Under the pieces are notes generated by a model. That model ran no database searches, was not told the DNA's origin, and saw nothing but the letters and a program-made list of their open reading frames with translations. This document shows positions 1-64,000 of a stretch of 64,000 nt of DNA, one piece after another (position 1 is the stretch's first letter; the number at the start of each line of letters is the position of its first letter). Source of the stretch: an uncultured Bacteroidaceae bacterium. GTDB taxonomy: Bacteria; Bacteroidota; Bacteroidia; Bacteroidales; Bacteroidaceae. A program made the translations under genes and the position numbers. The stretch covers positions 1-64,000 of the forward strand of contig CAJODY010000009.1 in assembly GCA_905233285.1 (NCBI GenBank), given 5' to 3'.

Positions 1-514
1 TTAAGTCCCGGCTATAGAATACGTTGCGCCCATCATAGATTTTTGGAATGTCGTATCGGTTGCATCTGCCGATAACGGCTTTCTTGCCGATATTGTACAT
101 CTTCATGATTTCTTGGGTAGAATAGACTTCGCTCTTTGGCTTATTGGCTCTGACGTTTTTGCGCTTTGTATATTGTGGCGCTTCGTCGAACATCTTTTCT
201 ATGTCTGTCCGTCGGATGATTGTCTTGCCTCGGAATTGGCGAGATTTAATAACATTGGATGATAAATAACGATAGAAGGTACTTCTCCCAACTCCTAATA
301 GTTTTGCTGCTTCTGTAGGAGATAAGAAGTTTTTCTTGCTAACAATTGGAATGTAGTCGCTGTTCTTCAGCAACTCTATCTCATATTCTTTCATCTTTTT
401 CATTCGCTCCTTGTGCTTGTAGGCTGTGTCAATACACTGCTTTGAGCAGAATCGAGCATTAAAACTGTGGGCTATAAATGTTTTGCCGCACCACTGGCAT
501 TTCTTTTCGATGTT
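1..514 (-). CDS. Helix-turn-helix (excisionase-like) DNA-binding protein with N-terminal zinc-finger-like motif, truncated by the window edge
   Basis: Manual minus-strand translation gives ...KKCQWCGKTFIAHSFNARFCSKQCID...LSPTEAAKLLGVGRSTFYRYLSSNVIKSRQFRGKTIIRRTDIEKMF... and stays open to position 1. The CxxC...CxxxC and HTH pattern is typical of integrase-associated proteins of Bacteroidales elements. The exact start is uncertain. Confidence 0.6.
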
Positions 515-904
515 TGTTTATAATATTGTTAATACTCACGTTCATCATTTAGGAGGCTTCTTATGGTCGCATTGATATAGAACTTCTGTATTTGGCATGT
601 CGCATATTTTTACTTTTACTCGCCCAAAACCATCTCATGGCGTCCCACCGTGTCCCATGATGTCTCACATAGGTTCCTTGATGGCGGTTATCGGTGTTCT
701 GAAAATGTCTCAATGTGTCTCACCAAAGTTCTTAAAATGGCAAATTGTCTCCTTTGAGGAAGTCCGCTGGCAACCTCTGAGGTACAAATGTGGTACAAAA
801 ACAGGCTAAAAAAAGAAATTCAACGATTGGCATCGATGAATTTGGAAATAAATAAAGCACTCATTTAGAATTAGTGATAAATGGTGTGCGTTGGTAATTG
901 CGAA

Positions 905-2236
905 TTATTTGCCCACGCAGAAATGGGAGAATATATTGTTTAGGGTCTCCTGAGAGGTTATCTGTCCGCCAGTGATGTCAGCTAGGTCGGCAAGGACAAG
1001 TCGGAGGTCTTCTGCCAGGAGGTCACCGCTGAGAGTTGTGTGGAGTCCGTCAAGCACTCGCTGGAGGTTAGCATGAGCACGGGTTAACGCTTCATAATGA
1101 CGGACAGATGTGACGATGACATCGTTTTCGCTGAATGCAGGAATGTTGGCAGCCTTAAATATTGACTGTTCGAGGAGGTCGATGTTGGTATTCTCCTTGG
1201 CGCTGACGGCAATGATGTCCGAGGCTGCAACAGGAAGCGGACTGATATCAGATTTATTCCATACCTGGATAAGAGTCTTACCTTGAGTACATTGCTGAAT
1301 ATCAGTGAGTTCGGAAGCAGAAGGCAGAGAGTCGAGCACCCAAAGAATAATTTGTGCTTTTTCTATTGCCTGATAGGTGCGATTAATACCGATTTGCTCG
1401 ATGGAATCGGCAGTTTGACGTATGCCTGCAGTATCGATGATACGGAACGCAACGCCTTGAATTGTAATGACATCCTCAACTGTATCGCGAGTGGTTCCAT
1501 GGATGTCGGACACGATGGCACGGTCGTCCTTCAATAGTCTATTTAATAATGTGGATTTGCCCACGTTCGTCTTACCAATGATAGCAACGGGGATGCCTCG
1601 TTTGAGTGCCTGTCCGGTCTCGAACGAAGATGACAGACGAGCAATGCGACCGTCGATGGTCTGAGCCAGAGAGAGCAGTTCGCTGCGGTCAGCAAATTCG
1701 AGGTCTTCATGGTCGGAGAAGTCGAGTTCGAGTTCTAGAAGCGAGGTGAGACGGAGGAGTTGTTCGCGAAGTCTGGACAGTTCTGAGGAGAAATCGCCCC
1801 GCAGTTGTGAGAGTGCCATCTTATGGGTGGCTTTGTTGGTGGCAGCGATAAGGTCGGCAACAGCTTCCGCCTGTGAGAGGTCCATCTTACCGTTGAGGAA
1901 TGCCCGTCGTGTGAATTCTCCCGGCTCTGCCTGCCGGCAACCGTTGCGAATGAGAAGGTTGATGATGCGCTGCACTATATATTCGGAGCCGTGACACGAT
2001 ATTTCGGCTGAGTCCTCGCCTGTATAACTATGGGGAGCACGGAAGATGCTGACCAGTACCTCGTCGATGAGTTCGTCAGCGTCCTTGATGCGGGTGTAAT
2101 GGATTGTATTGGCTGCGACAGAGTCACAGCATACGGAACAGACGGAAGAGATGACCCTAAAGGTATCGGGGCCGCTGATTCGGATGACTGCGATGGCTCC
2201 GCCAGTGGCAGTGGCAAGGGCACAGATGGTGGGCAT
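905..2236 (-). CDS. mnmE: tRNA uridine-5-carboxymethylaminomethyl(34) synthesis GTPase MnmE
   Basis: MPTICALATATGGAIAVIRISGP..., GTPase G1 GKTNVGKSTLLN, C-terminal FCVGK. Confidence 0.97.
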   Translation of the reverse strand: MPTICALATATGGAIAVIRISGPDTFRVISSVCSVCCDSVAANTIHYTRIKDADELIDEVLVSIFRAPHSYTGEDSAEISCHGSEYIVQRIINLLIRNGCRQAEPGEFTRRAFLNGKMDLSQAEAVADLIAATNKATHKMALSQLRGDFSSELSRLREQLLRLTSLLELELDFSDHEDLEFADRSELLSLAQTIDGRIARLSSSFETGQALKRGIPVAIIGKTNVGKSTLLNRLLKDDRAIVSDIHGTTRDTVEDVITIQGVAFRIIDTAGIRQTADSIEQIGINRTYQAIEKAQIILWVLDSLPSASELTDIQQCTQGKTLIQVWNKSDISPLPVAASDIIAVSAKENTNIDLLEQSIFKAANIPAFSENDVIVTSVRHYEALTRAHANLQRVLDGLHTTLSGDLLAEDLRLVLADLADITGGQITSQETLNNIFSHFCVGK

Positions 2237-2244
2237 GTCTTTTT

Positions 2245-2272
2245 AGTTTATAGTTTACTGTTTACAGTTTAT
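2245..2272. repeat. Heptad array, family A (AGTTTAT AGTTTAC TGTTTAC AGTTTAT)
   Basis: Four consecutive 7-bp units directly upstream of the mnmE ATG. Confidence 0.85.
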
Positions 2273-2286
2273 TATTTTTTGAACAG

Positions 2287-3165
2287 TTAAAGACGGGAGA
2301 GGACAAGGTGGATGAGGGTATCAATGGTGGTTTTATATTCGGTATTCATTTCCTGCGCATAGCGGTTGGCAATGACCATGCAGGTGGTCATGGCACGATG
2401 ACCGAGGAGGGAGGATAGTCCGGCGAGAGCTGAGGATTCCATTTCAAAGTTGCATATCTTCAGTTGTTCGCCGTCGGGGGTGGTATAGCGGAAGGATTCT
2501 ATCTTACTGTTCTGGTCGGGGTCTTGGATTTTCAGTCGGACCTGACGACCTTGTGGACCATAGAAGCCGCCACAGGCAACAGTAATGCCGCGAACCATGT
2601 CGTCACCTGCAATCTGAGAGACGAGTTGAGGGTCGGCACAGGCTACGTAGGGTGCGCCCTTCTGTGGTGACCATGACATATGACGACGAAAGGCAGCTTC
2701 GAGGTCGAGGTCGCATACCTCATCACGTCCTGCGTAGTAGTTGAGGAGTCCGTCGAATCCAATGCTCTTGACTGACGCGATGAACGTGCCGATGGGTGTT
2801 TCAGGTTGTAAACCGCCACAAGTACCGATACGCACGATGGTGAGTGTGCGATGTTCAGGTTTCAAGGTACGTGTGTCAAAGTCGATATTGGCAAGTGCGT
2901 CGAGTTCGTTCATCACAATATCTATATTATCGCATCCTATGCCGGTGGAGAGGACTGTGAATCGTTTGCCTTGGTAGGTTCCTGTGATGCAGTGGAACTC
3001 ACGACTGGAAACTTCGCATTCCTGACTGTCGAAGTGGGACGCGACGGTAGTGACACGTCCCGGATCACCAACGAGGATGATACGGTCGGCTAGTTGTTCG
3101 GGACGGAGGTGAAGGTGGAATATGGAACCGTCGGCGTTGATTATGAGTTCGGAAGGAGGGAACAT
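2287..3165 (-). CDS. Nucleoside phosphorylase (uridine phosphorylase-like)
   Basis: ADRIILVGDPGRV...VLSTGIGCDNIDIVMNEL...IVRIGTCGGLQ...NFEMESSALAGLSSLLGH. Confidence 0.85.
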   Translation of the reverse strand: MFPPSELIINADGSIFHLHLRPEQLADRIILVGDPGRVTTVASHFDSQECEVSSREFHCITGTYQGKRFTVLSTGIGCDNIDIVMNELDALANIDFDTRTLKPEHRTLTIVRIGTCGGLQPETPIGTFIASVKSIGFDGLLNYYAGRDEVCDLDLEAAFRRHMSWSPQKGAPYVACADPQLVSQIAGDDMVRGITVACGGFYGPQGRQVRLKIQDPDQNSKIESFRYTTPDGEQLKICNFEMESSALAGLSSLLGHRAMTTCMVIANRYAQEMNTEYKTTIDTLIHLVLSRL

Positions 3166-3170
3166 TTTTT

Positions 3171-3268
3171 AGTTTACGGTTTACGGTTTACGGCTTACAG
3201 CTTACAGCTTACGGGTTACAGCTTACTGGTTACTGGTTACAGTTTACGGGTTACGGGTTACGGGTTGA
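3171..3268. repeat. Heptad array, family A (13 consecutive NGNTTAC units, then GGGTTGA)
   Basis: AGTTTAC GGTTTAC GGTTTAC GGCTTAC AGCTTAC AGCTTAC GGGTTAC AGCTTAC TGGTTAC TGGTTAC AGTTTAC GGGTTAC GGGTTAC GGGTTGA. Confidence 0.95.
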
Positions 3269-4586
3269 GTTCGAGTTTGCGAGTTTGTTTTTCTGCTTCG
3301 GAGGTTTCGGTGAGCAGTTGTTCGTATTGTTGTTCGAGTTGGAGAACTTGAGACTTTACGTAGGCGTTGTGGTTGCGGTGATAGGTGTCGCGTTGCTGTT
3401 CGAGTTTCTTGGAGAGTGCTTCGAGTTGTGCTGCTTTATTCTGCCATGTTTCACATTGTTTGCGGGCTGCAGCAGAGCGGAACTCAGAGTAGTAGTGGTA
3501 GGTCTTCTGGTCGTTGATGACGAGTGTGAAGTCGTAGGCACGTTGTTTGCGGCTTGACTGTTTCATGTTGTCGAGGGTCTGAAGTGCCTGCTGTCGGGCT
3601 GCTGCGTTTGCTTTTGTCCATGTGCCGATGATGGGGCGCAGTTTTGCAGCTGTGATGATTTTGTTCTTGTCTTCGTTTTCGTAGTCGTAGGGATGGCGTG
3701 ACGAGTTTGGTATGAAGATGTAGATGCACACCTTGTCTTCGGGCTGGTAGCGGTCGGAAGCAAACCATCCAAGGTTCTTCTCTTCGTTGATGACCATCAT
3801 GTAGTCGTTGGCATACGAGTTGTAGGGGAATCCTAACGACTCAGCCTTGTAGTAGCGGTTGTCCTCATAGTCGTAGCGGGTGACGTAGAGGTCGTAGTTG
3901 CCCAGTCCGTCGAATGCACGTGCTGCAAAATAGAGTGTGCTGCCGTCGGGCATGAGGAACGGGTAGTTCATGTCGCCACTGACTCCGAGTCCTTCGATGA
4001 CGTTCTTCTCCGCACGTTTTCCGTTTTCGATGAAATAGGTACACAGTTGCATGCGTCCGTTCTCATTATCAACAGAATAGAGGATGTTGCCACGTTGGGT
4101 GAGGAACTCAGTATAGCTTCCGTCCTTCGAGAGACTTACCTTACCGAGGTCGTCGGAGATGTTATAAGCCTGGAGGAACGACTTCTTATCAACTACGACA
4201 GAGTCGATGACGACGAGGCGGTCGGTGCCACGAAGAGCCTGCATACCACGATTGCAGCGCTCGAGTTGTGCCTCCATGAGCGAGGCGTCCTTTCTGCGGC
4301 GTTTTGCCTGAGTGATATTCTTCTTCAGTTTGTCTGCTGCCTCGGCATACTTCAGATTATATATCAGGACATCTATCTCATCGGTAGAGGTCTGAAGTCG
4401 AGGATAGGACAACTCCTTGGGTTTTTCGGCAGGCTTTTCAGTTGACTGTTCTGCGGGTTTCTCTGCTGGTTTTGTTGCGGTTTTTTCAGCAGGCTTAGCT
4501 GCCGGCTTAGCTGGTTTGCGTACTTGAGCCGTTACGACTGTAAACGACAAAAGAAAGAATGGTAAGAGAAAGAAACTTTTTTTCAT
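3258..4586 (-). CDS. Secreted WD40/PD40-like beta-propeller protein with KPAEKPAE linker and C-terminal coiled coil
   Basis: Signal peptide, KPAxKPAE repeats, PFLMPDGSTLYFAARAFDGLGNYDLYVTRYD (PD40 motif). Confidence 0.7.
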   Translation of the reverse strand: MKKSFFLLPFFLLSFTVVTAQVRKPAKPAAKPAEKTATKPAEKPAEQSTEKPAEKPKELSYPRLQTSTDEIDVLIYNLKYAEAADKLKKNITQAKRRRKDASLMEAQLERCNRGMQALRGTDRLVVIDSVVVDKKSFLQAYNISDDLGKVSLSKDGSYTEFLTQRGNILYSVDNENGRMQLCTYFIENGKRAEKNVIEGLGVSGDMNYPFLMPDGSTLYFAARAFDGLGNYDLYVTRYDYEDNRYYKAESLGFPYNSYANDYMMVINEEKNLGWFASDRYQPEDKVCIYIFIPNSSRHPYDYENEDKNKIITAAKLRPIIGTWTKANAAARQQALQTLDNMKQSSRKQRAYDFTLVINDQKTYHYYSEFRSAAARKQCETWQNKAAQLEALSKKLEQQRDTYHRNHNAYVKSQVLQLEQQYEQLLTETSEAEKQTRKLELNP

Positions 4587-4635
4587 ATGCTTATTGTTTT
4601 AGTTCATTAACAAATACATGCTTATATTATGATAA

Positions 4636-7158
4636 TCAGAATTCTACTATTGTTATTCCGGCGCCACCGAGCTGTATGTGCTCGTCGTGAAAATCGACTA
4701 CAGACGGTACAGTGGCAAGGTAGTCGCGGATGAGGGTTTTCAGGATGCCGTTACCTGTACCGTGAAGTATGCGGACACTGGCTACATTGGCAACTATGGC
4801 ATCGTCGATATAAGATGTAATGGTCTGCAGAGCTTCATCGCCACGCATACCACGCACATCGATATCCTGTGAGAAGCGGAGAGTCTTGTTACGTATCTCA
4901 TCGCGTGTCTGTGCAGAGATGAACGTTGCGGCACGCGGTTTCTCCTTCGGAGCCTTTGCCGGTTCAAGTCGGTCGAGAGCAACGTTTGTAACTACCGAAC
5001 CGAATGCGATTTGTGCCTCCTTCGTATTTATCTTCTTTACCAGTCCGGCAGTAGCCGTGCCCTTGATACGTGCGTACATACCGACGGAGAGTGTGGATTC
5101 GAGGGCTGAGGGCTGATGGTTGAGGGCTGATGGTTGAGGGCTGATGTTTGAAGGCTTACTCCCCTCCCCTTTCTTTTTCTCCTTACGACGGCGGATTTTC
5201 TCCATCTGTCGTTGGATGCGTTCTTCCATTGCTGCCTCGTCAACAGCCAGCAGTTCGGTCTTGAAATCGTTATGTTCCTTACGGATGGAGCGTGTACGTT
5301 CCTTTTCTGCTTGTGCTTCCTTTATCTCACGGATGGTCTGCTCGATACGTGCATTGGCACGTTGCAGGAGTTCTTCGGCTTCAAGTTTTGCCTTGGCTAT
5401 AATCTCCTTCTTTTGTTGACGTAGTGTAGTAACCTCCTGTTCGTAGCGCTCGATGGTCTGATCCATCTGCTTCTCCTGCGAGTGGATGACCTGCCGTTTC
5501 TGTTCCCAGTAGCGTTTATCGCGCACTATGTCCTGCAGATACTTATCCGAATTGATATAATCCTTTCCGACTATTTCGGAGGCATCGGCTATGACATCCT
5601 CGGGCAGTCCTATCTTACGAGCAATCTCGACGGCAAACGAACTGCCCGGATTACCTATCTGGAGCTGGAAGAGCGGTTGCATCTGCTGGCGGTCGTAAAG
5701 CATGGCACCGTTCACGATACCGTCGGTATCCTGAGCCAGGAGTTTGAGATTCTGGTAATGAGTAGTTATGACACCAAACGCCTTGTTTCGGTTGAACCGT
5801 TTCAGTACGGCCTCAGCTATGGCACCACCAATCTGGGGTTCGGTACCACCTCCGAACTCGTCGATGAGTATGAGCGTAGCCTCGTCGGCATAACGCATCA
5901 TGTGCTTCATATTATATAAATGTGACGAGTAGGTAGAGAGGTCGTCCTCAATGGACTGTTCGTCGCCTATGTCGATGAATATATTGCTGAACACCCCTGC
6001 CACACTGCTTTTCGCCATCGGTACTGGCATACCGCACTGGAGCATGTACTGAAGGAGTCCGACCGTCTTCAGGCATACCGACTTTCCTCCGGCGTTAGGT
6101 CCTGAGATGAGCAGGATGCGGTTCTGCTGCGAAAGCAGTATGTCGAGCGGTACTACCTTCTTTCCTTCGGAATGGAGTTTCATCTGTAGGAGCGGATGAA
6201 CAGCCATACTCCAATCGATATGATGCTTGTCGGAGATGGTTGGTTCGGTACTGCCGGTACGAATGGCGAAGCGAGCCTTAGCCATTATGAAGTCTATGTC
6301 GGCAAGGAACTCATAACTGTAAAGGATGTCGTCCACCTCGGGACGGATAGTATCGGTGAACTCCAGAAGGATGCGCTTTATCTCATGGCGCTCGTCAGCC
6401 TCCAGTTCACGTATGCGGTTGTTCGCCTCTACCACCTCTGCCGGTTCGATATAAACCGTGCGTCCGGTATCCGACTCATCATGTACGATGCCACGTATCT
6501 TCCGTTTCATGGCAGGAGCCACAGGGATGACCAGACGTCCGTCGCGCAACGTGGGGGCTATGTCCTTATCGACCAGTCCTTCGTTCTTGGCGGATTTCAT
6601 TATGCCGGAAAGGATGCGTGATATGCTGCCTGCCGTTTGTGCCAGTTCCTTACGTATTGCAGCCAAAGCAGGTGATGCGGAGTCTTTCACGTTGCCAAAC
6701 TTATCCAGAATCTGGTCGATGCGTTTTACCAACTGCGGATAGGTCACTACCCCATCGCTCAGAGCATGGAGCGCAGGATATTTATATAATGTATCCTCGG
6801 CTTCGACAGCTTCCTCACCGTTTTCGTTCTTCTTTAGGAAAGCTACGATAAGTACGATGGTAGAGAGCGAACGCTGGAGGTCAAACAATTCGGGTACGTC
6901 GAGAAACGTATTCTCGATGCGGATATGTCTCAGAGCGCTGCGCACATCGAAGAAATTCTGGCTCGGGAAGTCATCTTCCTGCAGGATGCGCACGAATTCC
7001 ATTGTCTGACGCACGGCAGAACGTATCTGATGCACGTCGGTAAGGAACTCCATCTGCCCTACCCGCTCCCTTCCGAGTGTGCACAGACAGGACTGCGACA
7101 AGAGGTCGCGCACCTTGTCGAACGATATCTTTTGCTCGAAATTCTTTGGGTAAATCAT
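4636..7158 (-). CDS. mutS2: Endonuclease MutS2 (Smr domain)
   Basis: Walker A SGPNAGGKSV, C-terminal Smr DVRGMRGDEAL...ILHGTGNGILKTLIRDYL. ORF opens at 7176; the likely start is MIYPKNFEQKISF. Confidence 0.93.
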   Translation of the reverse strand: MIYPKNFEQKISFDKVRDLLSQSCLCTLGRERVGQMEFLTDVHQIRSAVRQTMEFVRILQEDDFPSQNFFDVRSALRHIRIENTFLDVPELFDLQRSLSTIVLIVAFLKKNENGEEAVEAEDTLYKYPALHALSDGVVTYPQLVKRIDQILDKFGNVKDSASPALAAIRKELAQTAGSISRILSGIMKSAKNEGLVDKDIAPTLRDGRLVIPVAPAMKRKIRGIVHDESDTGRTVYIEPAEVVEANNRIRELEADERHEIKRILLEFTDTIRPEVDDILYSYEFLADIDFIMAKARFAIRTGSTEPTISDKHHIDWSMAVHPLLQMKLHSEGKKVVPLDILLSQQNRILLISGPNAGGKSVCLKTVGLLQYMLQCGMPVPMAKSSVAGVFSNIFIDIGDEQSIEDDLSTYSSHLYNMKHMMRYADEATLILIDEFGGGTEPQIGGAIAEAVLKRFNRNKAFGVITTHYQNLKLLAQDTDGIVNGAMLYDRQQMQPLFQLQIGNPGSSFAVEIARKIGLPEDVIADASEIVGKDYINSDKYLQDIVRDKRYWEQKRQVIHSQEKQMDQTIERYEQEVTTLRQQKKEIIAKAKLEAEELLQRANARIEQTIREIKEAQAEKERTRSIRKEHNDFKTELLAVDEAAMEERIQRQMEKIRRRKEKKKGEGSKPSNISPQPSALNHQPSALESTLSVGMYARIKGTATAGLVKKINTKEAQIAFGSVVTNVALDRLEPAKAPKEKPRAATFISAQTRDEIRNKTLRFSQDIDVRGMRGDEALQTITSYIDDAIVANVASVRILHGTGNGILKTLIRDYLATVPSVVDFHDEHIQLGGAGITIVEF
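5101..5156. repeat. Heptad array, family B, inside mutS2 (8 units)
   Basis: GAGGGCT GAGGGCT GATGGTT GAGGGCT GATGGTT GAGGGCT GATGTTT GAAGGCT. Encodes the linker SKPSNISPQPSALNHQPSALES. Confidence 0.9.
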
Positions 7159-7267
7159 CGTTGCTCTGAAAAACATTGCAAATTTATAACTAAATTACGA
7201 CATAAGAAAGAAATAAATAGCTACCTTTGTCGGCGAAATGGAAAAATAACTAAAAAACATAATAACT

Positions 7268-8635
7268 ATGAGTACAAAACAGAAGCGTTTCTTCCTTTCA
7301 GAAGACGAAATTCCACGTCAGTGGTACAACATCCAGGCAGACATGGTAAACAAACCAATGCCTCCACTTAATCCTGTAACCAAAGAGGCCCTGAAGCCAG
7401 AAGACCTCTTCCCTGTATTTGCTGAAGAGCTCTGCCGTCAGGAACTCGACCAGAAGAATGCATGGATTGACATCCCAGAGGAAGTACGCGACATGTATAA
7501 ATACTACCGTTCCACTCCGCTCGTACGTGCTTACGGACTGGAGGAGGCACTCGGCACACCGGCACATATCTACTTCAAGAACGAGAGTGTGTCGCCTGTA
7601 GGCAGCCACAAACTGAACTCAGCTCTGGCACAGGCATACTACTGCAAGAAGCAGGGCGTGACCAACGTCACAACTGAGACCGGTGCCGGTCAATGGGGTG
7701 CAGCCCTCAGCTATGCAGCCAAGGTGTTCGGCCTGGAAGCAGCCGTATATCAGGTAAAGATTTCGTACAACCAGAAGCCATACCGCCGCAGCATCATGCA
7801 GACTTACGGTGCCCAGGTGACAGCATCGCCGTCTATGTCAACCAAGGCAGGACGTAAGATTCTGACTGACGACCCGAACAACCAGGGTTCGCTCGGTACA
7901 GCTATCTCTGAGGCTATCGAACTCGCCATGAGTACCCCAAACTGCAAGTACACCCTCGGTTCGGTACTTAGTCACGTAACCCTGCACCAGACAGTCATCG
8001 GACTGGAGGCAGAGAAGCAGATGCAGATGGCAGGTGAATACCCAGATATCGTAATCGGTTGTTTCGGTGGTGGTTCGAACTTCGGTGGTATTGCTTTCCC
8101 ATTCATGCGTCACAACATCCTCGAAGGCAAGAAGACACGTTTCATAGCTGCCGAGCCGGCAAGTTGTCCGAAGCTGACTCACGGAGTATTCCAGTACGAC
8201 TTCGGCGATGTAGCAGGTTACACACCGCTGCTGCCTATGTACACACTGGGTCATAACTTCATGCCGGCAAACATCCATGCCGGCGGTCTGCGCTACCACG
8301 GAGCAGGTGTCATCGTGAGCCAGTTGCTCAAGGACAAGATGATGGAAGCCGTAGATATCAAGCAGCTTGAGAGTTTCGAAGCAGGTACACTGTTTGCAAA
8401 GGCAGAAGGTATCATCCCGGCTCCTGAGAGCTGTCACGCCATCGCTGCAGCCATCAACGAAGCAAAGAAATGCAAGGAAACCGGCGAGGAGAAGGTTATC
8501 CTCTTCAACCTCTCTGGTCACGGACTCATCGATATGGCTGCTTACGACCAGTATCTGTCCGGTTCGCTGCAGAACTACGAGTTCACAGATGCAGACGTGG
8601 CTGAGAACCTCAAGAAGATTGAGAAATATGTGTGA
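7268..8635 (+). CDS. trpB: TrpB-like (TrpB2 type) tryptophan synthase beta subunit
   Basis: PLDP-type PLP enzyme: NESVSPVGSHKLNSALAQAYYCKKQG...ETGAGQWG...CFGGGSNFGG. No trpA is adjacent. Confidence 0.9.
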   Translation: MSTKQKRFFLSEDEIPRQWYNIQADMVNKPMPPLNPVTKEALKPEDLFPVFAEELCRQELDQKNAWIDIPEEVRDMYKYYRSTPLVRAYGLEEALGTPAHIYFKNESVSPVGSHKLNSALAQAYYCKKQGVTNVTTETGAGQWGAALSYAAKVFGLEAAVYQVKISYNQKPYRRSIMQTYGAQVTASPSMSTKAGRKILTDDPNNQGSLGTAISEAIELAMSTPNCKYTLGSVLSHVTLHQTVIGLEAEKQMQMAGEYPDIVIGCFGGGSNFGGIAFPFMRHNILEGKKTRFIAAEPASCPKLTHGVFQYDFGDVAGYTPLLPMYTLGHNFMPANIHAGGLRYHGAGVIVSQLLKDKMMEAVDIKQLESFEAGTLFAKAEGIIPAPESCHAIAAAINEAKKCKETGEEKVILFNLSGHGLIDMAAYDQYLSGSLQNYEFTDADVAENLKKIEKYV

Positions 8636-8637
8636 TT

Positions 8638-8707
8638 AGTTTACAGTTTACGGCTTACGGCTTACAGCTTACTGGTTACCGTTTACGGTTTACAGTTTAC
8701 GGTTGAA
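8638..8707. repeat. Heptad array, family A (9 units of NGNTTAC, then GGTTGAA)
   Basis: AGTTTAC AGTTTAC GGCTTAC GGCTTAC AGCTTAC TGGTTAC CGTTTAC GGTTTAC AGTTTAC GGTTGAA. Confidence 0.95.
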
Positions 8708-8748
8708 AAGGCGCCCGACGACAGGACGACATGGCGTCAGACAAAAGA

Positions 8749-8778
8749 ACGGGATATGCGAGGGCATATCCCGTCTTA
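8749..8778. terminator. Intrinsic terminator between convergent trpB and uvrA
   Basis: ACGGGATATGC-gagg-GCATATCCCGT, perfect 11-bp stem. Confidence 0.75.
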
Positions 8779-8780
8779 GT

Positions 8781-11603
8781 TTATAGGAACTTGGAAGTGA
8801 TGCCTTTTCCGGAGGCAGCTACTTGTTCGGGGGTACCTGTTACGACAACCGTTCCGCCGGCTTCTCCACCTTCGGGACCCATGTCGATGATGTAGTCTGC
8901 CTGTTTGATAACATCGAGGTTGTGTTCGATGACGAGTACCGTATTCCCTTTTTCTACCAATCGCGTGAGGACATCCATGAGTATGCGGATGTCTTCGAAG
9001 TGAAGTCCGGTCGTCGGTTCATCTAATATATATAATGTGTTACCCGTATCACGTTTCGACAGTTCGGTAGCCAACTTGACACGCTGACTCTCACCACCCG
9101 AAAGCGTCGTAGAGGGTTGTCCCAGTTTTATGTATCCGAGTCCGACGTCCTGGATAGTCTTTATCTTAGTGAGAATCTGTGGTTGATTCTCGAAGAACTC
9201 CACAGCCTGATTGATAGTCATGTCGAGTACGTCGGCTATGCTCTTTCCACGAAATCGGACTTCGAGAGTCTCACGGTTATAGCGTTTACCACGACACTCC
9301 TCACAGGGTACCAATACGTCGGGCAGGAAGTTCATAGCGATAGTCTTATAACCGTTTCCGCCACAGGTCTCGCAGCGACCGCCTTTCACGTTGAACGAGA
9401 AACGTCCGGGTTTGTAACCGCGTATCTTCGCTTCGGGCATCTCGATGAAGAGGTTACGTATGTCGGTAAACACACCTGTATAGGTAGCCGGATTGGAACG
9501 GGGAGTACGTCCGAGCGGACTCTGATCCACACTCACCACCTTATCCAGATTCTCTATTCCCTCGATACTCTCGTATGGCAGCGGGTCTTTCAGTGAGCGG
9601 TAGAAATGCTGAGAGAGTATCGGTTGGAGGGTTTCGTTTATCAGAGTCGATTTGCCGCTTCCGCTCACTCCCGTCACTACAATCAGTTTGCCGAGGGGAA
9701 TCTCCACGCTTACGTTTTTCAGGTTATTGCCCGTAGCTCCATGGAGCACGATGCTCTTTCCACTACCCTTCCTACGCTTCTTCGGAACAGGTATTTCACG
9801 TTCACCATTCAGGTACTGTGCCGTAAGAGTATGAGTCTTGAGCATCTCGGCAGGAGTACCTTGGAACATAACTTCGCCTCCGTTGCGTCCCGCCTTCGGC
9901 CCCATATCGATGACATAGTCGGCATTGAGCATCATGTCCTTGTCGTGTTCAACCACCACAACGCTGTTACCTTCGTCGCGCAGGGTCTTGAGCGACTGAA
10001 TCAGTCGGTCGTTGTCACGCTGGTGCAGTCCGATGCTCGGTTCGTCAAGGATATAAAGCACGTTGACGAGTTTGGCACCTATCTGGGTTGCCAAACGAAT
10101 GCGCTGACTCTCGCCACCGGAGAGGCTTACGCTGCTACGTCCGAGGGAGAGGTAGTCGAGCCCCACGTTGAGCAGGAACTCCAGACGGGCACGTATCTCT
10201 TTGATTATCTCCACTGCCACCGCCTTCTGCTTTCCGGTAAGACGGTCCTCGATGCCTTGAGTCCATGCGTAGAGATGTTTGAGATCCATCTGCGACAGTT
10301 CGTAGATATTCTTGTTGTCGATTCGGAAATTCAGTGCTTCCTGATTCAAACGGGCTCCGTTGCACTGAGGACATACTGTTTCGCTATCGAACGAGTCGGC
10401 CCATTTCTGTGCTGAAGCCGACGTTTCTGCATCGCGCAGTTGTTTTATATATCGTGCAATACCTTCGTATTCAGTATAATAATCGCTGTTAGTGTGTATC
10501 AGTTCTGCCTTGATGCAGATGCGTTCCTGACGACCGTAAATGATTTCGCGGACTGCCTCGTCGTCCATATCTTTGACTGGTGTATTGAGGTCGTATCCAT
10601 GTGCTGCAAGTACCGCCTCTATCTGCCAGAAGATGAAAGCCTTCTTCATCTTTCCGAGCGGAGCCAAAGCCCCGTCGGCTACGGAGAGTCGGCGGTCGGG
10701 AATAATCTTATCCTCGTCGATGAGGCTTACCACGCCTAGTCCTTTGCAATGAGGGCACGCACCTTGTGGGGAGTTAAACGAGAAATTGTTGGGAGCCGGT
10801 TCGTGGTAGCAGAGTCCGGTAGTGGGACACATCAGTTGCTTGGAGTAGTATTTCAGCTGTTCGTTCCCCTGCTCTGCAATCATTATCTGTCCGTCGCCCA
10901 TCTTCATTGCCACTTCGAGACTCTTCTTCAGTCGTTCGGCATCCTTCGCGCTGACAGCCAGTTTATCGACCACCACTTCGATGTTATGCGTCTTGTAACG
11001 GTCCAGTTTCATACCTGGAGTTACCTCTACTATCTCGCCATCGACACGTGCCCACAGGTACCCTTTCTTCGTGATGCTTTCGAATAGTTCGCGGTAGTGT
11101 CCCTTTCGGCTACGCACCATAGGCGCAAGGATGTAGATGCGTCGTCCTTCGTAATTCTCCAGGATGAGTTGCTGAATCTGTTCCTCGGTGTATTTCACCA
11201 TCTTCTCGCCCGTCACGTAGCTGTAAGCTTCGCCGGCACGGGCAAAGAGAAGTCGGAGGTAGTCGTATATCTCTGTCACGGTTCCAACGGTGGAACGTGG
11301 ATTGCGGTTCACCGTCTTCTGCTCGATGCTTATGACAGGCGACAGACCACTTATCTTATCGACGTCAGGACGTTCGATGTTTCCAAGGAAATTGCGGACA
11401 TAAGCCGAGAACGTCTCGATGTAGCGTCGCTGACCCTCGGCAAAGAGAGTATCGAAGGCAAGCGACGACTTACCGCTTCCGCTCAGTCCGGTGATAACCG
11501 TCAGACTGTTGCGCGGAATCTGCACGTCCACATCCTTCAGGTTGTGAACTCTCGCACCTTCAATCCGTATTTCGTTGTTTGTCTGCTTAGTTTGAGTTTC
11601 CAT
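8781..11603 (-). CDS. uvrA: Excinuclease ABC subunit A
   Basis: Two ABC ATPase halves (GLSGSGKSSLAFDTLFAEGQRRY; GVSGSGKSTLI), zinc-finger CETCGGNGY...CEECRGKRYN. Confidence 0.98.
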   Translation of the reverse strand: METQTKQTNNEIRIEGARVHNLKDVDVQIPRNSLTVITGLSGSGKSSLAFDTLFAEGQRRYIETFSAYVRNFLGNIERPDVDKISGLSPVISIEQKTVNRNPRSTVGTVTEIYDYLRLLFARAGEAYSYVTGEKMVKYTEEQIQQLILENYEGRRIYILAPMVRSRKGHYRELFESITKKGYLWARVDGEIVEVTPGMKLDRYKTHNIEVVVDKLAVSAKDAERLKKSLEVAMKMGDGQIMIAEQGNEQLKYYSKQLMCPTTGLCYHEPAPNNFSFNSPQGACPHCKGLGVVSLIDEDKIIPDRRLSVADGALAPLGKMKKAFIFWQIEAVLAAHGYDLNTPVKDMDDEAVREIIYGRQERICIKAELIHTNSDYYTEYEGIARYIKQLRDAETSASAQKWADSFDSETVCPQCNGARLNQEALNFRIDNKNIYELSQMDLKHLYAWTQGIEDRLTGKQKAVAVEIIKEIRARLEFLLNVGLDYLSLGRSSVSLSGGESQRIRLATQIGAKLVNVLYILDEPSIGLHQRDNDRLIQSLKTLRDEGNSVVVVEHDKDMMLNADYVIDMGPKAGRNGGEVMFQGTPAEMLKTHTLTAQYLNGEREIPVPKKRRKGSGKSIVLHGATGNNLKNVSVEIPLGKLIVVTGVSGSGKSTLINETLQPILSQHFYRSLKDPLPYESIEGIENLDKVVSVDQSPLGRTPRSNPATYTGVFTDIRNLFIEMPEAKIRGYKPGRFSFNVKGGRCETCGGNGYKTIAMNFLPDVLVPCEECRGKRYNRETLEVRFRGKSIADVLDMTINQAVEFFENQPQILTKIKTIQDVGLGYIKLGQPSTTLSGGESQRVKLATELSKRDTGNTLYILDEPTTGLHFEDIRILMDVLTRLVEKGNTVLVIEHNLDVIKQADYIIDMGPEGGEAGGTVVVTGTPEQVAASGKGITSKFL

Positions 11604-12342
11604 CCGTTTCCTGATCCGACGTAAATCCTTTCAACACGTTGATAGCTTTCTTTACCTTATAAACCACTCCGTCGCTACCCTCAGCCACGAGATTGATGAA
11701 ATAAACACCGTCCTTTGCCACTCTGCCTCCGATGTATCCGTCCCAGATGCACAGTTTGTTGCCGGTTGATTTCTCGTGGGCTAATGCCTGTGCCATATCA
11801 CATGAAGCTATCTTCTTTCCCCAGCGGTTGAAGAGAACAGCCTCCAGTTTTACGATTGATTTGCATGTGACGAACAGGTAGTCGTTCTTGTCGTCGCCGT
11901 TGGGTGATATGCCGTCGGGACAAGTGAGTGACGACTCAGGAACAGTAAATGTGATGGGGTCTATATCGTCCACATCGACTGTCACACTGCCCAACTGATA
12001 GCTGTAAGCAAAACGCAGACTGTAAGTGCCCGTATCGTAAACGTCGAACGAAGTATCTTCTGTATCGCGTCTTATCAGCAGGCTCTCCGAACCGCTTACC
12101 ACCTTGCTGAGTTTCCACTCGTAATAGACCGTCGTAGTGCCGACGTTAGACATCTTTCCGTAGCAGTCGATATGGAGCGGAGCCTCTTCAGAGAAACTCT
12201 CACCGGCATTCACGGTTTTCGTCGAGCCGTCTTCCTTGGTTACATACTCTGCGATGGGTGCAGCGCTTGGTACTGTCTGAGCCCACAAGTGGGTTGCCAG
12301 CATACACATTATTAATATAGAAAGACACTGTTTCATGTTCAT
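11587..12342 (-). CDS. Secreted protein with gliding-motility/CHU_C-type (T9SS type B) C-terminal domain
   Basis: PDGISPNGDDKNDYLFVTC...LFNRWGKKIASC...WDGYIGGRVAKDGVYFINLVAEG. Likely start is MNMKQCLSILIMCMLATHLWAQ; overlaps the uvrA start by 17 bp. Confidence 0.75.
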   Translation of the reverse strand: MNMKQCLSILIMCMLATHLWAQTVPSAAPIAEYVTKEDGSTKTVNAGESFSEEAPLHIDCYGKMSNVGTTTVYYEWKLSKVVSGSESLLIRRDTEDTSFDVYDTGTYSLRFAYSYQLGSVTVDVDDIDPITFTVPESSLTCPDGISPNGDDKNDYLFVTCKSIVKLEAVLFNRWGKKIASCDMAQALAHEKSTGNKLCIWDGYIGGRVAKDGVYFINLVAEGSDGVVYKVKKAINVLKGFTSDQETDGNSN

Positions 12343-12448
12343 TTCGGTATTTCTGCGCGAAGTTACGAAGAAATTTAGATTTTTCACTTTTCACGTTTTA
12401 CTTTTCGCTCTAAATGTCATAACTTTGCATCATTAAACAAATAAAGAA

Positions 12449-13594
12449 ATGAAGAAACTTATCTTTTCATACCTGTTGCTGCTTGCAAACGTATGTGTAT
12501 TGAACGCGCAGGAGTATGTCTGCAATACAGAACAGATTCACGTGGCAGTTGTCATGCCGTTCGACCTCGACAACAATGCAAAGAGCATAGAAGCAAAGAA
12601 AGCTCTCGACTTCTACAAGGGCATTCTCCTTACTGTCGATTCGATGAAACATGCAGGAGTAAGTATCGACGTGCTGGCACTCGACGAGGGTTCTGCAGAA
12701 AACTCAAAGATTGAGAACGTGGTTCAGCACCCGTTCCTCAAGGAAGCCGACGTCATCATAGGACCGGGACGCAACGCCAACATAGTGGCATTGGCCAGTT
12801 TCGCACAGATACACCGCGTGCCATTGGTAGTGCCGTTTACCAATACTCCTAACATCCCTGAAGGCAAACCATACGTGTTCCAATGCAACACCAAGCACTC
12901 AGCTCACTACACTAAGGTGTTCAACCGTTTTGTGAAGTTCCACAGCAATGAGAACATCCTGTTCGTCAATATAAACGACAACCAGAGCGGTACATTCACG
13001 TCAGAGTTTACAAATCACCTGGTTGAGAATGCTATTCCCTATCACCACATCGACTTCTCAGAGTTTGACGACCAACTTTTAGAACTTTTGGACTCCACAC
13101 GTAACAACGTGCTCATCCCTTCGTCGCCGTCAGCAAAGGCATTCGACATGCTCTGTCTGAAGCTTGACGACATGAAGATACTCGACAAGTATCAGATACA
13201 ACTCATCGGTACTCCTGAGTGGCAGACCCTGCCAGCAAAGAGTCAGAAGAACATGTACCGATACAAGGCTACGTTCTTCACAGCATATTATAACAACAAC
13301 CTGTCGTCGCGTACGAAGGCATTCATCAACAAATTCAATGACGCCTTCCACCACGAGCAGTATGGCAGCTATCCGCGTTATGGCGAGATGGGACACGACA
13401 TATCCGCATTCTTCCTTACTGCCATTCAGCGATACGGCAACCAGTTGTTCAAGAACATACAACGTCACGACTACAATTCGCTGCAGTTGCCACTCCACTT
13501 CGTACGCAACAACGACAGCAGCGGATTTACCAACCAAGCCACATACGTCATCTATTACAAGCCGGAAGGTGACGTAATACTCAGCACGTTCTAA
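12449..13594 (+). CDS. Periplasmic-binding-protein-fold (type 1, ABC receptor-like) secreted protein
   Basis: Signal peptide; IHVAVVMPFDLDNN...KALDFYKGILLTVDSMKHAG...DVIIGPGRNANIVALASFA. Confidence 0.65.
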   Translation: MKKLIFSYLLLLANVCVLNAQEYVCNTEQIHVAVVMPFDLDNNAKSIEAKKALDFYKGILLTVDSMKHAGVSIDVLALDEGSAENSKIENVVQHPFLKEADVIIGPGRNANIVALASFAQIHRVPLVVPFTNTPNIPEGKPYVFQCNTKHSAHYTKVFNRFVKFHSNENILFVNINDNQSGTFTSEFTNHLVENAIPYHHIDFSEFDDQLLELLDSTRNNVLIPSSPSAKAFDMLCLKLDDMKILDKYQIQLIGTPEWQTLPAKSQKNMYRYKATFFTAYYNNNLSSRTKAFINKFNDAFHHEQYGSYPRYGEMGHDISAFFLTAIQRYGNQLFKNIQRHDYNSLQLPLHFVRNNDSSGFTNQATYVIYYKPEGDVILSTF

Positions 13595-14316
13595 TGCTAT
13601 TTCAACTGCGCACATACTCCGTCATTGCAGTGCTCTGCCTGTGCTCCACCCTTTCAGCACAGGTAGGTCAGCATCGTTCCGACTTTGCCATCGGAGCTAC
13701 TGTCGGATGGGATATGAACCGCAAGAACTTCGTGCCTAAAATCAAGCAGACCTATCTGCAGTCGCCCCTCATTGGATTTGTTGCACGCTACATCTGTGAG
13801 AAATACTTCACCTGTATAGCAGGTGTTCAGGCAGAACTCAACTACAACAACCTCGGATGGAAGGAAGTGATTGAGGACGGTTCGAACAACACCTACTCGC
13901 GCCATCTCCACTACATCGAAATGCCTATTATGATGCAGATGGGATGGGGTCGCGAAGTGCGCGGACTGAAATTCGTCTTCATGGCAGGTCCGCAGTTTGG
14001 ATTCCTCATTGGCGACAAGGCTAATGCCGGTGGTGACGGAACATGGGACACATCGAAGCGTCCGCAGGGTGTCACCTACCAGTACGAACACGACCCCGAC
14101 AATATGTTCGACTACGGAATTGCAGCCGGACTGGGTGTAGAACTCTCCACCGCCATCGGACATTTCATACTCGAAGGACGCTACTATTACGGACTGGGCG
14201 ATACGTACGACAACAGCAAGAAAGGGTTCTTCAGTCGCTCAGCAAATCAAACTATACAAGCCAAACTGACCTACCTGATAGATATAAATCGTACAAAAAA
14301 TTGCATTAGGAAGTAA
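13594..14316 (+). CDS. PorT-like outer membrane beta-barrel protein
   Basis: Signal peptide; DFAIGATVGWDMNRKNF...CIAGVQAELNYNNLGWKE...IEMPIMMQMGWG. 1-bp stop/start overlap with the upstream gene. Confidence 0.65.
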   Translation: MLFQLRTYSVIAVLCLCSTLSAQVGQHRSDFAIGATVGWDMNRKNFVPKIKQTYLQSPLIGFVARYICEKYFTCIAGVQAELNYNNLGWKEVIEDGSNNTYSRHLHYIEMPIMMQMGWGREVRGLKFVFMAGPQFGFLIGDKANAGGDGTWDTSKRPQGVTYQYEHDPDNMFDYGIAAGLGVELSTAIGHFILEGRYYYGLGDTYDNSKKGFFSRSANQTIQAKLTYLIDINRTKNCIRK

Positions 14317-14331
14317 AAAAGTGCAAAAAAA

Positions 14332-14363
14332 TTTGCACGTTATAAAATAATAGCATATTTTTG
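14332..14363 (+). promoter_or_regulatory. Bacteroidetes-type promoter (TTTG ... TAnnTTTG)
   Basis: TTTG at 14332 and TATTTTTG at 14356-14363, spaced 20 nt. Confidence 0.6.
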
Positions 14364-14369
14364 CCAACG

Positions 14370-14680
14370 AACAACAAACAAAACAAGCGAACATTGACAT
14401 AATAAAGAGTCGGGGGATAAGGATCGATCGGGATACTCATCAAATTATTACTGAAAACCGAGAACGCATTTAACTAATGGCGGGCCACGCCCCTGTCGCC
14501 AGGTCTTCGAGCCTGGAGTTTCGGCAGTAACGGTAACTCTTCGAGTCGGTGGATTACAAAGGTTAAAGTAGCACTCAAATCTTATATTACTCGGAGTTTC
14601 ATCACATCTCCTCCCCGACCCTTCACTATACGACAAGGAGGCAATCAACATCAACGAATTGACTGTCTCCTTGTTTTTGT
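14370..14680 (+). ncRNA. Structured small RNA candidate (possibly 6S/Bacteroidales-1-like)
   Basis: Promoter upstream; GTCGGGG (14409-14415) pairs with CCCCGAC (14613-14619) to close a ~211-nt domain; internal hairpin CCAGGtcttcgagCCTGG; 3' terminator ACAAGGAG...CTCCTTGTTTTTG (14633-14678). No plausible ORF on the plus strand. Confidence 0.6.
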
Positions 14681-14708
14681 ATAAAAAAACTAAAACCACT
14701 CATATACT

Positions 14709-16799
14709 ATGTACAGACTACCCCTTTCAATCCTCCTTGCTGTTTCATCAATGACAGCAAGTGCACAGCAGACATTCCAATTCGGCACATACACCTCGCC
14801 CCAGAGCCGCACATATCAGGTTGACAGCCATAGTTTCATCATCGACGGCACACCTGTCATCCCCGTCATGGGCGAAATCCACTATTCGCGTGTTCCGGAA
14901 CGCGACTGGCGACGTGAAGTGCGCAAGATGAAAGCCGGTGGCATCACGACCATCGCCACTTACGTCTTCTGGATTCACCACGAAGCCGAGCAGGGCAAGT
15001 GGGACTGGAGCGGAAACCGTAACCTCCGTCGTTTCGTGCAGATATGTGGCGAGGAAGGTATGTACGTAGTGCTGCGCGTAGGTCCGTTCTGTCACGGAGA
15101 AGTATATCAGGGAGGCTTTCCCGACTGGGTAGTCGAAAACTCAATAAATAATCCGAAGGAGTGGAAACTGCGTACTTTAGCCCCAGGCTTCATCGCTGCT
15201 ACGACCAACCTCTACAATAATATCTTTGCACAGGTGAACGGTCTGCAATGGAAAGACGGCGGTCCCATCGTAGGCATGCAGATCGAAAACGAGTGCCGTG
15301 GTCCGTGGCCCTACTACTCACGTCTGAAACAACTGGCACAACAGGCAGGCTTCGACCTACCCTTCTACACCCGTACCGGTTGGCCCAAACTCAACGGGAA
15401 AGAAGTATTCGGCGAGATGCTTCCGCTCTACGGCGACTATGCCGACGGATTCTGGGATCGCTCGCTAAAAGATATGCCGGGCGACTATCCTAACGCCTTC
15501 ATCATGAAGAGCACACGTCTTTCGGCAGTAATAGCCACAGAGACCTTCGGCACCAATCAGGACACGAAGATGGAACAGAAAGACCTTCAATATCCCTACC
15601 TCACCTGCGAACTCGGAGGCGGCATGATGCAGGCTTACCACCGTCGCATCAACATGTCGGGCAACGAAGTCAAGCCGCTCGCCATCTGCAAACTCGGTTC
15701 CGGCTCTAACCTCCCGGGCTACTACATGTACCACGGCGGTACTAACCCCTATAACCCCAAGCACACGATGGCAGAGACACAGAACTCCCGTGCCACCAAC
15801 CATAACGATATGCCATACATGTCGTACGACTTCCAATGCCCGCTCGGTGAGATGGGACAGCCCCTGCCTGCAGCCTACCACTCCTCACGTCTGCTCCATC
15901 AGATGCTTGCCGACTGGGGCAGCAAATTGGCACGTATGGATATCGACACACTCTCCGAGCATTATAGTCGTCGCGGCTCGTTCGAGTTCTTCAACGACTA
16001 CGTGCGCATCCTGAACGAAGGCGGACAGGCTTACTGCACTCTTCGCGACTATACTATCGGCAACGACCGCATCGACTGGACTACTGTCGAACCGTTCTGC
16101 AAGGCAGACGACACCATCTACTTCATCGAGATTCAGGGCAAGCGTCCGCAACTCTCAGTCAACGGCAAGAAATACACGGCAAAACTGAATAAGCCTTTCC
16201 GTGCCGGAGGACTGACCCTTTGCGTACTTTCCAAGGACAAAGCCTACACAGCATTCAAGATTGACGGTCGTCTGGAGTATGCCCAGCATCAGGGCATCCT
16301 ATACAAAGACGGTGAGCAGCTCGTAGAAGAATACTGGCAGACCATCCCTGGTGCCTCCATCACGGCACAGCAGGTCCAACAGGCTGCAGCTCCACGAAAA
16401 GTAGAGATGGGAGTACAGAAAGTAGCAGCCATGCCTGCCGACAGCGACTTCGACCATGCTGCCGTATGGACTCTGCCTGCAGAACAGTTGGCACAGTACG
16501 GCGACCGTACCGACGACATTTTCCTGAAGATAAACTATCAGGGCGACGTAGCTCGAGTATATGCCGACGGTATACTCGTTGCTGACAACTTCTGGAACGG
16601 CAAATCGATGCTCGTACGCCTTTCCGACATCATAGGTCGTCGTGCCGAACTGCGCATCCTGCCTCTCTCAGCCGACTATCCCATCTACTTCCAGGAGGCA
16701 CAGCGCAACATCCTGAAGCAAGCACCTAACGGAATCCTACTCTCCCTTGACAGTATAGAGCTCCTCGAACGGAGAACAGAGACCTGTTCTAAGCGCTGA
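14709..16799 (+). CDS. Secreted beta-galactosidase, GH35 family
   Basis: GTPVIPVMGEIHYSRVPERDWRREVRKMKAGGITTIATYVFWIHHE...GGPIVGMQIENEC. Confidence 0.92.
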   Translation: MYRLPLSILLAVSSMTASAQQTFQFGTYTSPQSRTYQVDSHSFIIDGTPVIPVMGEIHYSRVPERDWRREVRKMKAGGITTIATYVFWIHHEAEQGKWDWSGNRNLRRFVQICGEEGMYVVLRVGPFCHGEVYQGGFPDWVVENSINNPKEWKLRTLAPGFIAATTNLYNNIFAQVNGLQWKDGGPIVGMQIENECRGPWPYYSRLKQLAQQAGFDLPFYTRTGWPKLNGKEVFGEMLPLYGDYADGFWDRSLKDMPGDYPNAFIMKSTRLSAVIATETFGTNQDTKMEQKDLQYPYLTCELGGGMMQAYHRRINMSGNEVKPLAICKLGSGSNLPGYYMYHGGTNPYNPKHTMAETQNSRATNHNDMPYMSYDFQCPLGEMGQPLPAAYHSSRLLHQMLADWGSKLARMDIDTLSEHYSRRGSFEFFNDYVRILNEGGQAYCTLRDYTIGNDRIDWTTVEPFCKADDTIYFIEIQGKRPQLSVNGKKYTAKLNKPFRAGGLTLCVLSKDKAYTAFKIDGRLEYAQHQGILYKDGEQLVEEYWQTIPGASITAQQVQQAAAPRKVEMGVQKVAAMPADSDFDHAAVWTLPAEQLAQYGDRTDDIFLKINYQGDVARVYADGILVADNFWNGKSMLVRLSDIIGRRAELRILPLSADYPIYFQEAQRNILKQAPNGILLSLDSIELLERRTETCSKR

Positions 16800-16820
16800 A
16801 TGTTTCATGCGGGCGCAATG

Positions 16821-16864
16821 AACGTTTCAGTTCAGCGCTTCAAACGTTTCAGTTCAGCGCTTCT
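16821..16864. repeat. 22-bp tandem duplication
   Basis: AACGTTTCAGTTCAGCGCTTCA / AACGTTTCAGTTCAGCGCTTCT. Confidence 0.9.
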
Positions 16865-16884
16865 CCAGACAACAGCTGAGAAAG

Positions 16885-16920
16885 AAAAAAGAGGATGCAT
16901 TTGACATCCTCTTTTCTTTT
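16885..16920. terminator. Bidirectional terminator between the GH35 gene and the giant gene
   Basis: aaaaaaGAGGATGcatttgaCATCCTCttttctttt. Confidence 0.8.
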
Positions 16921-16922
16921 GC

Positions 16923-19900
16923 TTAAATCTTTATCTTCTTGCCTTGAACGATGTAGATACCTGGCGAGAGTCGCTGGCGCCAAGTGCCGTCCTGCACTTG
17001 CTCCTCACTTGCCACCTTGCGGCCAGAGAGGTCATATACTCCGTTGCCATACTCCTGCATCTGTGGCTGAGTCTGCTCTTCGTCCTGAATTTCTTCCTCT
17101 TCAATGTCGTCGAAGAGTACAGGAACGAACTGCGGCTTATTTGCTATCTTACGCGACTTGGCACCACCACTAGGAACACTAGGAGCACGGTAATAAACCT
17201 TGTTGTGAAGGACGTAGTTGTTGTTTCTCTGCCACATTGACTGCAATGCATCGTGTTCTTTGTTCGGTGTTGCATTGATATAGAACCCGACGCCTGTTTT
17301 TGCCGATTCAACCTTAGGAGCAGTAACAACACCTGTACTAGGATCATCTATACTTGCTGCACTGGTAAACGGCAAACCAAGGGTATATACAACATTTGAA
17401 GCATCAGGTGTCAGCAACTGCTCCAGGTATGTACCCAGAAGGTCTGTGGTAATCGATGATACTGTTGTTGGCGAGGTTGTTGGAAGAGTCAATGTCACAA
17501 CATCAGTTTCATCTGTAATACGGATGATGACAGGCGTACCTGCTGGTACAAACTTGCCTTCTGCATAATCTACTGCATTTACAGTCGCAGCAGGAACAGC
17601 AGTCGGATGCAGACCTGCATTGTCCCATGTCTTGCAGTAATATGCGTAATAAGTATGACCACCGCCATCGTTTGGAAGCAGTACGTCGAATGGTGCATAG
17701 AATGTTGCATAATAGTGACCGTCACCACCTTGGTTGGTAGCAACTTTCAGTCCTTGTTTTTTTGCAGGTTCCATACACCACTTACTACCATCGACAGGTA
17801 CATTCTCATAGTATTTCAATTCATATATGGAATCATTCCGGGCGTAGTTGATATAATGTCTTCTACTATCTTCATCGTTGTATATGATGACAACTGCGCC
17901 ACCGATATCTGCCACCTTAAAGCTCGTGGGTTCACCCTCAGCCGTCATTACAGCATGACCATAATGTTCCGTTGTCTGAACACCTTGCACATAAAGTCCT
18001 TGGGTCTGAATGGTAGCGCCTGTTGCGCTTCCAGTGAATAGGAAGATGGTCGATGCATCATACTCTGTTGCAGGAATTGGAATCTCGCCACGTGTGGCTG
18101 CCGTTTCTGTGAATCCAGAACCCAGTCCACCTTCACCTGCAAAGGTAGTGCTAGTACCTACTTTGCTGTAGAAATGCATAGGGATTGCAGTACTGCTCTC
18201 GCCTGCTGTTTTCTCTATATCATGCAGATATCCGCTGGCATAGCGTTGAGGACTGAGGCTTGACGCACCTGGCTGATTACACAGACGATAGTAGCCAGGA
18301 GAATATGGTACAATGTTATCATCGTTGTAACATATCGTCTGCAATTCGCGAACAAGTCTCATTGGGTTTGCTGCATAGGTAGTCTGAGCGTTTTCATAGG
18401 CTGTCTTACCCGCATCATTCAGTCCACCTACATTACCTGCACCCTGATAGTATGGATTCATCAGCTCTTGGCTCAATCCATAGGTCCACTCCTTCACTGG
18501 TGTATCGGCGCTGAGTACCAGTTTCCCGTCTTCTGGGTCTCCTGGGTCTCCAGACTCTACCACACTGAGGAATAGTGTGTTGTCTGTATTCAGCAATGGA
18601 TGCACACGGAAAGTACCACTATTAGGATTGGTACTTGGTAACAGTTCATAAATATCCCTATTAGCATTTGAAGCAGTAGCGCCCATCTTGACTTCCTCGC
18701 CGGCATCAATATAGTCTGTTGTCAACACCTCCGTTGTTCCTCCATTATTCTTATAGATATAGCGATTGTACGACTTAAATCCGTATGGGTCGCCCAATGG
18801 TGACCACAAATAGTCGTTGGTGTAGTGCAAGGCACGACCTTCCTCGGCTCTCATACCACGAACGAAGGTGTAGTGTGCCAACTGCGGCGTAGCATCAGCG
18901 GTCTCGAAGGTGTACCACAGGTTCTGGCCCACACTCGTCACGAAGTCTAAACCGGCATTGGTTGCCAGACCTGTGTCGAACTTATAGACAACGTTGACAA
19001 CCACATCCTGGTCGATGAGTGTTTCGTCAGTCATCAACCTAGTTCGCTTCAGACCCTTATACTTGTCTTCCAAAGCCGTAATTGGATTTCCTTCTTTGGT
19101 ATAAATTCCCTCAATGTAGAAATCGAACAAACAGTTCGGACGATAGAAGATGTTTGGTAATACCAGTTCGTCACCGATACTTACCGAACCGGCATCGTAG
19201 CTGTAGGTATGATATACTGCAGGATTGCCCCACGACAAGGTAGAGCCTAACTGATATTTCTCACCAGCATAGTGAGTTCCCTCACCTGTATTCACTGATG
19301 TCAGGTCACGCTGGGTGGTACCATTAATCGTCTTAGTAGTTAGAGTGCCCGATTCTGTTTCTCTGAAGTCGATATTCACAGTATTACCTGTATTGGCAAT
19401 TATCAGATGATATTTCAGGTTGTGGATGGACAGACCGAAGATTATGTATTTTGTAGGATTGGTGGTCACAGTTGTCTGACCGTATCCGCTGAGTATGTCG
19501 TCATCACCTGTCTTCTGCAAAATGCCATAGTCGTAACTGGGATTTTTCAACAGCATGAAGGTCGGAGCACTGCCCTCTGCCACCATCGTCGAGGTACCAT
19601 TTAAGTATTTACCACCCTTATGCTTAATCTTGAGACCGTAGGGATCGTCTCCTGTAAAGTACCAGACAAACTCCGTGTTTCCTGAAAGTGCATGACTGTT
19701 TCCGTCGCTGACTGCCGAATTGTCTGTGGACTGCATCATATCGTCGCTATCCCAAATGATGTTGTATGGCAGACCGCCTTTGATGTTCATTGCCACATCG
19801 ACCGATGATGCACCACGAGCCACTTGACCCGTACCAGTCGCATTACGTATGTTCGGAATCTTAAACTCTGTCGAGTCCATGTCATAGGCTCCGTAGCGCA

Positions 19901-22900
19901 CCCATACCACGTCGTCGTAAAGTCCATAGAGCGTGTACAAAATTGTTTGAGGAATAATATCATAACAGCCAGGGCTGCTGCTAGGAGTAGCAAAACCATA
20001 ATACTTATAGTCTTTCATTCTCAGTAGAGGAGTCTGCGCAGAATCTGGCAGATAAGGGAAGAACTCGTGAGCTTCAGTACCTTCATTATTCTGCCTAGCG
20101 TTGACGGCATATTTCGAAGAATTGTTGATAACCTTATATTCGAAGTTGTGCTCTACATCATCGTTCACGATGAGCTGAGATTTAACTCCATCAAAGATAC
20201 CCGCCTTCTGTGTAAAGTCTGTTTCCGTTGCTGTCGTAGCGGCCACACTGGTTGTCATGCTGGCACCATTGACGAACTTATAAGTGTAGGCTCCAGAACC
20301 AGCCACAGCCAGTGCATAGCCACCGGAGGTGTGAGACAGCAGGGCGAAGCGGTCGGCACCATCGTTGGCGTTAGGCACCTTGATGCCTACAGCCATCGGG
20401 CTGGGTTCCAACGATGGATTTTCCGTATAATTGGCACTGCGATTGAAAATACGTACGTCATACGGGTCTGGCGCTTCATAATAATCGGAAGAAGGATCTG
20501 TAGGAGCTTGCAGGAACTTCCACTGCCAAATCTTGTCATCCTCATCAATGGTGCCAGGCTTGGTAGGCGACTCTGTATCATCAGCATATAGATAGACACC
20601 TGTACCTTTTGTTGCGCCTGTCGTAACAATAGTACCACTACTCTGCAAATCCTTGTTTGCCAACTTGACGGTGAACCACTTACCTTCCAGTATTCTGTCG
20701 CCATCGTGGTCGGCATTTGTATCGTAGTCGTAGCGAACTACAACTTCGCAGTCATCATCGTTAAGTCCTGCATCAGCAAACGAACCAGTGATTTGTTGCT
20801 CCTGAAGGCCCTTAGTAACTTCTATCGTATAATAATTAAAAGAGCCTCGAGTACCAACTCTATATTCATAAGTACCTTTTGCAGTCAGCAGGTTTATCTG
20901 ACTGCTCATAAGATCATATGTTGTAGCAGTTCTCTGGTGGTCTCCTGTTGCTGCATCCCACTGGGTAGAGGTAGTACCATTATCTACAGGGTCATCATAT
21001 TCTGCCAATCCTTTATAATACGTAAAGTCCGTTGCCAGTGGGCTCTTGAAGTGGTCAGTGATGGCTGGGTAATAGTCACCAGACCTCTTATAACGTATTG
21101 ACTCATTGCCGCTGTTATTGATAATTTTGTATTCAAAAATCTGCGGACGTACAAAGAATGTGGTCTGCGAACCCATCGAGGCGTTGTCGTCAGCCGAAGC
21201 TTTGGCATGGTTCACAGGATCCTCCAACGTAGTCTCCCAAGGACTTGAATCATCGAGGTCAACGCGCTTGGTATGGTCGAAGCGAGGCATCAACTGCATA
21301 TTACCGTTGGCGTCGGATACCGCCATGAAGGTCTGGTTGGATATCGTCAGGTTCGTGTGGTCGTAACCCGAACTACCAGTAGAAACCAAGGGATCTACAC
21401 CCACATAACTGAATCCAGTTTCCAAGGTCATTTTTATAGTGCCTCCGCTGCCCGAATAATCACCTATCATGACACCATTGTCCAAACGGGTTGATGTTAT
21501 GTGGCTGGACAGATATCTGAGGTCATCATCACCATTATTATCTTTCAGCAGTTGTATCTGAAGATTGTATGGGTCAAAACCTGCTTTCCCGTTGTCGTAA
21601 TAATACTTCTTGTATTCGAGCTCAGTCCAAGGTTCACCAGTACTGCCAGCTTCTGCTGCATATTTAATACCCATCTCCTTGTCGATATTCTGGTTGGGCT
21701 TAATATACCATAAGCAATTACCTATCCAATGCCCTGACCCATCAATGATATTATCATTAGTACCACCATGATTTTTCGGATTAAGAATCATATCAAATAC
21801 ATTACCACCCTCAGGGTTGGTATGTTCTGATACAGGCTTGGTAATATAACTTGTGTTGGGGCTTTTGCTATTTTCTGTTTTATAGAAACGTCCATGTTGC
21901 ACCATCAGGAATCTCGAGGGTTCTTCTGTTTCCTCATGAGTGCTTTCGTTATAGGTGTAATCATAACTCTTCACATATTCTTCCTTCACTGTGTAAGTGA
22001 CGAACTGGTCATTGAAAGCACCACCGCTCTTCACACCTGTAGCTGTGATTGGAGGCAAATTACCCAACGAAGTGGAGGTATAGTGCTCACCATTCACCTT
22101 TATCTGGTCGCGCTCCGCATCATTCTGCATACGGAGCGAATACTTGTGACAACCTGAAGCTTTCGTGGCTTGGCTATAGAACTTATACTCCTTCACCATC
22201 GGGCTGTCGTATGCACGCAGGGCAGCCAGTTCGTCATCGCCCTCTGGATAATTTACGGTAGGCAACGGCAGACGCATAATCTCCCATCCGTGCAGGTCGA
22301 GCAGTACCAGTACAGGAGGAATGTCGGCACTCTCGATGTCGAAGGTACCAGTGGTGCCCATATCGAATGTCTGGAACCAGTGTTCCAACTTTTCTACCAC
22401 CTTCTTCTCGTGACCGTCAGACTTATCATTGTATCCGTTCCAACGTGTAGCATTGGCGTAGGCATCGTAGCTGTGCCACTGTCCTCTACCGACACCCTTA
22501 TCATTCAAAGCATCTTCCAAATCATCTCTTTTTGCTGTCGGAACTACCCAGGTTGATTCGTCATCGCTGTATGCATCTGCATATGTAGGGTCATCTTTTA
22601 CGTCAATATCCAACACATCTTTCTTAATCATGTTGTAGGTCTTCCAATACTGCTCCAAAGAGGTTACCTTACGACGCTCGTTGGTTGTACCGTCATCTAT
22701 TTCCTTAGTGGTCAGCAGTTGGTAGTTTCCTACCGTTCCCAGTACCATGTATTCCGTAGGTTCAACTGACGCAATACCTGGCAATGTTCCACCTGTAACA
22801 ACTTTCTTTACGCCTTCAGCGTCCTGATTGAAATGCACAACGTAAGTCGTCAGATAAGTAGGATTGGCGATGCCGTTATAGCTAATGGTGCTACGGGAAC

Positions 22901-25900
22901 GTATAGCCACATGATACGGATCGCTGTCGCTGCTGGCGAAATACCATACCCAACGTGGACGAGTGCTGGCACCACCTTTCATCTGCTCCTCGTTCATTGC
23001 TGTGCCATAGATGTTCAAGTTACCGTCACCATTACAGTAAGGATAGACAGCCTGAATCTTGTCCGAAGTCAGGTTATCGTTACCGTCCTCCAAATGGTAA
23101 CCAGCTGCAAACGGTTCGAGGAACTTCAGCATATACTGACCAGTATTGAATGTCACAATGTCGTTTACTTCGTATGTAACGTAGATTTCGTCATGAAAGC
23201 GTTTGGTAACATTTACATCATAATAAGTGGAAGTTTCACCGATTCTGAAATAAACATGCCCCGTTACTTTCAGTTCTTTTGCCTGAGTGTCCACATCGGT
23301 TGCATCGATGGCAGTCTTTTTACGGTCGCTATCTGCTTTTTCCCAATCTGAGCTATAGTCTCCTGAAGTCTTCGTGTAAACAGCATCCAGGTTGTCAATC
23401 TTTACGCTAGCGTCTGTAGGTTCGTATATATCACCAGTAATGGTGATGTTTTCTTCGCCATAGTAATTATACGTACCAACCAGCGGACTTTGATATTCAG
23501 CCGGCAACACAAGCTCGGGGCTCTTACTGCTTACTGTCAACAGTTCATGCTTTGCCTTATCAATCAGGTGGTAGGTGTATTCAGACAACTGTTCCAAGCG
23601 GAATGCCAACACGGGATTACCGTGAGCATACGTTGTGTTGTTGTATATCTTGACCGTATTGTCCGCAGGGCGTCCAATGTTGTAATATGTAGTGCTGGCA
23701 TCTATGCTGCTGCCCGTTGCTACCATTACCTCGTACACACCCATCGCCGTACTACTCTTAGCAATGAAGTGTTCTGCCTTTGTCCTGTCTGAAGTGAAAG
23801 CGAGAGCTGTTCCTTCGCTGGTGGATGGCAAGGCGACATTGTTTAACCACACCCATGCACCCATCTGTCTTGATGGGCGGGTGTCTGGATCTAATGTTGC
23901 AGGTGTAACTCCATCATCTGTTACAGAAACACCCTCGTCATTATATACAGTTACATGCTCAGTGCCGGAAACGCTAAGGTCTTCTCTTGCCGCCATGTTG
24001 TCGATAAGCATGTTGTATGGGTCGCGATTCCTCAGCTTCCACTTGTATTTATCATTATTTTGAGAAGCGGTAGAAGTCTTGATGACACCATCCTCATAGT
24101 ATATGTACTGCCCATTCAATCTTACAAATATCTCTTGATCTTCGCTCAGTTTATATGGTTTTGCATTAAGAGCTGACGTGGTGTACGTTACGAATATATC
24201 ATGATCAGTATCAGGTGTCTCGGTAATTTCACTCGAAAGAGTTCCACGACCATCATTATCCGTATAAGCATCATCATAGAATGTCACCGTCTCGCCAACA
24301 AGGAATGGGCTGACGATAATGCTTGGAATGCTAGCTAGCGACAATGCTGAGAAAATGGTCTGACTGGTAGAAGCCTTCACAGCAATGCGACCAGATTTGT
24401 CCACAATGTTGTATGTAAAGGTACGTGTAGGAAGGGTGAGTACCTTCACTCGCGTATAGTTTGTCGTGCTGTAGTCAACGACATTTCCTGCAAAGGCAGA
24501 AGACGCTGTGCCCTGAGTTATGGTGATGACTGTAGGATTAGCAGGAGATTCTGATGGAGTTTCACCTTCATTATCATTATACTCCTGAATGGTCAACGTC
24601 ATCGTCTTATTTGATACACCCGTATTGGCAGCCAGATTTATGGCAATGGTCGCTGTTGTTGCAGTCTCTGCATATACGTAACCGGCACGAGGGGTAACAG
24701 AAACAATCTGGCTTGCATCCGTTCCTCCGGTAGTAATCTTGTAATATTTACTGCCATTCAGTCCACTGAGGTTGATTGTGATGGTCTGAGCATCCTTACC
24801 TACACTTGGGGTAATGTCAGAGCCATAGGTAACGTTTTCACTCGCCTGTCCCGGATCCCAGTTCCAATAGCCAGTGTCGTTATATTTACGCAACAAGAAA
24901 CTGCCGACTGTTTCATCATTAGGGATATCCCAAGTATCATAGGTACTGAGGGTAACGTAGCTGTTTGAACCAGCATCTTCTGTACCTTTACGATAGAGCA
25001 CTTTCACCTCGTAGGGGTCACCCACCAAGGCAAACTCGCTCTCCTTACTATACTCTCCGTTAGCGCCGTTGTTCTTGTATGTACCAGAATTGTTCTTAAT
25101 CTTTCTACCATATTCCTGGGTACTTCCTGCGTCTGTCAGTTCGTACCATGTGGCAGTGGTATAGCTGGCTGATGGCAAGAGGAATTTTGGAGCAGCAGGA
25201 GATACATCATAGCCCACATAAACCTGATAACCTTCAGTCGGATCTTGGGTCGCCTCAGAGAAATAGGTAATCTCATCCTCCTCTCGGCATCTTGCATCCT
25301 TATAGAACTTACCGTTAAAGTTACAATACTTACGCTTCAGCGCAGCAGGCAAGTATTTGGTCTCGATTGGGTCATTATCTACTGTATATTGGCTGACCCA
25401 TTCGGTAGGCGCTGAAACTATATGGTCAGTCGTTGCCTCAGCCTTATAGAACGGTGTCGCTATCTTGAACGTAACCTTCTTGAGAGGATAGATACCATCT
25501 ATCGTATGATTTGTCGTTGCATTTGCCGCAGTGTTTTGAGTGAATTTCAGGTTGTTGTATCCATCAAACGTCAGAAAATAGTATTTATTTTCATTCGTCG
25601 GTCCAGGAACGTTACCATTGGCATCCACATTTCTAGTACCTATAAAAACATAACCGTTGTTGGTGGTGTTGTTGAGCAACGCAACAGTACCCCACGTCTG
25701 TTTATTGCCGTGAAAGTAACCGGTTTGGGTTATGTAACCAGTACCAGCACCTTCTGTCAAATTTGTCGGGTTTTCGGGATAGATACTAATGTTATAGCTA
25801 AGATTATATTGTATATGATCATCGCTTGCGAGGTATGCGTTGCCGGTTCCACTTGCCATCAAAGCGGCTCCTTTATACCATTTATATACAAAGTTTGAAG

Positions 25901-26666
25901 TGTTTTCATTCTTTTCAATGAACGTGATATCTCTGTTATACGATGTACGAATGATAATATTGTAGGGGTCCACACCTTCGAACTTAAACCCGAAGAAGAA
26001 CTGGGATTCTACGTCTTCTTGTTTGTTCTTGTTGTTACCATCCTTCCAATATGTACCGATGTTATTACCAGGATCTTTCACATAAGAGAAATCCTCACTA
26101 GCCAGCATCTCTGGGTCAGCTTTTGCTGTAGGTATAACAGCAGGACGGTTATTACGACCTCGGTTAAGCGAAAGGAAACCCTTGTTTTTCACTCCGATGT
26201 TGTAGTTCACTGTACCGTCGAGCTTGGCAATGGTGTTGGAGGAATTGTAGGTATAGACGACATAGTACTCGGCAGTGTTGGTAGTAATTGCCGTTCCTTC
26301 AGCAACGGGTGAAGGTGTAGGACTGGTCTTCACATCATAAAGGATGCCCTTACAGTCAGCAACGTTATCGTAAAGACTGATAGCAGAACCACCTTTGGTG
26401 ATATCATCTGGCTTGTAATAGGTAAAGCCAGTAGCCAGCGGACTCTTATAGTGGGCGGGAAGTTCTACTTGGGTCTGGTTATCCACCACAATCTTCAAAG
26501 CCTCTAAGCGGTGACCAGAGACAGCATCCTTCATGTGATAGATGCTATTATTTATCGGTAACGTCAGGATATGATAGGTTACCTTTGCCGCCCAGGCATT
26601 ATTGGTAATGCCTCCTACCACAAGCAGTAGTCCTAATATATATATAATGTGTAAATACCGTTTCAT
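16923..26666 (-). CDS. Giant (~3250 aa) secreted modular surface protein with repeated DPY modules, a BACON-like segment and T9SS-like C-terminal sorting domain
   Basis: Signal peptide MKRYLHIIYILGLLLVVGGITNNAWA (ORF opens at 26687); eight DPY-x-[hydrophobic] motifs; C-terminus YDLSGRKVASEEQVQDGTWRQRLSPGIYIVQGKKIKI. Confidence 0.8.
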   Translation of the reverse strand: MKRYLHIIYILGLLLVVGGITNNAWAAKVTYHILTLPINNSIYHMKDAVSGHRLEALKIVVDNQTQVELPAHYKSPLATGFTYYKPDDITKGGSAISLYDNVADCKGILYDVKTSPTPSPVAEGTAITTNTAEYYVVYTYNSSNTIAKLDGTVNYNIGVKNKGFLSLNRGRNNRPAVIPTAKADPEMLASEDFSYVKDPGNNIGTYWKDGNNKNKQEDVESQFFFGFKFEGVDPYNIIIRTSYNRDITFIEKNENTSNFVYKWYKGAALMASGTGNAYLASDDHIQYNLSYNISIYPENPTNLTEGAGTGYITQTGYFHGNKQTWGTVALLNNTTNNGYVFIGTRNVDANGNVPGPTNENKYYFLTFDGYNNLKFTQNTAANATTNHTIDGIYPLKKVTFKIATPFYKAEATTDHIVSAPTEWVSQYTVDNDPIETKYLPAALKRKYCNFNGKFYKDARCREEDEITYFSEATQDPTEGYQVYVGYDVSPAAPKFLLPSASYTTATWYELTDAGSTQEYGRKIKNNSGTYKNNGANGEYSKESEFALVGDPYEVKVLYRKGTEDAGSNSYVTLSTYDTWDIPNDETVGSFLLRKYNDTGYWNWDPGQASENVTYGSDITPSVGKDAQTITINLSGLNGSKYYKITTGGTDASQIVSVTPRAGYVYAETATTATIAINLAANTGVSNKTMTLTIQEYNDNEGETPSESPANPTVITITQGTASSAFAGNVVDYSTTNYTRVKVLTLPTRTFTYNIVDKSGRIAVKASTSQTIFSALSLASIPSIIVSPFLVGETVTFYDDAYTDNDGRGTLSSEITETPDTDHDIFVTYTTSALNAKPYKLSEDQEIFVRLNGQYIYYEDGVIKTSTASQNNDKYKWKLRNRDPYNMLIDNMAAREDLSVSGTEHVTVYNDEGVSVTDDGVTPATLDPDTRPSRQMGAWVWLNNVALPSTSEGTALAFTSDRTKAEHFIAKSSTAMGVYEVMVATGSSIDASTTYYNIGRPADNTVKIYNNTTYAHGNPVLAFRLEQLSEYTYHLIDKAKHELLTVSSKSPELVLPAEYQSPLVGTYNYYGEENITITGDIYEPTDASVKIDNLDAVYTKTSGDYSSDWEKADSDRKKTAIDATDVDTQAKELKVTGHVYFRIGETSTYYDVNVTKRFHDEIYVTYEVNDIVTFNTGQYMLKFLEPFAAGYHLEDGNDNLTSDKIQAVYPYCNGDGNLNIYGTAMNEEQMKGGASTRPRWVWYFASSDSDPYHVAIRSRSTISYNGIANPTYLTTYVVHFNQDAEGVKKVVTGGTLPGIASVEPTEYMVLGTVGNYQLLTTKEIDDGTTNERRKVTSLEQYWKTYNMIKKDVLDIDVKDDPTYADAYSDDESTWVVPTAKRDDLEDALNDKGVGRGQWHSYDAYANATRWNGYNDKSDGHEKKVVEKLEHWFQTFDMGTTGTFDIESADIPPVLVLLDLHGWEIMRLPLPTVNYPEGDDELAALRAYDSPMVKEYKFYSQATKASGCHKYSLRMQNDAERDQIKVNGEHYTSTSLGNLPPITATGVKSGGAFNDQFVTYTVKEEYVKSYDYTYNESTHEETEEPSRFLMVQHGRFYKTENSKSPNTSYITKPVSEHTNPEGGNVFDMILNPKNHGGTNDNIIDGSGHWIGNCLWYIKPNQNIDKEMGIKYAAEAGSTGEPWTELEYKKYYYDNGKAGFDPYNLQIQLLKDNNGDDDLRYLSSHITSTRLDNGVMIGDYSGSGGTIKMTLETGFSYVGVDPLVSTGSSGYDHTNLTISNQTFMAVSDANGNMQLMPRFDHTKRVDLDDSSPWETTLEDPVNHAKASADDNASMGSQTTFFVRPQIFEYKIINNSGNESIRYKRSGDYYPAITDHFKSPLATDFTYYKGLAEYDDPVDNGTTSTQWDAATGDHQRTATTYDLMSSQINLLTAKGTYEYRVGTRGSFNYYTIEVTKGLQEQQITGSFADAGLNDDDCEVVVRYDYDTNADHDGDRILEGKWFTVKLANKDLQSSGTIVTTGATKGTGVYLYADDTESPTKPGTIDEDDKIWQWKFLQAPTDPSSDYYEAPDPYDVRIFNRSANYTENPSLEPSPMAVGIKVPNANDGADRFALLSHTSGGYALAVAGSGAYTYKFVNGASMTTSVAATTATETDFTQKAGIFDGVKSQLIVNDDVEHNFEYKVINNSSKYAVNARQNNEGTEAHEFFPYLPDSAQTPLLRMKDYKYYGFATPSSSPGCYDIIPQTILYTLYGLYDDVVWVRYGAYDMDSTEFKIPNIRNATGTGQVARGASSVDVAMNIKGGLPYNIIWDSDDMMQSTDNSAVSDGNSHALSGNTEFVWYFTGDDPYGLKIKHKGGKYLNGTSTMVAEGSAPTFMLLKNPSYDYGILQKTGDDDILSGYGQTTVTTNPTKYIIFGLSIHNLKYHLIIANTGNTVNIDFRETESGTLTTKTINGTTQRDLTSVNTGEGTHYAGEKYQLGSTLSWGNPAVYHTYSYDAGSVSIGDELVLPNIFYRPNCLFDFYIEGIYTKEGNPITALEDKYKGLKRTRLMTDETLIDQDVVVNVVYKFDTGLATNAGLDFVTSVGQNLWYTFETADATPQLAHYTFVRGMRAEEGRALHYTNDYLWSPLGDPYGFKSYNRYIYKNNGGTTEVLTTDYIDAGEEVKMGATASNANRDIYELLPSTNPNSGTFRVHPLLNTDNTLFLSVVESGDPGDPEDGKLVLSADTPVKEWTYGLSQELMNPYYQGAGNVGGLNDAGKTAYENAQTTYAANPMRLVRELQTICYNDDNIVPYSPGYYRLCNQPGASSLSPQRYASGYLHDIEKTAGESSTAIPMHFYSKVGTSTTFAGEGGLGSGFTETAATRGEIPIPATEYDASTIFLFTGSATGATIQTQGLYVQGVQTTEHYGHAVMTAEGEPTSFKVADIGGAVVIIYNDEDSRRHYINYARNDSIYELKYYENVPVDGSKWCMEPAKKQGLKVATNQGGDGHYYATFYAPFDVLLPNDGGGHTYYAYYCKTWDNAGLHPTAVPAATVNAVDYAEGKFVPAGTPVIIRITDETDVVTLTLPTTSPTTVSSITTDLLGTYLEQLLTPDASNVVYTLGLPFTSAASIDDPSTGVVTAPKVESAKTGVGFYINATPNKEHDALQSMWQRNNNYVLHNKVYYRAPSVPSGGAKSRKIANKPQFVPVLFDDIEEEEIQDEEQTQPQMQEYGNGVYDLSGRKVASEEQVQDGTWRQRLSPGIYIVQGKKIKI

Positions 26667-26709
26667 ATGTTGTTCTATATTTAACATCTTACATCATATT
26701 GTAGTCGTC

Positions 26710-26760
26710 ATACTCTTACATCAGCCATCTTACATCAGCCATCATACATCATACATCCAT
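26710..26760. repeat. Heptad array, family B
   Basis: Minus-strand reading GATGGAT GTATGAT GTATGAT GGCTGAT GTAAGAT GGCTGAT GTAAGAG, between fimbrillin stop and giant-gene start. Confidence 0.85.
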
Positions 26761-27764
26761 CACCATTGTTCTGTAAACTTATTTACATCTACCTTCAATG
26801 CTAACGGAGTAACCGTCAGATTATAGGTGTAGATGTATCCCGGCTGCCAGTTGATACTGATATCGGTACTGAGGTTCTTGGTTACATCGCTCCAGTCGTC
26901 CCATGTGCCGTTGACGGTAAGAGTCTTTGTTCCGTAGTTGTATGGAATAACCATAAATGGCGTAGTTTCCGTGCTGGAAGTGCCGTATTTCAAATCCAAT
27001 CCGGTTTGCGACATATCAGTACTGCCCGATTGGCCACTCCAAGTCATCGTACTGCCATTGTATGTGCAAGTGCCACTAGTCTTCAGTCCAGCGATGCTGA
27101 TGCTGTTAACCTGTACATGCGTGCCGCTGGCAGCTGTGATGACAAACTTGACGAGGGCAAACGGGTGCTTGAATTGCAGAGGCACTCCGCTGTGTGCTAC
27201 CTGATCGGCATAGGTCTGGTTCGGGAGAACGGCAATCAGGTATTCATCCATGCTTGCCTGCTCTGTGTTGGTCATGTAGTCGCTTAAATCACAAGAGAAC
27301 GAGGTTCCTGTAGAATGGTCATATACTCCTGGAGTAATGTAACCCGGTGCTGCATATGGGCAATAACCTACGAAGTCGAGGGAAGAGACTGTGATATTGG
27401 CTGATGACGGGTCATAGACAGAGCCTTCGATTGGCCAGTAGTAGTGAGTCTGGGAACCTGGACTTCCGCTCCAGAACTTCCATGCTGCAGGGAGGCTGCT
27501 ATCGTAGTGCAACTTCACTCCGTCGAGGTATGCAGTATTCTCTCCGTGGAAATATGCATTAATCTTGAGGTCGCAGCCTTGCAGGTCTGTGTTGTCGTCA
27601 ATTGTAGCAGCGCGAGTCAGCATCTTGCTCACGTCAGTATTGACGCGAATCTCAAGATCCTCTTCTGGTGTCGCAGGCTGAGAGGAGTCGCCATCGTCCT
27701 TCGAGCAACCTATCACCATCAAGGATGCTGTCAAGAGCATTGCTATATGTCGTTTTATCTTCAT
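26760..27764 (-). CDS. Fimbrillin-family lipoprotein (FimA/Mfa-like)
   Basis: Lipobox LMVIGC; start corrected to MKIKRHIAMLLTASLMVIGCSKDD; ...LKINAYFHG...YWPIEGSVYD...LDFVGYCPYAAP...LQFKHPFALVKFVI (fimbrillin pattern). Confidence 0.75.
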   Translation of the reverse strand: MKIKRHIAMLLTASLMVIGCSKDDGDSSQPATPEEDLEIRVNTDVSKMLTRAATIDDNTDLQGCDLKINAYFHGENTAYLDGVKLHYDSSLPAAWKFWSGSPGSQTHYYWPIEGSVYDPSSANITVSSLDFVGYCPYAAPGYITPGVYDHSTGTSFSCDLSDYMTNTEQASMDEYLIAVLPNQTYADQVAHSGVPLQFKHPFALVKFVITAASGTHVQVNSISIAGLKTSGTCTYNGSTMTWSGQSGSTDMSQTGLDLKYGTSSTETTPFMVIPYNYGTKTLTVNGTWDDWSDVTKNLSTDISINWQPGYIYTYNLTVTPLALKVDVNKFTEQW

Positions 27765-27780
27765 TTCGTTACCTTTGTTT

Positions 27781-28086
27781 TTATGCAACTTCGTAGAAAG
27801 TCTGCCCCACTCTATCGATGTGGTCACCTATCGGAGTGCCTTTCTTCGAATTATAGTCAATCAGATCTACAGAATAAAGCAAGTCGAGGTCATCTATCTT
27901 TGTTGAGATGTCCAACAACTGACGGTAGTCGATGCCTTTGCCAATCAGCGCAAGGTCAATATCAGAACCGGCACGATAATTCCCTTTCGACCTTGAGCCG
28001 AAAATCAGAACTTTCTCTATGTTCGCATATCTGCGGCACACCGCTTGCAGTTCCTTTATCACCATATCGCTAAGTCCGAACTTCAT
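27781..28086 (-). CDS. MNT-type minimal nucleotidyltransferase (MntA-like antitoxin family), no HEPN partner visible
   Basis: VLIFGSRSKGNYRAGSDIDLALIG (GSxxxG...SDxDL nucleotidyltransferase motif). Confidence 0.85.
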   Translation of the reverse strand: MKFGLSDMVIKELQAVCRRYANIEKVLIFGSRSKGNYRAGSDIDLALIGKGIDYRQLLDISTKIDDLDLLYSVDLIDYNSKKGTPIGDHIDRVGQTFYEVA

Positions 28087-28151
28087 ACTATCTTATGTCT
28101 GCCTGTTCTGTCATATCTTTATCGTTTTCGTTATGTCAAGTTACTTTATTG

Positions 28152-28184
28152 TTTCAACTAGTGACAAATTGTCACCGTTTCATT
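28152..28184 (-). pseudogene. Remnant of a BRO-family gene
   Basis: 30/33 identity to 29868-29900 inside the intact BRO gene. Minus-strand reading N E T V T I C H * L K versus N E T V T N C H Q L K. Confidence 0.6.
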
Positions 28185-28186
28185 AT

Positions 28187-28795
28187 TTATTTTTCTTCCT
28201 TTCTCAACTTTAGTAAATCGAAATACATCAGACGTGTTTCCAATCGAGCGTCAGTTGCAGTTTTTCCTATTGTGTAAGCCAATTCCTGTTCTTCTGTTGA
28301 GAAAAGGGGGCGAAAGCCATTCTTCTCATAGAATGCTACAACTCGTGGCTCATTTACTGCATCAACGATTACAAATCGACAGCCCGTTTTATTACTACTG
28401 GAGTAAAACCAACCCTTTACAAAATCAAGTGCTTCGCTACCTATTCCCTTTCCAGCAAACTCAACACCTACGCCTAATCGTCCAATGAGAACTCCAGGAT
28501 AACGTCTAAGTGGCTTTTCGTGATGAGTTAGACTCTTCATGTAGTCACGACGACTACGTGGTAGGTCATAAATGCGGATGCTATCGTTAGAAACAGTTAA
28601 TGCACAGACAATCTTTGCCGGATTGCTCTTCAAACGAAAGCAATATGTTTTACCCATCAGATAATATGCATAGCGAATAGCATCATTCCTAAAGAAGTCA
28701 TCAAGGTCGGCATTGCCACACTCCAAAGGCTGACAAGTGACAAGTATGTCCTCTGTCATTTCAAAGAATGCGCATTGTTCTGTTAAGAAAGCCAT
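28187..28795 (-). CDS. GNAT N-acetyltransferase, toxin-like
   Basis: NADLDDFFRNDAIRYA...YPGVLIGRLGVGVEFAGKGIGSEALDFVKGWF...CRFVIVDAVNEPRVVAFYEKNGFRPL. Confidence 0.8.
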   Translation of the reverse strand: MAFLTEQCAFFEMTEDILVTCQPLECGNADLDDFFRNDAIRYAYYLMGKTYCFRLKSNPAKIVCALTVSNDSIRIYDLPRSRRDYMKSLTHHEKPLRRYPGVLIGRLGVGVEFAGKGIGSEALDFVKGWFYSSSNKTGCRFVIVDAVNEPRVVAFYEKNGFRPLFSTEEQELAYTIGKTATDARLETRLMYFDLLKLRKEEK

Positions 28796-28816
28796 ATCTC
28801 TTACTTTATTCTTATA

Positions 28817-28984
28817 TTACAGCATTCCTGCTTTGTTAAGTATCTCACGTGCCATCTGGCAAAACGGATGTTGATCCCTATTCTTATCTTCCTTATAGTC
28901 ACGCTCAACTTCCTCTGCATGGCGAAGAAATTCGCGTGCTTCCTTGCCTTTCAAAGTGGGAATCGCCTTGATTGCTGTTGCCAT
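28817..28984 (-). CDS. 55-aa small protein, candidate antitoxin of the GNAT gene (not in ORF track)
   Basis: MATAIKAIPTLKGKEAREFLRHAEEVERDYKEDKNRDQHPFCQMAREILNKAGML*; ends 21 bp before the GNAT start. Confidence 0.7.
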   Translation of the reverse strand: MATAIKAIPTLKGKEAREFLRHAEEVERDYKEDKNRDQHPFCQMAREILNKAGML

Positions 28985-29159
28985 ATTTTTCTCTCCTTTC
29001 TTTTTTATCTATAATGTATACTCCTCTGCTCCATGTTCCCCTTCTTCACTCTCAATGGTCAATGGTCAAATATCGTGCAAACCGAATGCAATCAAGCTCG
29101 CTTGAATTGCTGAGGTGCAGCCGATATTCGCAGCAAAGCCGCAATGTTCAATGGTTGTC

Positions 29160-29215
29160 GGCTCCGAGCCTTTTCTTTTTTTCTTCTGTGTAGCCAAGTG
29201 GGGAGTCGAACCCCA
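29160..29215. repeat. Long direct repeat copy 1 (GGCTCCGAGCC + poly-pyrimidine + T-arm-like hairpin)
   Basis: GGCTCCGAGCCTTTTCTTTTTTTCTTCTGTGTAGCCAAGTGGGGAGTCGAACCCCA, matched by 31118-31171. Confidence 0.9.
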
Positions 29216-29231
29216 AAGGGCTTTGGTTATA

Positions 29232-30083
29232 TTATTTTTCTTCGTCCTCTTTGTTTTCAATGCTTTGAAAATAGTCTTTTGCGTTAAGTGGTGTTACTAC
29301 AGAACGTCCTATCTGTGCTTCAAGATTTGTTCTGGCTGCTTTTGCCACATGACCTCCACGCTTGGCTACATCTGCATTCTGATTATATCCCTTAGGATTC
29401 TCCACTTTTGAAATTTCTGTCGCAGAAGCTTCTGCTAATGAGTTCAACAACAATTCCACATTGGTCATATTGTCGCGCAAGCTTTCTTTGTGCAGTCCTT
29501 TCAATCGTTTATATTCTCTTGTTGTCTTTCCGCTCCATGTTGCAGTTATGATGTCAGTAAGTGATGCATACTGCTGTCCCTCTACTCCACCTCGTTTCCA
29601 TTCGTCTGTTAGAAGTTTGCGAACTTCGATGCTCTTCAACCGCTGGTTTATCCAACTTTCTGAATATCCCAAACGTCTGTAGTCGTTTACAGCCTGCTCT
29701 ATCGACAATTCTGGGTCTTGTAACTGGTCTATACGCTCTGCTGCTACGTGAGCAATCCACTGCTTTATTGGTTCTGCCTTGGGTGATGGTATCGATTGGA
29801 TGATACGGAAAAGCTGCTCCATATTGGCAACGTCAGTTAAACGCATCTTACCATCACCGGCCACCAATTTCAACTGGTGACAATTTGTCACCGTTTCGTT
29901 TCCCTCCTTAAGCAGTCGCTCTTTCAGTTTATTCCAATACTTTCTTGCTGTCTGATAGTCTTTACTTTCAACCAGTACCCCACAGACATCTACCACAGAG
30001 AAGTACCATTCCTGCTTTTCATCGTCCCAGACAACGCGCACGTTTCTGTTCTCGAATAGTTTTATGAGTTCTTTCTGACTCAT
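29232..30083 (-). CDS. BRO-N domain (antirepressor-like) protein
   Basis: LFENRNVRVVWDDEKQEWYFSVVDVCGVLVESKDYQTARKYWNKLKERLLKEG...VTNCHQLKLVAGDGKMRLTDVANMEQLFRIIQSIPSPKAEPIKQWIAHV. Confidence 0.85.
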   Translation of the reverse strand: MSQKELIKLFENRNVRVVWDDEKQEWYFSVVDVCGVLVESKDYQTARKYWNKLKERLLKEGNETVTNCHQLKLVAGDGKMRLTDVANMEQLFRIIQSIPSPKAEPIKQWIAHVAAERIDQLQDPELSIEQAVNDYRRLGYSESWINQRLKSIEVRKLLTDEWKRGGVEGQQYASLTDIITATWSGKTTREYKRLKGLHKESLRDNMTNVELLLNSLAEASATEISKVENPKGYNQNADVAKRGGHVAKAARTNLEAQIGRSVVTPLNAKDYFQSIENKEDEEK

Positions 30084-30118
30084 TATTTATATATTCGGCT
30101 CCGAGCCATTTTATTTTT

Positions 30119-30973
30119 TTATTTTGGCAATTTCTTGGTCTCCTTTTGCATCAGTTTCTCATCCTTTGCCACTTTACGTTCCACTTTCTTTATGTCCTCT
30201 GCTGGTGGAAGGTTCTCAGGTTTGATACCACGTTTTCCTAACATGCCACGTACACTTCGGTTATTCTGCACATGTTCAGCAGTAATATCAGCTTCACCAT
30301 AGAGGTCTTTCTGTTCAACATTATAGTTGGTCATCTCAGTTGCAAGATTTTTTGCTGCAATAGTCAGAGTAGGCAAATAATCAGCTAAAGCACCACTTTT
30401 AACACCCAATCTTTTCTTCATCTGCTCAGTAGTCAGACCGCCAAAGAGTGCACAATCCCCTTTTGAACGTATGCGCCCAAATCCTTTATCATCAACACCT
30501 CGTTCATATATATTACGGCTGAGTTGCTTCTCTGATGCGCGAAGACGTTCACGAGTGTTCAGACGCGCTATTTCGTTAAGTCGTTCCTCTATAAGTTCTG
30601 CCCTGCGAGTCTGTACTGCAAAATAGCTTTGAGCAAAAGCAATCTCTTCCTTCTTAGGATCTCCATTCTGAGCAATTAGATAACACGCATAACGGGTAAG
30701 CATGAAGTCTTGTACCTCACGTTGAGAACCACTACCTAATTGAACCATTTTCGTGACCTCACGAAAATGGTCATCAATACTGATTCCCAGCGTTTTACAA
30801 GCTTCCATTGCTCGACCTATCGCAACCACGAAATTCTCCCATCTTGCATATCCGAGAACTGTTTGCAGCTCACGGGCATACCACACTTCTATAGTGTTGC
30901 CATCCTCGTCTTTGACACCTTTCATGATGGCATCGAAAGACGATTTGTATTGCTGTATCTTCTGGATATCCAT
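30119..30973 (-). CDS. dinD: DNA damage-inducible protein D (DinD) family
   Basis: EVWYARELQTVLGYARWENFVVAIGRAMEACK...DDHFREVTKMV.LGSGSQREVQDFMLTRYACYLIAQNGDPKKEEIAFAQSYFAVQTRRAELIEER. Confidence 0.9.
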   Translation of the reverse strand: MDIQKIQQYKSSFDAIMKGVKDEDGNTIEVWYARELQTVLGYARWENFVVAIGRAMEACKTLGISIDDHFREVTKMVQLGSGSQREVQDFMLTRYACYLIAQNGDPKKEEIAFAQSYFAVQTRRAELIEERLNEIARLNTRERLRASEKQLSRNIYERGVDDKGFGRIRSKGDCALFGGLTTEQMKKRLGVKSGALADYLPTLTIAAKNLATEMTNYNVEQKDLYGEADITAEHVQNNRSVRGMLGKRGIKPENLPPAEDIKKVERKVAKDEKLMQKETKKLPK

Positions 30974-30998
30974 TATCTATATATTATTTAAAGTTTAT

Positions 30999-31056
30999 TA
31001 CATCATACATCTTCTCTCCCCTACATCATACATCAGCCCTCATACATCATACATCC
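30999..31056. repeat. Heptad array, family B
   Basis: Minus-strand reading GATGTAT GATGTAT GAGGGCT GATGTAT GATGTAG ..., upstream of dinD. Confidence 0.8.
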
Positions 31057-31117
31057 TCCTTCTTCCCTCTTCCTTCCCCTACTCTTACTTCTGACATCTG
31101 ACATCTGACATCTTCCT

Positions 31118-31171
31118 GGCTCCGAGCCTTTTATTTTTTTTCTGTGTAGCCAAGTGGGGAGTCGAACCCCA
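31118..31171. repeat. Long direct repeat copy 2 (see 29160-29215)
   Basis: GGCTCCGAGCCTTTTATTTTTTTCTGTGTAGCCAAGTGGGGAGTCGAACCCCA. A third, partial copy (GGCTCCGAGCCATTTTATTTTTTTA) lies at 30097-30121. Confidence 0.9.
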
Positions 31172-31220
31172 CCTGGCTTGATTAGTTTATCCTAGGAATT
31201 TACCTAGGAAATGTGTCGGA

Positions 31221-32228
31221 TTAGAATACAGGAACAGCTGTTGGGCCACCTTCTACCCAGTCGGTAACGGTTGGAGCAATTTCAATCTCGTGCAGATGGA
31301 AATTAATCTTGAATGTGTACTTCTTAGCCTGATCTACATTCTTATCAGCAGCTGTAGCAGGAGTATAAGTATAAGTGTAATTATTACCATCCAATGCGTA
31401 GGCAATAGTGAAGCTTGTGAAATCAGCTGTTTCATCATCATCATCAGGTACAATAAGGAGACCATCACCAACATAGACACCGTCACCCTCGCTGTCATAA
31501 GCAACTGTAGCAGGAGTCCAGTTAGGAACTTCTACATCAGCAGTAGAACCCAGAGAGCTCCATGCACCAGCAACAGCCTGGCTTTCGTCGTCATTAAAGT
31601 TTGTAAAGGTGATGGTGTAGGTTCCGTTATACTTAGCACCGTTAAGCGTGATGCTATTAAGAGTAATCTTGCCACCAGTAGTTGCGTCGTAAGCATCAAC
31701 CATGAAGCGAATCCATGCCTGAGCATGCTTGAAAGTCATGTCAACAGGATCGTCACCATTAAAAGACAATGTATTACCTGTCTTTGTAACTTGACCGTTA
31801 CCAATTGCATACATCAAGTCTTTCTGGGCTGTTTTGTTATCTGTCATAACCAATGCCCATGTAGCTGTTGTAGCTGTGGCATCCCAAGTCAAAGTCGGAG
31901 TTGCAGATGCCTGTAATTCACTATAAGCCCAGAAGTTGATGTATGTTGCAGAGAGCGGCCAGTACTTATCACCTTTCCATGTAGTTGATGCTTTGGTAAA
32001 AGTAGTAGGTTCAAAGAACTCTCTGGTGTTTGTAACATCATACGCAGTTACTACCATAGTGTTGGGGGTGAATGTTGTTCCATCTACAGCAGCACGTACA
32101 GGATTCTGAGCAACTGGAGAGAAGGAAATTTCGCGAGATTCCTGGGAACCTACGAATTCGTCAGACTCATTGGTGCAAGCTGTCATTGCGAGAGCTGCAA
32201 CCGGGATTAAATACAAATACTTTTTCAT
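31221..32228 (-). CDS. Fimbrillin-family lipoprotein
   Basis: Lipobox ALAMTACTNESDEF; ...YDVTNTREFFEPTTFTKASTTWKGDKYWPLSATYINFWAYSEL...VDMTFKHAQAWIRFMVDA. Confidence 0.85.
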   Translation of the reverse strand: MKKYLYLIPVAALAMTACTNESDEFVGSQESREISFSPVAQNPVRAAVDGTTFTPNTMVVTAYDVTNTREFFEPTTFTKASTTWKGDKYWPLSATYINFWAYSELQASATPTLTWDATATTATWALVMTDNKTAQKDLMYAIGNGQVTKTGNTLSFNGDDPVDMTFKHAQAWIRFMVDAYDATTGGKITLNSITLNGAKYNGTYTITFTNFNDDESQAVAGAWSSLGSTADVEVPNWTPATVAYDSEGDGVYVGDGLLIVPDDDDETADFTSFTIAYALDGNNYTYTYTPATAADKNVDQAKKYTFKINFHLHEIEIAPTVTDWVEGGPTAVPVF

Positions 32229-32401
32229 AATGAAAAAAATTTAAAAGTTAATAATGAAGTTAATTAATAATGTTTGTTTTTGTTATTGGTTTTTTGTTTT
32301 GTTTTTTCTTTGGTTTTTGTTGTCGTTTTTGATGTTGTTTAGGATTTAAGGGTTAATAAAGTAAAGTAATTCTCTCTCATATATGTTTGGATTTATCCGT
32401 T

Positions 32402-33391
32402 TTATCCGATTCCAACGTCACGTATTTCATCTGTCCACGGGTCAACAGTAGGAGCTATACCACCTTCGCCACCTGGGGTTGGGGTCGGTATGACTATAGG
32501 TTCGGTAATGAGGATATGATGCTCAGGATTGTTGAACTGGTCGGTAATGTCAACAGATACCCGGTGTTCCGTTCCTCCTGTATCCTTAATCAGGATGTGA
32601 AGGTAGCTGCGGCTCTCGCCTGGGAGCTTGCCAAAGGTATTAAAGACAGTATAGAGGCAGTTCTTCTTCGTGTTCACACCAACTTCGAAGCAGATGGTTG
32701 CAGGTTCGGTCGAAATCTCGCCGCGTCCAAAGAACGAACTGCGTGCCTGATTGGTTACGAATGCCTCACAACTCTGAATGTACTGAGTTCCTACTACTGT
32801 CTCTACCTCGAACGAGTAGGTCTGGACTATTGTGCTCTCAACAGCCTTGATGGTGATGGTCTGGCTCTCTCCTGTCCATTCAGGTATCTCAACGTCTTCA
32901 GCAGCTACGAGTAGGTGGTCGGGAGCGTAGATGACCGGCCCAGGAGGGTCTGTCTCGCCGGCACGGGTAAAGCCGCGCAGGATTTTCATCTTCGTGGCGG
33001 ATATATCGCTGGTGAAAGCCTCGATTGTGCTGATGTCACTTTCGCCTCGTATCTGTGTGTACTCTGTTCCCATAGAATATACCAACATGTGGTACTGACC
33101 AGGAGGAGTGAATATCTCGCCACCCGTAGCTTCCACGATAGTCGAATAGCTCAGTTTTTTGCTGCCCAAAGGATAGAAGAGCACCTTGTTATGTGTCGGA
33201 GCTGGGATGGTCTTTGCAATCTTAATGTCAACGTCGGATGCGATGCTGACGTCTATATCGAGGTCGAGCGCCAGATTGAGCACGAGTTCGAGGCTCAGAG
33301 TCTTGTCCATGTCGTAGAGCGGCATGCGTTCGCACGACGTGAAGGCTACGAGCAGAGCCACGAGTAATATGTTCATCAGCTTCTTCTTCAT
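32402..33391 (-). CDS. DUF5119-family (FimB/Mfa2-like anchor) lipoprotein
   Basis: Lipobox VAFTSCERMPLYD; ...NKVLFYPLGSKKL...PPGQYHMLVYSMGTEYTQIRGE. Confidence 0.7.
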   Translation of the reverse strand: MKKKLMNILLVALLVAFTSCERMPLYDMDKTLSLELVLNLALDLDIDVSIASDVDIKIAKTIPAPTHNKVLFYPLGSKKLSYSTIVEATGGEIFTPPGQYHMLVYSMGTEYTQIRGESDISTIEAFTSDISATKMKILRGFTRAGETDPPGPVIYAPDHLLVAAEDVEIPEWTGESQTITIKAVESTIVQTYSFEVETVVGTQYIQSCEAFVTNQARSSFFGRGEISTEPATICFEVGVNTKKNCLYTVFNTFGKLPGESRSYLHILIKDTGGTEHRVSVDITDQFNNPEHHILITEPIVIPTPTPGGEGGIAPTVDPWTDEIRDVGIG

Positions 33392-34626
33392 CTGTACTCA
33401 GTTATGGTCTTTGTCCACTTGATTGGTATCACCAGAGCTATGCTGGCACGAAGCGGACCGAAATAGTTTACTTTCTTGCGGAAATACTTGTCGCGATATC
33501 CCTTTCCACCCTCGACGAATACGTCGTATCGCGTAGCCTTCGTATAGAGGTAGCCCACGCCAATCGAGAACTCGAGGTGCATCTTCTTTTTGAATATCGG
33601 CATAGCATACAGGTAATCGACACCACCCATGATGTAGGTTCCCTGATGACCCTTGTAGTTGCGCTCCAGGTCGTAGCGACCCACCATAGCAAACGCAGCT
33701 ACGGAGTGACCCAGCAGACGATACTGCTTGTTCTCCGCCCCACTCGCGTGTTTCTTGCCAAACCAATAGCGACCCTCGAGTGCGAGTCCGTCAATCTGGA
33801 AACAGTTCTTATGGTCGGAACTGCGGAAGAACCACACGTAGTACCAGTCGGCAGCAACGGACCAGCGGTTGCCGATGGGCAGTTCGAAGCCCACGTTGAG
33901 CAAAGGCAGCAACAGGTTGGTGCGGAAGTAGCCGAACTGCTTGGTCTGCTTCACCTTATATGGCATCGGCACGTGTTCCGTAGGCATCGTATCGACAAAC
34001 TCTTCCACTTTCTCTACTACAGGTTCGGGCTCGACAGGACGTACTATCATGTAGTCCACCTGGCAGTAGGCGCGGCGGAGATTCGGCAGGCAGTTTTCCA
34101 CGAGGTAACGGTAGTCCGTCGGATACATCTGCTTGATAGCCCACTCCTTTCCGTCGGGGGTACGATTACTGGCGATAATCTTGAGGAGTCCGTCGCGATG
34201 CGGAAGCTGCTCCTTGTTGGCTTTCTCCACGTACTCGGCAAATCCGTCCCAGTCCTCTGCCGTACTGCTGGCAGCAATCAGATCGCGAGGCAAAACGCTG
34301 CGACGCATGATGTAAGCCACAATGCTGTCCGTACGTTCACGCGACAGTTTATCATTGTTTTTATACAGTCCGTCGATAGAGCCGTATCCGTGTACACTCA
34401 TACTGAGAACGGTAGCGTTCGTATCCACCGTCAGGCGGTTCAGGATATTGTTCAGACTGTCCAACTGACGACGGTTTCCGTCGAATTCAGGATTTATCCT
34501 CGACTCACTTACAGGGAAGGAAATGCGTACCGAACCCCTCACCGTATCGCGCTCTACGCTTGTAACTGTCTGAGCACCGATAATCAAAGTACATAAAAAA
34601 GTCAACATGGCAAGTACAATTCTCAT
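33388..34626 (-). CDS. DUF3575 outer membrane protein with OmpA-like segment (fimbrial-locus type)
   Basis: MRIVLAMLTFLCTLIIGAQ (start corrected from the ORF at 34884); SMSVHGYGSIDGLYKNNDKLSRERTDSIVAYI; NLLLPLLNVGFELPIGNRWSVAADWYYVWFF; 4-bp overlap with the next gene. Confidence 0.75.
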   Translation of the reverse strand: MRIVLAMLTFLCTLIIGAQTVTSVERDTVRGSVRISFPVSESRINPEFDGNRRQLDSLNNILNRLTVDTNATVLSMSVHGYGSIDGLYKNNDKLSRERTDSIVAYIMRRSVLPRDLIAASSTAEDWDGFAEYVEKANKEQLPHRDGLLKIIASNRTPDGKEWAIKQMYPTDYRYLVENCLPNLRRAYCQVDYMIVRPVEPEPVVEKVEEFVDTMPTEHVPMPYKVKQTKQFGYFRTNLLLPLLNVGFELPIGNRWSVAADWYYVWFFRSSDHKNCFQIDGLALEGRYWFGKKHASGAENKQYRLLGHSVAAFAMVGRYDLERNYKGHQGTYIMGGVDYLYAMPIFKKKMHLEFSIGVGYLYTKATRYDVFVEGGKGYRDKYFRKKVNYFGPLRASIALVIPIKWTKTITEYR

Positions 34627-35004
34627 ACCTGTCATGTTGCCACACGCGAAAGAGCCTGCACCTTGCAGGCACCCCTTGTAGAATGTGGTTATGTAATGTA
34701 CTTTCTTAGGTGAAATCATTATAGTTAATACTATCCTGACGTTCGAATTCGACGCAAAGATACAACTTTCTGCGCATATACGTACATATTTTACTATAAA
34801 AGTGCCGTTTTTAACATTTCCGACTCCTTTCTTACCAACTTTATTCCCTTTTAATGTCTTCCATAGGGTGCCACAAATCGACATATCGACATGACGACAT
34901 CTCGAAAAAATGGCGCCCTAAAATAAATTTTCTCTCCCGCAGATTTTCTTTCTCACGCGCCTGCAGCAAGAAAAAATCGCGAGGGGATTTTTAATAATCG
35001 CGTC

Positions 35005-35043
35005 GGGATTAATAAAAATAACGTCGGGATTTTTATTAATCCC
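35005..35043. repeat. Perfect 15-bp inverted repeat
   Basis: GGGATTAATAAAAAT-aacgtcggg-ATTTTTATTAATCCC. Confidence 0.9.
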
Positions 35044-35297
35044 TATGGGATTTTTTCTTATGACTAAGACGTGAAAACCTCAAAGCATAGGAGCAAAATT
35101 AAAATAACTGAGGAAATAATTGGGCTCTTTACCACAATTGTTTATCTTTGCAAGGAAATAGTTTACGGTTTACTGTTTACCTTCGGTCGATTTTGTCGCG
35201 ACTCAGGATAGTTCAAGCAAGCTTGACTCTGCGTTCGCTGCTCCAAAATGTTCCCGTTTACTGTTTAAAAGACTAAAACTCAACACAACATAACCTA

Positions 35298-36476
35298 ATG
35301 AGAAAAACATTCACAATCGCCCTGCTGATGGGCATTACAGCTCTGCCCCTGATGGCTGAGACAAACGAGACTTCGGAATTTGAACCCAACGGAACGCCTG
35401 GAGGCGGATTCCTGACCGACATGCTGAACAGCAGTCTGGAAAAGGCTCTCGAAAAGAACGAAACAAAGGAGGAGAAACCCACTCTGGGGCGTTCGCTGAA
35501 GGACTACGTCTCGGCTCCCAAGTTCGGAGCATACTACATCGGGAGATATGCCTACAGTTCGGCAGACGGAGCCAACAACGGAGACGGATTCTCCCAGCGT
35601 CTCATCCGTGCCTATGTTGACGGAACCATACTGACAGACTTCAAGTATCGCTTTCAGGTTCAGATAAATAACGCGAACTTCCACATGAAGGACGTCTTCA
35701 TAGAATGGGCACGTTGGAAGGAGTTTTCAATCAAGTTCGGACAATATAAACGCGCGTTCCTCTTCGAGAATCCCTACAATCCGTGGGACGTGGGAGCTGG
35801 CGACTATGCCCAGATAACACGTATGATAGCCGGCATCGGAGTAACGGAAAACGGAGTTGCAAACGGCGGACGCGACCAGGGACTTCAGATTCAGGGCGAC
35901 CTCTTCCCTGCCCCATCCGACGGGCATCGGTACCTCCATTACCAACTCCAGGTAATGAACGGACAAGGCATCAACAGCGCCGATAAGAATAAACGCAAGG
36001 ACTTCATCGGTACGATTCAGTTCCAACCCATCAAGGACCTTTTCATCGGAGTATTCGGATGGAACGGCAACTACGTGACTTCCAACGGATTAGAGCTGGA
36101 ACGCAAACGCTGGGCAGCAGGTCTGAAGTATGAACACAACGATTGGACCGTTCGTGCCGAATACACCCACTCGTGCGGACACGAGGCTTCGGACTACGAC
36201 GAGAAGACAAAAACATGGAACGGAACGGGAAAGGCTGACGGATGGTACGCAACGGTCGGAGTGCCTTTCAATTCGTGGCTCAAGGTTTATCTGAAGTACG
36301 ACGTCCTGCGTCGTCAAGCCACCTGGAACTCGTCGAAAAGCATGTATAGCGTAATTCCGAATTTCCAGATTCACAAGAACCTGCTCTTCCAGCTTCAATA
36401 CAATTTCGTGAACGATCGCACCCTCGCCAAGGAGAACTACAGCGAGATCTGGGCAGAAGCGTATGTGAGGTTCTAA
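35298..36476 (+). CDS. Phosphate-selective porin O/P-like outer membrane porin
   Basis: Signal peptide; YRFQVQINNANFHMKDVFIEWARWKEFSIKFGQYKRAFLFENPYNPWD...GVFGWNG. Confidence 0.8.
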   Translation: MRKTFTIALLMGITALPLMAETNETSEFEPNGTPGGGFLTDMLNSSLEKALEKNETKEEKPTLGRSLKDYVSAPKFGAYYIGRYAYSSADGANNGDGFSQRLIRAYVDGTILTDFKYRFQVQINNANFHMKDVFIEWARWKEFSIKFGQYKRAFLFENPYNPWDVGAGDYAQITRMIAGIGVTENGVANGGRDQGLQIQGDLFPAPSDGHRYLHYQLQVMNGQGINSADKNKRKDFIGTIQFQPIKDLFIGVFGWNGNYVTSNGLELERKRWAAGLKYEHNDWTVRAEYTHSCGHEASDYDEKTKTWNGTGKADGWYATVGVPFNSWLKVYLKYDVLRRQATWNSSKSMYSVIPNFQIHKNLLFQLQYNFVNDRTLAKENYSEIWAEAYVRF

Positions 36477-36477
36477 A

Positions 36478-36514
36478 GCCCCTTCCTAACCTCCCCCATA
36501 ATGGGGAGGAACTT
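36478..36514. repeat. Interspersed palindromic repeat copy 1
   Basis: GCCCCTTCCTAACCTCCCCCATAATGGGGAGGAACTT. Confidence 0.9.
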
Positions 36515-36536
36515 ATAATCAAGGTTAAAGACACCA

Positions 36537-36562
36537 AAAAAGGCGCTGAATCAGCGCCTTTT
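36537..36562. terminator. Strong bidirectional hairpin between porin and tRNA
   Basis: aaaaaGGCGCTGAaTCAGCGCCttttt. Confidence 0.75.
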
Positions 36563-36565
36563 TAG

Positions 36566-36637
36566 TTGGGATACCCGGGCTCGAACCAGGAATAACAGGA
36601 CCAGAATCTGTTGTGTTGCCAATTACACCATATCAAT
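36566..36637 (-). tRNA. tRNA-Gln (CTG)-like, degraded acceptor stem
   Basis: Minus strand ATTGATATGGTGTAATTGGCAACACAACAGATTCTGGTCCTGTTATTCCTGGTTCGAGCCCGGGTATCCCA; cloverleaf arms recognisable; only 4 of 7 acceptor pairs. Confidence 0.65.
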
Positions 36638-36693
36638 TTTTGTGTGCCTCAGAAGCGGCTCACGAGTGCAACTCCCCTGAATTGCGGTGCAAA

Positions 36694-36864
36694 GGTACGG
36701 TTAAGCGAGCAAAGAGCAAAATAAAAACGGGAAAAAATTCATTTTTGGACGATTTTTTTTGCTCTTTTGAGTGATAGTACCTTGCACGAGCAGAGCGAAG
36801 TGAACGGTACGCTCGCTTAACCGTATCGGAAAGACGAGCAAAGAGCAAAATAAAAACGGGAAAA
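36694..36864. repeat. Composite intergenic repeat: perfect 30-bp direct repeat plus 15-bp inverted repeat
   Basis: CGAGCAAAGAGCAAAATAAAAACGGGAAAA at 36706-36735 and 36835-36864; TACGGTTAAGCGAGC versus GCTCGCTTAACCGTA (36811-36825). Confidence 0.9.
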
Positions 36865-36940
36865 TTTTCAAATAATCTTGTTTTTTTCATTATTTCTCAA
36901 ACTTAATCGTAACTTTGCAGGGCAAAAAGAAGAAGCAAAA

Positions 36941-37702
36941 ATGGAACGTCCACTGATATTGATAAGCAACGACGACGGCGTGCAGGCCAAGGGTCTGTAT
37001 GCCCTGATAGATATGGTGAAGAAGTTTGGCGACGTATTCGTGGTGGCACCCGACGGAGCCCGCAGCGGAGCTGCAATGTCTATCAGTGCACACACGCCCG
37101 TAAGGAATAAATTGGTACGTGAGGAGGAAGGCGTGACGATATGGTCGTGCACAGGGACACCCATCGACTGCGTAAAGATGGCTTTCGAGGTTCTCCTACC
37201 CCGCCGCCCGGACATCGTGCTGGGAGGCATAAACCACGGGAACAACTGCGCCATCAATGCCCACTACTCAGGAACGATGAGTGTGGCGATTGAAGGATGT
37301 ATCAAGTATGTGCCTTCTGCTGCAATATCGAGCGGGTATCTGGACGAGGATGCTAATTTCGCGGCTATGCGCCCCGTTGTGGAACGCATCGTGGAATACC
37401 TCCTGAAAGAGGGACTTCCCGAAGGGGTATGCCTGAACGTGAACGCCCCGCCGCGAGAGGAGTTCAAGGGCATAAAGGTAGCCAAGATGGGTATGGGCGA
37501 CTGGCACGACGAGTGGCAGGAGATGGTTCACCCACACAACTGGAAATATTACTGGATTGCAGGTTATTACGCACCAATCAACCCTAACGACGAGACTACG
37601 GACACGTGGGCTTACGAACACGGATATGTGGCCATCACGCCGATTCAGCTCGACATGACTGCGTATAGCTCGTTCAGGGATTTGAGAATATTAGAAAAAT
37701 AA
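36941..37702 (+). CDS. surE: 5'/3'-nucleotidase SurE
   Basis: MERPLILISNDDGVQAKGLYALIDMV...VVAPDGARSGAAMSIS. Confidence 0.96.
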   Translation: MERPLILISNDDGVQAKGLYALIDMVKKFGDVFVVAPDGARSGAAMSISAHTPVRNKLVREEEGVTIWSCTGTPIDCVKMAFEVLLPRRPDIVLGGINHGNNCAINAHYSGTMSVAIEGCIKYVPSAAISSGYLDEDANFAAMRPVVERIVEYLLKEGLPEGVCLNVNAPPREEFKGIKVAKMGMGDWHDEWQEMVHPHNWKYYWIAGYYAPINPNDETTDTWAYEHGYVAITPIQLDMTAYSSFRDLRILEK

Positions 37703-37705
37703 AAG

Positions 37706-37741
37706 GCCCCACCTAACCTCCCCCATAATGGGGAGGAACTT
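37706..37741. repeat. Interspersed palindromic repeat copy 2
   Basis: GCCCCACCTAACCTCCCCCATAATGGGGAGGAACTT. Confidence 0.9.
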
Positions 37742-37767
37742 GAAAAGGAAACAGCCAATTAAAAACT

Positions 37768-38901
37768 ATGAAGTATTATCTGATAGCAGGCGAAGCATCG
37801 GGCGACTTGCATGGTAGCAACCTGATGAAGGAACTGAAGGCTCAGGACACGAATGCCGAGTTCCGATTCATCGGAGGAGAGCAGATTCAAGCCATAGGAG
37901 GTACGCTTGTAACACACTACAAAGCAATGGCATACATGGGGATAGTGCCAGTAATACTTCATCTAGGTACTATCCTCAAGAATATGGCGATGTGCAAGCA
38001 GGATATCGCAGACTGGAAGCCCGACGTTGTCATTCTGATTGACTATCCAGGATTCAATCTGAAGATTGCGGAATATGTACATAAGCAGAAGATTTGTCCC
38101 GTGTTCTATTATATCAGTCCGAAGATTTGGGCATGGAAGGAGTACAGGATAAAGAATATCCGCCGCGACGTGGACGAACTGTTCTCAATCCTGCCTTTTG
38201 AAGTGAAGTGGTTTGCCGACAGGCAGTTCCCTATCCACTATGTGGGAAATCCGTGTGTAGATGCGATTGAGAAGGATAAGCAGAATGGGGTTATTGGGCA
38301 AAATGGGCAAAACGAGAAACCTACTATCGCCATTCTGGCCGGGTCGCGCCGTCAGGAGATAAAGGACAACCTGAAGAAGATGCTGACAGCAGCAAGCCGG
38401 TTCAAGGACTACAAACTGGTCATAGCCGGAGCGCCGAACATAGAGCTGGATTACTATAAGCGTTACATACCTCAGGGCATCAACGCGGAAGTGAAGTTCG
38501 GACAGACTTACACGATTCTGAGAGAAGCTACGGCGGCTCTGGTCACATCGGGTACAGCCACGCTGGAGACAGCCATTCTGCGAGTGCCACAAGTAGTGTG
38601 CTACTATATAACTCCGCCGAAGCTGTTCTCACTCGCAAGGAAACTGGTTCTGCACGTGCCTTTCATCTCGCTCGTAAACCTCGTAGCAGGCAGGGAGATA
38701 GTAACGGAACTGGTTGCCGACGGCATGACCGTAGAGAATGTGGAACGCCACTTGGCTGAGATTCTGCCAGGCGGAAAGAGACGCGAACAGATGCTCGGCG
38801 ACTACGAGGAGATGAACCAGATACTGGGTGGGCCGGGAGCATCGGAACGCGCTGCAAAAGAGATGATTAACGCATTAAAGAAGTATAAAGATGGAATATA
38901 A
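37768..38901 (+). CDS. lpxB: Lipid-A-disaccharide synthase
   Basis: MKYYLIAGEASGDLHGSNLMKELK...FYYISPKIWAWKEYRIKNI. Confidence 0.96.
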   Translation: MKYYLIAGEASGDLHGSNLMKELKAQDTNAEFRFIGGEQIQAIGGTLVTHYKAMAYMGIVPVILHLGTILKNMAMCKQDIADWKPDVVILIDYPGFNLKIAEYVHKQKICPVFYYISPKIWAWKEYRIKNIRRDVDELFSILPFEVKWFADRQFPIHYVGNPCVDAIEKDKQNGVIGQNGQNEKPTIAILAGSRRQEIKDNLKKMLTAASRFKDYKLVIAGAPNIELDYYKRYIPQGINAEVKFGQTYTILREATAALVTSGTATLETAILRVPQVVCYYITPPKLFSLARKLVLHVPFISLVNLVAGREIVTELVADGMTVENVERHLAEILPGGKRREQMLGDYEEMNQILGGPGASERAAKEMINALKKYKDGI

Positions 38902-39133
38902 GAGTACTTATACAGAAGAGGAAGTAAAGGAACTGTACAAGTGGTTTGACGAACAGCACTACGAGAACACAGTTGACCTCGGGCACGGAGTAAACGTGAA
39001 GGATGTCAAACTGTTGGTTGAAAGCTCACGTACCGTAGCGTTCAAGAAGTCAGACAATCCCACGTATTCCGGACAAATCTATCTGCTGTTCAGGGTTCGC
39101 GACGAACTGATAAAGCAGGGAAAAGTGCAGTAA
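38891..39133 (+). CDS. Conserved small protein of unknown function (80 aa)
   Basis: Overlaps the lpxB stop by 11 bp, likely translationally coupled. Confidence 0.7.
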   Translation: MEYKSTYTEEEVKELYKWFDEQHYENTVDLGHGVNVKDVKLLVESSRTVAFKKSDNPTYSGQIYLLFRVRDELIKQGKVQ

Positions 39134-39169
39134 GCCCCACCTGACCTCCCCCATAATGGGGAGGAACTT
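39134..39169. repeat. Interspersed palindromic repeat copy 3
   Basis: GCCCCACCTGACCTCCCCCATAATGGGGAGGAACTT. Confidence 0.9.
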
Positions 39170-39190
39170 AACATACTGAGGGCATAATTT

Positions 39191-39538
39191 TTACACCAAG
39201 CCGTTGAGGTGCTTGTTGATAGCCTGCAGTTCGTTACGCACGTTGGTCAGACGATTTACGATGTCAACCTGCGATTTTACATTCTTTCCACGTGCCTTGA
39301 TGGCATCGCGTGCTCCCTGAAGGGTCAGTCCGCGAACTTTCACGAGGTTGTAAACGAGTTCAACCTGTTCGAGGTCTTCCTTTGAATACTGACGTACTCC
39401 CCTGCCCCCTTTCTCGGGCTTGATGTTGGGGAACTCTTTCTCCCAATAGCGGAGAAGGGTTTCAGTCACGTTGAATTTCTGCGCAACCTCACTAATGGAG
39501 TAGTAAAGTTTTACGTCTTTGTTTAGATTTAATGCCAT
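39191..39538 (-). CDS. MerR-family transcriptional regulator
   Basis: YYSISEVAQKFNVTETLLRYWEKEFPNIKPEKGGRGVRQYSKEDLEQVELVYNLV. Confidence 0.92.
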   Translation of the reverse strand: MALNLNKDVKLYYSISEVAQKFNVTETLLRYWEKEFPNIKPEKGGRGVRQYSKEDLEQVELVYNLVKVRGLTLQGARDAIKARGKNVKSQVDIVNRLTNVRNELQAINKHLNGLV

Positions 39539-39561
39539 GTATTTGAGTCGTTAGTTGTTAG

Positions 39562-41022
39562 TTATTCCTCGGGAATGTTCTTAAGGATTTCCAAGATGAA
39601 GGTGTAGAATTTCTGGACGGTCTTGATGTTGACACGCTCGTCGGGAGTGTGGATTGCCAACTGGGTGGGACCGAAACTTGCCATATCCATCTCAGGATAT
39701 TTGGCTCCAATGATGCCACATTCGAGTCCGGCGTGACAAGCTCCTACGAGAGGTTTGTTGCCAAAGAGCTTTTCATATACATTCACCATAATGTCAACAA
39801 GACGGCTGCTCGGATTTGGCTGCCATCCGCTATAGCTTCCGCTAAGCTTGACTTGCATGCCAGCCATAGAGAAACAAGCCAGATGGCGATTGCAGAGGAA
39901 CTGCTTCATGCTGTCCTGCGACGAACGGGCAAGTATCATCACATGTGCTGAACCGGCTCCTATGTTGACGATGGAGAGGTTGCTCGATGTCTCGACGAGG
40001 TCGGGAATCGTTGGTATGTAACGCAGAACTCCATCGTGACAAGCCATGAGGGCATTGATGAGGTTCTCCTGTATCTCAATCGGGACTATTGACGTAGGAA
40101 TGTCACATGGTTCTGCAACGAACTCAACATCTTTACCCTCGACATCACGATATTCAGCAGTAAATGTCTTCTGGCTCTTCTCAACGAGAGCAAGGAATTC
40201 CTTCTCGTCTTTCTTTGGAACGACGACAACTGCCTCACAATCACGAGGAATGGCATTGTGCATATTGCCTCCGTGCATGCTGCTGAGCAGAGCCAGACGC
40301 ATGTTGACTGCCGCAAAGAGGAAACGAGCCATCAGTTTGTTGGCATTGGCATAGCCTTTATGAATCTCGATGCCGGAATGACCGCCATGAAGACCTTTCA
40401 CCAAAACGCGATAAGCAATCATTCCTTCAGGTTCGACGCTCATCTCCTGATATTGCATGTCGCAGTTTACATCCTCGCCGCCTGCACATCCAATAGTTAT
40501 CTCACCCTCCATCTCGGAGTCAAGATTAAGCAGGTATTTACTCTTAAGGATTCCAGGCTTCAAGCCAAAGGCTCCATCCATGCCAGTCTCCTCGTCACGA
40601 GTGATGAGTATCTCAAGCGGACCGTGCTCTACGCTATCATCCTCGATGATTGCCATAGCCGCAGCAACTCCCATGCCGTCGTCGGCTCCAAGTGTGGTGT
40701 CGCGAGCTGTAACCCAGTCGCCATCTACATATACATCGAGCGGATCGGTATCGAAGTTATGCTTTGAGTCCTTTGTCTTCTGAGCCACGATGTCCATGTG
40801 AGCCTGAAGCATGGTGACGGCTTTCTTCTCGAAACCCTTTGTGGCTGGTTTGTAGATAAGTACGTTACCTACTTCGTCGATATGTGCATCAGCACCATGT
40901 GACTGAGCGAAATCAACGAGAAACTGTGCCACGCGCTGGGTCTTGCCCGATGGACGTGGAATCTGTGTGAGGCTGTAGAAGTTGCGCCAAACAACCTGAG
41001 GGGTTAAATCTTTTACTTCCAT
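39562..41022 (-). CDS. pepD: Aminoacyl-histidine dipeptidase
   Basis: MLQAHMDIVAQK...TTLGADDGMGVAAAMAI...ITRDEETGMDGAFGL. Confidence 0.93.
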   Translation of the reverse strand: MEVKDLTPQVVWRNFYSLTQIPRPSGKTQRVAQFLVDFAQSHGADAHIDEVGNVLIYKPATKGFEKKAVTMLQAHMDIVAQKTKDSKHNFDTDPLDVYVDGDWVTARDTTLGADDGMGVAAAMAIIEDDSVEHGPLEILITRDEETGMDGAFGLKPGILKSKYLLNLDSEMEGEITIGCAGGEDVNCDMQYQEMSVEPEGMIAYRVLVKGLHGGHSGIEIHKGYANANKLMARFLFAAVNMRLALLSSMHGGNMHNAIPRDCEAVVVVPKKDEKEFLALVEKSQKTFTAEYRDVEGKDVEFVAEPCDIPTSIVPIEIQENLINALMACHDGVLRYIPTIPDLVETSSNLSIVNIGAGSAHVMILARSSQDSMKQFLCNRHLACFSMAGMQVKLSGSYSGWQPNPSSRLVDIMVNVYEKLFGNKPLVGACHAGLECGIIGAKYPEMDMASFGPTQLAIHTPDERVNIKTVQKFYTFILEILKNIPEE

Positions 41023-41036
41023 TGTGAATTATGCTT

Positions 41037-42020
41037 TTATTTTGTTTTACGTAGTCCTAACATTGCTAACGAATAGATGGCAAGCAGCGGGATGAGCGCC
41101 GTCTGCACGGTGTGTACGATAAGTACGAAGGTGACGGCATCAGTAGCCGAAACACCATATAATATAAGTATTGTCTTAACGGCAAAGTGCCAAGGACCGG
41201 CTCCGTTGGGTGTGGGCACGATGACTGATATGCTTCCCACTATGAAACTGACGAGAGCAACGGTGATGCCAAGGTCGGAAGTAAATCCGAAACAACGGAA
41301 CGTGACGGCATAGTGAAGGAAATAGCTCACCCATATCATTACGGAATAGAAGACGAGGAGAGGCTTGTTATGTACGTTCCTCAACGACATTATTCCTTCT
41401 TTCACATTTGCCAAGGTCTGCCACAATCCGGAAAGCAAGCTTACCTTTCGAAGGGCGAACCACAGGAAGAATGCTGTGACCACAATACATATTGCCGTAA
41501 CGATATAGCCCGTTGCCGTAAAGCCATGCAGAAAACCTACGATATCCGTACCGGTAGTATCGAAGAATCGCAGAAAGACGTTCAACTGGCTGAGCATGAC
41601 ACAAAGCGCAAAGAGGAGAAGCAGCAGCGAGTCGATGATACGTTCGGTAACGACTGTGCCGAAAGCCTTCGAAAATGATGTGCCATCGTATTTAGACAGA
41701 ATAGCACAACGGGTAAATTCGCCGCTACGTGGAATGATGAGACTGGAAGCATAGGAGATGAACACTCCATGAACGCAATCGGAAAGACGAGGATGCTCGT
41801 CAAGGGGCTCGAGCGACTGATGCCAACGCAAAGCCCTGAATATCTGTGCACTTATGCCAAATAAAAGCGAGAAAAGCAACCATCCCCATTTCATGTCGTT
41901 GGCGAATGTCTGCGAGAGGATAGAGAAATCGAAGTCGCGGTACATCCAATAGAGGATGCCACCGCCAAGCAGAAACGGAATGGTTACGTTCAGAATCTTT
42001 TTTAATGAGTTTTTCTTCAT
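41037..42020 (-). CDS. Lysylphosphatidylglycerol synthase TM/flippase-like membrane protein
   Basis: Multi-TM; SYASSLIIPRSGEFTRCAILSKYDGTSFSKAFGTVVTERIIDSLLLLLFA; PTPNGAGPWHFAVKTI. Confidence 0.85.
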   Translation of the reverse strand: MKKNSLKKILNVTIPFLLGGGILYWMYRDFDFSILSQTFANDMKWGWLLFSLLFGISAQIFRALRWHQSLEPLDEHPRLSDCVHGVFISYASSLIIPRSGEFTRCAILSKYDGTSFSKAFGTVVTERIIDSLLLLLFALCVMLSQLNVFLRFFDTTGTDIVGFLHGFTATGYIVTAICIVVTAFFLWFALRKVSLLSGLWQTLANVKEGIMSLRNVHNKPLLVFYSVMIWVSYFLHYAVTFRCFGFTSDLGITVALVSFIVGSISVIVPTPNGAGPWHFAVKTILILYGVSATDAVTFVLIVHTVQTALIPLLAIYSLAMLGLRKTK

Positions 42021-42091
42021 TTCTCTTTTGAATTCCCTCGCTTATTTGTATCTTCGCCCTTCGATTGGCAAAGATAGATATTTTTCTTCTA

Positions 42092-42880
42092 ATGAATAAC
42101 GTAAAACCAAAGAAGTTTTTAGGTCAGCACTTTTTAACCGACTTACAGATAGCCAGCAGGATTGCTGACACGGTAGATATATGTGCACCTCTGCCCATCT
42201 TGGAAGTCGGTCCAGGCATGGGTGTGCTTACCCAATTTCTGATGCAGAAAGGACGAGAACTGAAGGTTGTGGAAATAGACCGCGAGTCGGTTCCATACCT
42301 GCAACAGCACTACCCAACGCTGAGCGACGGCATCATCGAAGCTGACTTTCTGCGGCTGGATCTCACTAAGGTGTTTGACGGACGTCCTTTCGTACTGACA
42401 GGGAATTATCCATACAACATATCGAGTCAGATTTTCTTTCACATGCTTGACAACAAAGACCTGATTCCATGCTGCACGGGTATGATTCAGAAAGAAGTGG
42501 CAGAACGAATAGCTGCCCGACCGGGTTCGAAAGCATACGGCGTACTGAGTATCATGATTCAGGCATGGTACGACGTGGAATACCTGTTTACAGTCCATGA
42601 GCACGTTTTCAATCCACCACCAAAAGTAAAAAGTGCTGTAATAAGGATGACACGTAATCAGTCTCAGTCGCTAGGCTGCGACGAGCAACTGTTCCGTAGA
42701 ATTGTGAAGACTGTGTTCACTATGCGCAGAAAAATGATGAGAAACGGAATGAAACAGATTCTGCCAAAGGACTGTCCGCTACTGGAAGATGAGATATTCA
42801 ACCGAAGACCTGAACAGCTGTCGGTTCAGGAGTATGTAGAACTGACAAATCGTGTGAGCGAGGCGCTTACACTCGGCTAA
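42092..42880 (+). CDS. rsmA: 16S rRNA (adenine1518/1519-N6)-dimethyltransferase
   Basis: VKPKKFLGQHFLTDLQIASRIADTV...LEVGPGMGVLT...LTGNYPYNISSQIFF. Confidence 0.97.
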   Translation: MNNVKPKKFLGQHFLTDLQIASRIADTVDICAPLPILEVGPGMGVLTQFLMQKGRELKVVEIDRESVPYLQQHYPTLSDGIIEADFLRLDLTKVFDGRPFVLTGNYPYNISSQIFFHMLDNKDLIPCCTGMIQKEVAERIAARPGSKAYGVLSIMIQAWYDVEYLFTVHEHVFNPPPKVKSAVIRMTRNQSQSLGCDEQLFRRIVKTVFTMRRKMMRNGMKQILPKDCPLLEDEIFNRRPEQLSVQEYVELTNRVSEALTLG

Positions 42881-45101
42881 CCTCCTTCACGTCCGGCAAC
42901 TTTCCTATGGCCGAGACCAGATTCTTCACGTCTTTCGTGTTATGCACATTGACCTGAACATTGCAGTCGAAGAGTCCGTTCTCACACTCAACATTCAATT
43001 TGCTGATGTTGATGTCGTGCATCTCGGAAATTATCTTCGTAACACCCAACAAGAGTCCCTTGTTGTCAATTCCCTTTATATTGATATCAACAGGGAATTC
43101 GGCTATATCGCTTGTATCCCATTCTGCACTGAGAACACGGTTGCCATGAGCTGACTTAAGTATCTGAGTCCTAGGACATTTAACCTTATGAATAACAACA
43201 TGGTTATTGTCGTCGATATATCCCATTATGGCATCGCCGGGGATAGGACGGCAGCACTCAGCCAATGTGTAACGGCTTCGGATGCTCTCGTCGGTCAGCA
43301 TTACGGTCTTCTTGCGGTCAATCTGTTCGGCATGGTCGTCAAAAAACGGTAACGACGGAACAGTCTTGTTACCGAACGAGAACAGACGTCGCCAACTCTG
43401 AGTTTTCTTTTCCTTCAACTGACTGACATCCGACGGTCCGAGCTGCACCTTGCCCTCTCCTATAGCTATCAGCAGCTGCTCCAGCTTCTGACAATCGTGC
43501 AGTTTGCAGAGTTTCTCAATTGTTACGCTGTCACGCGGAATGCTATTATTCTGAAGGAACGCAAAGAATTTCTCTTCACCCCGACGACTGGTCTCACGCT
43601 CCTCGCGACGCAGGATAGCAAGTATCTTGGTGGTCGCCTTTGCCGTCGTAGCATACGACAGCCATTCGCGTGTCGGATGAGCAGACTTCGATGTCAGAAT
43701 CTCTACCTGGTCGCCACTCTGCAGTTTATGATTGATAGGTACAAGCTTATGATTCACTTTGGCTCCTATGCAGTGGCTACCAACAAATGTATGGATGGTA
43801 AAAGCGAAATCGAGTGTCGTACTGCCGGCAGGCATCGTTCGCAGCTCTCCCTTCGGAGTGAATACGAATATCTCGCTGGCAAAGAGATTGAGTTTGATAG
43901 TGTCGAGGAAATCCATGGCATCGGGCTGAGGGTCGTCGAGGATTTCCTTGATTGTAGTAAGCCACTTGTCAAGTTCCACTTCTGCCGTAGTTTCCGTCTT
44001 CTCTCCGTCCTTATATTTCCAATGGGCAGCCAAACCTTTCTCTGCAATCTCGTTCATGCGTTGAGAACGAATCTGCACTTCAATCCACTCACCCTTAGGC
44101 GACATCAGTGTGACATGAAGAGCCTGATATCCATTAGCCTTCGGGTGGCTAACCCAGTCGCGCAGACGGTCGGGATGCGATGAATATATCTTACACAAAC
44201 CCACATAGATATCAAAACACTCGTTCAGTTCGGCAGCCGGCTCCTTCGGAGTAAATACGATACGCACCGCAAGTATGTCGTACACCTCCTCGAACGGGAT
44301 GTTCTTTGTCTGCATCTTACGCCATATGGAATATGGAGTCTTGACACGCTGAATGATTTCGTAGCTGAGTCCCATAGCATCCAACTGCTTACGAATCGGG
44401 GCAGTAAACGAATCGAAGATTGTGTTACGTTCAGTCTGTGTGTCAGCCAGTTTGTTGACAATCGCCTTATATTCGTCGGGATGCTCGTAACGGAAACTCA
44501 AATCTTCCAGCTCGCTCTTTATTTTATTGAGTCCGAGTCGGTTTGCCAGCGGAGCATATATATACAGAGTCTCACCTGCAATCTTATAACGCTTGTTCGG
44601 AGCCTGAGCACCAAGAGTACGCATATTGTGCAGACGGTCGGCAATCTTAATCAGGATGACACGTATGTCATCGCTCATCGTGAGTAGCAACTTCTTGAAA
44701 TTCTCTGCCTGGGCCGAAGCATGATCGCCAAAGATACCACCTGAGATTTTCGTCAGTCCATCAACAATCTGGGCAATCTTTGCACCAAACATATTCTCAA
44801 TGTCCTCTACGGTGTAGTCGGTGTCTTCAACAACATCGTGAAGCAGCGCAGAACAGATAGATGTACTGCCGAGTCCAATCTCTGAACTGACAATCTTAGC
44901 TACCGCCAGAGGGTGCATGATATATGGTTCGCCTGAAAGACGTCGCACTCCCTTGTGTGCATGTTTGGCAAAGTTGAAAGCCTTTGTAATGATTTCAACC
45001 TTCTTCCTATGTTTTGTCGATAAGTAGGAGTCAAGAAGGCTCTGAAACTCCTCCTCCACCATCTTATCTTCCATTTGCTGTTTTACCAAATCGTCTTCCA
45101 T
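42867..45101 (-). CDS. Bifunctional RelA/SpoT (p)ppGpp synthetase/hydrolase
   Basis: HD domain HAHKGVRRLSGEPYIMHPLAVA...LLHDVVEDTD; synthetase; TGS; C-terminal ACT. Confidence 0.97.
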   Translation of the reverse strand: MEDDLVKQQMEDKMVEEEFQSLLDSYLSTKHRKKVEIITKAFNFAKHAHKGVRRLSGEPYIMHPLAVAKIVSSEIGLGSTSICSALLHDVVEDTDYTVEDIENMFGAKIAQIVDGLTKISGGIFGDHASAQAENFKKLLLTMSDDIRVILIKIADRLHNMRTLGAQAPNKRYKIAGETLYIYAPLANRLGLNKIKSELEDLSFRYEHPDEYKAIVNKLADTQTERNTIFDSFTAPIRKQLDAMGLSYEIIQRVKTPYSIWRKMQTKNIPFEEVYDILAVRIVFTPKEPAAELNECFDIYVGLCKIYSSHPDRLRDWVSHPKANGYQALHVTLMSPKGEWIEVQIRSQRMNEIAEKGLAAHWKYKDGEKTETTAEVELDKWLTTIKEILDDPQPDAMDFLDTIKLNLFASEIFVFTPKGELRTMPAGSTTLDFAFTIHTFVGSHCIGAKVNHKLVPINHKLQSGDQVEILTSKSAHPTREWLSYATTAKATTKILAILRREERETSRRGEEKFFAFLQNNSIPRDSVTIEKLCKLHDCQKLEQLLIAIGEGKVQLGPSDVSQLKEKKTQSWRRLFSFGNKTVPSLPFFDDHAEQIDRKKTVMLTDESIRSRYTLAECCRPIPGDAIMGYIDDNNHVVIHKVKCPRTQILKSAHGNRVLSAEWDTSDIAEFPVDINIKGIDNKGLLLGVTKIISEMHDINISKLNVECENGLFDCNVQVNVHNTKDVKNLVSAIGKLPDVKEVSRV

Positions 45102-45112
45102 AAGCAGAAATC

Positions 45113-46381
45113 TTATTTTACACGTATTTTTTGTCCTGCACGAATCTTATCACCTTTAATACCATTGAGCCGTTTCAGTTTTGCGACAGAAGTCCCGTTA
45201 CGCTTAGCTATTGCCGACAGGCTGTCACCGCTGCGGACTGTTACATTCTTACTGCCCGACGACTGACCACGCCGACTCTTTTTCCCTTTGCGGTAACGCG
45301 ACTTAGCGGGTTCATACTGAGGCATGTCTGCCACGGTAGCACGGCGCAGACCAGATATATTACCCGAATATACTGTACTCTCATAATTAAGATATGGCTC
45401 TACGGCTTCAACCGGCAGACAGAGAGCATAGTTTGCCGGCACGATATTGCGGCGATATTGCGGATTGAGCACCTTCAGACCGTCAATGTCCAAACCACAC
45501 ACACTGGATATGCGGTCGAAATGAATGTCGGCAACAACCATAACAGTATCTACCTCGTCGGGCAGTGTCTTTTCACGTGGTTCGATACCGTGCTCATAAT
45601 AATACGTCATTATGTAATTGGCGGCAATAAACGCAGGCACATATCCACGAGTTTCATGTGGCAAATGGTTGTAGATAGTCCAGAAATCAGCATTTTCTGG
45701 ATTACCACAACGAATAATAGCTTTCTGTATGTTTCGTTCGCCGCAGTTGTATGCAGCAATAGCCAACCCCCAGTCACCGAACATATTATACAGGTCGCTG
45801 AGATAGTGAGCAGCAGCCTCACTTGATTTTATAGGGTCACGTCGCTCATCAACCAGAGTATTGATGACCAATCCGTAACGCCGACCGGTAGCAGGCATGA
45901 ACTGCCATAATCCTGCCGCTCCGACACGACTTGTGGCAGAAGGGCGTAATGCAGATTCGATGACAGGTAGATATTTCAGCTCGAGCGGTAATTCATAGCG
46001 CTCAAGTGCTTCCTCAAATATTGGAGAATAAAAGTCGATAGATGCCAGCATGGCTGAAACCGACGGGTTATAACGACGGCTGTAGTTTTGTATGTATCTG
46101 CGAGTTACATTATTAAGCGGCATTTCAATAGTAGTAGGTATCAGGGACAGACGACTTATAATAACAGAGTCTTCAAAACTGAACGTCCCCGATTGTCCAT
46201 CCGTCACAGAATCAGCTACCAGGTCGCTGTCTAAATCCTCTTCAGTCACGAACACTCCGATTGGCATATCTACAGCCTCACCCTGAATCGTGTCATCCAC
46301 CTCATAACTCACCTGTGCTCTGGCACCGGATATGCAAGCGAACAAAGTCAGTATCAATATTTCAATATAAACAGATTTCAT
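45113..46381 (-). CDS. MltD-like lytic transglycosylase with LysM
   Basis: PVIESALRPSATSRVGAAGLWQFMPATGRRYGL; C-terminal LysM VRSGDSLSAIAKRNGTSVAKLKRLNGIKGDKIRAGQKIRV. Confidence 0.93.
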   Translation of the reverse strand: MKSVYIEILILTLFACISGARAQVSYEVDDTIQGEAVDMPIGVFVTEEDLDSDLVADSVTDGQSGTFSFEDSVIISRLSLIPTTIEMPLNNVTRRYIQNYSRRYNPSVSAMLASIDFYSPIFEEALERYELPLELKYLPVIESALRPSATSRVGAAGLWQFMPATGRRYGLVINTLVDERRDPIKSSEAAAHYLSDLYNMFGDWGLAIAAYNCGERNIQKAIIRCGNPENADFWTIYNHLPHETRGYVPAFIAANYIMTYYYEHGIEPREKTLPDEVDTVMVVADIHFDRISSVCGLDIDGLKVLNPQYRRNIVPANYALCLPVEAVEPYLNYESTVYSGNISGLRRATVADMPQYEPAKSRYRKGKKSRRGQSSGSKNVTVRSGDSLSAIAKRNGTSVAKLKRLNGIKGDKIRAGQKIRVK

Positions 46382-46397
46382 AACAATTTGTAAACAG

Positions 46398-47168
46398 CTA
46401 GAAATTAAGGCTGCACTGCAAACCATACGTATTACCACTCAGCATATTACTGCGAGCGGTATGACGCTCATTGAATATTGTAGGACGCACCTTCATCGTG
46501 AGGTCGCGCGAGATGTCAAAACTCGACAGCTCCGCATCGACATATGCATCAACGATAGAAAGCAGATATACCCCTATCATACAGAATATACTCAAGTCAC
46601 GATAGCGTCGGAAATAATTCTTTTTTCGTTTGAAGAGACTCTGCAAATACTCCAAGCGTCCATCCACGTCATAGCCCGGAGGCAGGAAATCCTCGTAACT
46701 CTTTGAGTTCGGGTCGTTGTCCATAATATCCTGATATGCCTGCGAATAGTCACGATACATCGTACCGTTCCACATCAACGCATATGCACAACCAATAAAA
46801 CCACCATAAATCAAAGGCAGTTTCCAGTATTTGCGATTATAAATCTGTCCGGCACCCGGAAAAACAATTGCAAGCCACAGAGCCTTCTTAGGGTCGGGAA
46901 TCCAACGTTTTGTATCAATCGCCTGCGACGGAGTCTCAACATCGGAAGCTGTAAGCAGATGCACCTCTGTGCCGACGGTATCTAACTCCACTACAGTTTC
47001 TGCCTCCACCTTCTGATTTACCTCTTCGAAATCAACAGCGCTGACACTATCCACCGCGACAGTATAGGATTCCGAACTACTTGTCTTCGTCTTCACACTG
47101 TCAACACTCTGTGCAGATAAATCCACACACATAAACGCAAGCAATATGTATAATATCAGGGCTCTCAA
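46398..47168 (-). CDS. DUF5683 membrane protein
   Basis: PKKALWLAIVFPGAGQIYNRKYWKLPLIYGGFIGCAYALMWNGTMYRDYSQAY. Confidence 0.85.
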   Translation of the reverse strand: MRALILYILLAFMCVDLSAQSVDSVKTKTSSSESYTVAVDSVSAVDFEEVNQKVEAETVVELDTVGTEVHLLTASDVETPSQAIDTKRWIPDPKKALWLAIVFPGAGQIYNRKYWKLPLIYGGFIGCAYALMWNGTMYRDYSQAYQDIMDNDPNSKSYEDFLPPGYDVDGRLEYLQSLFKRKKNYFRRYRDLSIFCMIGVYLLSIVDAYVDAELSSFDISRDLTMKVRPTIFNERHTARSNMLSGNTYGLQCSLNF

Positions 47169-47184
47169 TGTCGGGGGTACTTTC

Positions 47185-48063
47185 TTAATTATGCAATATC
47201 TTCTGGATTATTGATTTCAGCTCGTCAGCATTCTTAAACGAGAAAGTCAACCGACCACTATTACCAGCACCAACAGATATCTTGACACTTGTATCGAGAG
47301 CCTGTGAGAGTTGTCCGCACATCACCTCATATTCCTTCGGCAGAGTCATGCTCATAGTCTTCCTCGAGGTCTTCAAATCCATCTCACCCGACTTTACCTT
47401 CTTTACGATGTCTTCCACTTGACGCACAGAATAACCCTTCTGCTGCACATCGCGGAACAGATTTACCTGAGCTTTCGGGTCGTCGAGAGCCAATAGCGCA
47501 CGTGCATGTCCGGGATCAATCTCTCCGTTTTGCAAAGCAACCTGTACTGGAGCTGGTAATTTGAGCAGACGCAGATAATTTGCCACCGTAGCTCGTTTCT
47601 TTCCCACCTTATCGCTCAGTTTCTCCTGAGTCAGTCCATAGTGGTCGATAAGATGCTGGTACGCTAAAGCTATTTCGAGCGGATTCAGGTCCTGGCGCTG
47701 TATATTTTCAATCAGTGCCATCTCCATCATATTCTCATCGTCAGCTGTACGAATATAAGCTGGGATGGTGCTCAGACCAACCATCACAGAAGCACGCCAG
47801 CGACGTTCACCTGCAATAATCTGATAACGTCCATCATCCATCCTTCGAAGGGTGATGGGTTGAACAATACCTAATTCTTCTATAGAGTCGGCAAGTTCCT
47901 GTAGCGACTCACTGTCAAACTCACGACGTGGCTGATTGGGATTTGCATCAATAAGATTGACATCTATCTCATTTATAATAGACGAACCACTTGTACTTAC
48001 TTCATCGGTCGAAATAAGTGCGTCGAGTCCACGTCCTAATGCATACTTCTTTTTTACTGCCAT
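47185..48063 (-). CDS. parB: Chromosome partitioning protein ParB
   Basis: NQPRREFDSESLQELADSIEELGIVQPITLR...YQIIAGERRWRA. Confidence 0.97.
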   Translation of the reverse strand: MAVKKKYALGRGLDALISTDEVSTSGSSIINEIDVNLIDANPNQPRREFDSESLQELADSIEELGIVQPITLRRMDDGRYQIIAGERRWRASVMVGLSTIPAYIRTADDENMMEMALIENIQRQDLNPLEIALAYQHLIDHYGLTQEKLSDKVGKKRATVANYLRLLKLPAPVQVALQNGEIDPGHARALLALDDPKAQVNLFRDVQQKGYSVRQVEDIVKKVKSGEMDLKTSRKTMSMTLPKEYEVMCGQLSQALDTSVKISVGAGNSGRLTFSFKNADELKSIIQKILHN

Positions 48064-48078
48064 TTTTCTCAGTAAATT

Positions 48079-48843
48079 TTACTTATTTGCTTTTACTATT
48101 TCCTTTGCCAAGGCCATATAATTCTTTGCTCCTGCCGATGATGCATCGTACAGGATACATGGTACACCATGACTTGGAGCTTCGCACAACTTCACGTTAC
48201 GCTGAATAATTGTCTTGAATACCAGTCCTTGGAAATGGCGTTTGACTTCCTCATGAATTTGATTTGCCAAACGCAGGCGTGAGTCAAACATCGTAAGGAG
48301 AAACCCCTCTATCTCTAGTTTCGGATTTAATTTAGATTTGATTATCTTTATAGTGTTCAAGAGCTTGCTGATGCCTTCCAATGCGAAATATTCACATTGT
48401 ACAGGTATGATTACCGAATCGGCAGCTGCAAGTGAATTGACTGTAATCAGTCCCAACGAAGGCGAACAATCTATGAATATATAATCGTACTCGACACGCA
48501 GAGGTTCGAGAACCTTCTTCAAAACTTTTTCCCTATGCTCCATATCGAGCATCTCTATCTCTGCACCTACCAAGTCGATATGACTCGGAAGAACATCCAA
48601 ACCTTCTATATCAGATGTGAATATAGCTTCATGGGGATCAACACCGCCAACTATACAATCATAGACAGATACATCTACCTGCTGAATATCGACACCCATT
48701 CCAGACGAAGCATTTGCCTGAGGATCAGCATCAACCACTAATACTTTTTTGCCCAAGGTTGCCAACGAAGCAGCAAGATTAACCGTGGTCGTGGTCTTGC
48801 CTACCCCACCTTTCTGATTTGCTAAAGCAATTATCTTTCCCAT
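48079..48843 (-). CDS. parA: ParA-family ATPase (Soj)
   Basis: [28 protein letters not shown]. Confidence 0.97.
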
Positions 48844-48971
48844 TACTACCTGTTATTTGACGTAATTGGGTGCGAAGTTACAAAATATTTGTGAAATTCA
48901 TCATATCAGACACTGAACATTTCACACTTTTAACAAAACAAAAAAGAGAGCGTATGCTCTCTTTATGAAAG

Positions 48972-49046
48972 TGGGCGTTGACGGATTCGAACCGCCGACC
49001 CTCTGCTTGTAAGGCAGATGCTCTGAACCAGCTGAGCTAAACGCCC
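48972..49046 (-). tRNA. tRNA-Val (TAC)
   Basis: GGGCGTTTAGCTCAGCTGGTTCAGAGCATCTGCCTTACAAGCAGAGGGTCGGCGGTTCGAATCCGTCAACGCCCA, full cloverleaf. Confidence 0.95.
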
Positions 49047-49055
49047 TAAATTATG

Positions 49056-49128
49056 TCGGGATGACACGACTCGAACGTGCGACCCCTTGGTCCCAAACCA
49101 AGTATACTACCAACTGTACTACATCCCG
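49056..49128 (-). tRNA. tRNA-Pro (TGG)
   Basis: CGGGATGTAGTACAGTTGGTAGTATACTTGGTTTGGGACCAAGGGGTCGCACGTTCGAGTCGTGTCATCCCG. Confidence 0.95.
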
Positions 49129-49238
49129 ATAGTTTCGAAGGAAACCTTGTCTCCACAAGTCCTATTTTCAAAACCGAGTGCAAAGGTAGGCATTCTTGTT
49201 TACATGACAAAATAAAAATAGAAAAAAAAATGTTTCTG

Positions 49239-51098
49239 CTAGAACATATTATCAATCTGTCGGAAATCGATGGTAGCATAGATAATCTTGCCATCGGGCG
49301 TGCGAGCCGGAGCCGAAGTAGCAAAGAGATCACGAAGCAGCTGTTCCATTTCTGCATCGGAAAGCACCTGACCATATACGATTGCTGCCTCACGGGCCAT
49401 AATAAGAGAAATTGTTTCCCACGCTTCCTTTGCGTTTTCTAAAATGGGATGATTCATAAGGGAACCTACAATCTCGTGAAGAAGCTTATCAATGTTTAAT
49501 CCTTGGAGCTCTATGGGCACACCATCAACAGAATAAGAGCCACCACCAAGATTGGAAAGTTCAAAACCAAGGGAGAGCAAATCGTCAAGCGATGTTTCAA
49601 GAACCAAAGACTCTGCTTTACTGAACTGGATGATTTCAGGAAACAATTGTTTCTGAGTAGGGCGTGGATGTTGATTCAAGCACTGCATGTTTTGTTCGTA
49701 AAGGATACGTATATGAGCCCGATGTTGATCAACAGCAATCAGTCCATCACTATCTGGGTAAATAATATACCGTCCCTTATACTGAAATTTAGGTAACGCC
49801 TCACCATAAACAGATGATGACATTTCCAGTTCATCGTCATTCCAAATATTCAAAGTCGATTGAGACAGCTCAGCATTTCCATCATTTGTCAATTCACTAG
49901 GAACAAGACTATCAAAGGAGAATTCGCTTCCATCCCCACTCTGTTTGTACAGTCGCTCCCACCCTGCTACCGGATGTGGATTTGTGCTGTGGAACGGATT
50001 GTAGGAAGTAGTGGCAGGCTTAGGCTGTTGAGGTATTTCCTTCGAAGTACCTATTGTTGGGATGTCAGGACGTCCCTCAACATCAAAATCAATAAGAGGA
50101 ACACTGCAAAACTGCCCCAGCGCCTCACGAACCGCAGCCGAGAGCACTTGCCATATAGCTTGTTCGTTGTCAAACTTTATCTCCGTCTTCGTTGGATGCA
50201 CATTTACGTCGATATCAGCTGGCGACACCTTGAAATAAATAAAATATGAAACATGTTCACCAGCTGGAATCATGCCATCGTAAGCTCGCATAACAGCACT
50301 ATGAAAATATGGATGACGCATGTATCTTCCGTTAACGAAGAAATACTGGTGGACACCCTTCTTCTTAGCTGTTTCGGGTTTTGCGACATATCCGGAAATG
50401 CTTGCTAGCGATGTCTCAACTTCAATTGGCAAAAGGTCGGAATTCAGTTTTTTACCAAACACATTAATAATACGCTGACGCACTGATGATTGAGGAAGAT
50501 TGAATACTTCCACACCATTACTGTGCAAACTGAAAGAAACCTGAGGATGGACAAGCACTATACGCTCAAAATCCGAAATGACGTTATTAAGTTCTGTCTG
50601 ATTGGACTTTAAAAAACGACGACGTGCCGGAACATTAAAAAAAAGATTCTTGACTGAGAAGTTACACCCAACTGGACAAACAGTGGGTTCTTGTCCTTCA
50701 ATATGTGAGCCTGCTATCTGAATATATGTTCCAAGTTCGTCTTCGTTACGACGTGTTTTAAGTTCCACTTGCGCAACAGCTGCAATCGAAGCCAGTGCCT
50801 CTCCACGAAAGCCCATAGTGCTGAGTGAGAACAAGTCGGAGGCTTGACTGATTTTCGAAGTGGCATGACGTTCGAACGACAGGCGTGCATCTGTTTCCGA
50901 CATTCCTTTTCCGTCATCTATTACTTGCACATTGGTTTTGCCTCCGTCAACGACAAATACTTGAATGGTTTTCGCCTCGGCATCAATAGAGTTCTCGACC
51001 AACTCCTTTACTATGGATGATGGTCGTTGAACTACTTCGCCTGCTGCAATCTGATTGGCTACGGAATCTGGTAAAAGATGTATTACGTCTTCCTTCAT
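49239..51098 (-). CDS. mutL: DNA mismatch repair protein MutL
   Basis: IHLLPDSVANQIAAGEVVQRPSSIVKELVENSIDA...MGFRGEALASI. Confidence 0.97.
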   Translation of the reverse strand: MKEDVIHLLPDSVANQIAAGEVVQRPSSIVKELVENSIDAEAKTIQVFVVDGGKTNVQVIDDGKGMSETDARLSFERHATSKISQASDLFSLSTMGFRGEALASIAAVAQVELKTRRNEDELGTYIQIAGSHIEGQEPTVCPVGCNFSVKNLFFNVPARRRFLKSNQTELNNVISDFERIVLVHPQVSFSLHSNGVEVFNLPQSSVRQRIINVFGKKLNSDLLPIEVETSLASISGYVAKPETAKKKGVHQYFFVNGRYMRHPYFHSAVMRAYDGMIPAGEHVSYFIYFKVSPADIDVNVHPTKTEIKFDNEQAIWQVLSAAVREALGQFCSVPLIDFDVEGRPDIPTIGTSKEIPQQPKPATTSYNPFHSTNPHPVAGWERLYKQSGDGSEFSFDSLVPSELTNDGNAELSQSTLNIWNDDELEMSSSVYGEALPKFQYKGRYIIYPDSDGLIAVDQHRAHIRILYEQNMQCLNQHPRPTQKQLFPEIIQFSKAESLVLETSLDDLLSLGFELSNLGGGSYSVDGVPIELQGLNIDKLLHEIVGSLMNHPILENAKEAWETISLIMAREAAIVYGQVLSDAEMEQLLRDLFATSAPARTPDGKIIYATIDFRQIDNMF

Positions 51099-51104
51099 TT
51101 ATTT

Positions 51105-51401
51105 CTACAGCATCATTCTGCCAGTAATGATATAACGCATTACGAGCAGAAGAATTATTATTGCAAATATGAGAATACCATACGGCAGGGGTTTCTTGCC
51201 GCTTTCCTTCCTACGTTTCAGATGAGTTGTAGCATTCACGAACCTTCCCCGTATATCCTCGGGAGTAAATTCTTTCTCAGGTAACAAACCCAGTTCGCGC
51301 TTTGCATTTTCTTCAATCTTCTCGAGTTTCTCTTTGCGAGGGTCATAGTATATGTAATTGTGCTGAAAGCCACGAGGCTTACGTACTGAAAACATTCCCA
51401 T
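51105..51401 (-). CDS. Small membrane protein of unknown function (98 aa)
   Basis: C-terminal TM YGILIFAIIILLLVMRYII, in operon upstream of mutL. Confidence 0.75.
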   Translation of the reverse strand: MGMFSVRKPRGFQHNYIYYDPRKEKLEKIEENAKRELGLLPEKEFTPEDIRGRFVNATTHLKRRKESGKKPLPYGILIFAIIILLLVMRYIITGRMML

Positions 51402-51412
51402 GAGCGTATATG

Positions 51413-53062
51413 TTATTTTTTATGTTTCAGTTTTTCCAGTTTCTGCAACGGTACTTGCCGGCGTTCTGTCTTCTTCAGAATATTCTTATCGTCTTTCGAA
51501 CGCCACTGGAATATATCATAACGGTCGGTAGGACGAATATAATCAAACCAAGCAAAACGGCTTAGGTAACGTTTGTCTGTAGGTATCATCAGGTCGGGAT
51601 AAACCGTGCCGGTAGCAGCCGGCATCCATATTTTCTTCACTTTTTTGTTTTCCATGTAGATTATAAGCTCTGTGCTCTCCGAATAGTTCATACCTATACG
51701 CGTGCCATCATCTTCGTTCATGAAATAATCAACATAGACGTTACCTTTAGCTACATTATGGTCTATCTGTCCATCGACAAAATAGCAGAACATTTCTTTG
51801 GATTCTACTTGATTATAGGAGACTGAATCGACCTGCTCGATGGTGGTGGCCTGGTCGATTACATGTATCCAGTCGATGGTGCTGTCATTATTGTAGATGC
51901 GGATTTCTTCACCGAATAGTTGTTGCTCCTCGTTCCACAATATGGGTTGTCCGTACATGTAAGTACAAGAGTCCAACTCGTGGGTAACCATCGAGTCGCA
52001 CACTCCTTGTACATCGTTGCGGAAGAAACGTACATGATGATATGCGTGCATATCACGATATACGGAGTCGGTGTTCATGTTGTAGGTAAACATCTTCAGC
52101 GTATCACCATGAAGGAAAAGTGTGTCAGGTGGTTGCGAATACTCATATGCCACAGCACTGTCTGTCGCTACAGCAGTGCCGGTACTATCGTCATAAGAAC
52201 AGTAGTTGCCTGTTATCATGCAGTCGTTCTCCTCATCGGTAATTATTGCATTACCGAAAACTTCGCTAAATCCTGTACGCTTGTCGGTATGAATACTGTC
52301 ACCTTCTACCTTGCGCATATCTTTGATTATATACGAACGATTGAGCAAGAATGCTTCACCCGTCTTCGTAGCATAATCTCCTTTTATACCATATATGAAT
52401 GTGCCGTCATCGGTAATGATGTTCGAGGGTGTAACAATGCGGGCAATTTCTGTATCAGTGTAGTAATAAAGCGTATCGGTTACGAGCTTAAACTGCGGAT
52501 TGGTCAGCACTACGTTATCAGTGAAGAATGCTTCGTGGGTTGTGGTGGTAAGTTGCCCCCAGTCGCTCACTAGCACATTGTCGCCATCGTAGAGGGTACC
52601 TCCATACAGGTACATGCCTACACTATAAACACGGTCGTAGTCCAGATTCTCACTTTCGAGACGTGTCTTCTTATCGATGAGCACACAATTACCACGTGCA
52701 CGGGCTTTCATCTCGTACCCGTCGTAAAGGAGTGTGTCGCTGGTAAGTGTGACGGTGTCACCCTGTACCATCTTCACATGGCCGAAAGCGTCAAATGAAT
52801 TTTCTTCCTTATAGAAACGGGCACTGTCGCAATCGAGAAAAACGCCATCGTGGTATAAGCGTACGTGTCCAATCAGAATGTCGGCACGAGGGTCTTGCCA
52901 GTTCTTGTAGAGGATGTCGGAATGAATGAGGTGAATCTGCTCGTCCGATTTCTTCCCTTCCTTATTGGCAGGAGCTATCGAAGCAAATAACATGCCGAAA
53001 ACAAATAGGCACATTATACCCACTAATAAACGGGAGGATATGTTCGAACCGTTTTTCTTCAT
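51413..53062 (-). CDS. OstA/LptA-like LPS transport protein
   Basis: IGHVRLYHDGVFLDCDSARFYKEENSFDAFGHVKMVQGDTVTLTSDTLLYDG (OstA-like repeats). Confidence 0.85.
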   Translation of the reverse strand: MKKNGSNISSRLLVGIMCLFVFGMLFASIAPANKEGKKSDEQIHLIHSDILYKNWQDPRADILIGHVRLYHDGVFLDCDSARFYKEENSFDAFGHVKMVQGDTVTLTSDTLLYDGYEMKARARGNCVLIDKKTRLESENLDYDRVYSVGMYLYGGTLYDGDNVLVSDWGQLTTTTHEAFFTDNVVLTNPQFKLVTDTLYYYTDTEIARIVTPSNIITDDGTFIYGIKGDYATKTGEAFLLNRSYIIKDMRKVEGDSIHTDKRTGFSEVFGNAIITDEENDCMITGNYCSYDDSTGTAVATDSAVAYEYSQPPDTLFLHGDTLKMFTYNMNTDSVYRDMHAYHHVRFFRNDVQGVCDSMVTHELDSCTYMYGQPILWNEEQQLFGEEIRIYNNDSTIDWIHVIDQATTIEQVDSVSYNQVESKEMFCYFVDGQIDHNVAKGNVYVDYFMNEDDGTRIGMNYSESTELIIYMENKKVKKIWMPAATGTVYPDLMIPTDKRYLSRFAWFDYIRPTDRYDIFQWRSKDDKNILKKTERRQVPLQKLEKLKHKK

Positions 53063-53095
53063 ACTTCACACCTCATACATCTTACCTCAGACCTC
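53061..53095. repeat. Heptad array, family B, bridging the SurA stop and OstA start
   Basis: Minus-strand reading GAGGTCT GAGGTAA GATGTAT GAGGTGT GAAGTAT(G). Confidence 0.85.
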
Positions 53096-54464
53096 ATTTT
53101 ATCCACCCTGGATACTGGAATTCGCAGTTACTCCACTCTTCGTTGATGTGTATATAGGTTGTCTGCTGCTTCTCGCGTATCCAGTTGGTAATCTTCTCTA
53201 TGCTCTGCTTCTCGACAACAACATCCTGCATAGCCTGGTAGTCGTCGGCCATATTGGCACGGTGACCATTGATTTTATTCTTCAATTTAACTATGGCAAC
53301 AACTTCCTTTCCTTTGTTGTTGACCATGATAAAAGGCTTTGATATCTCACCTATATTCATGGTACTCACAACTTTTGCCACGTCGGCAGGTAAATCTTTT
53401 ATTTCAAACTTTGACGAGTTGTCTTCTGCGTTGAACATATTACCGTAGTTGTTGCGTGTCTCTTTGTCTTGCGATACATACTGAGTGCATTCGTCGAAAG
53501 TATAAAGACCACGACGGATTTCGTCGGAAATAGAGTCCAAGTCGTTAATTGCCTGAGTGAAAGCATCGTTAGACACACGCGGTTTGCGCAGAATATGGCG
53601 TACGTTTATCTGATCACCACGTTTTTCAATAAGCTGTATGATATGAAAACCGTATTCCGTTTCTACTATCTTCGACACTGCTTTAGGGTCGTTCAGACTG
53701 AACGCGACATTTGCAAATTCGGGAACGAAACTACCTCGACCAGCAAATCCACACTCACCACCCTGACGGGCTGTACCTGTATCTTCGGAATACATAACTG
53801 CTAGAGTGGAGAACTGTGAACGTCCGGAGTTGACACGTTCAGTATAGTCGCGCAATTCCGCCTTCACACGTTCTATCTCTTCCGGTTCTATCACTGGATT
53901 ACGTACAATAATCTGACACTCCACCTTGGTAGGAATAAATGGCAGACTGTCTTCGGGAAGGTCTTTGAAGTAGCGACGCACCTGAGCCGGTGTTACCTTC
54001 ACATCCTTCACCAAGGAGGCACGTACTTCACCCGTCAGCATGTCGTCTCGTACCATGTCGTATAGCTGTTCACGAATCTGCGAGGTTGTCTTTCCGAAGT
54101 ATTCTTCCATCTTCTCTTTTCCGTTCAGCTGCTGGATGTAGTAGTTTATACGCTGATCTACACGCTGAAACACCTCGCTGTCGGACACTTGAACTGAGTC
54201 GATGGCAGCCTGATGAAGGAACAGTTTCTGAATTGCAAGGTTCTCTGGAATGATGCAGTATGGGTCGCCATCCAATCGCTGACCTTGAGAGAGAGCCTCG
54301 AGACGGGCATTCTCTACGTCAGACCTCAAGATGGCTTCGTCACCGACTATCCATACCACTTCGTCAACTACGTTCGGGGCACTCTGGGCATGAACCATTG
54401 AGAATGGACCACCCAAAAGCACGACAGACAGAAGTATTCTGTATATTTTTTTCATCGGAATCAA
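53094..54464 (-). CDS. SurA-like peptidylprolyl isomerase
   Basis: SurA_N DEVVWIVGDEAILRSDVEN; parvulin GECGFAGRGSFVPEFANVAFSLNDPKAVSKIVETEYGFHIIQLIEKRGD. Confidence 0.9.
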   Translation of the reverse strand: MIPMKKIYRILLSVVLLGGPFSMVHAQSAPNVVDEVVWIVGDEAILRSDVENARLEALSQGQRLDGDPYCIIPENLAIQKLFLHQAAIDSVQVSDSEVFQRVDQRINYYIQQLNGKEKMEEYFGKTTSQIREQLYDMVRDDMLTGEVRASLVKDVKVTPAQVRRYFKDLPEDSLPFIPTKVECQIIVRNPVIEPEEIERVKAELRDYTERVNSGRSQFSTLAVMYSEDTGTARQGGECGFAGRGSFVPEFANVAFSLNDPKAVSKIVETEYGFHIIQLIEKRGDQINVRHILRKPRVSNDAFTQAINDLDSISDEIRRGLYTFDECTQYVSQDKETRNNYGNMFNAEDNSSKFEIKDLPADVAKVVSTMNIGEISKPFIMVNNKGKEVVAIVKLKNKINGHRANMADDYQAMQDVVVEKQSIEKITNWIREKQQTTYIHINEEWSNCEFQYPGWIK

Positions 54465-55900
54465 TGTTTGTTTACAGTTTTTACAACCTCATCGTACACT
54501 ATCACTTCGTATTTGCTACGCAATCCTTCAACCCACTCACGCTCCTTCTCGTTCTGATAGTCGGTAATCACCTGTCCCTTGACATCCTTATATGTACGCG
54601 GTTTCTTAACTTTATTGCCATATACACCGGTGGCAGGATAGTTCTTCACCTGCTTGACTTCTTTTGTCTTATCACCGAATGCCAGACGGTCGATTGTGGC
54701 ATTATCGCCCTGCTTAAAGAGTCCGCGTTCGATACGCACAACTTTAACCGAGTCGGTATTCAACGCGCTTACAATAGTCTGAGCCCAATCAGGTTCAGGC
54801 ACTTTCTTAATCAGTTTCTTTGCTTTAGCAACTACAGACTCGTCTTTGCCGCGAATGATGATGCCACTGTAACGCGGTTTGTCCCACGCATATTTCTTCT
54901 TATTGGCATTGAAATAATTTTCAAGTCCAAACTCGTCGGACTGCGCCTTATCCCACACGTCCGATTTGCTTATCTCGTACATCAGTGTCCCGTCATAATA
55001 TTCCTGTGCCAGATTACGCACATCGGCATCGTTGGCTGCCAAACGGCTGAATACACTGTCAACCACTACTACACGTTCTACGTTCCGCTGACGTGCTATA
55101 GAGTCGAGATAAGCGTTAGCTGAAGCCTGTTTTATGCCACGCGAATCGAGGAACTGCAATATTGCTGCATGGTGATGTTCATACGGCTCAAACTGATGAC
55201 GGTCTTTCATGTAGATGATATGATAGCCGACGACAGTCTTTACCGGAGCTGACATCTCGCCTGCCTTCAGAGCATATGCAGCTGTCTCGAAATCGGGAAT
55301 CATCATTCCTTTTCCAAACTGACCGAGAGCTCCGCCACGCATGGCACTGCCCTTGTCTTCGGAGCAATCCTTGGCCATGTCGGCAAAACGTGTCTCGAGT
55401 TCTGCTGCAGGCACAGCTCTCAATATGCCGTAAATGGAATCGATACGAGCCTTTGCCTTTGCTTCGTCTTCGGGAGAGGCATCCTGACGCAAGAGGACTA
55501 GTATGTGAGAAGCAGTCAGCACATCGTCTGTTCCAAAACGTGCAGCCGTCAGGTCATAAGTCTTTCTTGCCTCACGCTCGATATATGCAGAATCGACAAT
55601 TGTAGGCAACACCATCTGCTCTTTGTATCCAGCTAATTCGTTGCGGATACTGCTCAATGTATCGATACCTGCACGTTCTGCCTCTGCCACCTTCAACTTG
55701 AAGTCGATATACAATGGCACGTATTCTTCTACGGTCTTCTTCTCCAACACACCATCACCGTTGTTCTTATTGAACGAATACTCAAACTCGGAACGCAGAA
55801 TATCCTTTCCGTTTATTTTCATTATAACAGGATCAGTACTCTGACCCATCATTGTGCTGCAAAAAGATGCTGCAAGAACAGCAAAAAACAATTTTTTCAT
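54461..55900 (-). CDS. Parvulin-type peptidylprolyl isomerase
   Basis: ASHILVLLRQDASPEDEAKAKARIDSIYG...RGGALGQFGKGMMIPDFETAAYALKAGEMSAPVKTVVGYHIIYMKDR; 4-bp overlap with the SurA-like gene. Confidence 0.9.
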   Translation of the reverse strand: MKKLFFAVLAASFCSTMMGQSTDPVIMKINGKDILRSEFEYSFNKNNGDGVLEKKTVEEYVPLYIDFKLKVAEAERAGIDTLSSIRNELAGYKEQMVLPTIVDSAYIEREARKTYDLTAARFGTDDVLTASHILVLLRQDASPEDEAKAKARIDSIYGILRAVPAAELETRFADMAKDCSEDKGSAMRGGALGQFGKGMMIPDFETAAYALKAGEMSAPVKTVVGYHIIYMKDRHQFEPYEHHHAAILQFLDSRGIKQASANAYLDSIARQRNVERVVVVDSVFSRLAANDADVRNLAQEYYDGTLMYEISKSDVWDKAQSDEFGLENYFNANKKKYAWDKPRYSGIIIRGKDESVVAKAKKLIKKVPEPDWAQTIVSALNTDSVKVVRIERGLFKQGDNATIDRLAFGDKTKEVKQVKNYPATGVYGNKVKKPRTYKDVKGQVITDYQNEKEREWVEGLRSKYEVIVYDEVVKTVNKH

Positions 55901-56000
55901 ATAATAGTAGTTCTAAAGACTGCATCCACATTAGTGCGGACGCAGTCAGAGAGATGGTTTATGTCTAAACATTTTTCAATGTTCAATGTTCTATTCCTTA

Positions 56001-57479
56001 TTACTGAGGACGGCTGTAGTTCGGTGCCTCACTGGTAATTATAACCTCGTGCGGGTGACTTTCAAGCACACCTGCATTAGTGATGCGGGTAAACTTGGCA
56101 TTGTGCAGACTCTGAATGTCTTTAGCACCGCAGTAACCCATACCCGAACGGAGACCTCCAACGAGCTGGTAAATTACTTCCTGAACGGTTCCCTTGTAAG
56201 GAACACGACCTGCAATACCTTCCGGCACGAGTTTCTTTGTCTCCTCTACTCCGCCCTGGAAATAGCGGTCTTTCGAACCGTTTTCCATAGCTTCGAGCGA
56301 ACCCATGCCACGATAGCTCTTGAACTTACGTCCATTGTAAAGGATAGTCTCACCCGGAGCCTCATCGGTTCCTGCTACGAGCGAACCAATCATAACACTG
56401 TATCCTCCGGCTGCTATTGCCTTCACCACATCACCGGAATAACGCAGACCTCCGTCGGCAATCAAAGGTACTCCGGTACCCTCCAAAGCCATTGCCACAT
56501 CATATACAGCACTGAGCTGCGGAACTCCTACACCGGCTACTACACGAGTCGTACAGATAGAACCCGGACCGATACCGACCTTTACTGCATCTGCTCCAGC
56601 CTCAACGAGAGCCTTGGCGGCATCTCCGGTAGCTATGTTGCCGACAACGATGTCAACCTCTGGGAAGTTCTGCTTTGCTTCGCGAACCTTCTCAATCACA
56701 CCTTTCGAATGACCATGTGCCGTATCGATTACTATTGCATCGACTCCTGCCTTCACCAGTGCTTCCATGCGCTGGAACGTGTCGGCTGTAACTCCAACAC
56801 CTGCCGCAACACGCAGACGACCCTTGCCGTCCTTGCATGCCATAGGCTTGTCGGCAGCCTTAGTGATGTCCTTATATGTGATGAGACCTATCAGACGGTT
56901 ATCGTCATCAACGACTGGGAGTTTCTCTATTTTATGTTCGAGCAGAATCTTCGAAGCACTTGCCAAGTCTGCCTGCTGATGAGTAACTACAAGGTTATCC
57001 TTCGTCATTACATCATCAATCTTACGTTTCATGTCCGTCTGGAAACGAAGGTCACGGTTCGTTACGATTCCGACCAGCTTGTTATCTTTGTCAACCACTG
57101 GAATACCACCGATATGATACTCTGCCATTATAGCAAGAGCATTCTCTACCGTCTTGCCACGCATGATAGTCACAGGGTCGTATATCATACCGTTTTCAGC
57201 ACGCTTCACAATTGCTACCTGACGAGCCTGTTCCTCAATCGACATATTCTTGTGAATCACACCAATACCACCCTCACGTGCTATGGCAATAGCCATAGGA
57301 GCCTCAGTAACAGTGTCCATAGCCGCCGTAACGAACGGTATGCGCAGTTCAATGTTTCTAGAAAACTTAGTAGTGAGGGAAACTTCACGCGGAAGGACTT
57401 CTGAATAACCTGGTACGAGGAGCACATCATCGTACGTCAAGCCTTCCATAATGACTTTATCTGCAATAAATGATGACAT
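56001..57479 (-). CDS. guaB: IMP dehydrogenase
   Basis: [22 protein letters not shown]...CBS pair...[20 protein letters not shown]. Confidence 0.98.
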
Positions 57480-57553
57480 ATAGATATGTATGTTATAATT
57501 TAATTGCGTGCGAAGTTACGACTAAATGACAAAACCACAAAATTTATTGACCA

Positions 57554-59728
57554 TCAATTTGCCATTTCCGAGATAAACTTGATTCTTACAAGTCTTATTA
57601 CCTCGTCGTCATAGTCGCCTTCAATATTCTTCACGGCTGTATCCAAATCATCTGTATCGCTCGAGCGGAAATACTCATATATCTCGTCAATGCAATCCTC
57701 GTCCAACTCTTCATCAAGGAAATAGTCGATATTTATTTTTGTTCCGCTGTAAACGATAGCCTCGAGTTCATCCAGCAGTTCATCAAATCCAATGCCGTTC
57801 GACTTTGCTATTTCCTCAAGATCTATCTGATGGTCTATGCCATGAATAATGTTTACTTTAACCTTTGATTTGTTTGCAACAGTACGGACACGCATGTCGG
57901 TAGGACGTTCTATCTCATTCTCATCGCAATACTGCTTGATGAGGTCGCAGAACTCCTTGCCGTAACGTTTTGCCTTTCCTGCACCCACACCGGGTATATT
58001 CTGCATCTCCTCGAGAGTGATTGGATAGAGCGTAGTCATTGCCTCGAGCGACACATCTTGGAACACCACATATGGGGGCACATCGAATTGTCTTGCTATT
58101 TTCTTTCTCAACGACAGGAGCATAGCATACAGAGTTTCATCAGCAACCGACTGTCCACCCTCTTCCATCTCTTCGTAATCGCCATCGTAGTCGCTGTCCT
58201 CTACAACCATGAACGAAGTCGGTTTCTTCAGGTATTTCTTTCCTTCTTTCGTTACCTTCAATATGCCGTAGTTCTCCACTTCCTTCTCCAGATATCCGCT
58301 CAACTGAGCCTGAGCAAGGATAGCATTCCACATGCTTACTTCCACATCAGCACCCGAACCGAATTCCTCCAGCGAGTCATGCTTATGGGCCAAAAGCGTT
58401 TCCGACTCCTGACCTCTCAGGAAATCGACTATGTAATCCAGTTTGAAATTCTCCTTGACAGCCAGTACTGCCTTCAGGGCAAGTACCAGATACTGCTGTG
58501 CTTCTACCTTCTTCTTCGGATTCATACAATTATCACATTGTCCGCAATTATCCTTGTCGTAAGTCTCTCCGAAATAATGCAGCAGGATTTTCCTGCGGCA
58601 GACAGAAGTCTCGCAGTAAGCAGCCGTTTCGCGTATCAGTTGTCGGCCTATATCCTGTTCTGCAACCGGTTTGCCTTCCAGGAACTTTTCCAGACGATAC
58701 AAATCTTTGTGCGTATAATAAGCTATACATCTGCCTTCACCGCCATCGCGACCTGCACGCCCTGTCTCCTGATAATACCCTTCCAGACTCTTGGGTATAT
58801 CATAGTGAATGACATAGCGGACATCAGGTTTGTCAATACCCATACCAAAGGCTATCGTAGCTACAATCACATCGATATCCTCATTGATGAAGGCGTCCTG
58901 AGTAGTATTCCTCACGGCATTATCCATTCCTGCATGATAGGCTGCAGCCTTAATGTCATTTGCTTTGAGGATATCAGCCAGTTCTTCCACCTTCTTACGG
59001 CTCATGCAATATATGATACCGCTCTTGCCCGAGTGCTGCTTTATATATTTAATAATGTCTTTGTTCAAATCCTTCGTCTTCGAACGTACCTCATAGTACA
59101 GATTCGGACGGTTAAATGAAGACTTGAACTCCACAGCATCCTGTATGCCCAGATTCTTCTTTATGTCAGTACGCACCTTATCGGTAGCCGTAGCAGTAAG
59201 TGCAATGACAGGAGCAGCACCTATATCATTTATAATAGGACGTATCCTGCGGTATTCCGGACGGAAGTCATGTCCCCATTCAGAAATACAGTGAGCCTCA
59301 TCGATAGCATAGAACGAAATCTTTATCGACTTCAGGAACTCCACGTTTTCATCCTTTGTCAGCGACTCTGGAGCCACATAGAGCAGCTTCGTCTTTCCGC
59401 TCAGCACGTCCTGCTTCACCTGTTCAATGCTTGCCTTGTTCAGCGACGAATTGATGAAATGAGCCAGATTATCCTCTTCGCTTATATACTTGATTGCATC
59501 AACCTGATTCTTCATCAATGCAATCAAGGGTGAAATAACAATGGCAGTACCCTCCATCAGGATAGCCGGCAGCTGATAGCACATCGACTTGCCGCCACCC
59601 GTAGGCATAAGGACAAAAACATTCTTGCCCTTCATGAGTGTACGAATTATTTCCTCTTGCTCTCCCTTGAAGGTGTCAAATCCAAAATAATACTTCAGGG
59701 ATTCCTGCAAGGTCATCTGTTTTGCCAT
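57554..59728 (-). CDS. recQ: ATP-dependent DNA helicase RecQ
   Basis: LMPTGGGKSMCYQLPAI...YAIDEAHCISEWGHDFRPEYR...GRAGRDG; RQC and HRDC regions. Confidence 0.97.
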   Translation of the reverse strand: MAKQMTLQESLKYYFGFDTFKGEQEEIIRTLMKGKNVFVLMPTGGGKSMCYQLPAILMEGTAIVISPLIALMKNQVDAIKYISEEDNLAHFINSSLNKASIEQVKQDVLSGKTKLLYVAPESLTKDENVEFLKSIKISFYAIDEAHCISEWGHDFRPEYRRIRPIINDIGAAPVIALTATATDKVRTDIKKNLGIQDAVEFKSSFNRPNLYYEVRSKTKDLNKDIIKYIKQHSGKSGIIYCMSRKKVEELADILKANDIKAAAYHAGMDNAVRNTTQDAFINEDIDVIVATIAFGMGIDKPDVRYVIHYDIPKSLEGYYQETGRAGRDGGEGRCIAYYTHKDLYRLEKFLEGKPVAEQDIGRQLIRETAAYCETSVCRRKILLHYFGETYDKDNCGQCDNCMNPKKKVEAQQYLVLALKAVLAVKENFKLDYIVDFLRGQESETLLAHKHDSLEEFGSGADVEVSMWNAILAQAQLSGYLEKEVENYGILKVTKEGKKYLKKPTSFMVVEDSDYDGDYEEMEEGGQSVADETLYAMLLSLRKKIARQFDVPPYVVFQDVSLEAMTTLYPITLEEMQNIPGVGAGKAKRYGKEFCDLIKQYCDENEIERPTDMRVRTVANKSKVKVNIIHGIDHQIDLEEIAKSNGIGFDELLDELEAIVYSGTKINIDYFLDEELDEDCIDEIYEYFRSSDTDDLDTAVKNIEGDYDDEVIRLVRIKFISEMAN

Positions 59729-59855
59729 CGTAAGTGGATTAAAAAGTTATCACCGATGACAAAGTTAAGCAACAGAATTTATTCTACAAAAATAAAACGA
59801 GGAAAAAATAACGAAAAGATATAATTTGACAATTATTAACTAAAGAGTCCCTCTC

Positions 59856-61091
59856 TTACTTATCTGCAGTTTGTTCCTTCAGCACATACAGATTCGCCTT
59901 TTCCACCTGCTGTCTGGCATAATCCAATGTCACTTCATAGCTATCCACATGTTGCGACGGAATATCAAACATCGGGTCAACCATTATGGTTTCAACAAGG
60001 GAACGCAAACCACGTGCACCGAGTTTGAACTCAACAGCCTTGTCAACTACATAATCAAGCACCTCCTCCTGGAATGTCAGTTTCACTCCATCAAGGGCAA
60101 ACAGACGTATATACTGCTTGATTATAGAATTCTTCGGTTCAGTCAGAATCCTGCGCAAAGCCGTACGGTCAAGCGGTTCGAGGTGGGTCAGTATAGGCAG
60201 ACGACCTATAATCTCGGGTATGAGTCCGAACGACTTCAGGTCCATCGGAGCAATATACTGCATCATATTGCTCTGGTCAATCTTTGCTACGTTTCTGGCT
60301 GCATCAAATCCTACGACGTGAGTGTTCAGTCGCTGAGCAATACGTTTTTCTATGCCGTCGAATGCACCGCCGCAGATGAAAAGGATATTCTTCGTGTTTA
60401 CCTGAATAAACTTCTGTTCCGGATGTTTTCTTCCACCCTGTGGGGGAACATTCACAACAGAACCTTCCAACAACTTCAGCAATCCCTGCTGCACACCCTC
60501 GCCACTTACGTCGCGGGTGATACTCGGGTTATCTCCCTTTCGGGCTATCTTGTCAATCTCGTCAATAAAAACGATGCCCTGTTCTGCTTTCTTTACGTCA
60601 TAGTCCGCTTCCTGAAGCAGACGAGCCAGCAGACTCTCCACGTCCTCTCCCACATATCCGGCTTCAGTCAGCACCGTTGCATCTACGATAGTAAAAGGTA
60701 CTACAAGCAGTTTGGCAATAGTACGAGCCAGCAGGGTCTTACCCGTACCCGTACTACCAACCATTATGATGTTCGATTTCTCCAGCTCCACGTCATCCTC
60801 CACCTCTGGGTGTTGCAGACGCTTATAATGGTTATAGACAGCTACCGACAGAGTCTTCTTTGCATCGTCCTGCCCTATCACATAATTGTCCAGATAAGCC
60901 TTTATCTCTGCGGGCTTAGGCAATTTGTTCAGAGCCAACGGCGAAGGTCTTTTCAGAGTCTGGTCAACCAAATCCTTTGCCTGGGCGACACAGTCACTGC
61001 ATATACAGCCGTCGATACCGTTAATCATCAGCTGTACTTCCCTGTCAGTACGTCCACAAAACGAACACTTATTTACCTTCTTTGAAACCAT
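59856..61091 (-). CDS. clpX: ATP-dependent Clp protease ATP-binding subunit ClpX
   Basis: [27 protein letters not shown]...[17 protein letters not shown]. Confidence 0.98.
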
Positions 61092-61763
61092 TTACTTTTT
61101 TCTAACCAGAACTTCATCTACCATACCATACTCCTTAGCCTCCTCGGCAGTCATCCAATAGTCACGGTCCGAGTCAGCCCATACCTTGTCGAACGGCTGA
61201 TGGCTATGGTCGCTTATGATAGTATATAATTCCTTCTTCAGTTTCTGAATTTCGCGGGCAGTAATCTCGATGTCGCTTGCCTGTCCCTGTGCACCGCCCA
61301 TCGGCTGGTGAATCATGATGCGGCTATGTGGCAGAGCCGAGCGCTTCCCCTCCTTGCCTGCCACCAGCAATACGGCAGCCATCGAAGCAGCCATACCCGT
61401 ACAGATAGTCTGTATGTCGCTGTTCACGAACTGCATAGTGTCGTATATACCCAGTCCGGCATACACACTTCCACCTGGCGAGTTGATATAAATGCTGATA
61501 TCCTTGCCGCTGTCAACGCTGTCGAGATACAGCATCTGAGCCTGCAACACATTGGCAGTATAGTCGTTCACCTCAGTACCGAGGAAAATGATACGATCCA
61601 TCATCAGACGTGAGAACACATCCAGCTGAGTCACATTCAGCTGACGCTCCTCAAGGATATACGGGTTGAGATAACCCGACTGTGCCTTTACCACGTCGTC
61701 AACCACCATACCGTTCACACCAAGGTGCTTTGTGGCAAAATTTCTGAAATCAGTATAACTCAT
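61092..61763 (-). CDS. clpP: ATP-dependent Clp protease proteolytic subunit
   Basis: RIIFLGTEVNDYTANVLQAQMLYLDSVD...CTGMAASMAAVLL...SRIMIHQPMGGAQGQASD. Confidence 0.98.
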   Translation of the reverse strand: MSYTDFRNFATKHLGVNGMVVDDVVKAQSGYLNPYILEERQLNVTQLDVFSRLMMDRIIFLGTEVNDYTANVLQAQMLYLDSVDSGKDISIYINSPGGSVYAGLGIYDTMQFVNSDIQTICTGMAASMAAVLLVAGKEGKRSALPHSRIMIHQPMGGAQGQASDIEITAREIQKLKKELYTIISDHSHQPFDKVWADSDRDYWMTAEEAKEYGMVDEVLVRKK

Positions 61764-61816
61764 AGCAACTTTTTGTTTTTGTCGTGCATCACGACATTTT
61801 TGAGAAACACAAATAA

Positions 61817-63160
61817 TTAGTTTTCAAACATCTTGTTGAAATCCTCTGCGCTCACCTTCTTATGAGTCAGTGTTACCAACTCCTTCAGTGCAGCTCCGAG
61901 CTTAACCTCGATGCAACGGTCAATCAGGTTGTCCACAGTCTCACGCTTCTTCAGCATCTCCTTAACCGAACCCTCAAGATACTCGTCAGGGATATTCATC
62001 ATGCCATACTGAGCAAACTGCATGCGAGTCACTTCCTTAGCCATGTTTTTCACATCCTCGTCGTCAACCTTTATCTCGTTCTTCTCCACGAGCTGCTCCT
62101 TCACGAGGTGCCATGTCAGTTCCTCAATGCTCTTCTCATAGTTCTCCTCCACCTTCTTCTCGTCACCACCTGCATTTGCCGTCATAATTTTCTTCAGCTT
62201 ATCCTCCGGGAACTCCAGCTTGCCCAGCTTCTCAGCCTCATACTTCTTCACGTCGAGGATGAACTTATAGTCCGAATCCTTTGCAAACTGAGCAGAGATA
62301 GTCTCCTTGATGCGATTGCGGAACTCCTCCTCAGTCTTCACTTCACCGCCCGGATAAACGCTTTCAAACAGTTCCTCTGTCAATGGTCCCGGAACGAAAC
62401 GGGTGATTTCAGTAATCTGAATCTGGCAGTCGCCCTTATGCTCGCCAGCCTCTTCCTTCTTAATCTTCAGCAGCGAAGCCAGCTCAGCCTCGTTATTGTC
62501 GTATGCCTTTGCCGGATTGAACTTGATGATATCGTTTGGCTTAGCATCCTTGAAGAGCTTCTTCTGTGCGTCGTTCTTGAAATACTTCGGAAGCATAACA
62601 GCACCCTCAGCCGTTACAGGGTTCTCACCTTCCAGTTCAGTGACAACACCCTTAATCATGTCGTTCTCCTCATAGCTGTCCACCTGCTCATACTTGCCAC
62701 CGCGCTGACGGTACATCTCGATATGGCGCTCTACCATCTCGTCAGTTACCTCAACATCGTAATATGTCAACTTATCCTTCTTCGTCAGAGTTGCATCAAA
62801 CTCAGGAGCGATAGCCAAGTCAAACTTGAAAGTGAAAGTGCCGCCTTCAACGAGCTGAACCTCATTGTTCACCTCCTGTGGCAGTGGGCTGCCAAGCATC
62901 TGCACCTTGTTTTCCTGAATATAGCTGAACAGCTTGTCGCTCAGCAACTTGTTTACTTCTTCTGCGAGGATACTCGGACCGAACTGCTTCTTAATCAGAC
63001 CTGTCGGAACCATACCTGGACGGAAGCCCGGCATATTCATCTTCTTCTTTGCATCCTTTAAAGCCTTAGCATAGCCGTCGGCATAATCTGCAGGTTCAAT
63101 CACTACGGTAACCTCTGCATTTACCTTGTCAATGTTCTTAATCGAAATATTCATAATCAA
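61817..63160 (-). CDS. tig: Trigger factor
   Basis: MPGFRPGMVPTGLIKKQFGPSILAEEVNKLLSD; synteny with clpPX. Confidence 0.95.
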   Translation of the reverse strand: MIMNISIKNIDKVNAEVTVVIEPADYADGYAKALKDAKKKMNMPGFRPGMVPTGLIKKQFGPSILAEEVNKLLSDKLFSYIQENKVQMLGSPLPQEVNNEVQLVEGGTFTFKFDLAIAPEFDATLTKKDKLTYYDVEVTDEMVERHIEMYRQRGGKYEQVDSYEENDMIKGVVTELEGENPVTAEGAVMLPKYFKNDAQKKLFKDAKPNDIIKFNPAKAYDNNEAELASLLKIKKEEAGEHKGDCQIQITEITRFVPGPLTEELFESVYPGGEVKTEEEFRNRIKETISAQFAKDSDYKFILDVKKYEAEKLGKLEFPEDKLKKIMTANAGGDEKKVEENYEKSIEELTWHLVKEQLVEKNEIKVDDEDVKNMAKEVTRMQFAQYGMMNIPDEYLEGSVKEMLKKRETVDNLIDRCIEVKLGAALKELVTLTHKKVSAEDFNKMFEN

Positions 63161-63335
63161 TATATTTGTTTGTTTTGTTTAGCGATAAGCGTTCTTAAAA
63201 CAGTAAACCAACGGTAAACCAAATTCCAAAAAACGGCGCGAAGATACGACAATTTTACGACACTGCAAAATCCTATGTCTTAATTTAAACAAAAGCCGCC
63301 TATATCGTTATGTCGGAATGTCGAAAAAAAGGCAG

Positions 63336-64000
63336 CTAAATGAGTCCTATTTCCTTTGCAAAAATCAGGACGATGCACACAGGAGCCACATAACGGATGA
63401 TGAATCGCCACACCGGATACAGCACAGTCTTAATCTGCCCTCCGTTGGTCACCTCGTCCCTCACTACCCTCTCATCTACTACCCAGCCCAGGAACACACA
63501 CATCAGCACAGCGCCCACCGGCATAAGCACCTTGGCAACCACATAATCGAACAACTCAAACATACCCATTCCGAAAAGCGTCTTGTCTGCCCATGCTCCG
63601 AACGACAGCGAACAGCCCACAGCAAGCAGCATACACACTACCGATGCCGCTACCGACACCACCGAGCGCCGCCATCCCAGTCGTTCGTGGAAGAAAGCCA
63701 CAATCATCTCAAGCATCGAAATCGACGACGTCAGTGCAGCCACTACGAGCAGCAGATAGAACAACAGCGAAAATACGTATGCCACCTCCGACGCTCCGCC
63801 AAACACCTGCTGGAACACGTTGGGCAACGTGATAAACACAAGCGACGGACCGGCATCGGGTTCCAGTCCCGGAATGGAATACACGGCTGGGAAAATAATC
63901 ACACCTGCCATCAGGGCAATCAGCGTATCAATCGTAGCTATCATCAGACTGTCCTTAAACAGATTCACATCCTTACGGAAATAGCAGGCATAGGTACACA
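63336..64000 (-). CDS. Sodium-dependent (NSS/SNF family) transporter, truncated by window edge
   Basis: CTYACYFRKDVNLFKDSLMIATIDTLIALMAGVIIFPAVYS...GPSLVFITLPNVFQQ; frame open to 64000. Confidence 0.9.
   Translation of the reverse strand, partial: CTYACYFRKDVNLFKDSLMIATIDTLIALMAGVIIFPAVYSIPGLEPDAGPSLVFITLPNVFQQVFGGASEVAYVFSLLFYLLLVVAALTSSISMLEMIVAFFHERLGWRRSVVSVAASVVCMLLAVGCSLSFGAWADKTLFGMGMFELFDYVVAKVLMPVGAVLMCVFLGWVVDERVVRDEVTNGGQIKTVLYPVWRFIIRYVAPVCIVLIFAKEIGLI

Follow-up and report, generated by a model that had tools for sequence, protein, structure and literature searches.

A heptanucleotide array fills the surA-ostA/lptA junction of a Bacteroidaceae genome and is probably one of many tolerated repeats in weakly constrained DNA

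The 64-kb stretch of gut Bacteroidales DNA analysed here (hereafter the window) carries on its minus strand two genes of outer-membrane assembly, one for a SurA-like peptidyl-prolyl isomerase followed by an OstA/LptA-like gene, and the domain assignments of both hold (Rotamase/SurA-like and OstA_2/LptD_N). An imperfect heptad array of 5.6 units occupies the entire spacer between them (minus strand, 53057-53096). The sense-strand sequence of the junction found in the window is AAAATGAGGTCTGAGGTAAGATGTATGAGGTGTGAAGTATG, and its features are as follows.

53094..54464, minus strand: upstream gene, for a SurA-like peptidyl-prolyl isomerase with Rotamase domains
53094..53096, minus strand: TGA stop of the SurA-like gene, forming the opening three bases of the first heptad
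53057..53096, minus strand: imperfect heptads occupying the surA-ostA/lptA junction; on the sense strand the units read TGAGGTC TGAGGTA AGATGTA TGAGGTG TGAAGTA TG...
53060..53062, minus strand: ATG at which the OstA/LptA-like gene starts, overlapped by the last heptad
51413..53062, minus strand: OstA_2/LptD_N (LptA-like) gene, downstream

Tandem Repeats Finder called the junction at 53059-53097 with period 7, 5.6 copies and 71% matches, and a lag-7 scan returned the segment 53057-53096 with a score of 17. The first-pass annotation, made from the letters of the window, had described this array as fused to both neighbouring genes, and we found that it is indeed joined at both ends, with the TGA inside the first unit and the ATG overlapped by the last. 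The formula it gave for the units, GAKGKHT, describes only part of the array, whose units are TGAGGTC, TGAGGTA, AGATGTA, TGAGGTG and TGAAGTA. Runs of GGG are absent from the array, the predicted RNA fold of the junction is ordinary (z -0.37), and an Rfam search of the junction gave no match.

The junction array has company. At a score of at least 13, the window holds 11 lag-7 segments against 0 expected from 20 first-order Markov simulations (counts per 64 kb), while lags 4-6 and 8-11 yield just 0-3 segments at the same score. The other arrays considered here are these.

26708..26757, minus strand: array whose heptads share the word type of the junction (GATGTAT/GATGGCT), following the stop of a fimbrillin-like gene
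30999..31076, minus strand: heptad array (GATGTAT/GAGGGCT), followed by 31083-31113 (GATGTCA)
5101..5156, minus strand: heptad array within the mutS2 coding sequence, in the linker that joins MutS and Smr domains, its stop-free strand being the sense strand
3172..3266, minus strand: GTAAVCN heptad array (sense) that fills another co-directional junction and overlaps the upstream stop
8638..8704, no strand assigned: array of GTAAVCN/GTTTACN heptads between convergent genes, 2 nt past the stop of the left gene
55970..56005, minus strand: short remnant of heptads (CATTGAA), matched in the sister species by a 73-bp array of ATTGACA

The first three had been listed with the junction array as members of one related family. 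The array at 5101-5156 lies inside mutS2 and not in a spacer at all, that at 26708-26757 contacts the stop of the fimbrillin-like gene and not the next start, and that at 30999-31076 contacts neither neighbouring stop nor start. Among these four arrays, fusion at both ends is found at the surA-ostA/lptA site alone; elsewhere in the genome, many other co-directional junction arrays likewise fill the space from stop to start. The window also contains two overlapping calls of a 22-bp tandem repeat (AACGTTTCAGTTCAGCGCTTCA) at 16813-16863, just beyond the 3′ end of a gene of 3254 aa.

The excess of period 7 extends to the genome. In 852 kb we found 60 arrays at lag 7, 41 noncoding and 19 coding, yet noncoding DNA makes up only 12% of this sequence. 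Noncoding arrays at lags 4-6 and 10-13 number 0-4, against the 41 at lag 7. When all arrays are counted, lags 4-6, 10, 11 and 13 give 1-8 each and lag 8 gives 23, and the 26 and 19 arrays at lags 9 and 12 are mainly coding, in keeping with periods divisible by three. Period 7 thus exceeds both chance and the neighbouring periods in arrays that are mainly intergenic, as in heptanucleotide simple sequence repeats (SSRs). Across 1.64 Mb there are 128 heptad arrays. Arrays of this kind occur between co-directional, convergent and divergent genes as well as within genes, in both orientations. Period 8 forms a separate class, represented in the window at 34873-34905 and by 38 arrays in 1.64 Mb; many of its units follow the pattern CGACATAT / GTTATTACG, others are TTAATAGC or GTTACAGC, and they bear scant likeness to the heptad words. 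The junction array is short and imperfect and the assembly is a draft of 110 contigs, as chance low-complexity sequence or an assembly artefact might have it, but this explanation is scarcely credible given a simulated expectation of 0, the lag-7 excess throughout the genome and the presence of a similar array in an independently assembled sister species.

In that sister (L003, 93% SurA identity), the junction array is exactly one unit longer, with an anchor-to-anchor length of 51 nt versus 44 nt here, a difference of 7 nt. Two further relatives, L004 and L005 (91% and 89% SurA identity), have the junction TAATTTGAAG, in which the array is absent and the stop TAA and the start TTG are separated by 1 nt (TAA-T-TTG). 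The window's spacer exceeds theirs by 30 nt and the extra DNA consists of heptads, so that the earlier suggestion of a junction built from the repeat is literally correct. The SurA tree groups the window with L003 (support 100/96) and L004 with L005 (99/92). Heptads of other words stand at the same junction in more distant relatives: TTGAAGA (L006), GATGTAA (L011), GGTTATA/AGAGGTA (L018) and AGTTTAG (L020 and L133). When array presence is mapped on the tree, just two changes are forced. The simple reading is that the array was gained in the common ancestor of the window and L003, with loss in L004/L005 as the alternative; from the differing words we infer that junction arrays may have had more than two origins.

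These comparisons bear on the idea that the array serves translational coupling, as the first-pass annotation had proposed. Under this idea the array would supply stops in three frames together with an ATGA start/stop chain, and ribosomes finishing surA would reinitiate toward the ostA/lptA-like start. Stops do occur in all three frames of the junction array. The window contains a 12-codon mini-ORF that overlaps the surA stop at its start and the ostA/lptA start at its end, each time through ATGA, and the sister has a three-step GTGA/ATGA chain across the junction. A mini-ORF chain also arises, however, in about 49% of letter-shuffled spacers and in 43-53% of unit orders, and is present in only 3 of 39 array junctions of the genome (0 of 214 junctions without arrays). 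We accordingly rejected the relay, its frequency being the chance expectation in this composition. Several of the other words at this junction are devoid of ATG, close relatives keep the genes 1 nt apart with no heptads, and the spacing across relatives ranges from 1 nt to about 110 nt in unrelated sequence, so stop/start overlaps do not persist as they would in a coupling element. A coupling role, judged from sequence, is improbable.

We also considered whether the stops are themselves needed. The claim that nearly every unit carries a stop generalises well, since 67 of 73 array words have TAA, TGA or TAG on at least one strand, compared with 57% of noncoding 7-mers. Co-directional junction arrays contain 10.95 stops per 100 bp on the sense strand versus 4.90 on the antisense strand, and control spacers 5.37 and 5.09 on the two strands. 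In arrays at most 5 nt from the upstream stop, sense stops stand at 12.5 versus 5.4 per 100 bp (words 30 versus 9), whereas arrays farther away show 8.6 versus 8.8 (words 13 versus 15). A larger set from this genome, which overlaps the first, again gave a sense excess near the stop (228 versus 114 stops) and a weak one far from it (102 versus 73 stops, 13 versus 8 arrays). The bias thus belongs mainly to arrays that include or touch the upstream stop, which led us to reject a functional need for stops; repeats growing out of the stop-codon region fit better. We likewise rejected a general rule of one stop on one strand only, which this genome hinted at and its relatives do not keep.

Comparison with the sister genome, made at about 85% identity, points to turnover. 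A heptad array stands at the matched sister site for 12 of 14 own arrays, and in the reverse direction only 14 of 34 sister arrays are matched by one here. At two sites the position and the period are kept and the word has changed, GTTTACC here versus CCATTGA in the sister, and further swaps pair AATGCAN with CCATTGA and AGTTGAA with AATTGAC. The length difference is an exact multiple of 7 at the surA-ostA junction and at one further site (91 nt, or 13 units); the remaining matched sites mostly show differences of other sizes, and clean 7-nt steps genome-wide were not seen against this sister at about 15% divergence.

Heptads also lie inside genes. The mutS2 linker that carries the array at 5101-5156 reads QPSALNHQPSALES. 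Its heptads are present here and in the sister (L253), where the array is longer, and are absent from three other genomes (G207, G203 and G212). In G207, the genome of L004, the linker is an unrelated Ala/Lys-rich sequence with no visible seed for the array. Both the mutS2 linker array and the surA-ostA array appeared in this species and its sister, and their words are related. In the sister, heptads encode part of the SurA signal peptide (L003 10049-10078) and part of a second signal-peptide-like N-terminus (G201 contig C1 12956-12986); at both places this genome has an unrelated stretch of about the same length.

The words themselves are drawn from a small set. The arrays of this genome fall into 51 word classes out of a possible 1172, and the 128 arrays form 238 identical-word pairs versus about 17 for composition-matched noncoding 7-mers. 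Words from other genera were found in this dictionary in 44% of cases versus 14% expected (five genomes, with the dominant GTAANCN family removed), in a sample partly chosen around GTAANCN hits; by genome, the sharing holds for G194 and G021 and not clearly for G143. Triples of GTAANCN number 178 in this genome and 97 in the sister and, among 201 genomes of the family, are absent from most, although four other genera include genomes with counts of 86, 65, 53 and 35. CATTGAN occurs 6 times here versus 36 in the sister. The reversed control for GTAANCN, CNAATGN, proved to be a rich heptad word itself, in G117 (102 hits), G068, G169 and G183. Local slippage accounts for growth and shrinkage and does not explain a dictionary common to several genera.

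One explanation for such a dictionary is a process specific for certain words, whether it copies from locus to locus or is steered by a trans-acting enzyme, that would write heptads from a small shared set into weakly constrained Bacteroidaceae DNA; many loci would then share words, and a species could switch its dominant word while the sites stay. The surplus of identical pairs and of words shared with other genera, the patchy abundance of GTAANCN, the two syntenic exchanges of GTTTACC for CCATTGA and the related words at surA-ostA and mutS2 all argue in this direction. Words at matched sites, however, frequently differ by no more than about two substitutions, for which drift and homogenisation may suffice, an intrinsic preference for slip-prone words may apply, and the choice of genomes partly around GTAANCN hits tempers the cross-genus figures. 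We regard such writing as unlikely, if less so than coupling.

The junction array is probably one of many heptanucleotide repeats in this lineage that gain and lose units and diverge in sequence where DNA is under weak constraint, as in spacers, protein linkers and signal peptides. At the surA-ostA/lptA junction, heptads would have built up in the ancestor of this species and its sister, where relatives have TAA-T-TTG, likely through 7-nt slippage or misalignment in replication followed by turnover of units. They would have been tolerated there, the first unit retaining the in-frame surA stop and the last supplying the ATG of the ostA/lptA-like gene. We infer both slippage as the mechanism and the lack of a required function for the array; because the genes of a close relative nearly touch without a repeat, we read the array as tolerated growth and not as a needed switch. 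This repeat-growth reading draws on the presence of the array and its excess over chance, its absence in L004/L005, the one-unit difference from the sister, the other words at the junction and the turnover elsewhere. Against it stand the sister length differences that are not generally multiples of 7, the recurrence of words across unrelated loci and genera beyond composition, which slippage from a local seed does not explain, the mutS2 array with related words in the same two species opposite a seedless G207, and the weak sense-stop excess in far-from-stop arrays of the larger set.

Period-7 arrays are already known and their cause is unexplained. The arrays described here are of this known kind, seen as heptanucleotide repeats in cyanobacteria, Xanthomonas and Beggiatoaceae, with a different vocabulary. 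Those of cyanobacteria are termed STRRs. A literature search on Prevotella gave no relevant account of heptads. In this genome and its sister the arrays are dense and datable; orthologous sites free of arrays, word swaps at kept sites and arrays in coding linkers and signal peptides make the questions of why 7 and why certain words testable by strain comparison. These arrays also caution against inferring regulatory function from stop-rich heptads at gene junctions. What is new is the small, reused dictionary, common to other genera beyond composition, and the frequency with which sisters swap the word while keeping site and period.

Among long SSRs of 5-11 nt, as Mrazek et al. 2007 are summarised in PMC4679880 and PMC4692102, period 7 dominates and most arrays are intergenic, as in this genome; unlike the SSRs so summarised, the arrays here are imperfect, use dozens of words per genome that are common to other genera, and change words between sisters. 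For such repeats, a proposal cited in PMC4679880 links slippage to the roughly 7 nt that a polymerase contacts. MacGregor 2015 (PMC4679880) describes direct repeats of TAACTGA in Beggiatoaceae, Cyanobacteria and a small number of Bacteroidetes; these too are stop-containing heptamers, often directly 5′ of start codons; close relatives of two of the Bacteroidetes are without them, and in Bacteroidetes that have TAACTGA other heptamers lie nearby. In contrast, TAACTGA is missing from our 73 array words and from the junction units, and the arrays here show no consistent orientation to the downstream start. Xanthomonas and Nostoc carry G-rich heptads, GGGAATC and GGGGA(C/T)T (Rehm et al. 2015, PMC4692102), that are likewise intergenic and retained at the same gene pairs while their length and sequence vary among relatives. 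Those are words of G-quadruplex type, with a tract of at least three G in each unit, whereas the junction array has no GGG; one other array in this genome is AATTCCC/GGGAATT. The tandem heptanucleotides of Calothrix, as cited in PMC4692102, resemble ours, as described, in that a single cyanobacterial genome holds several different kinds.
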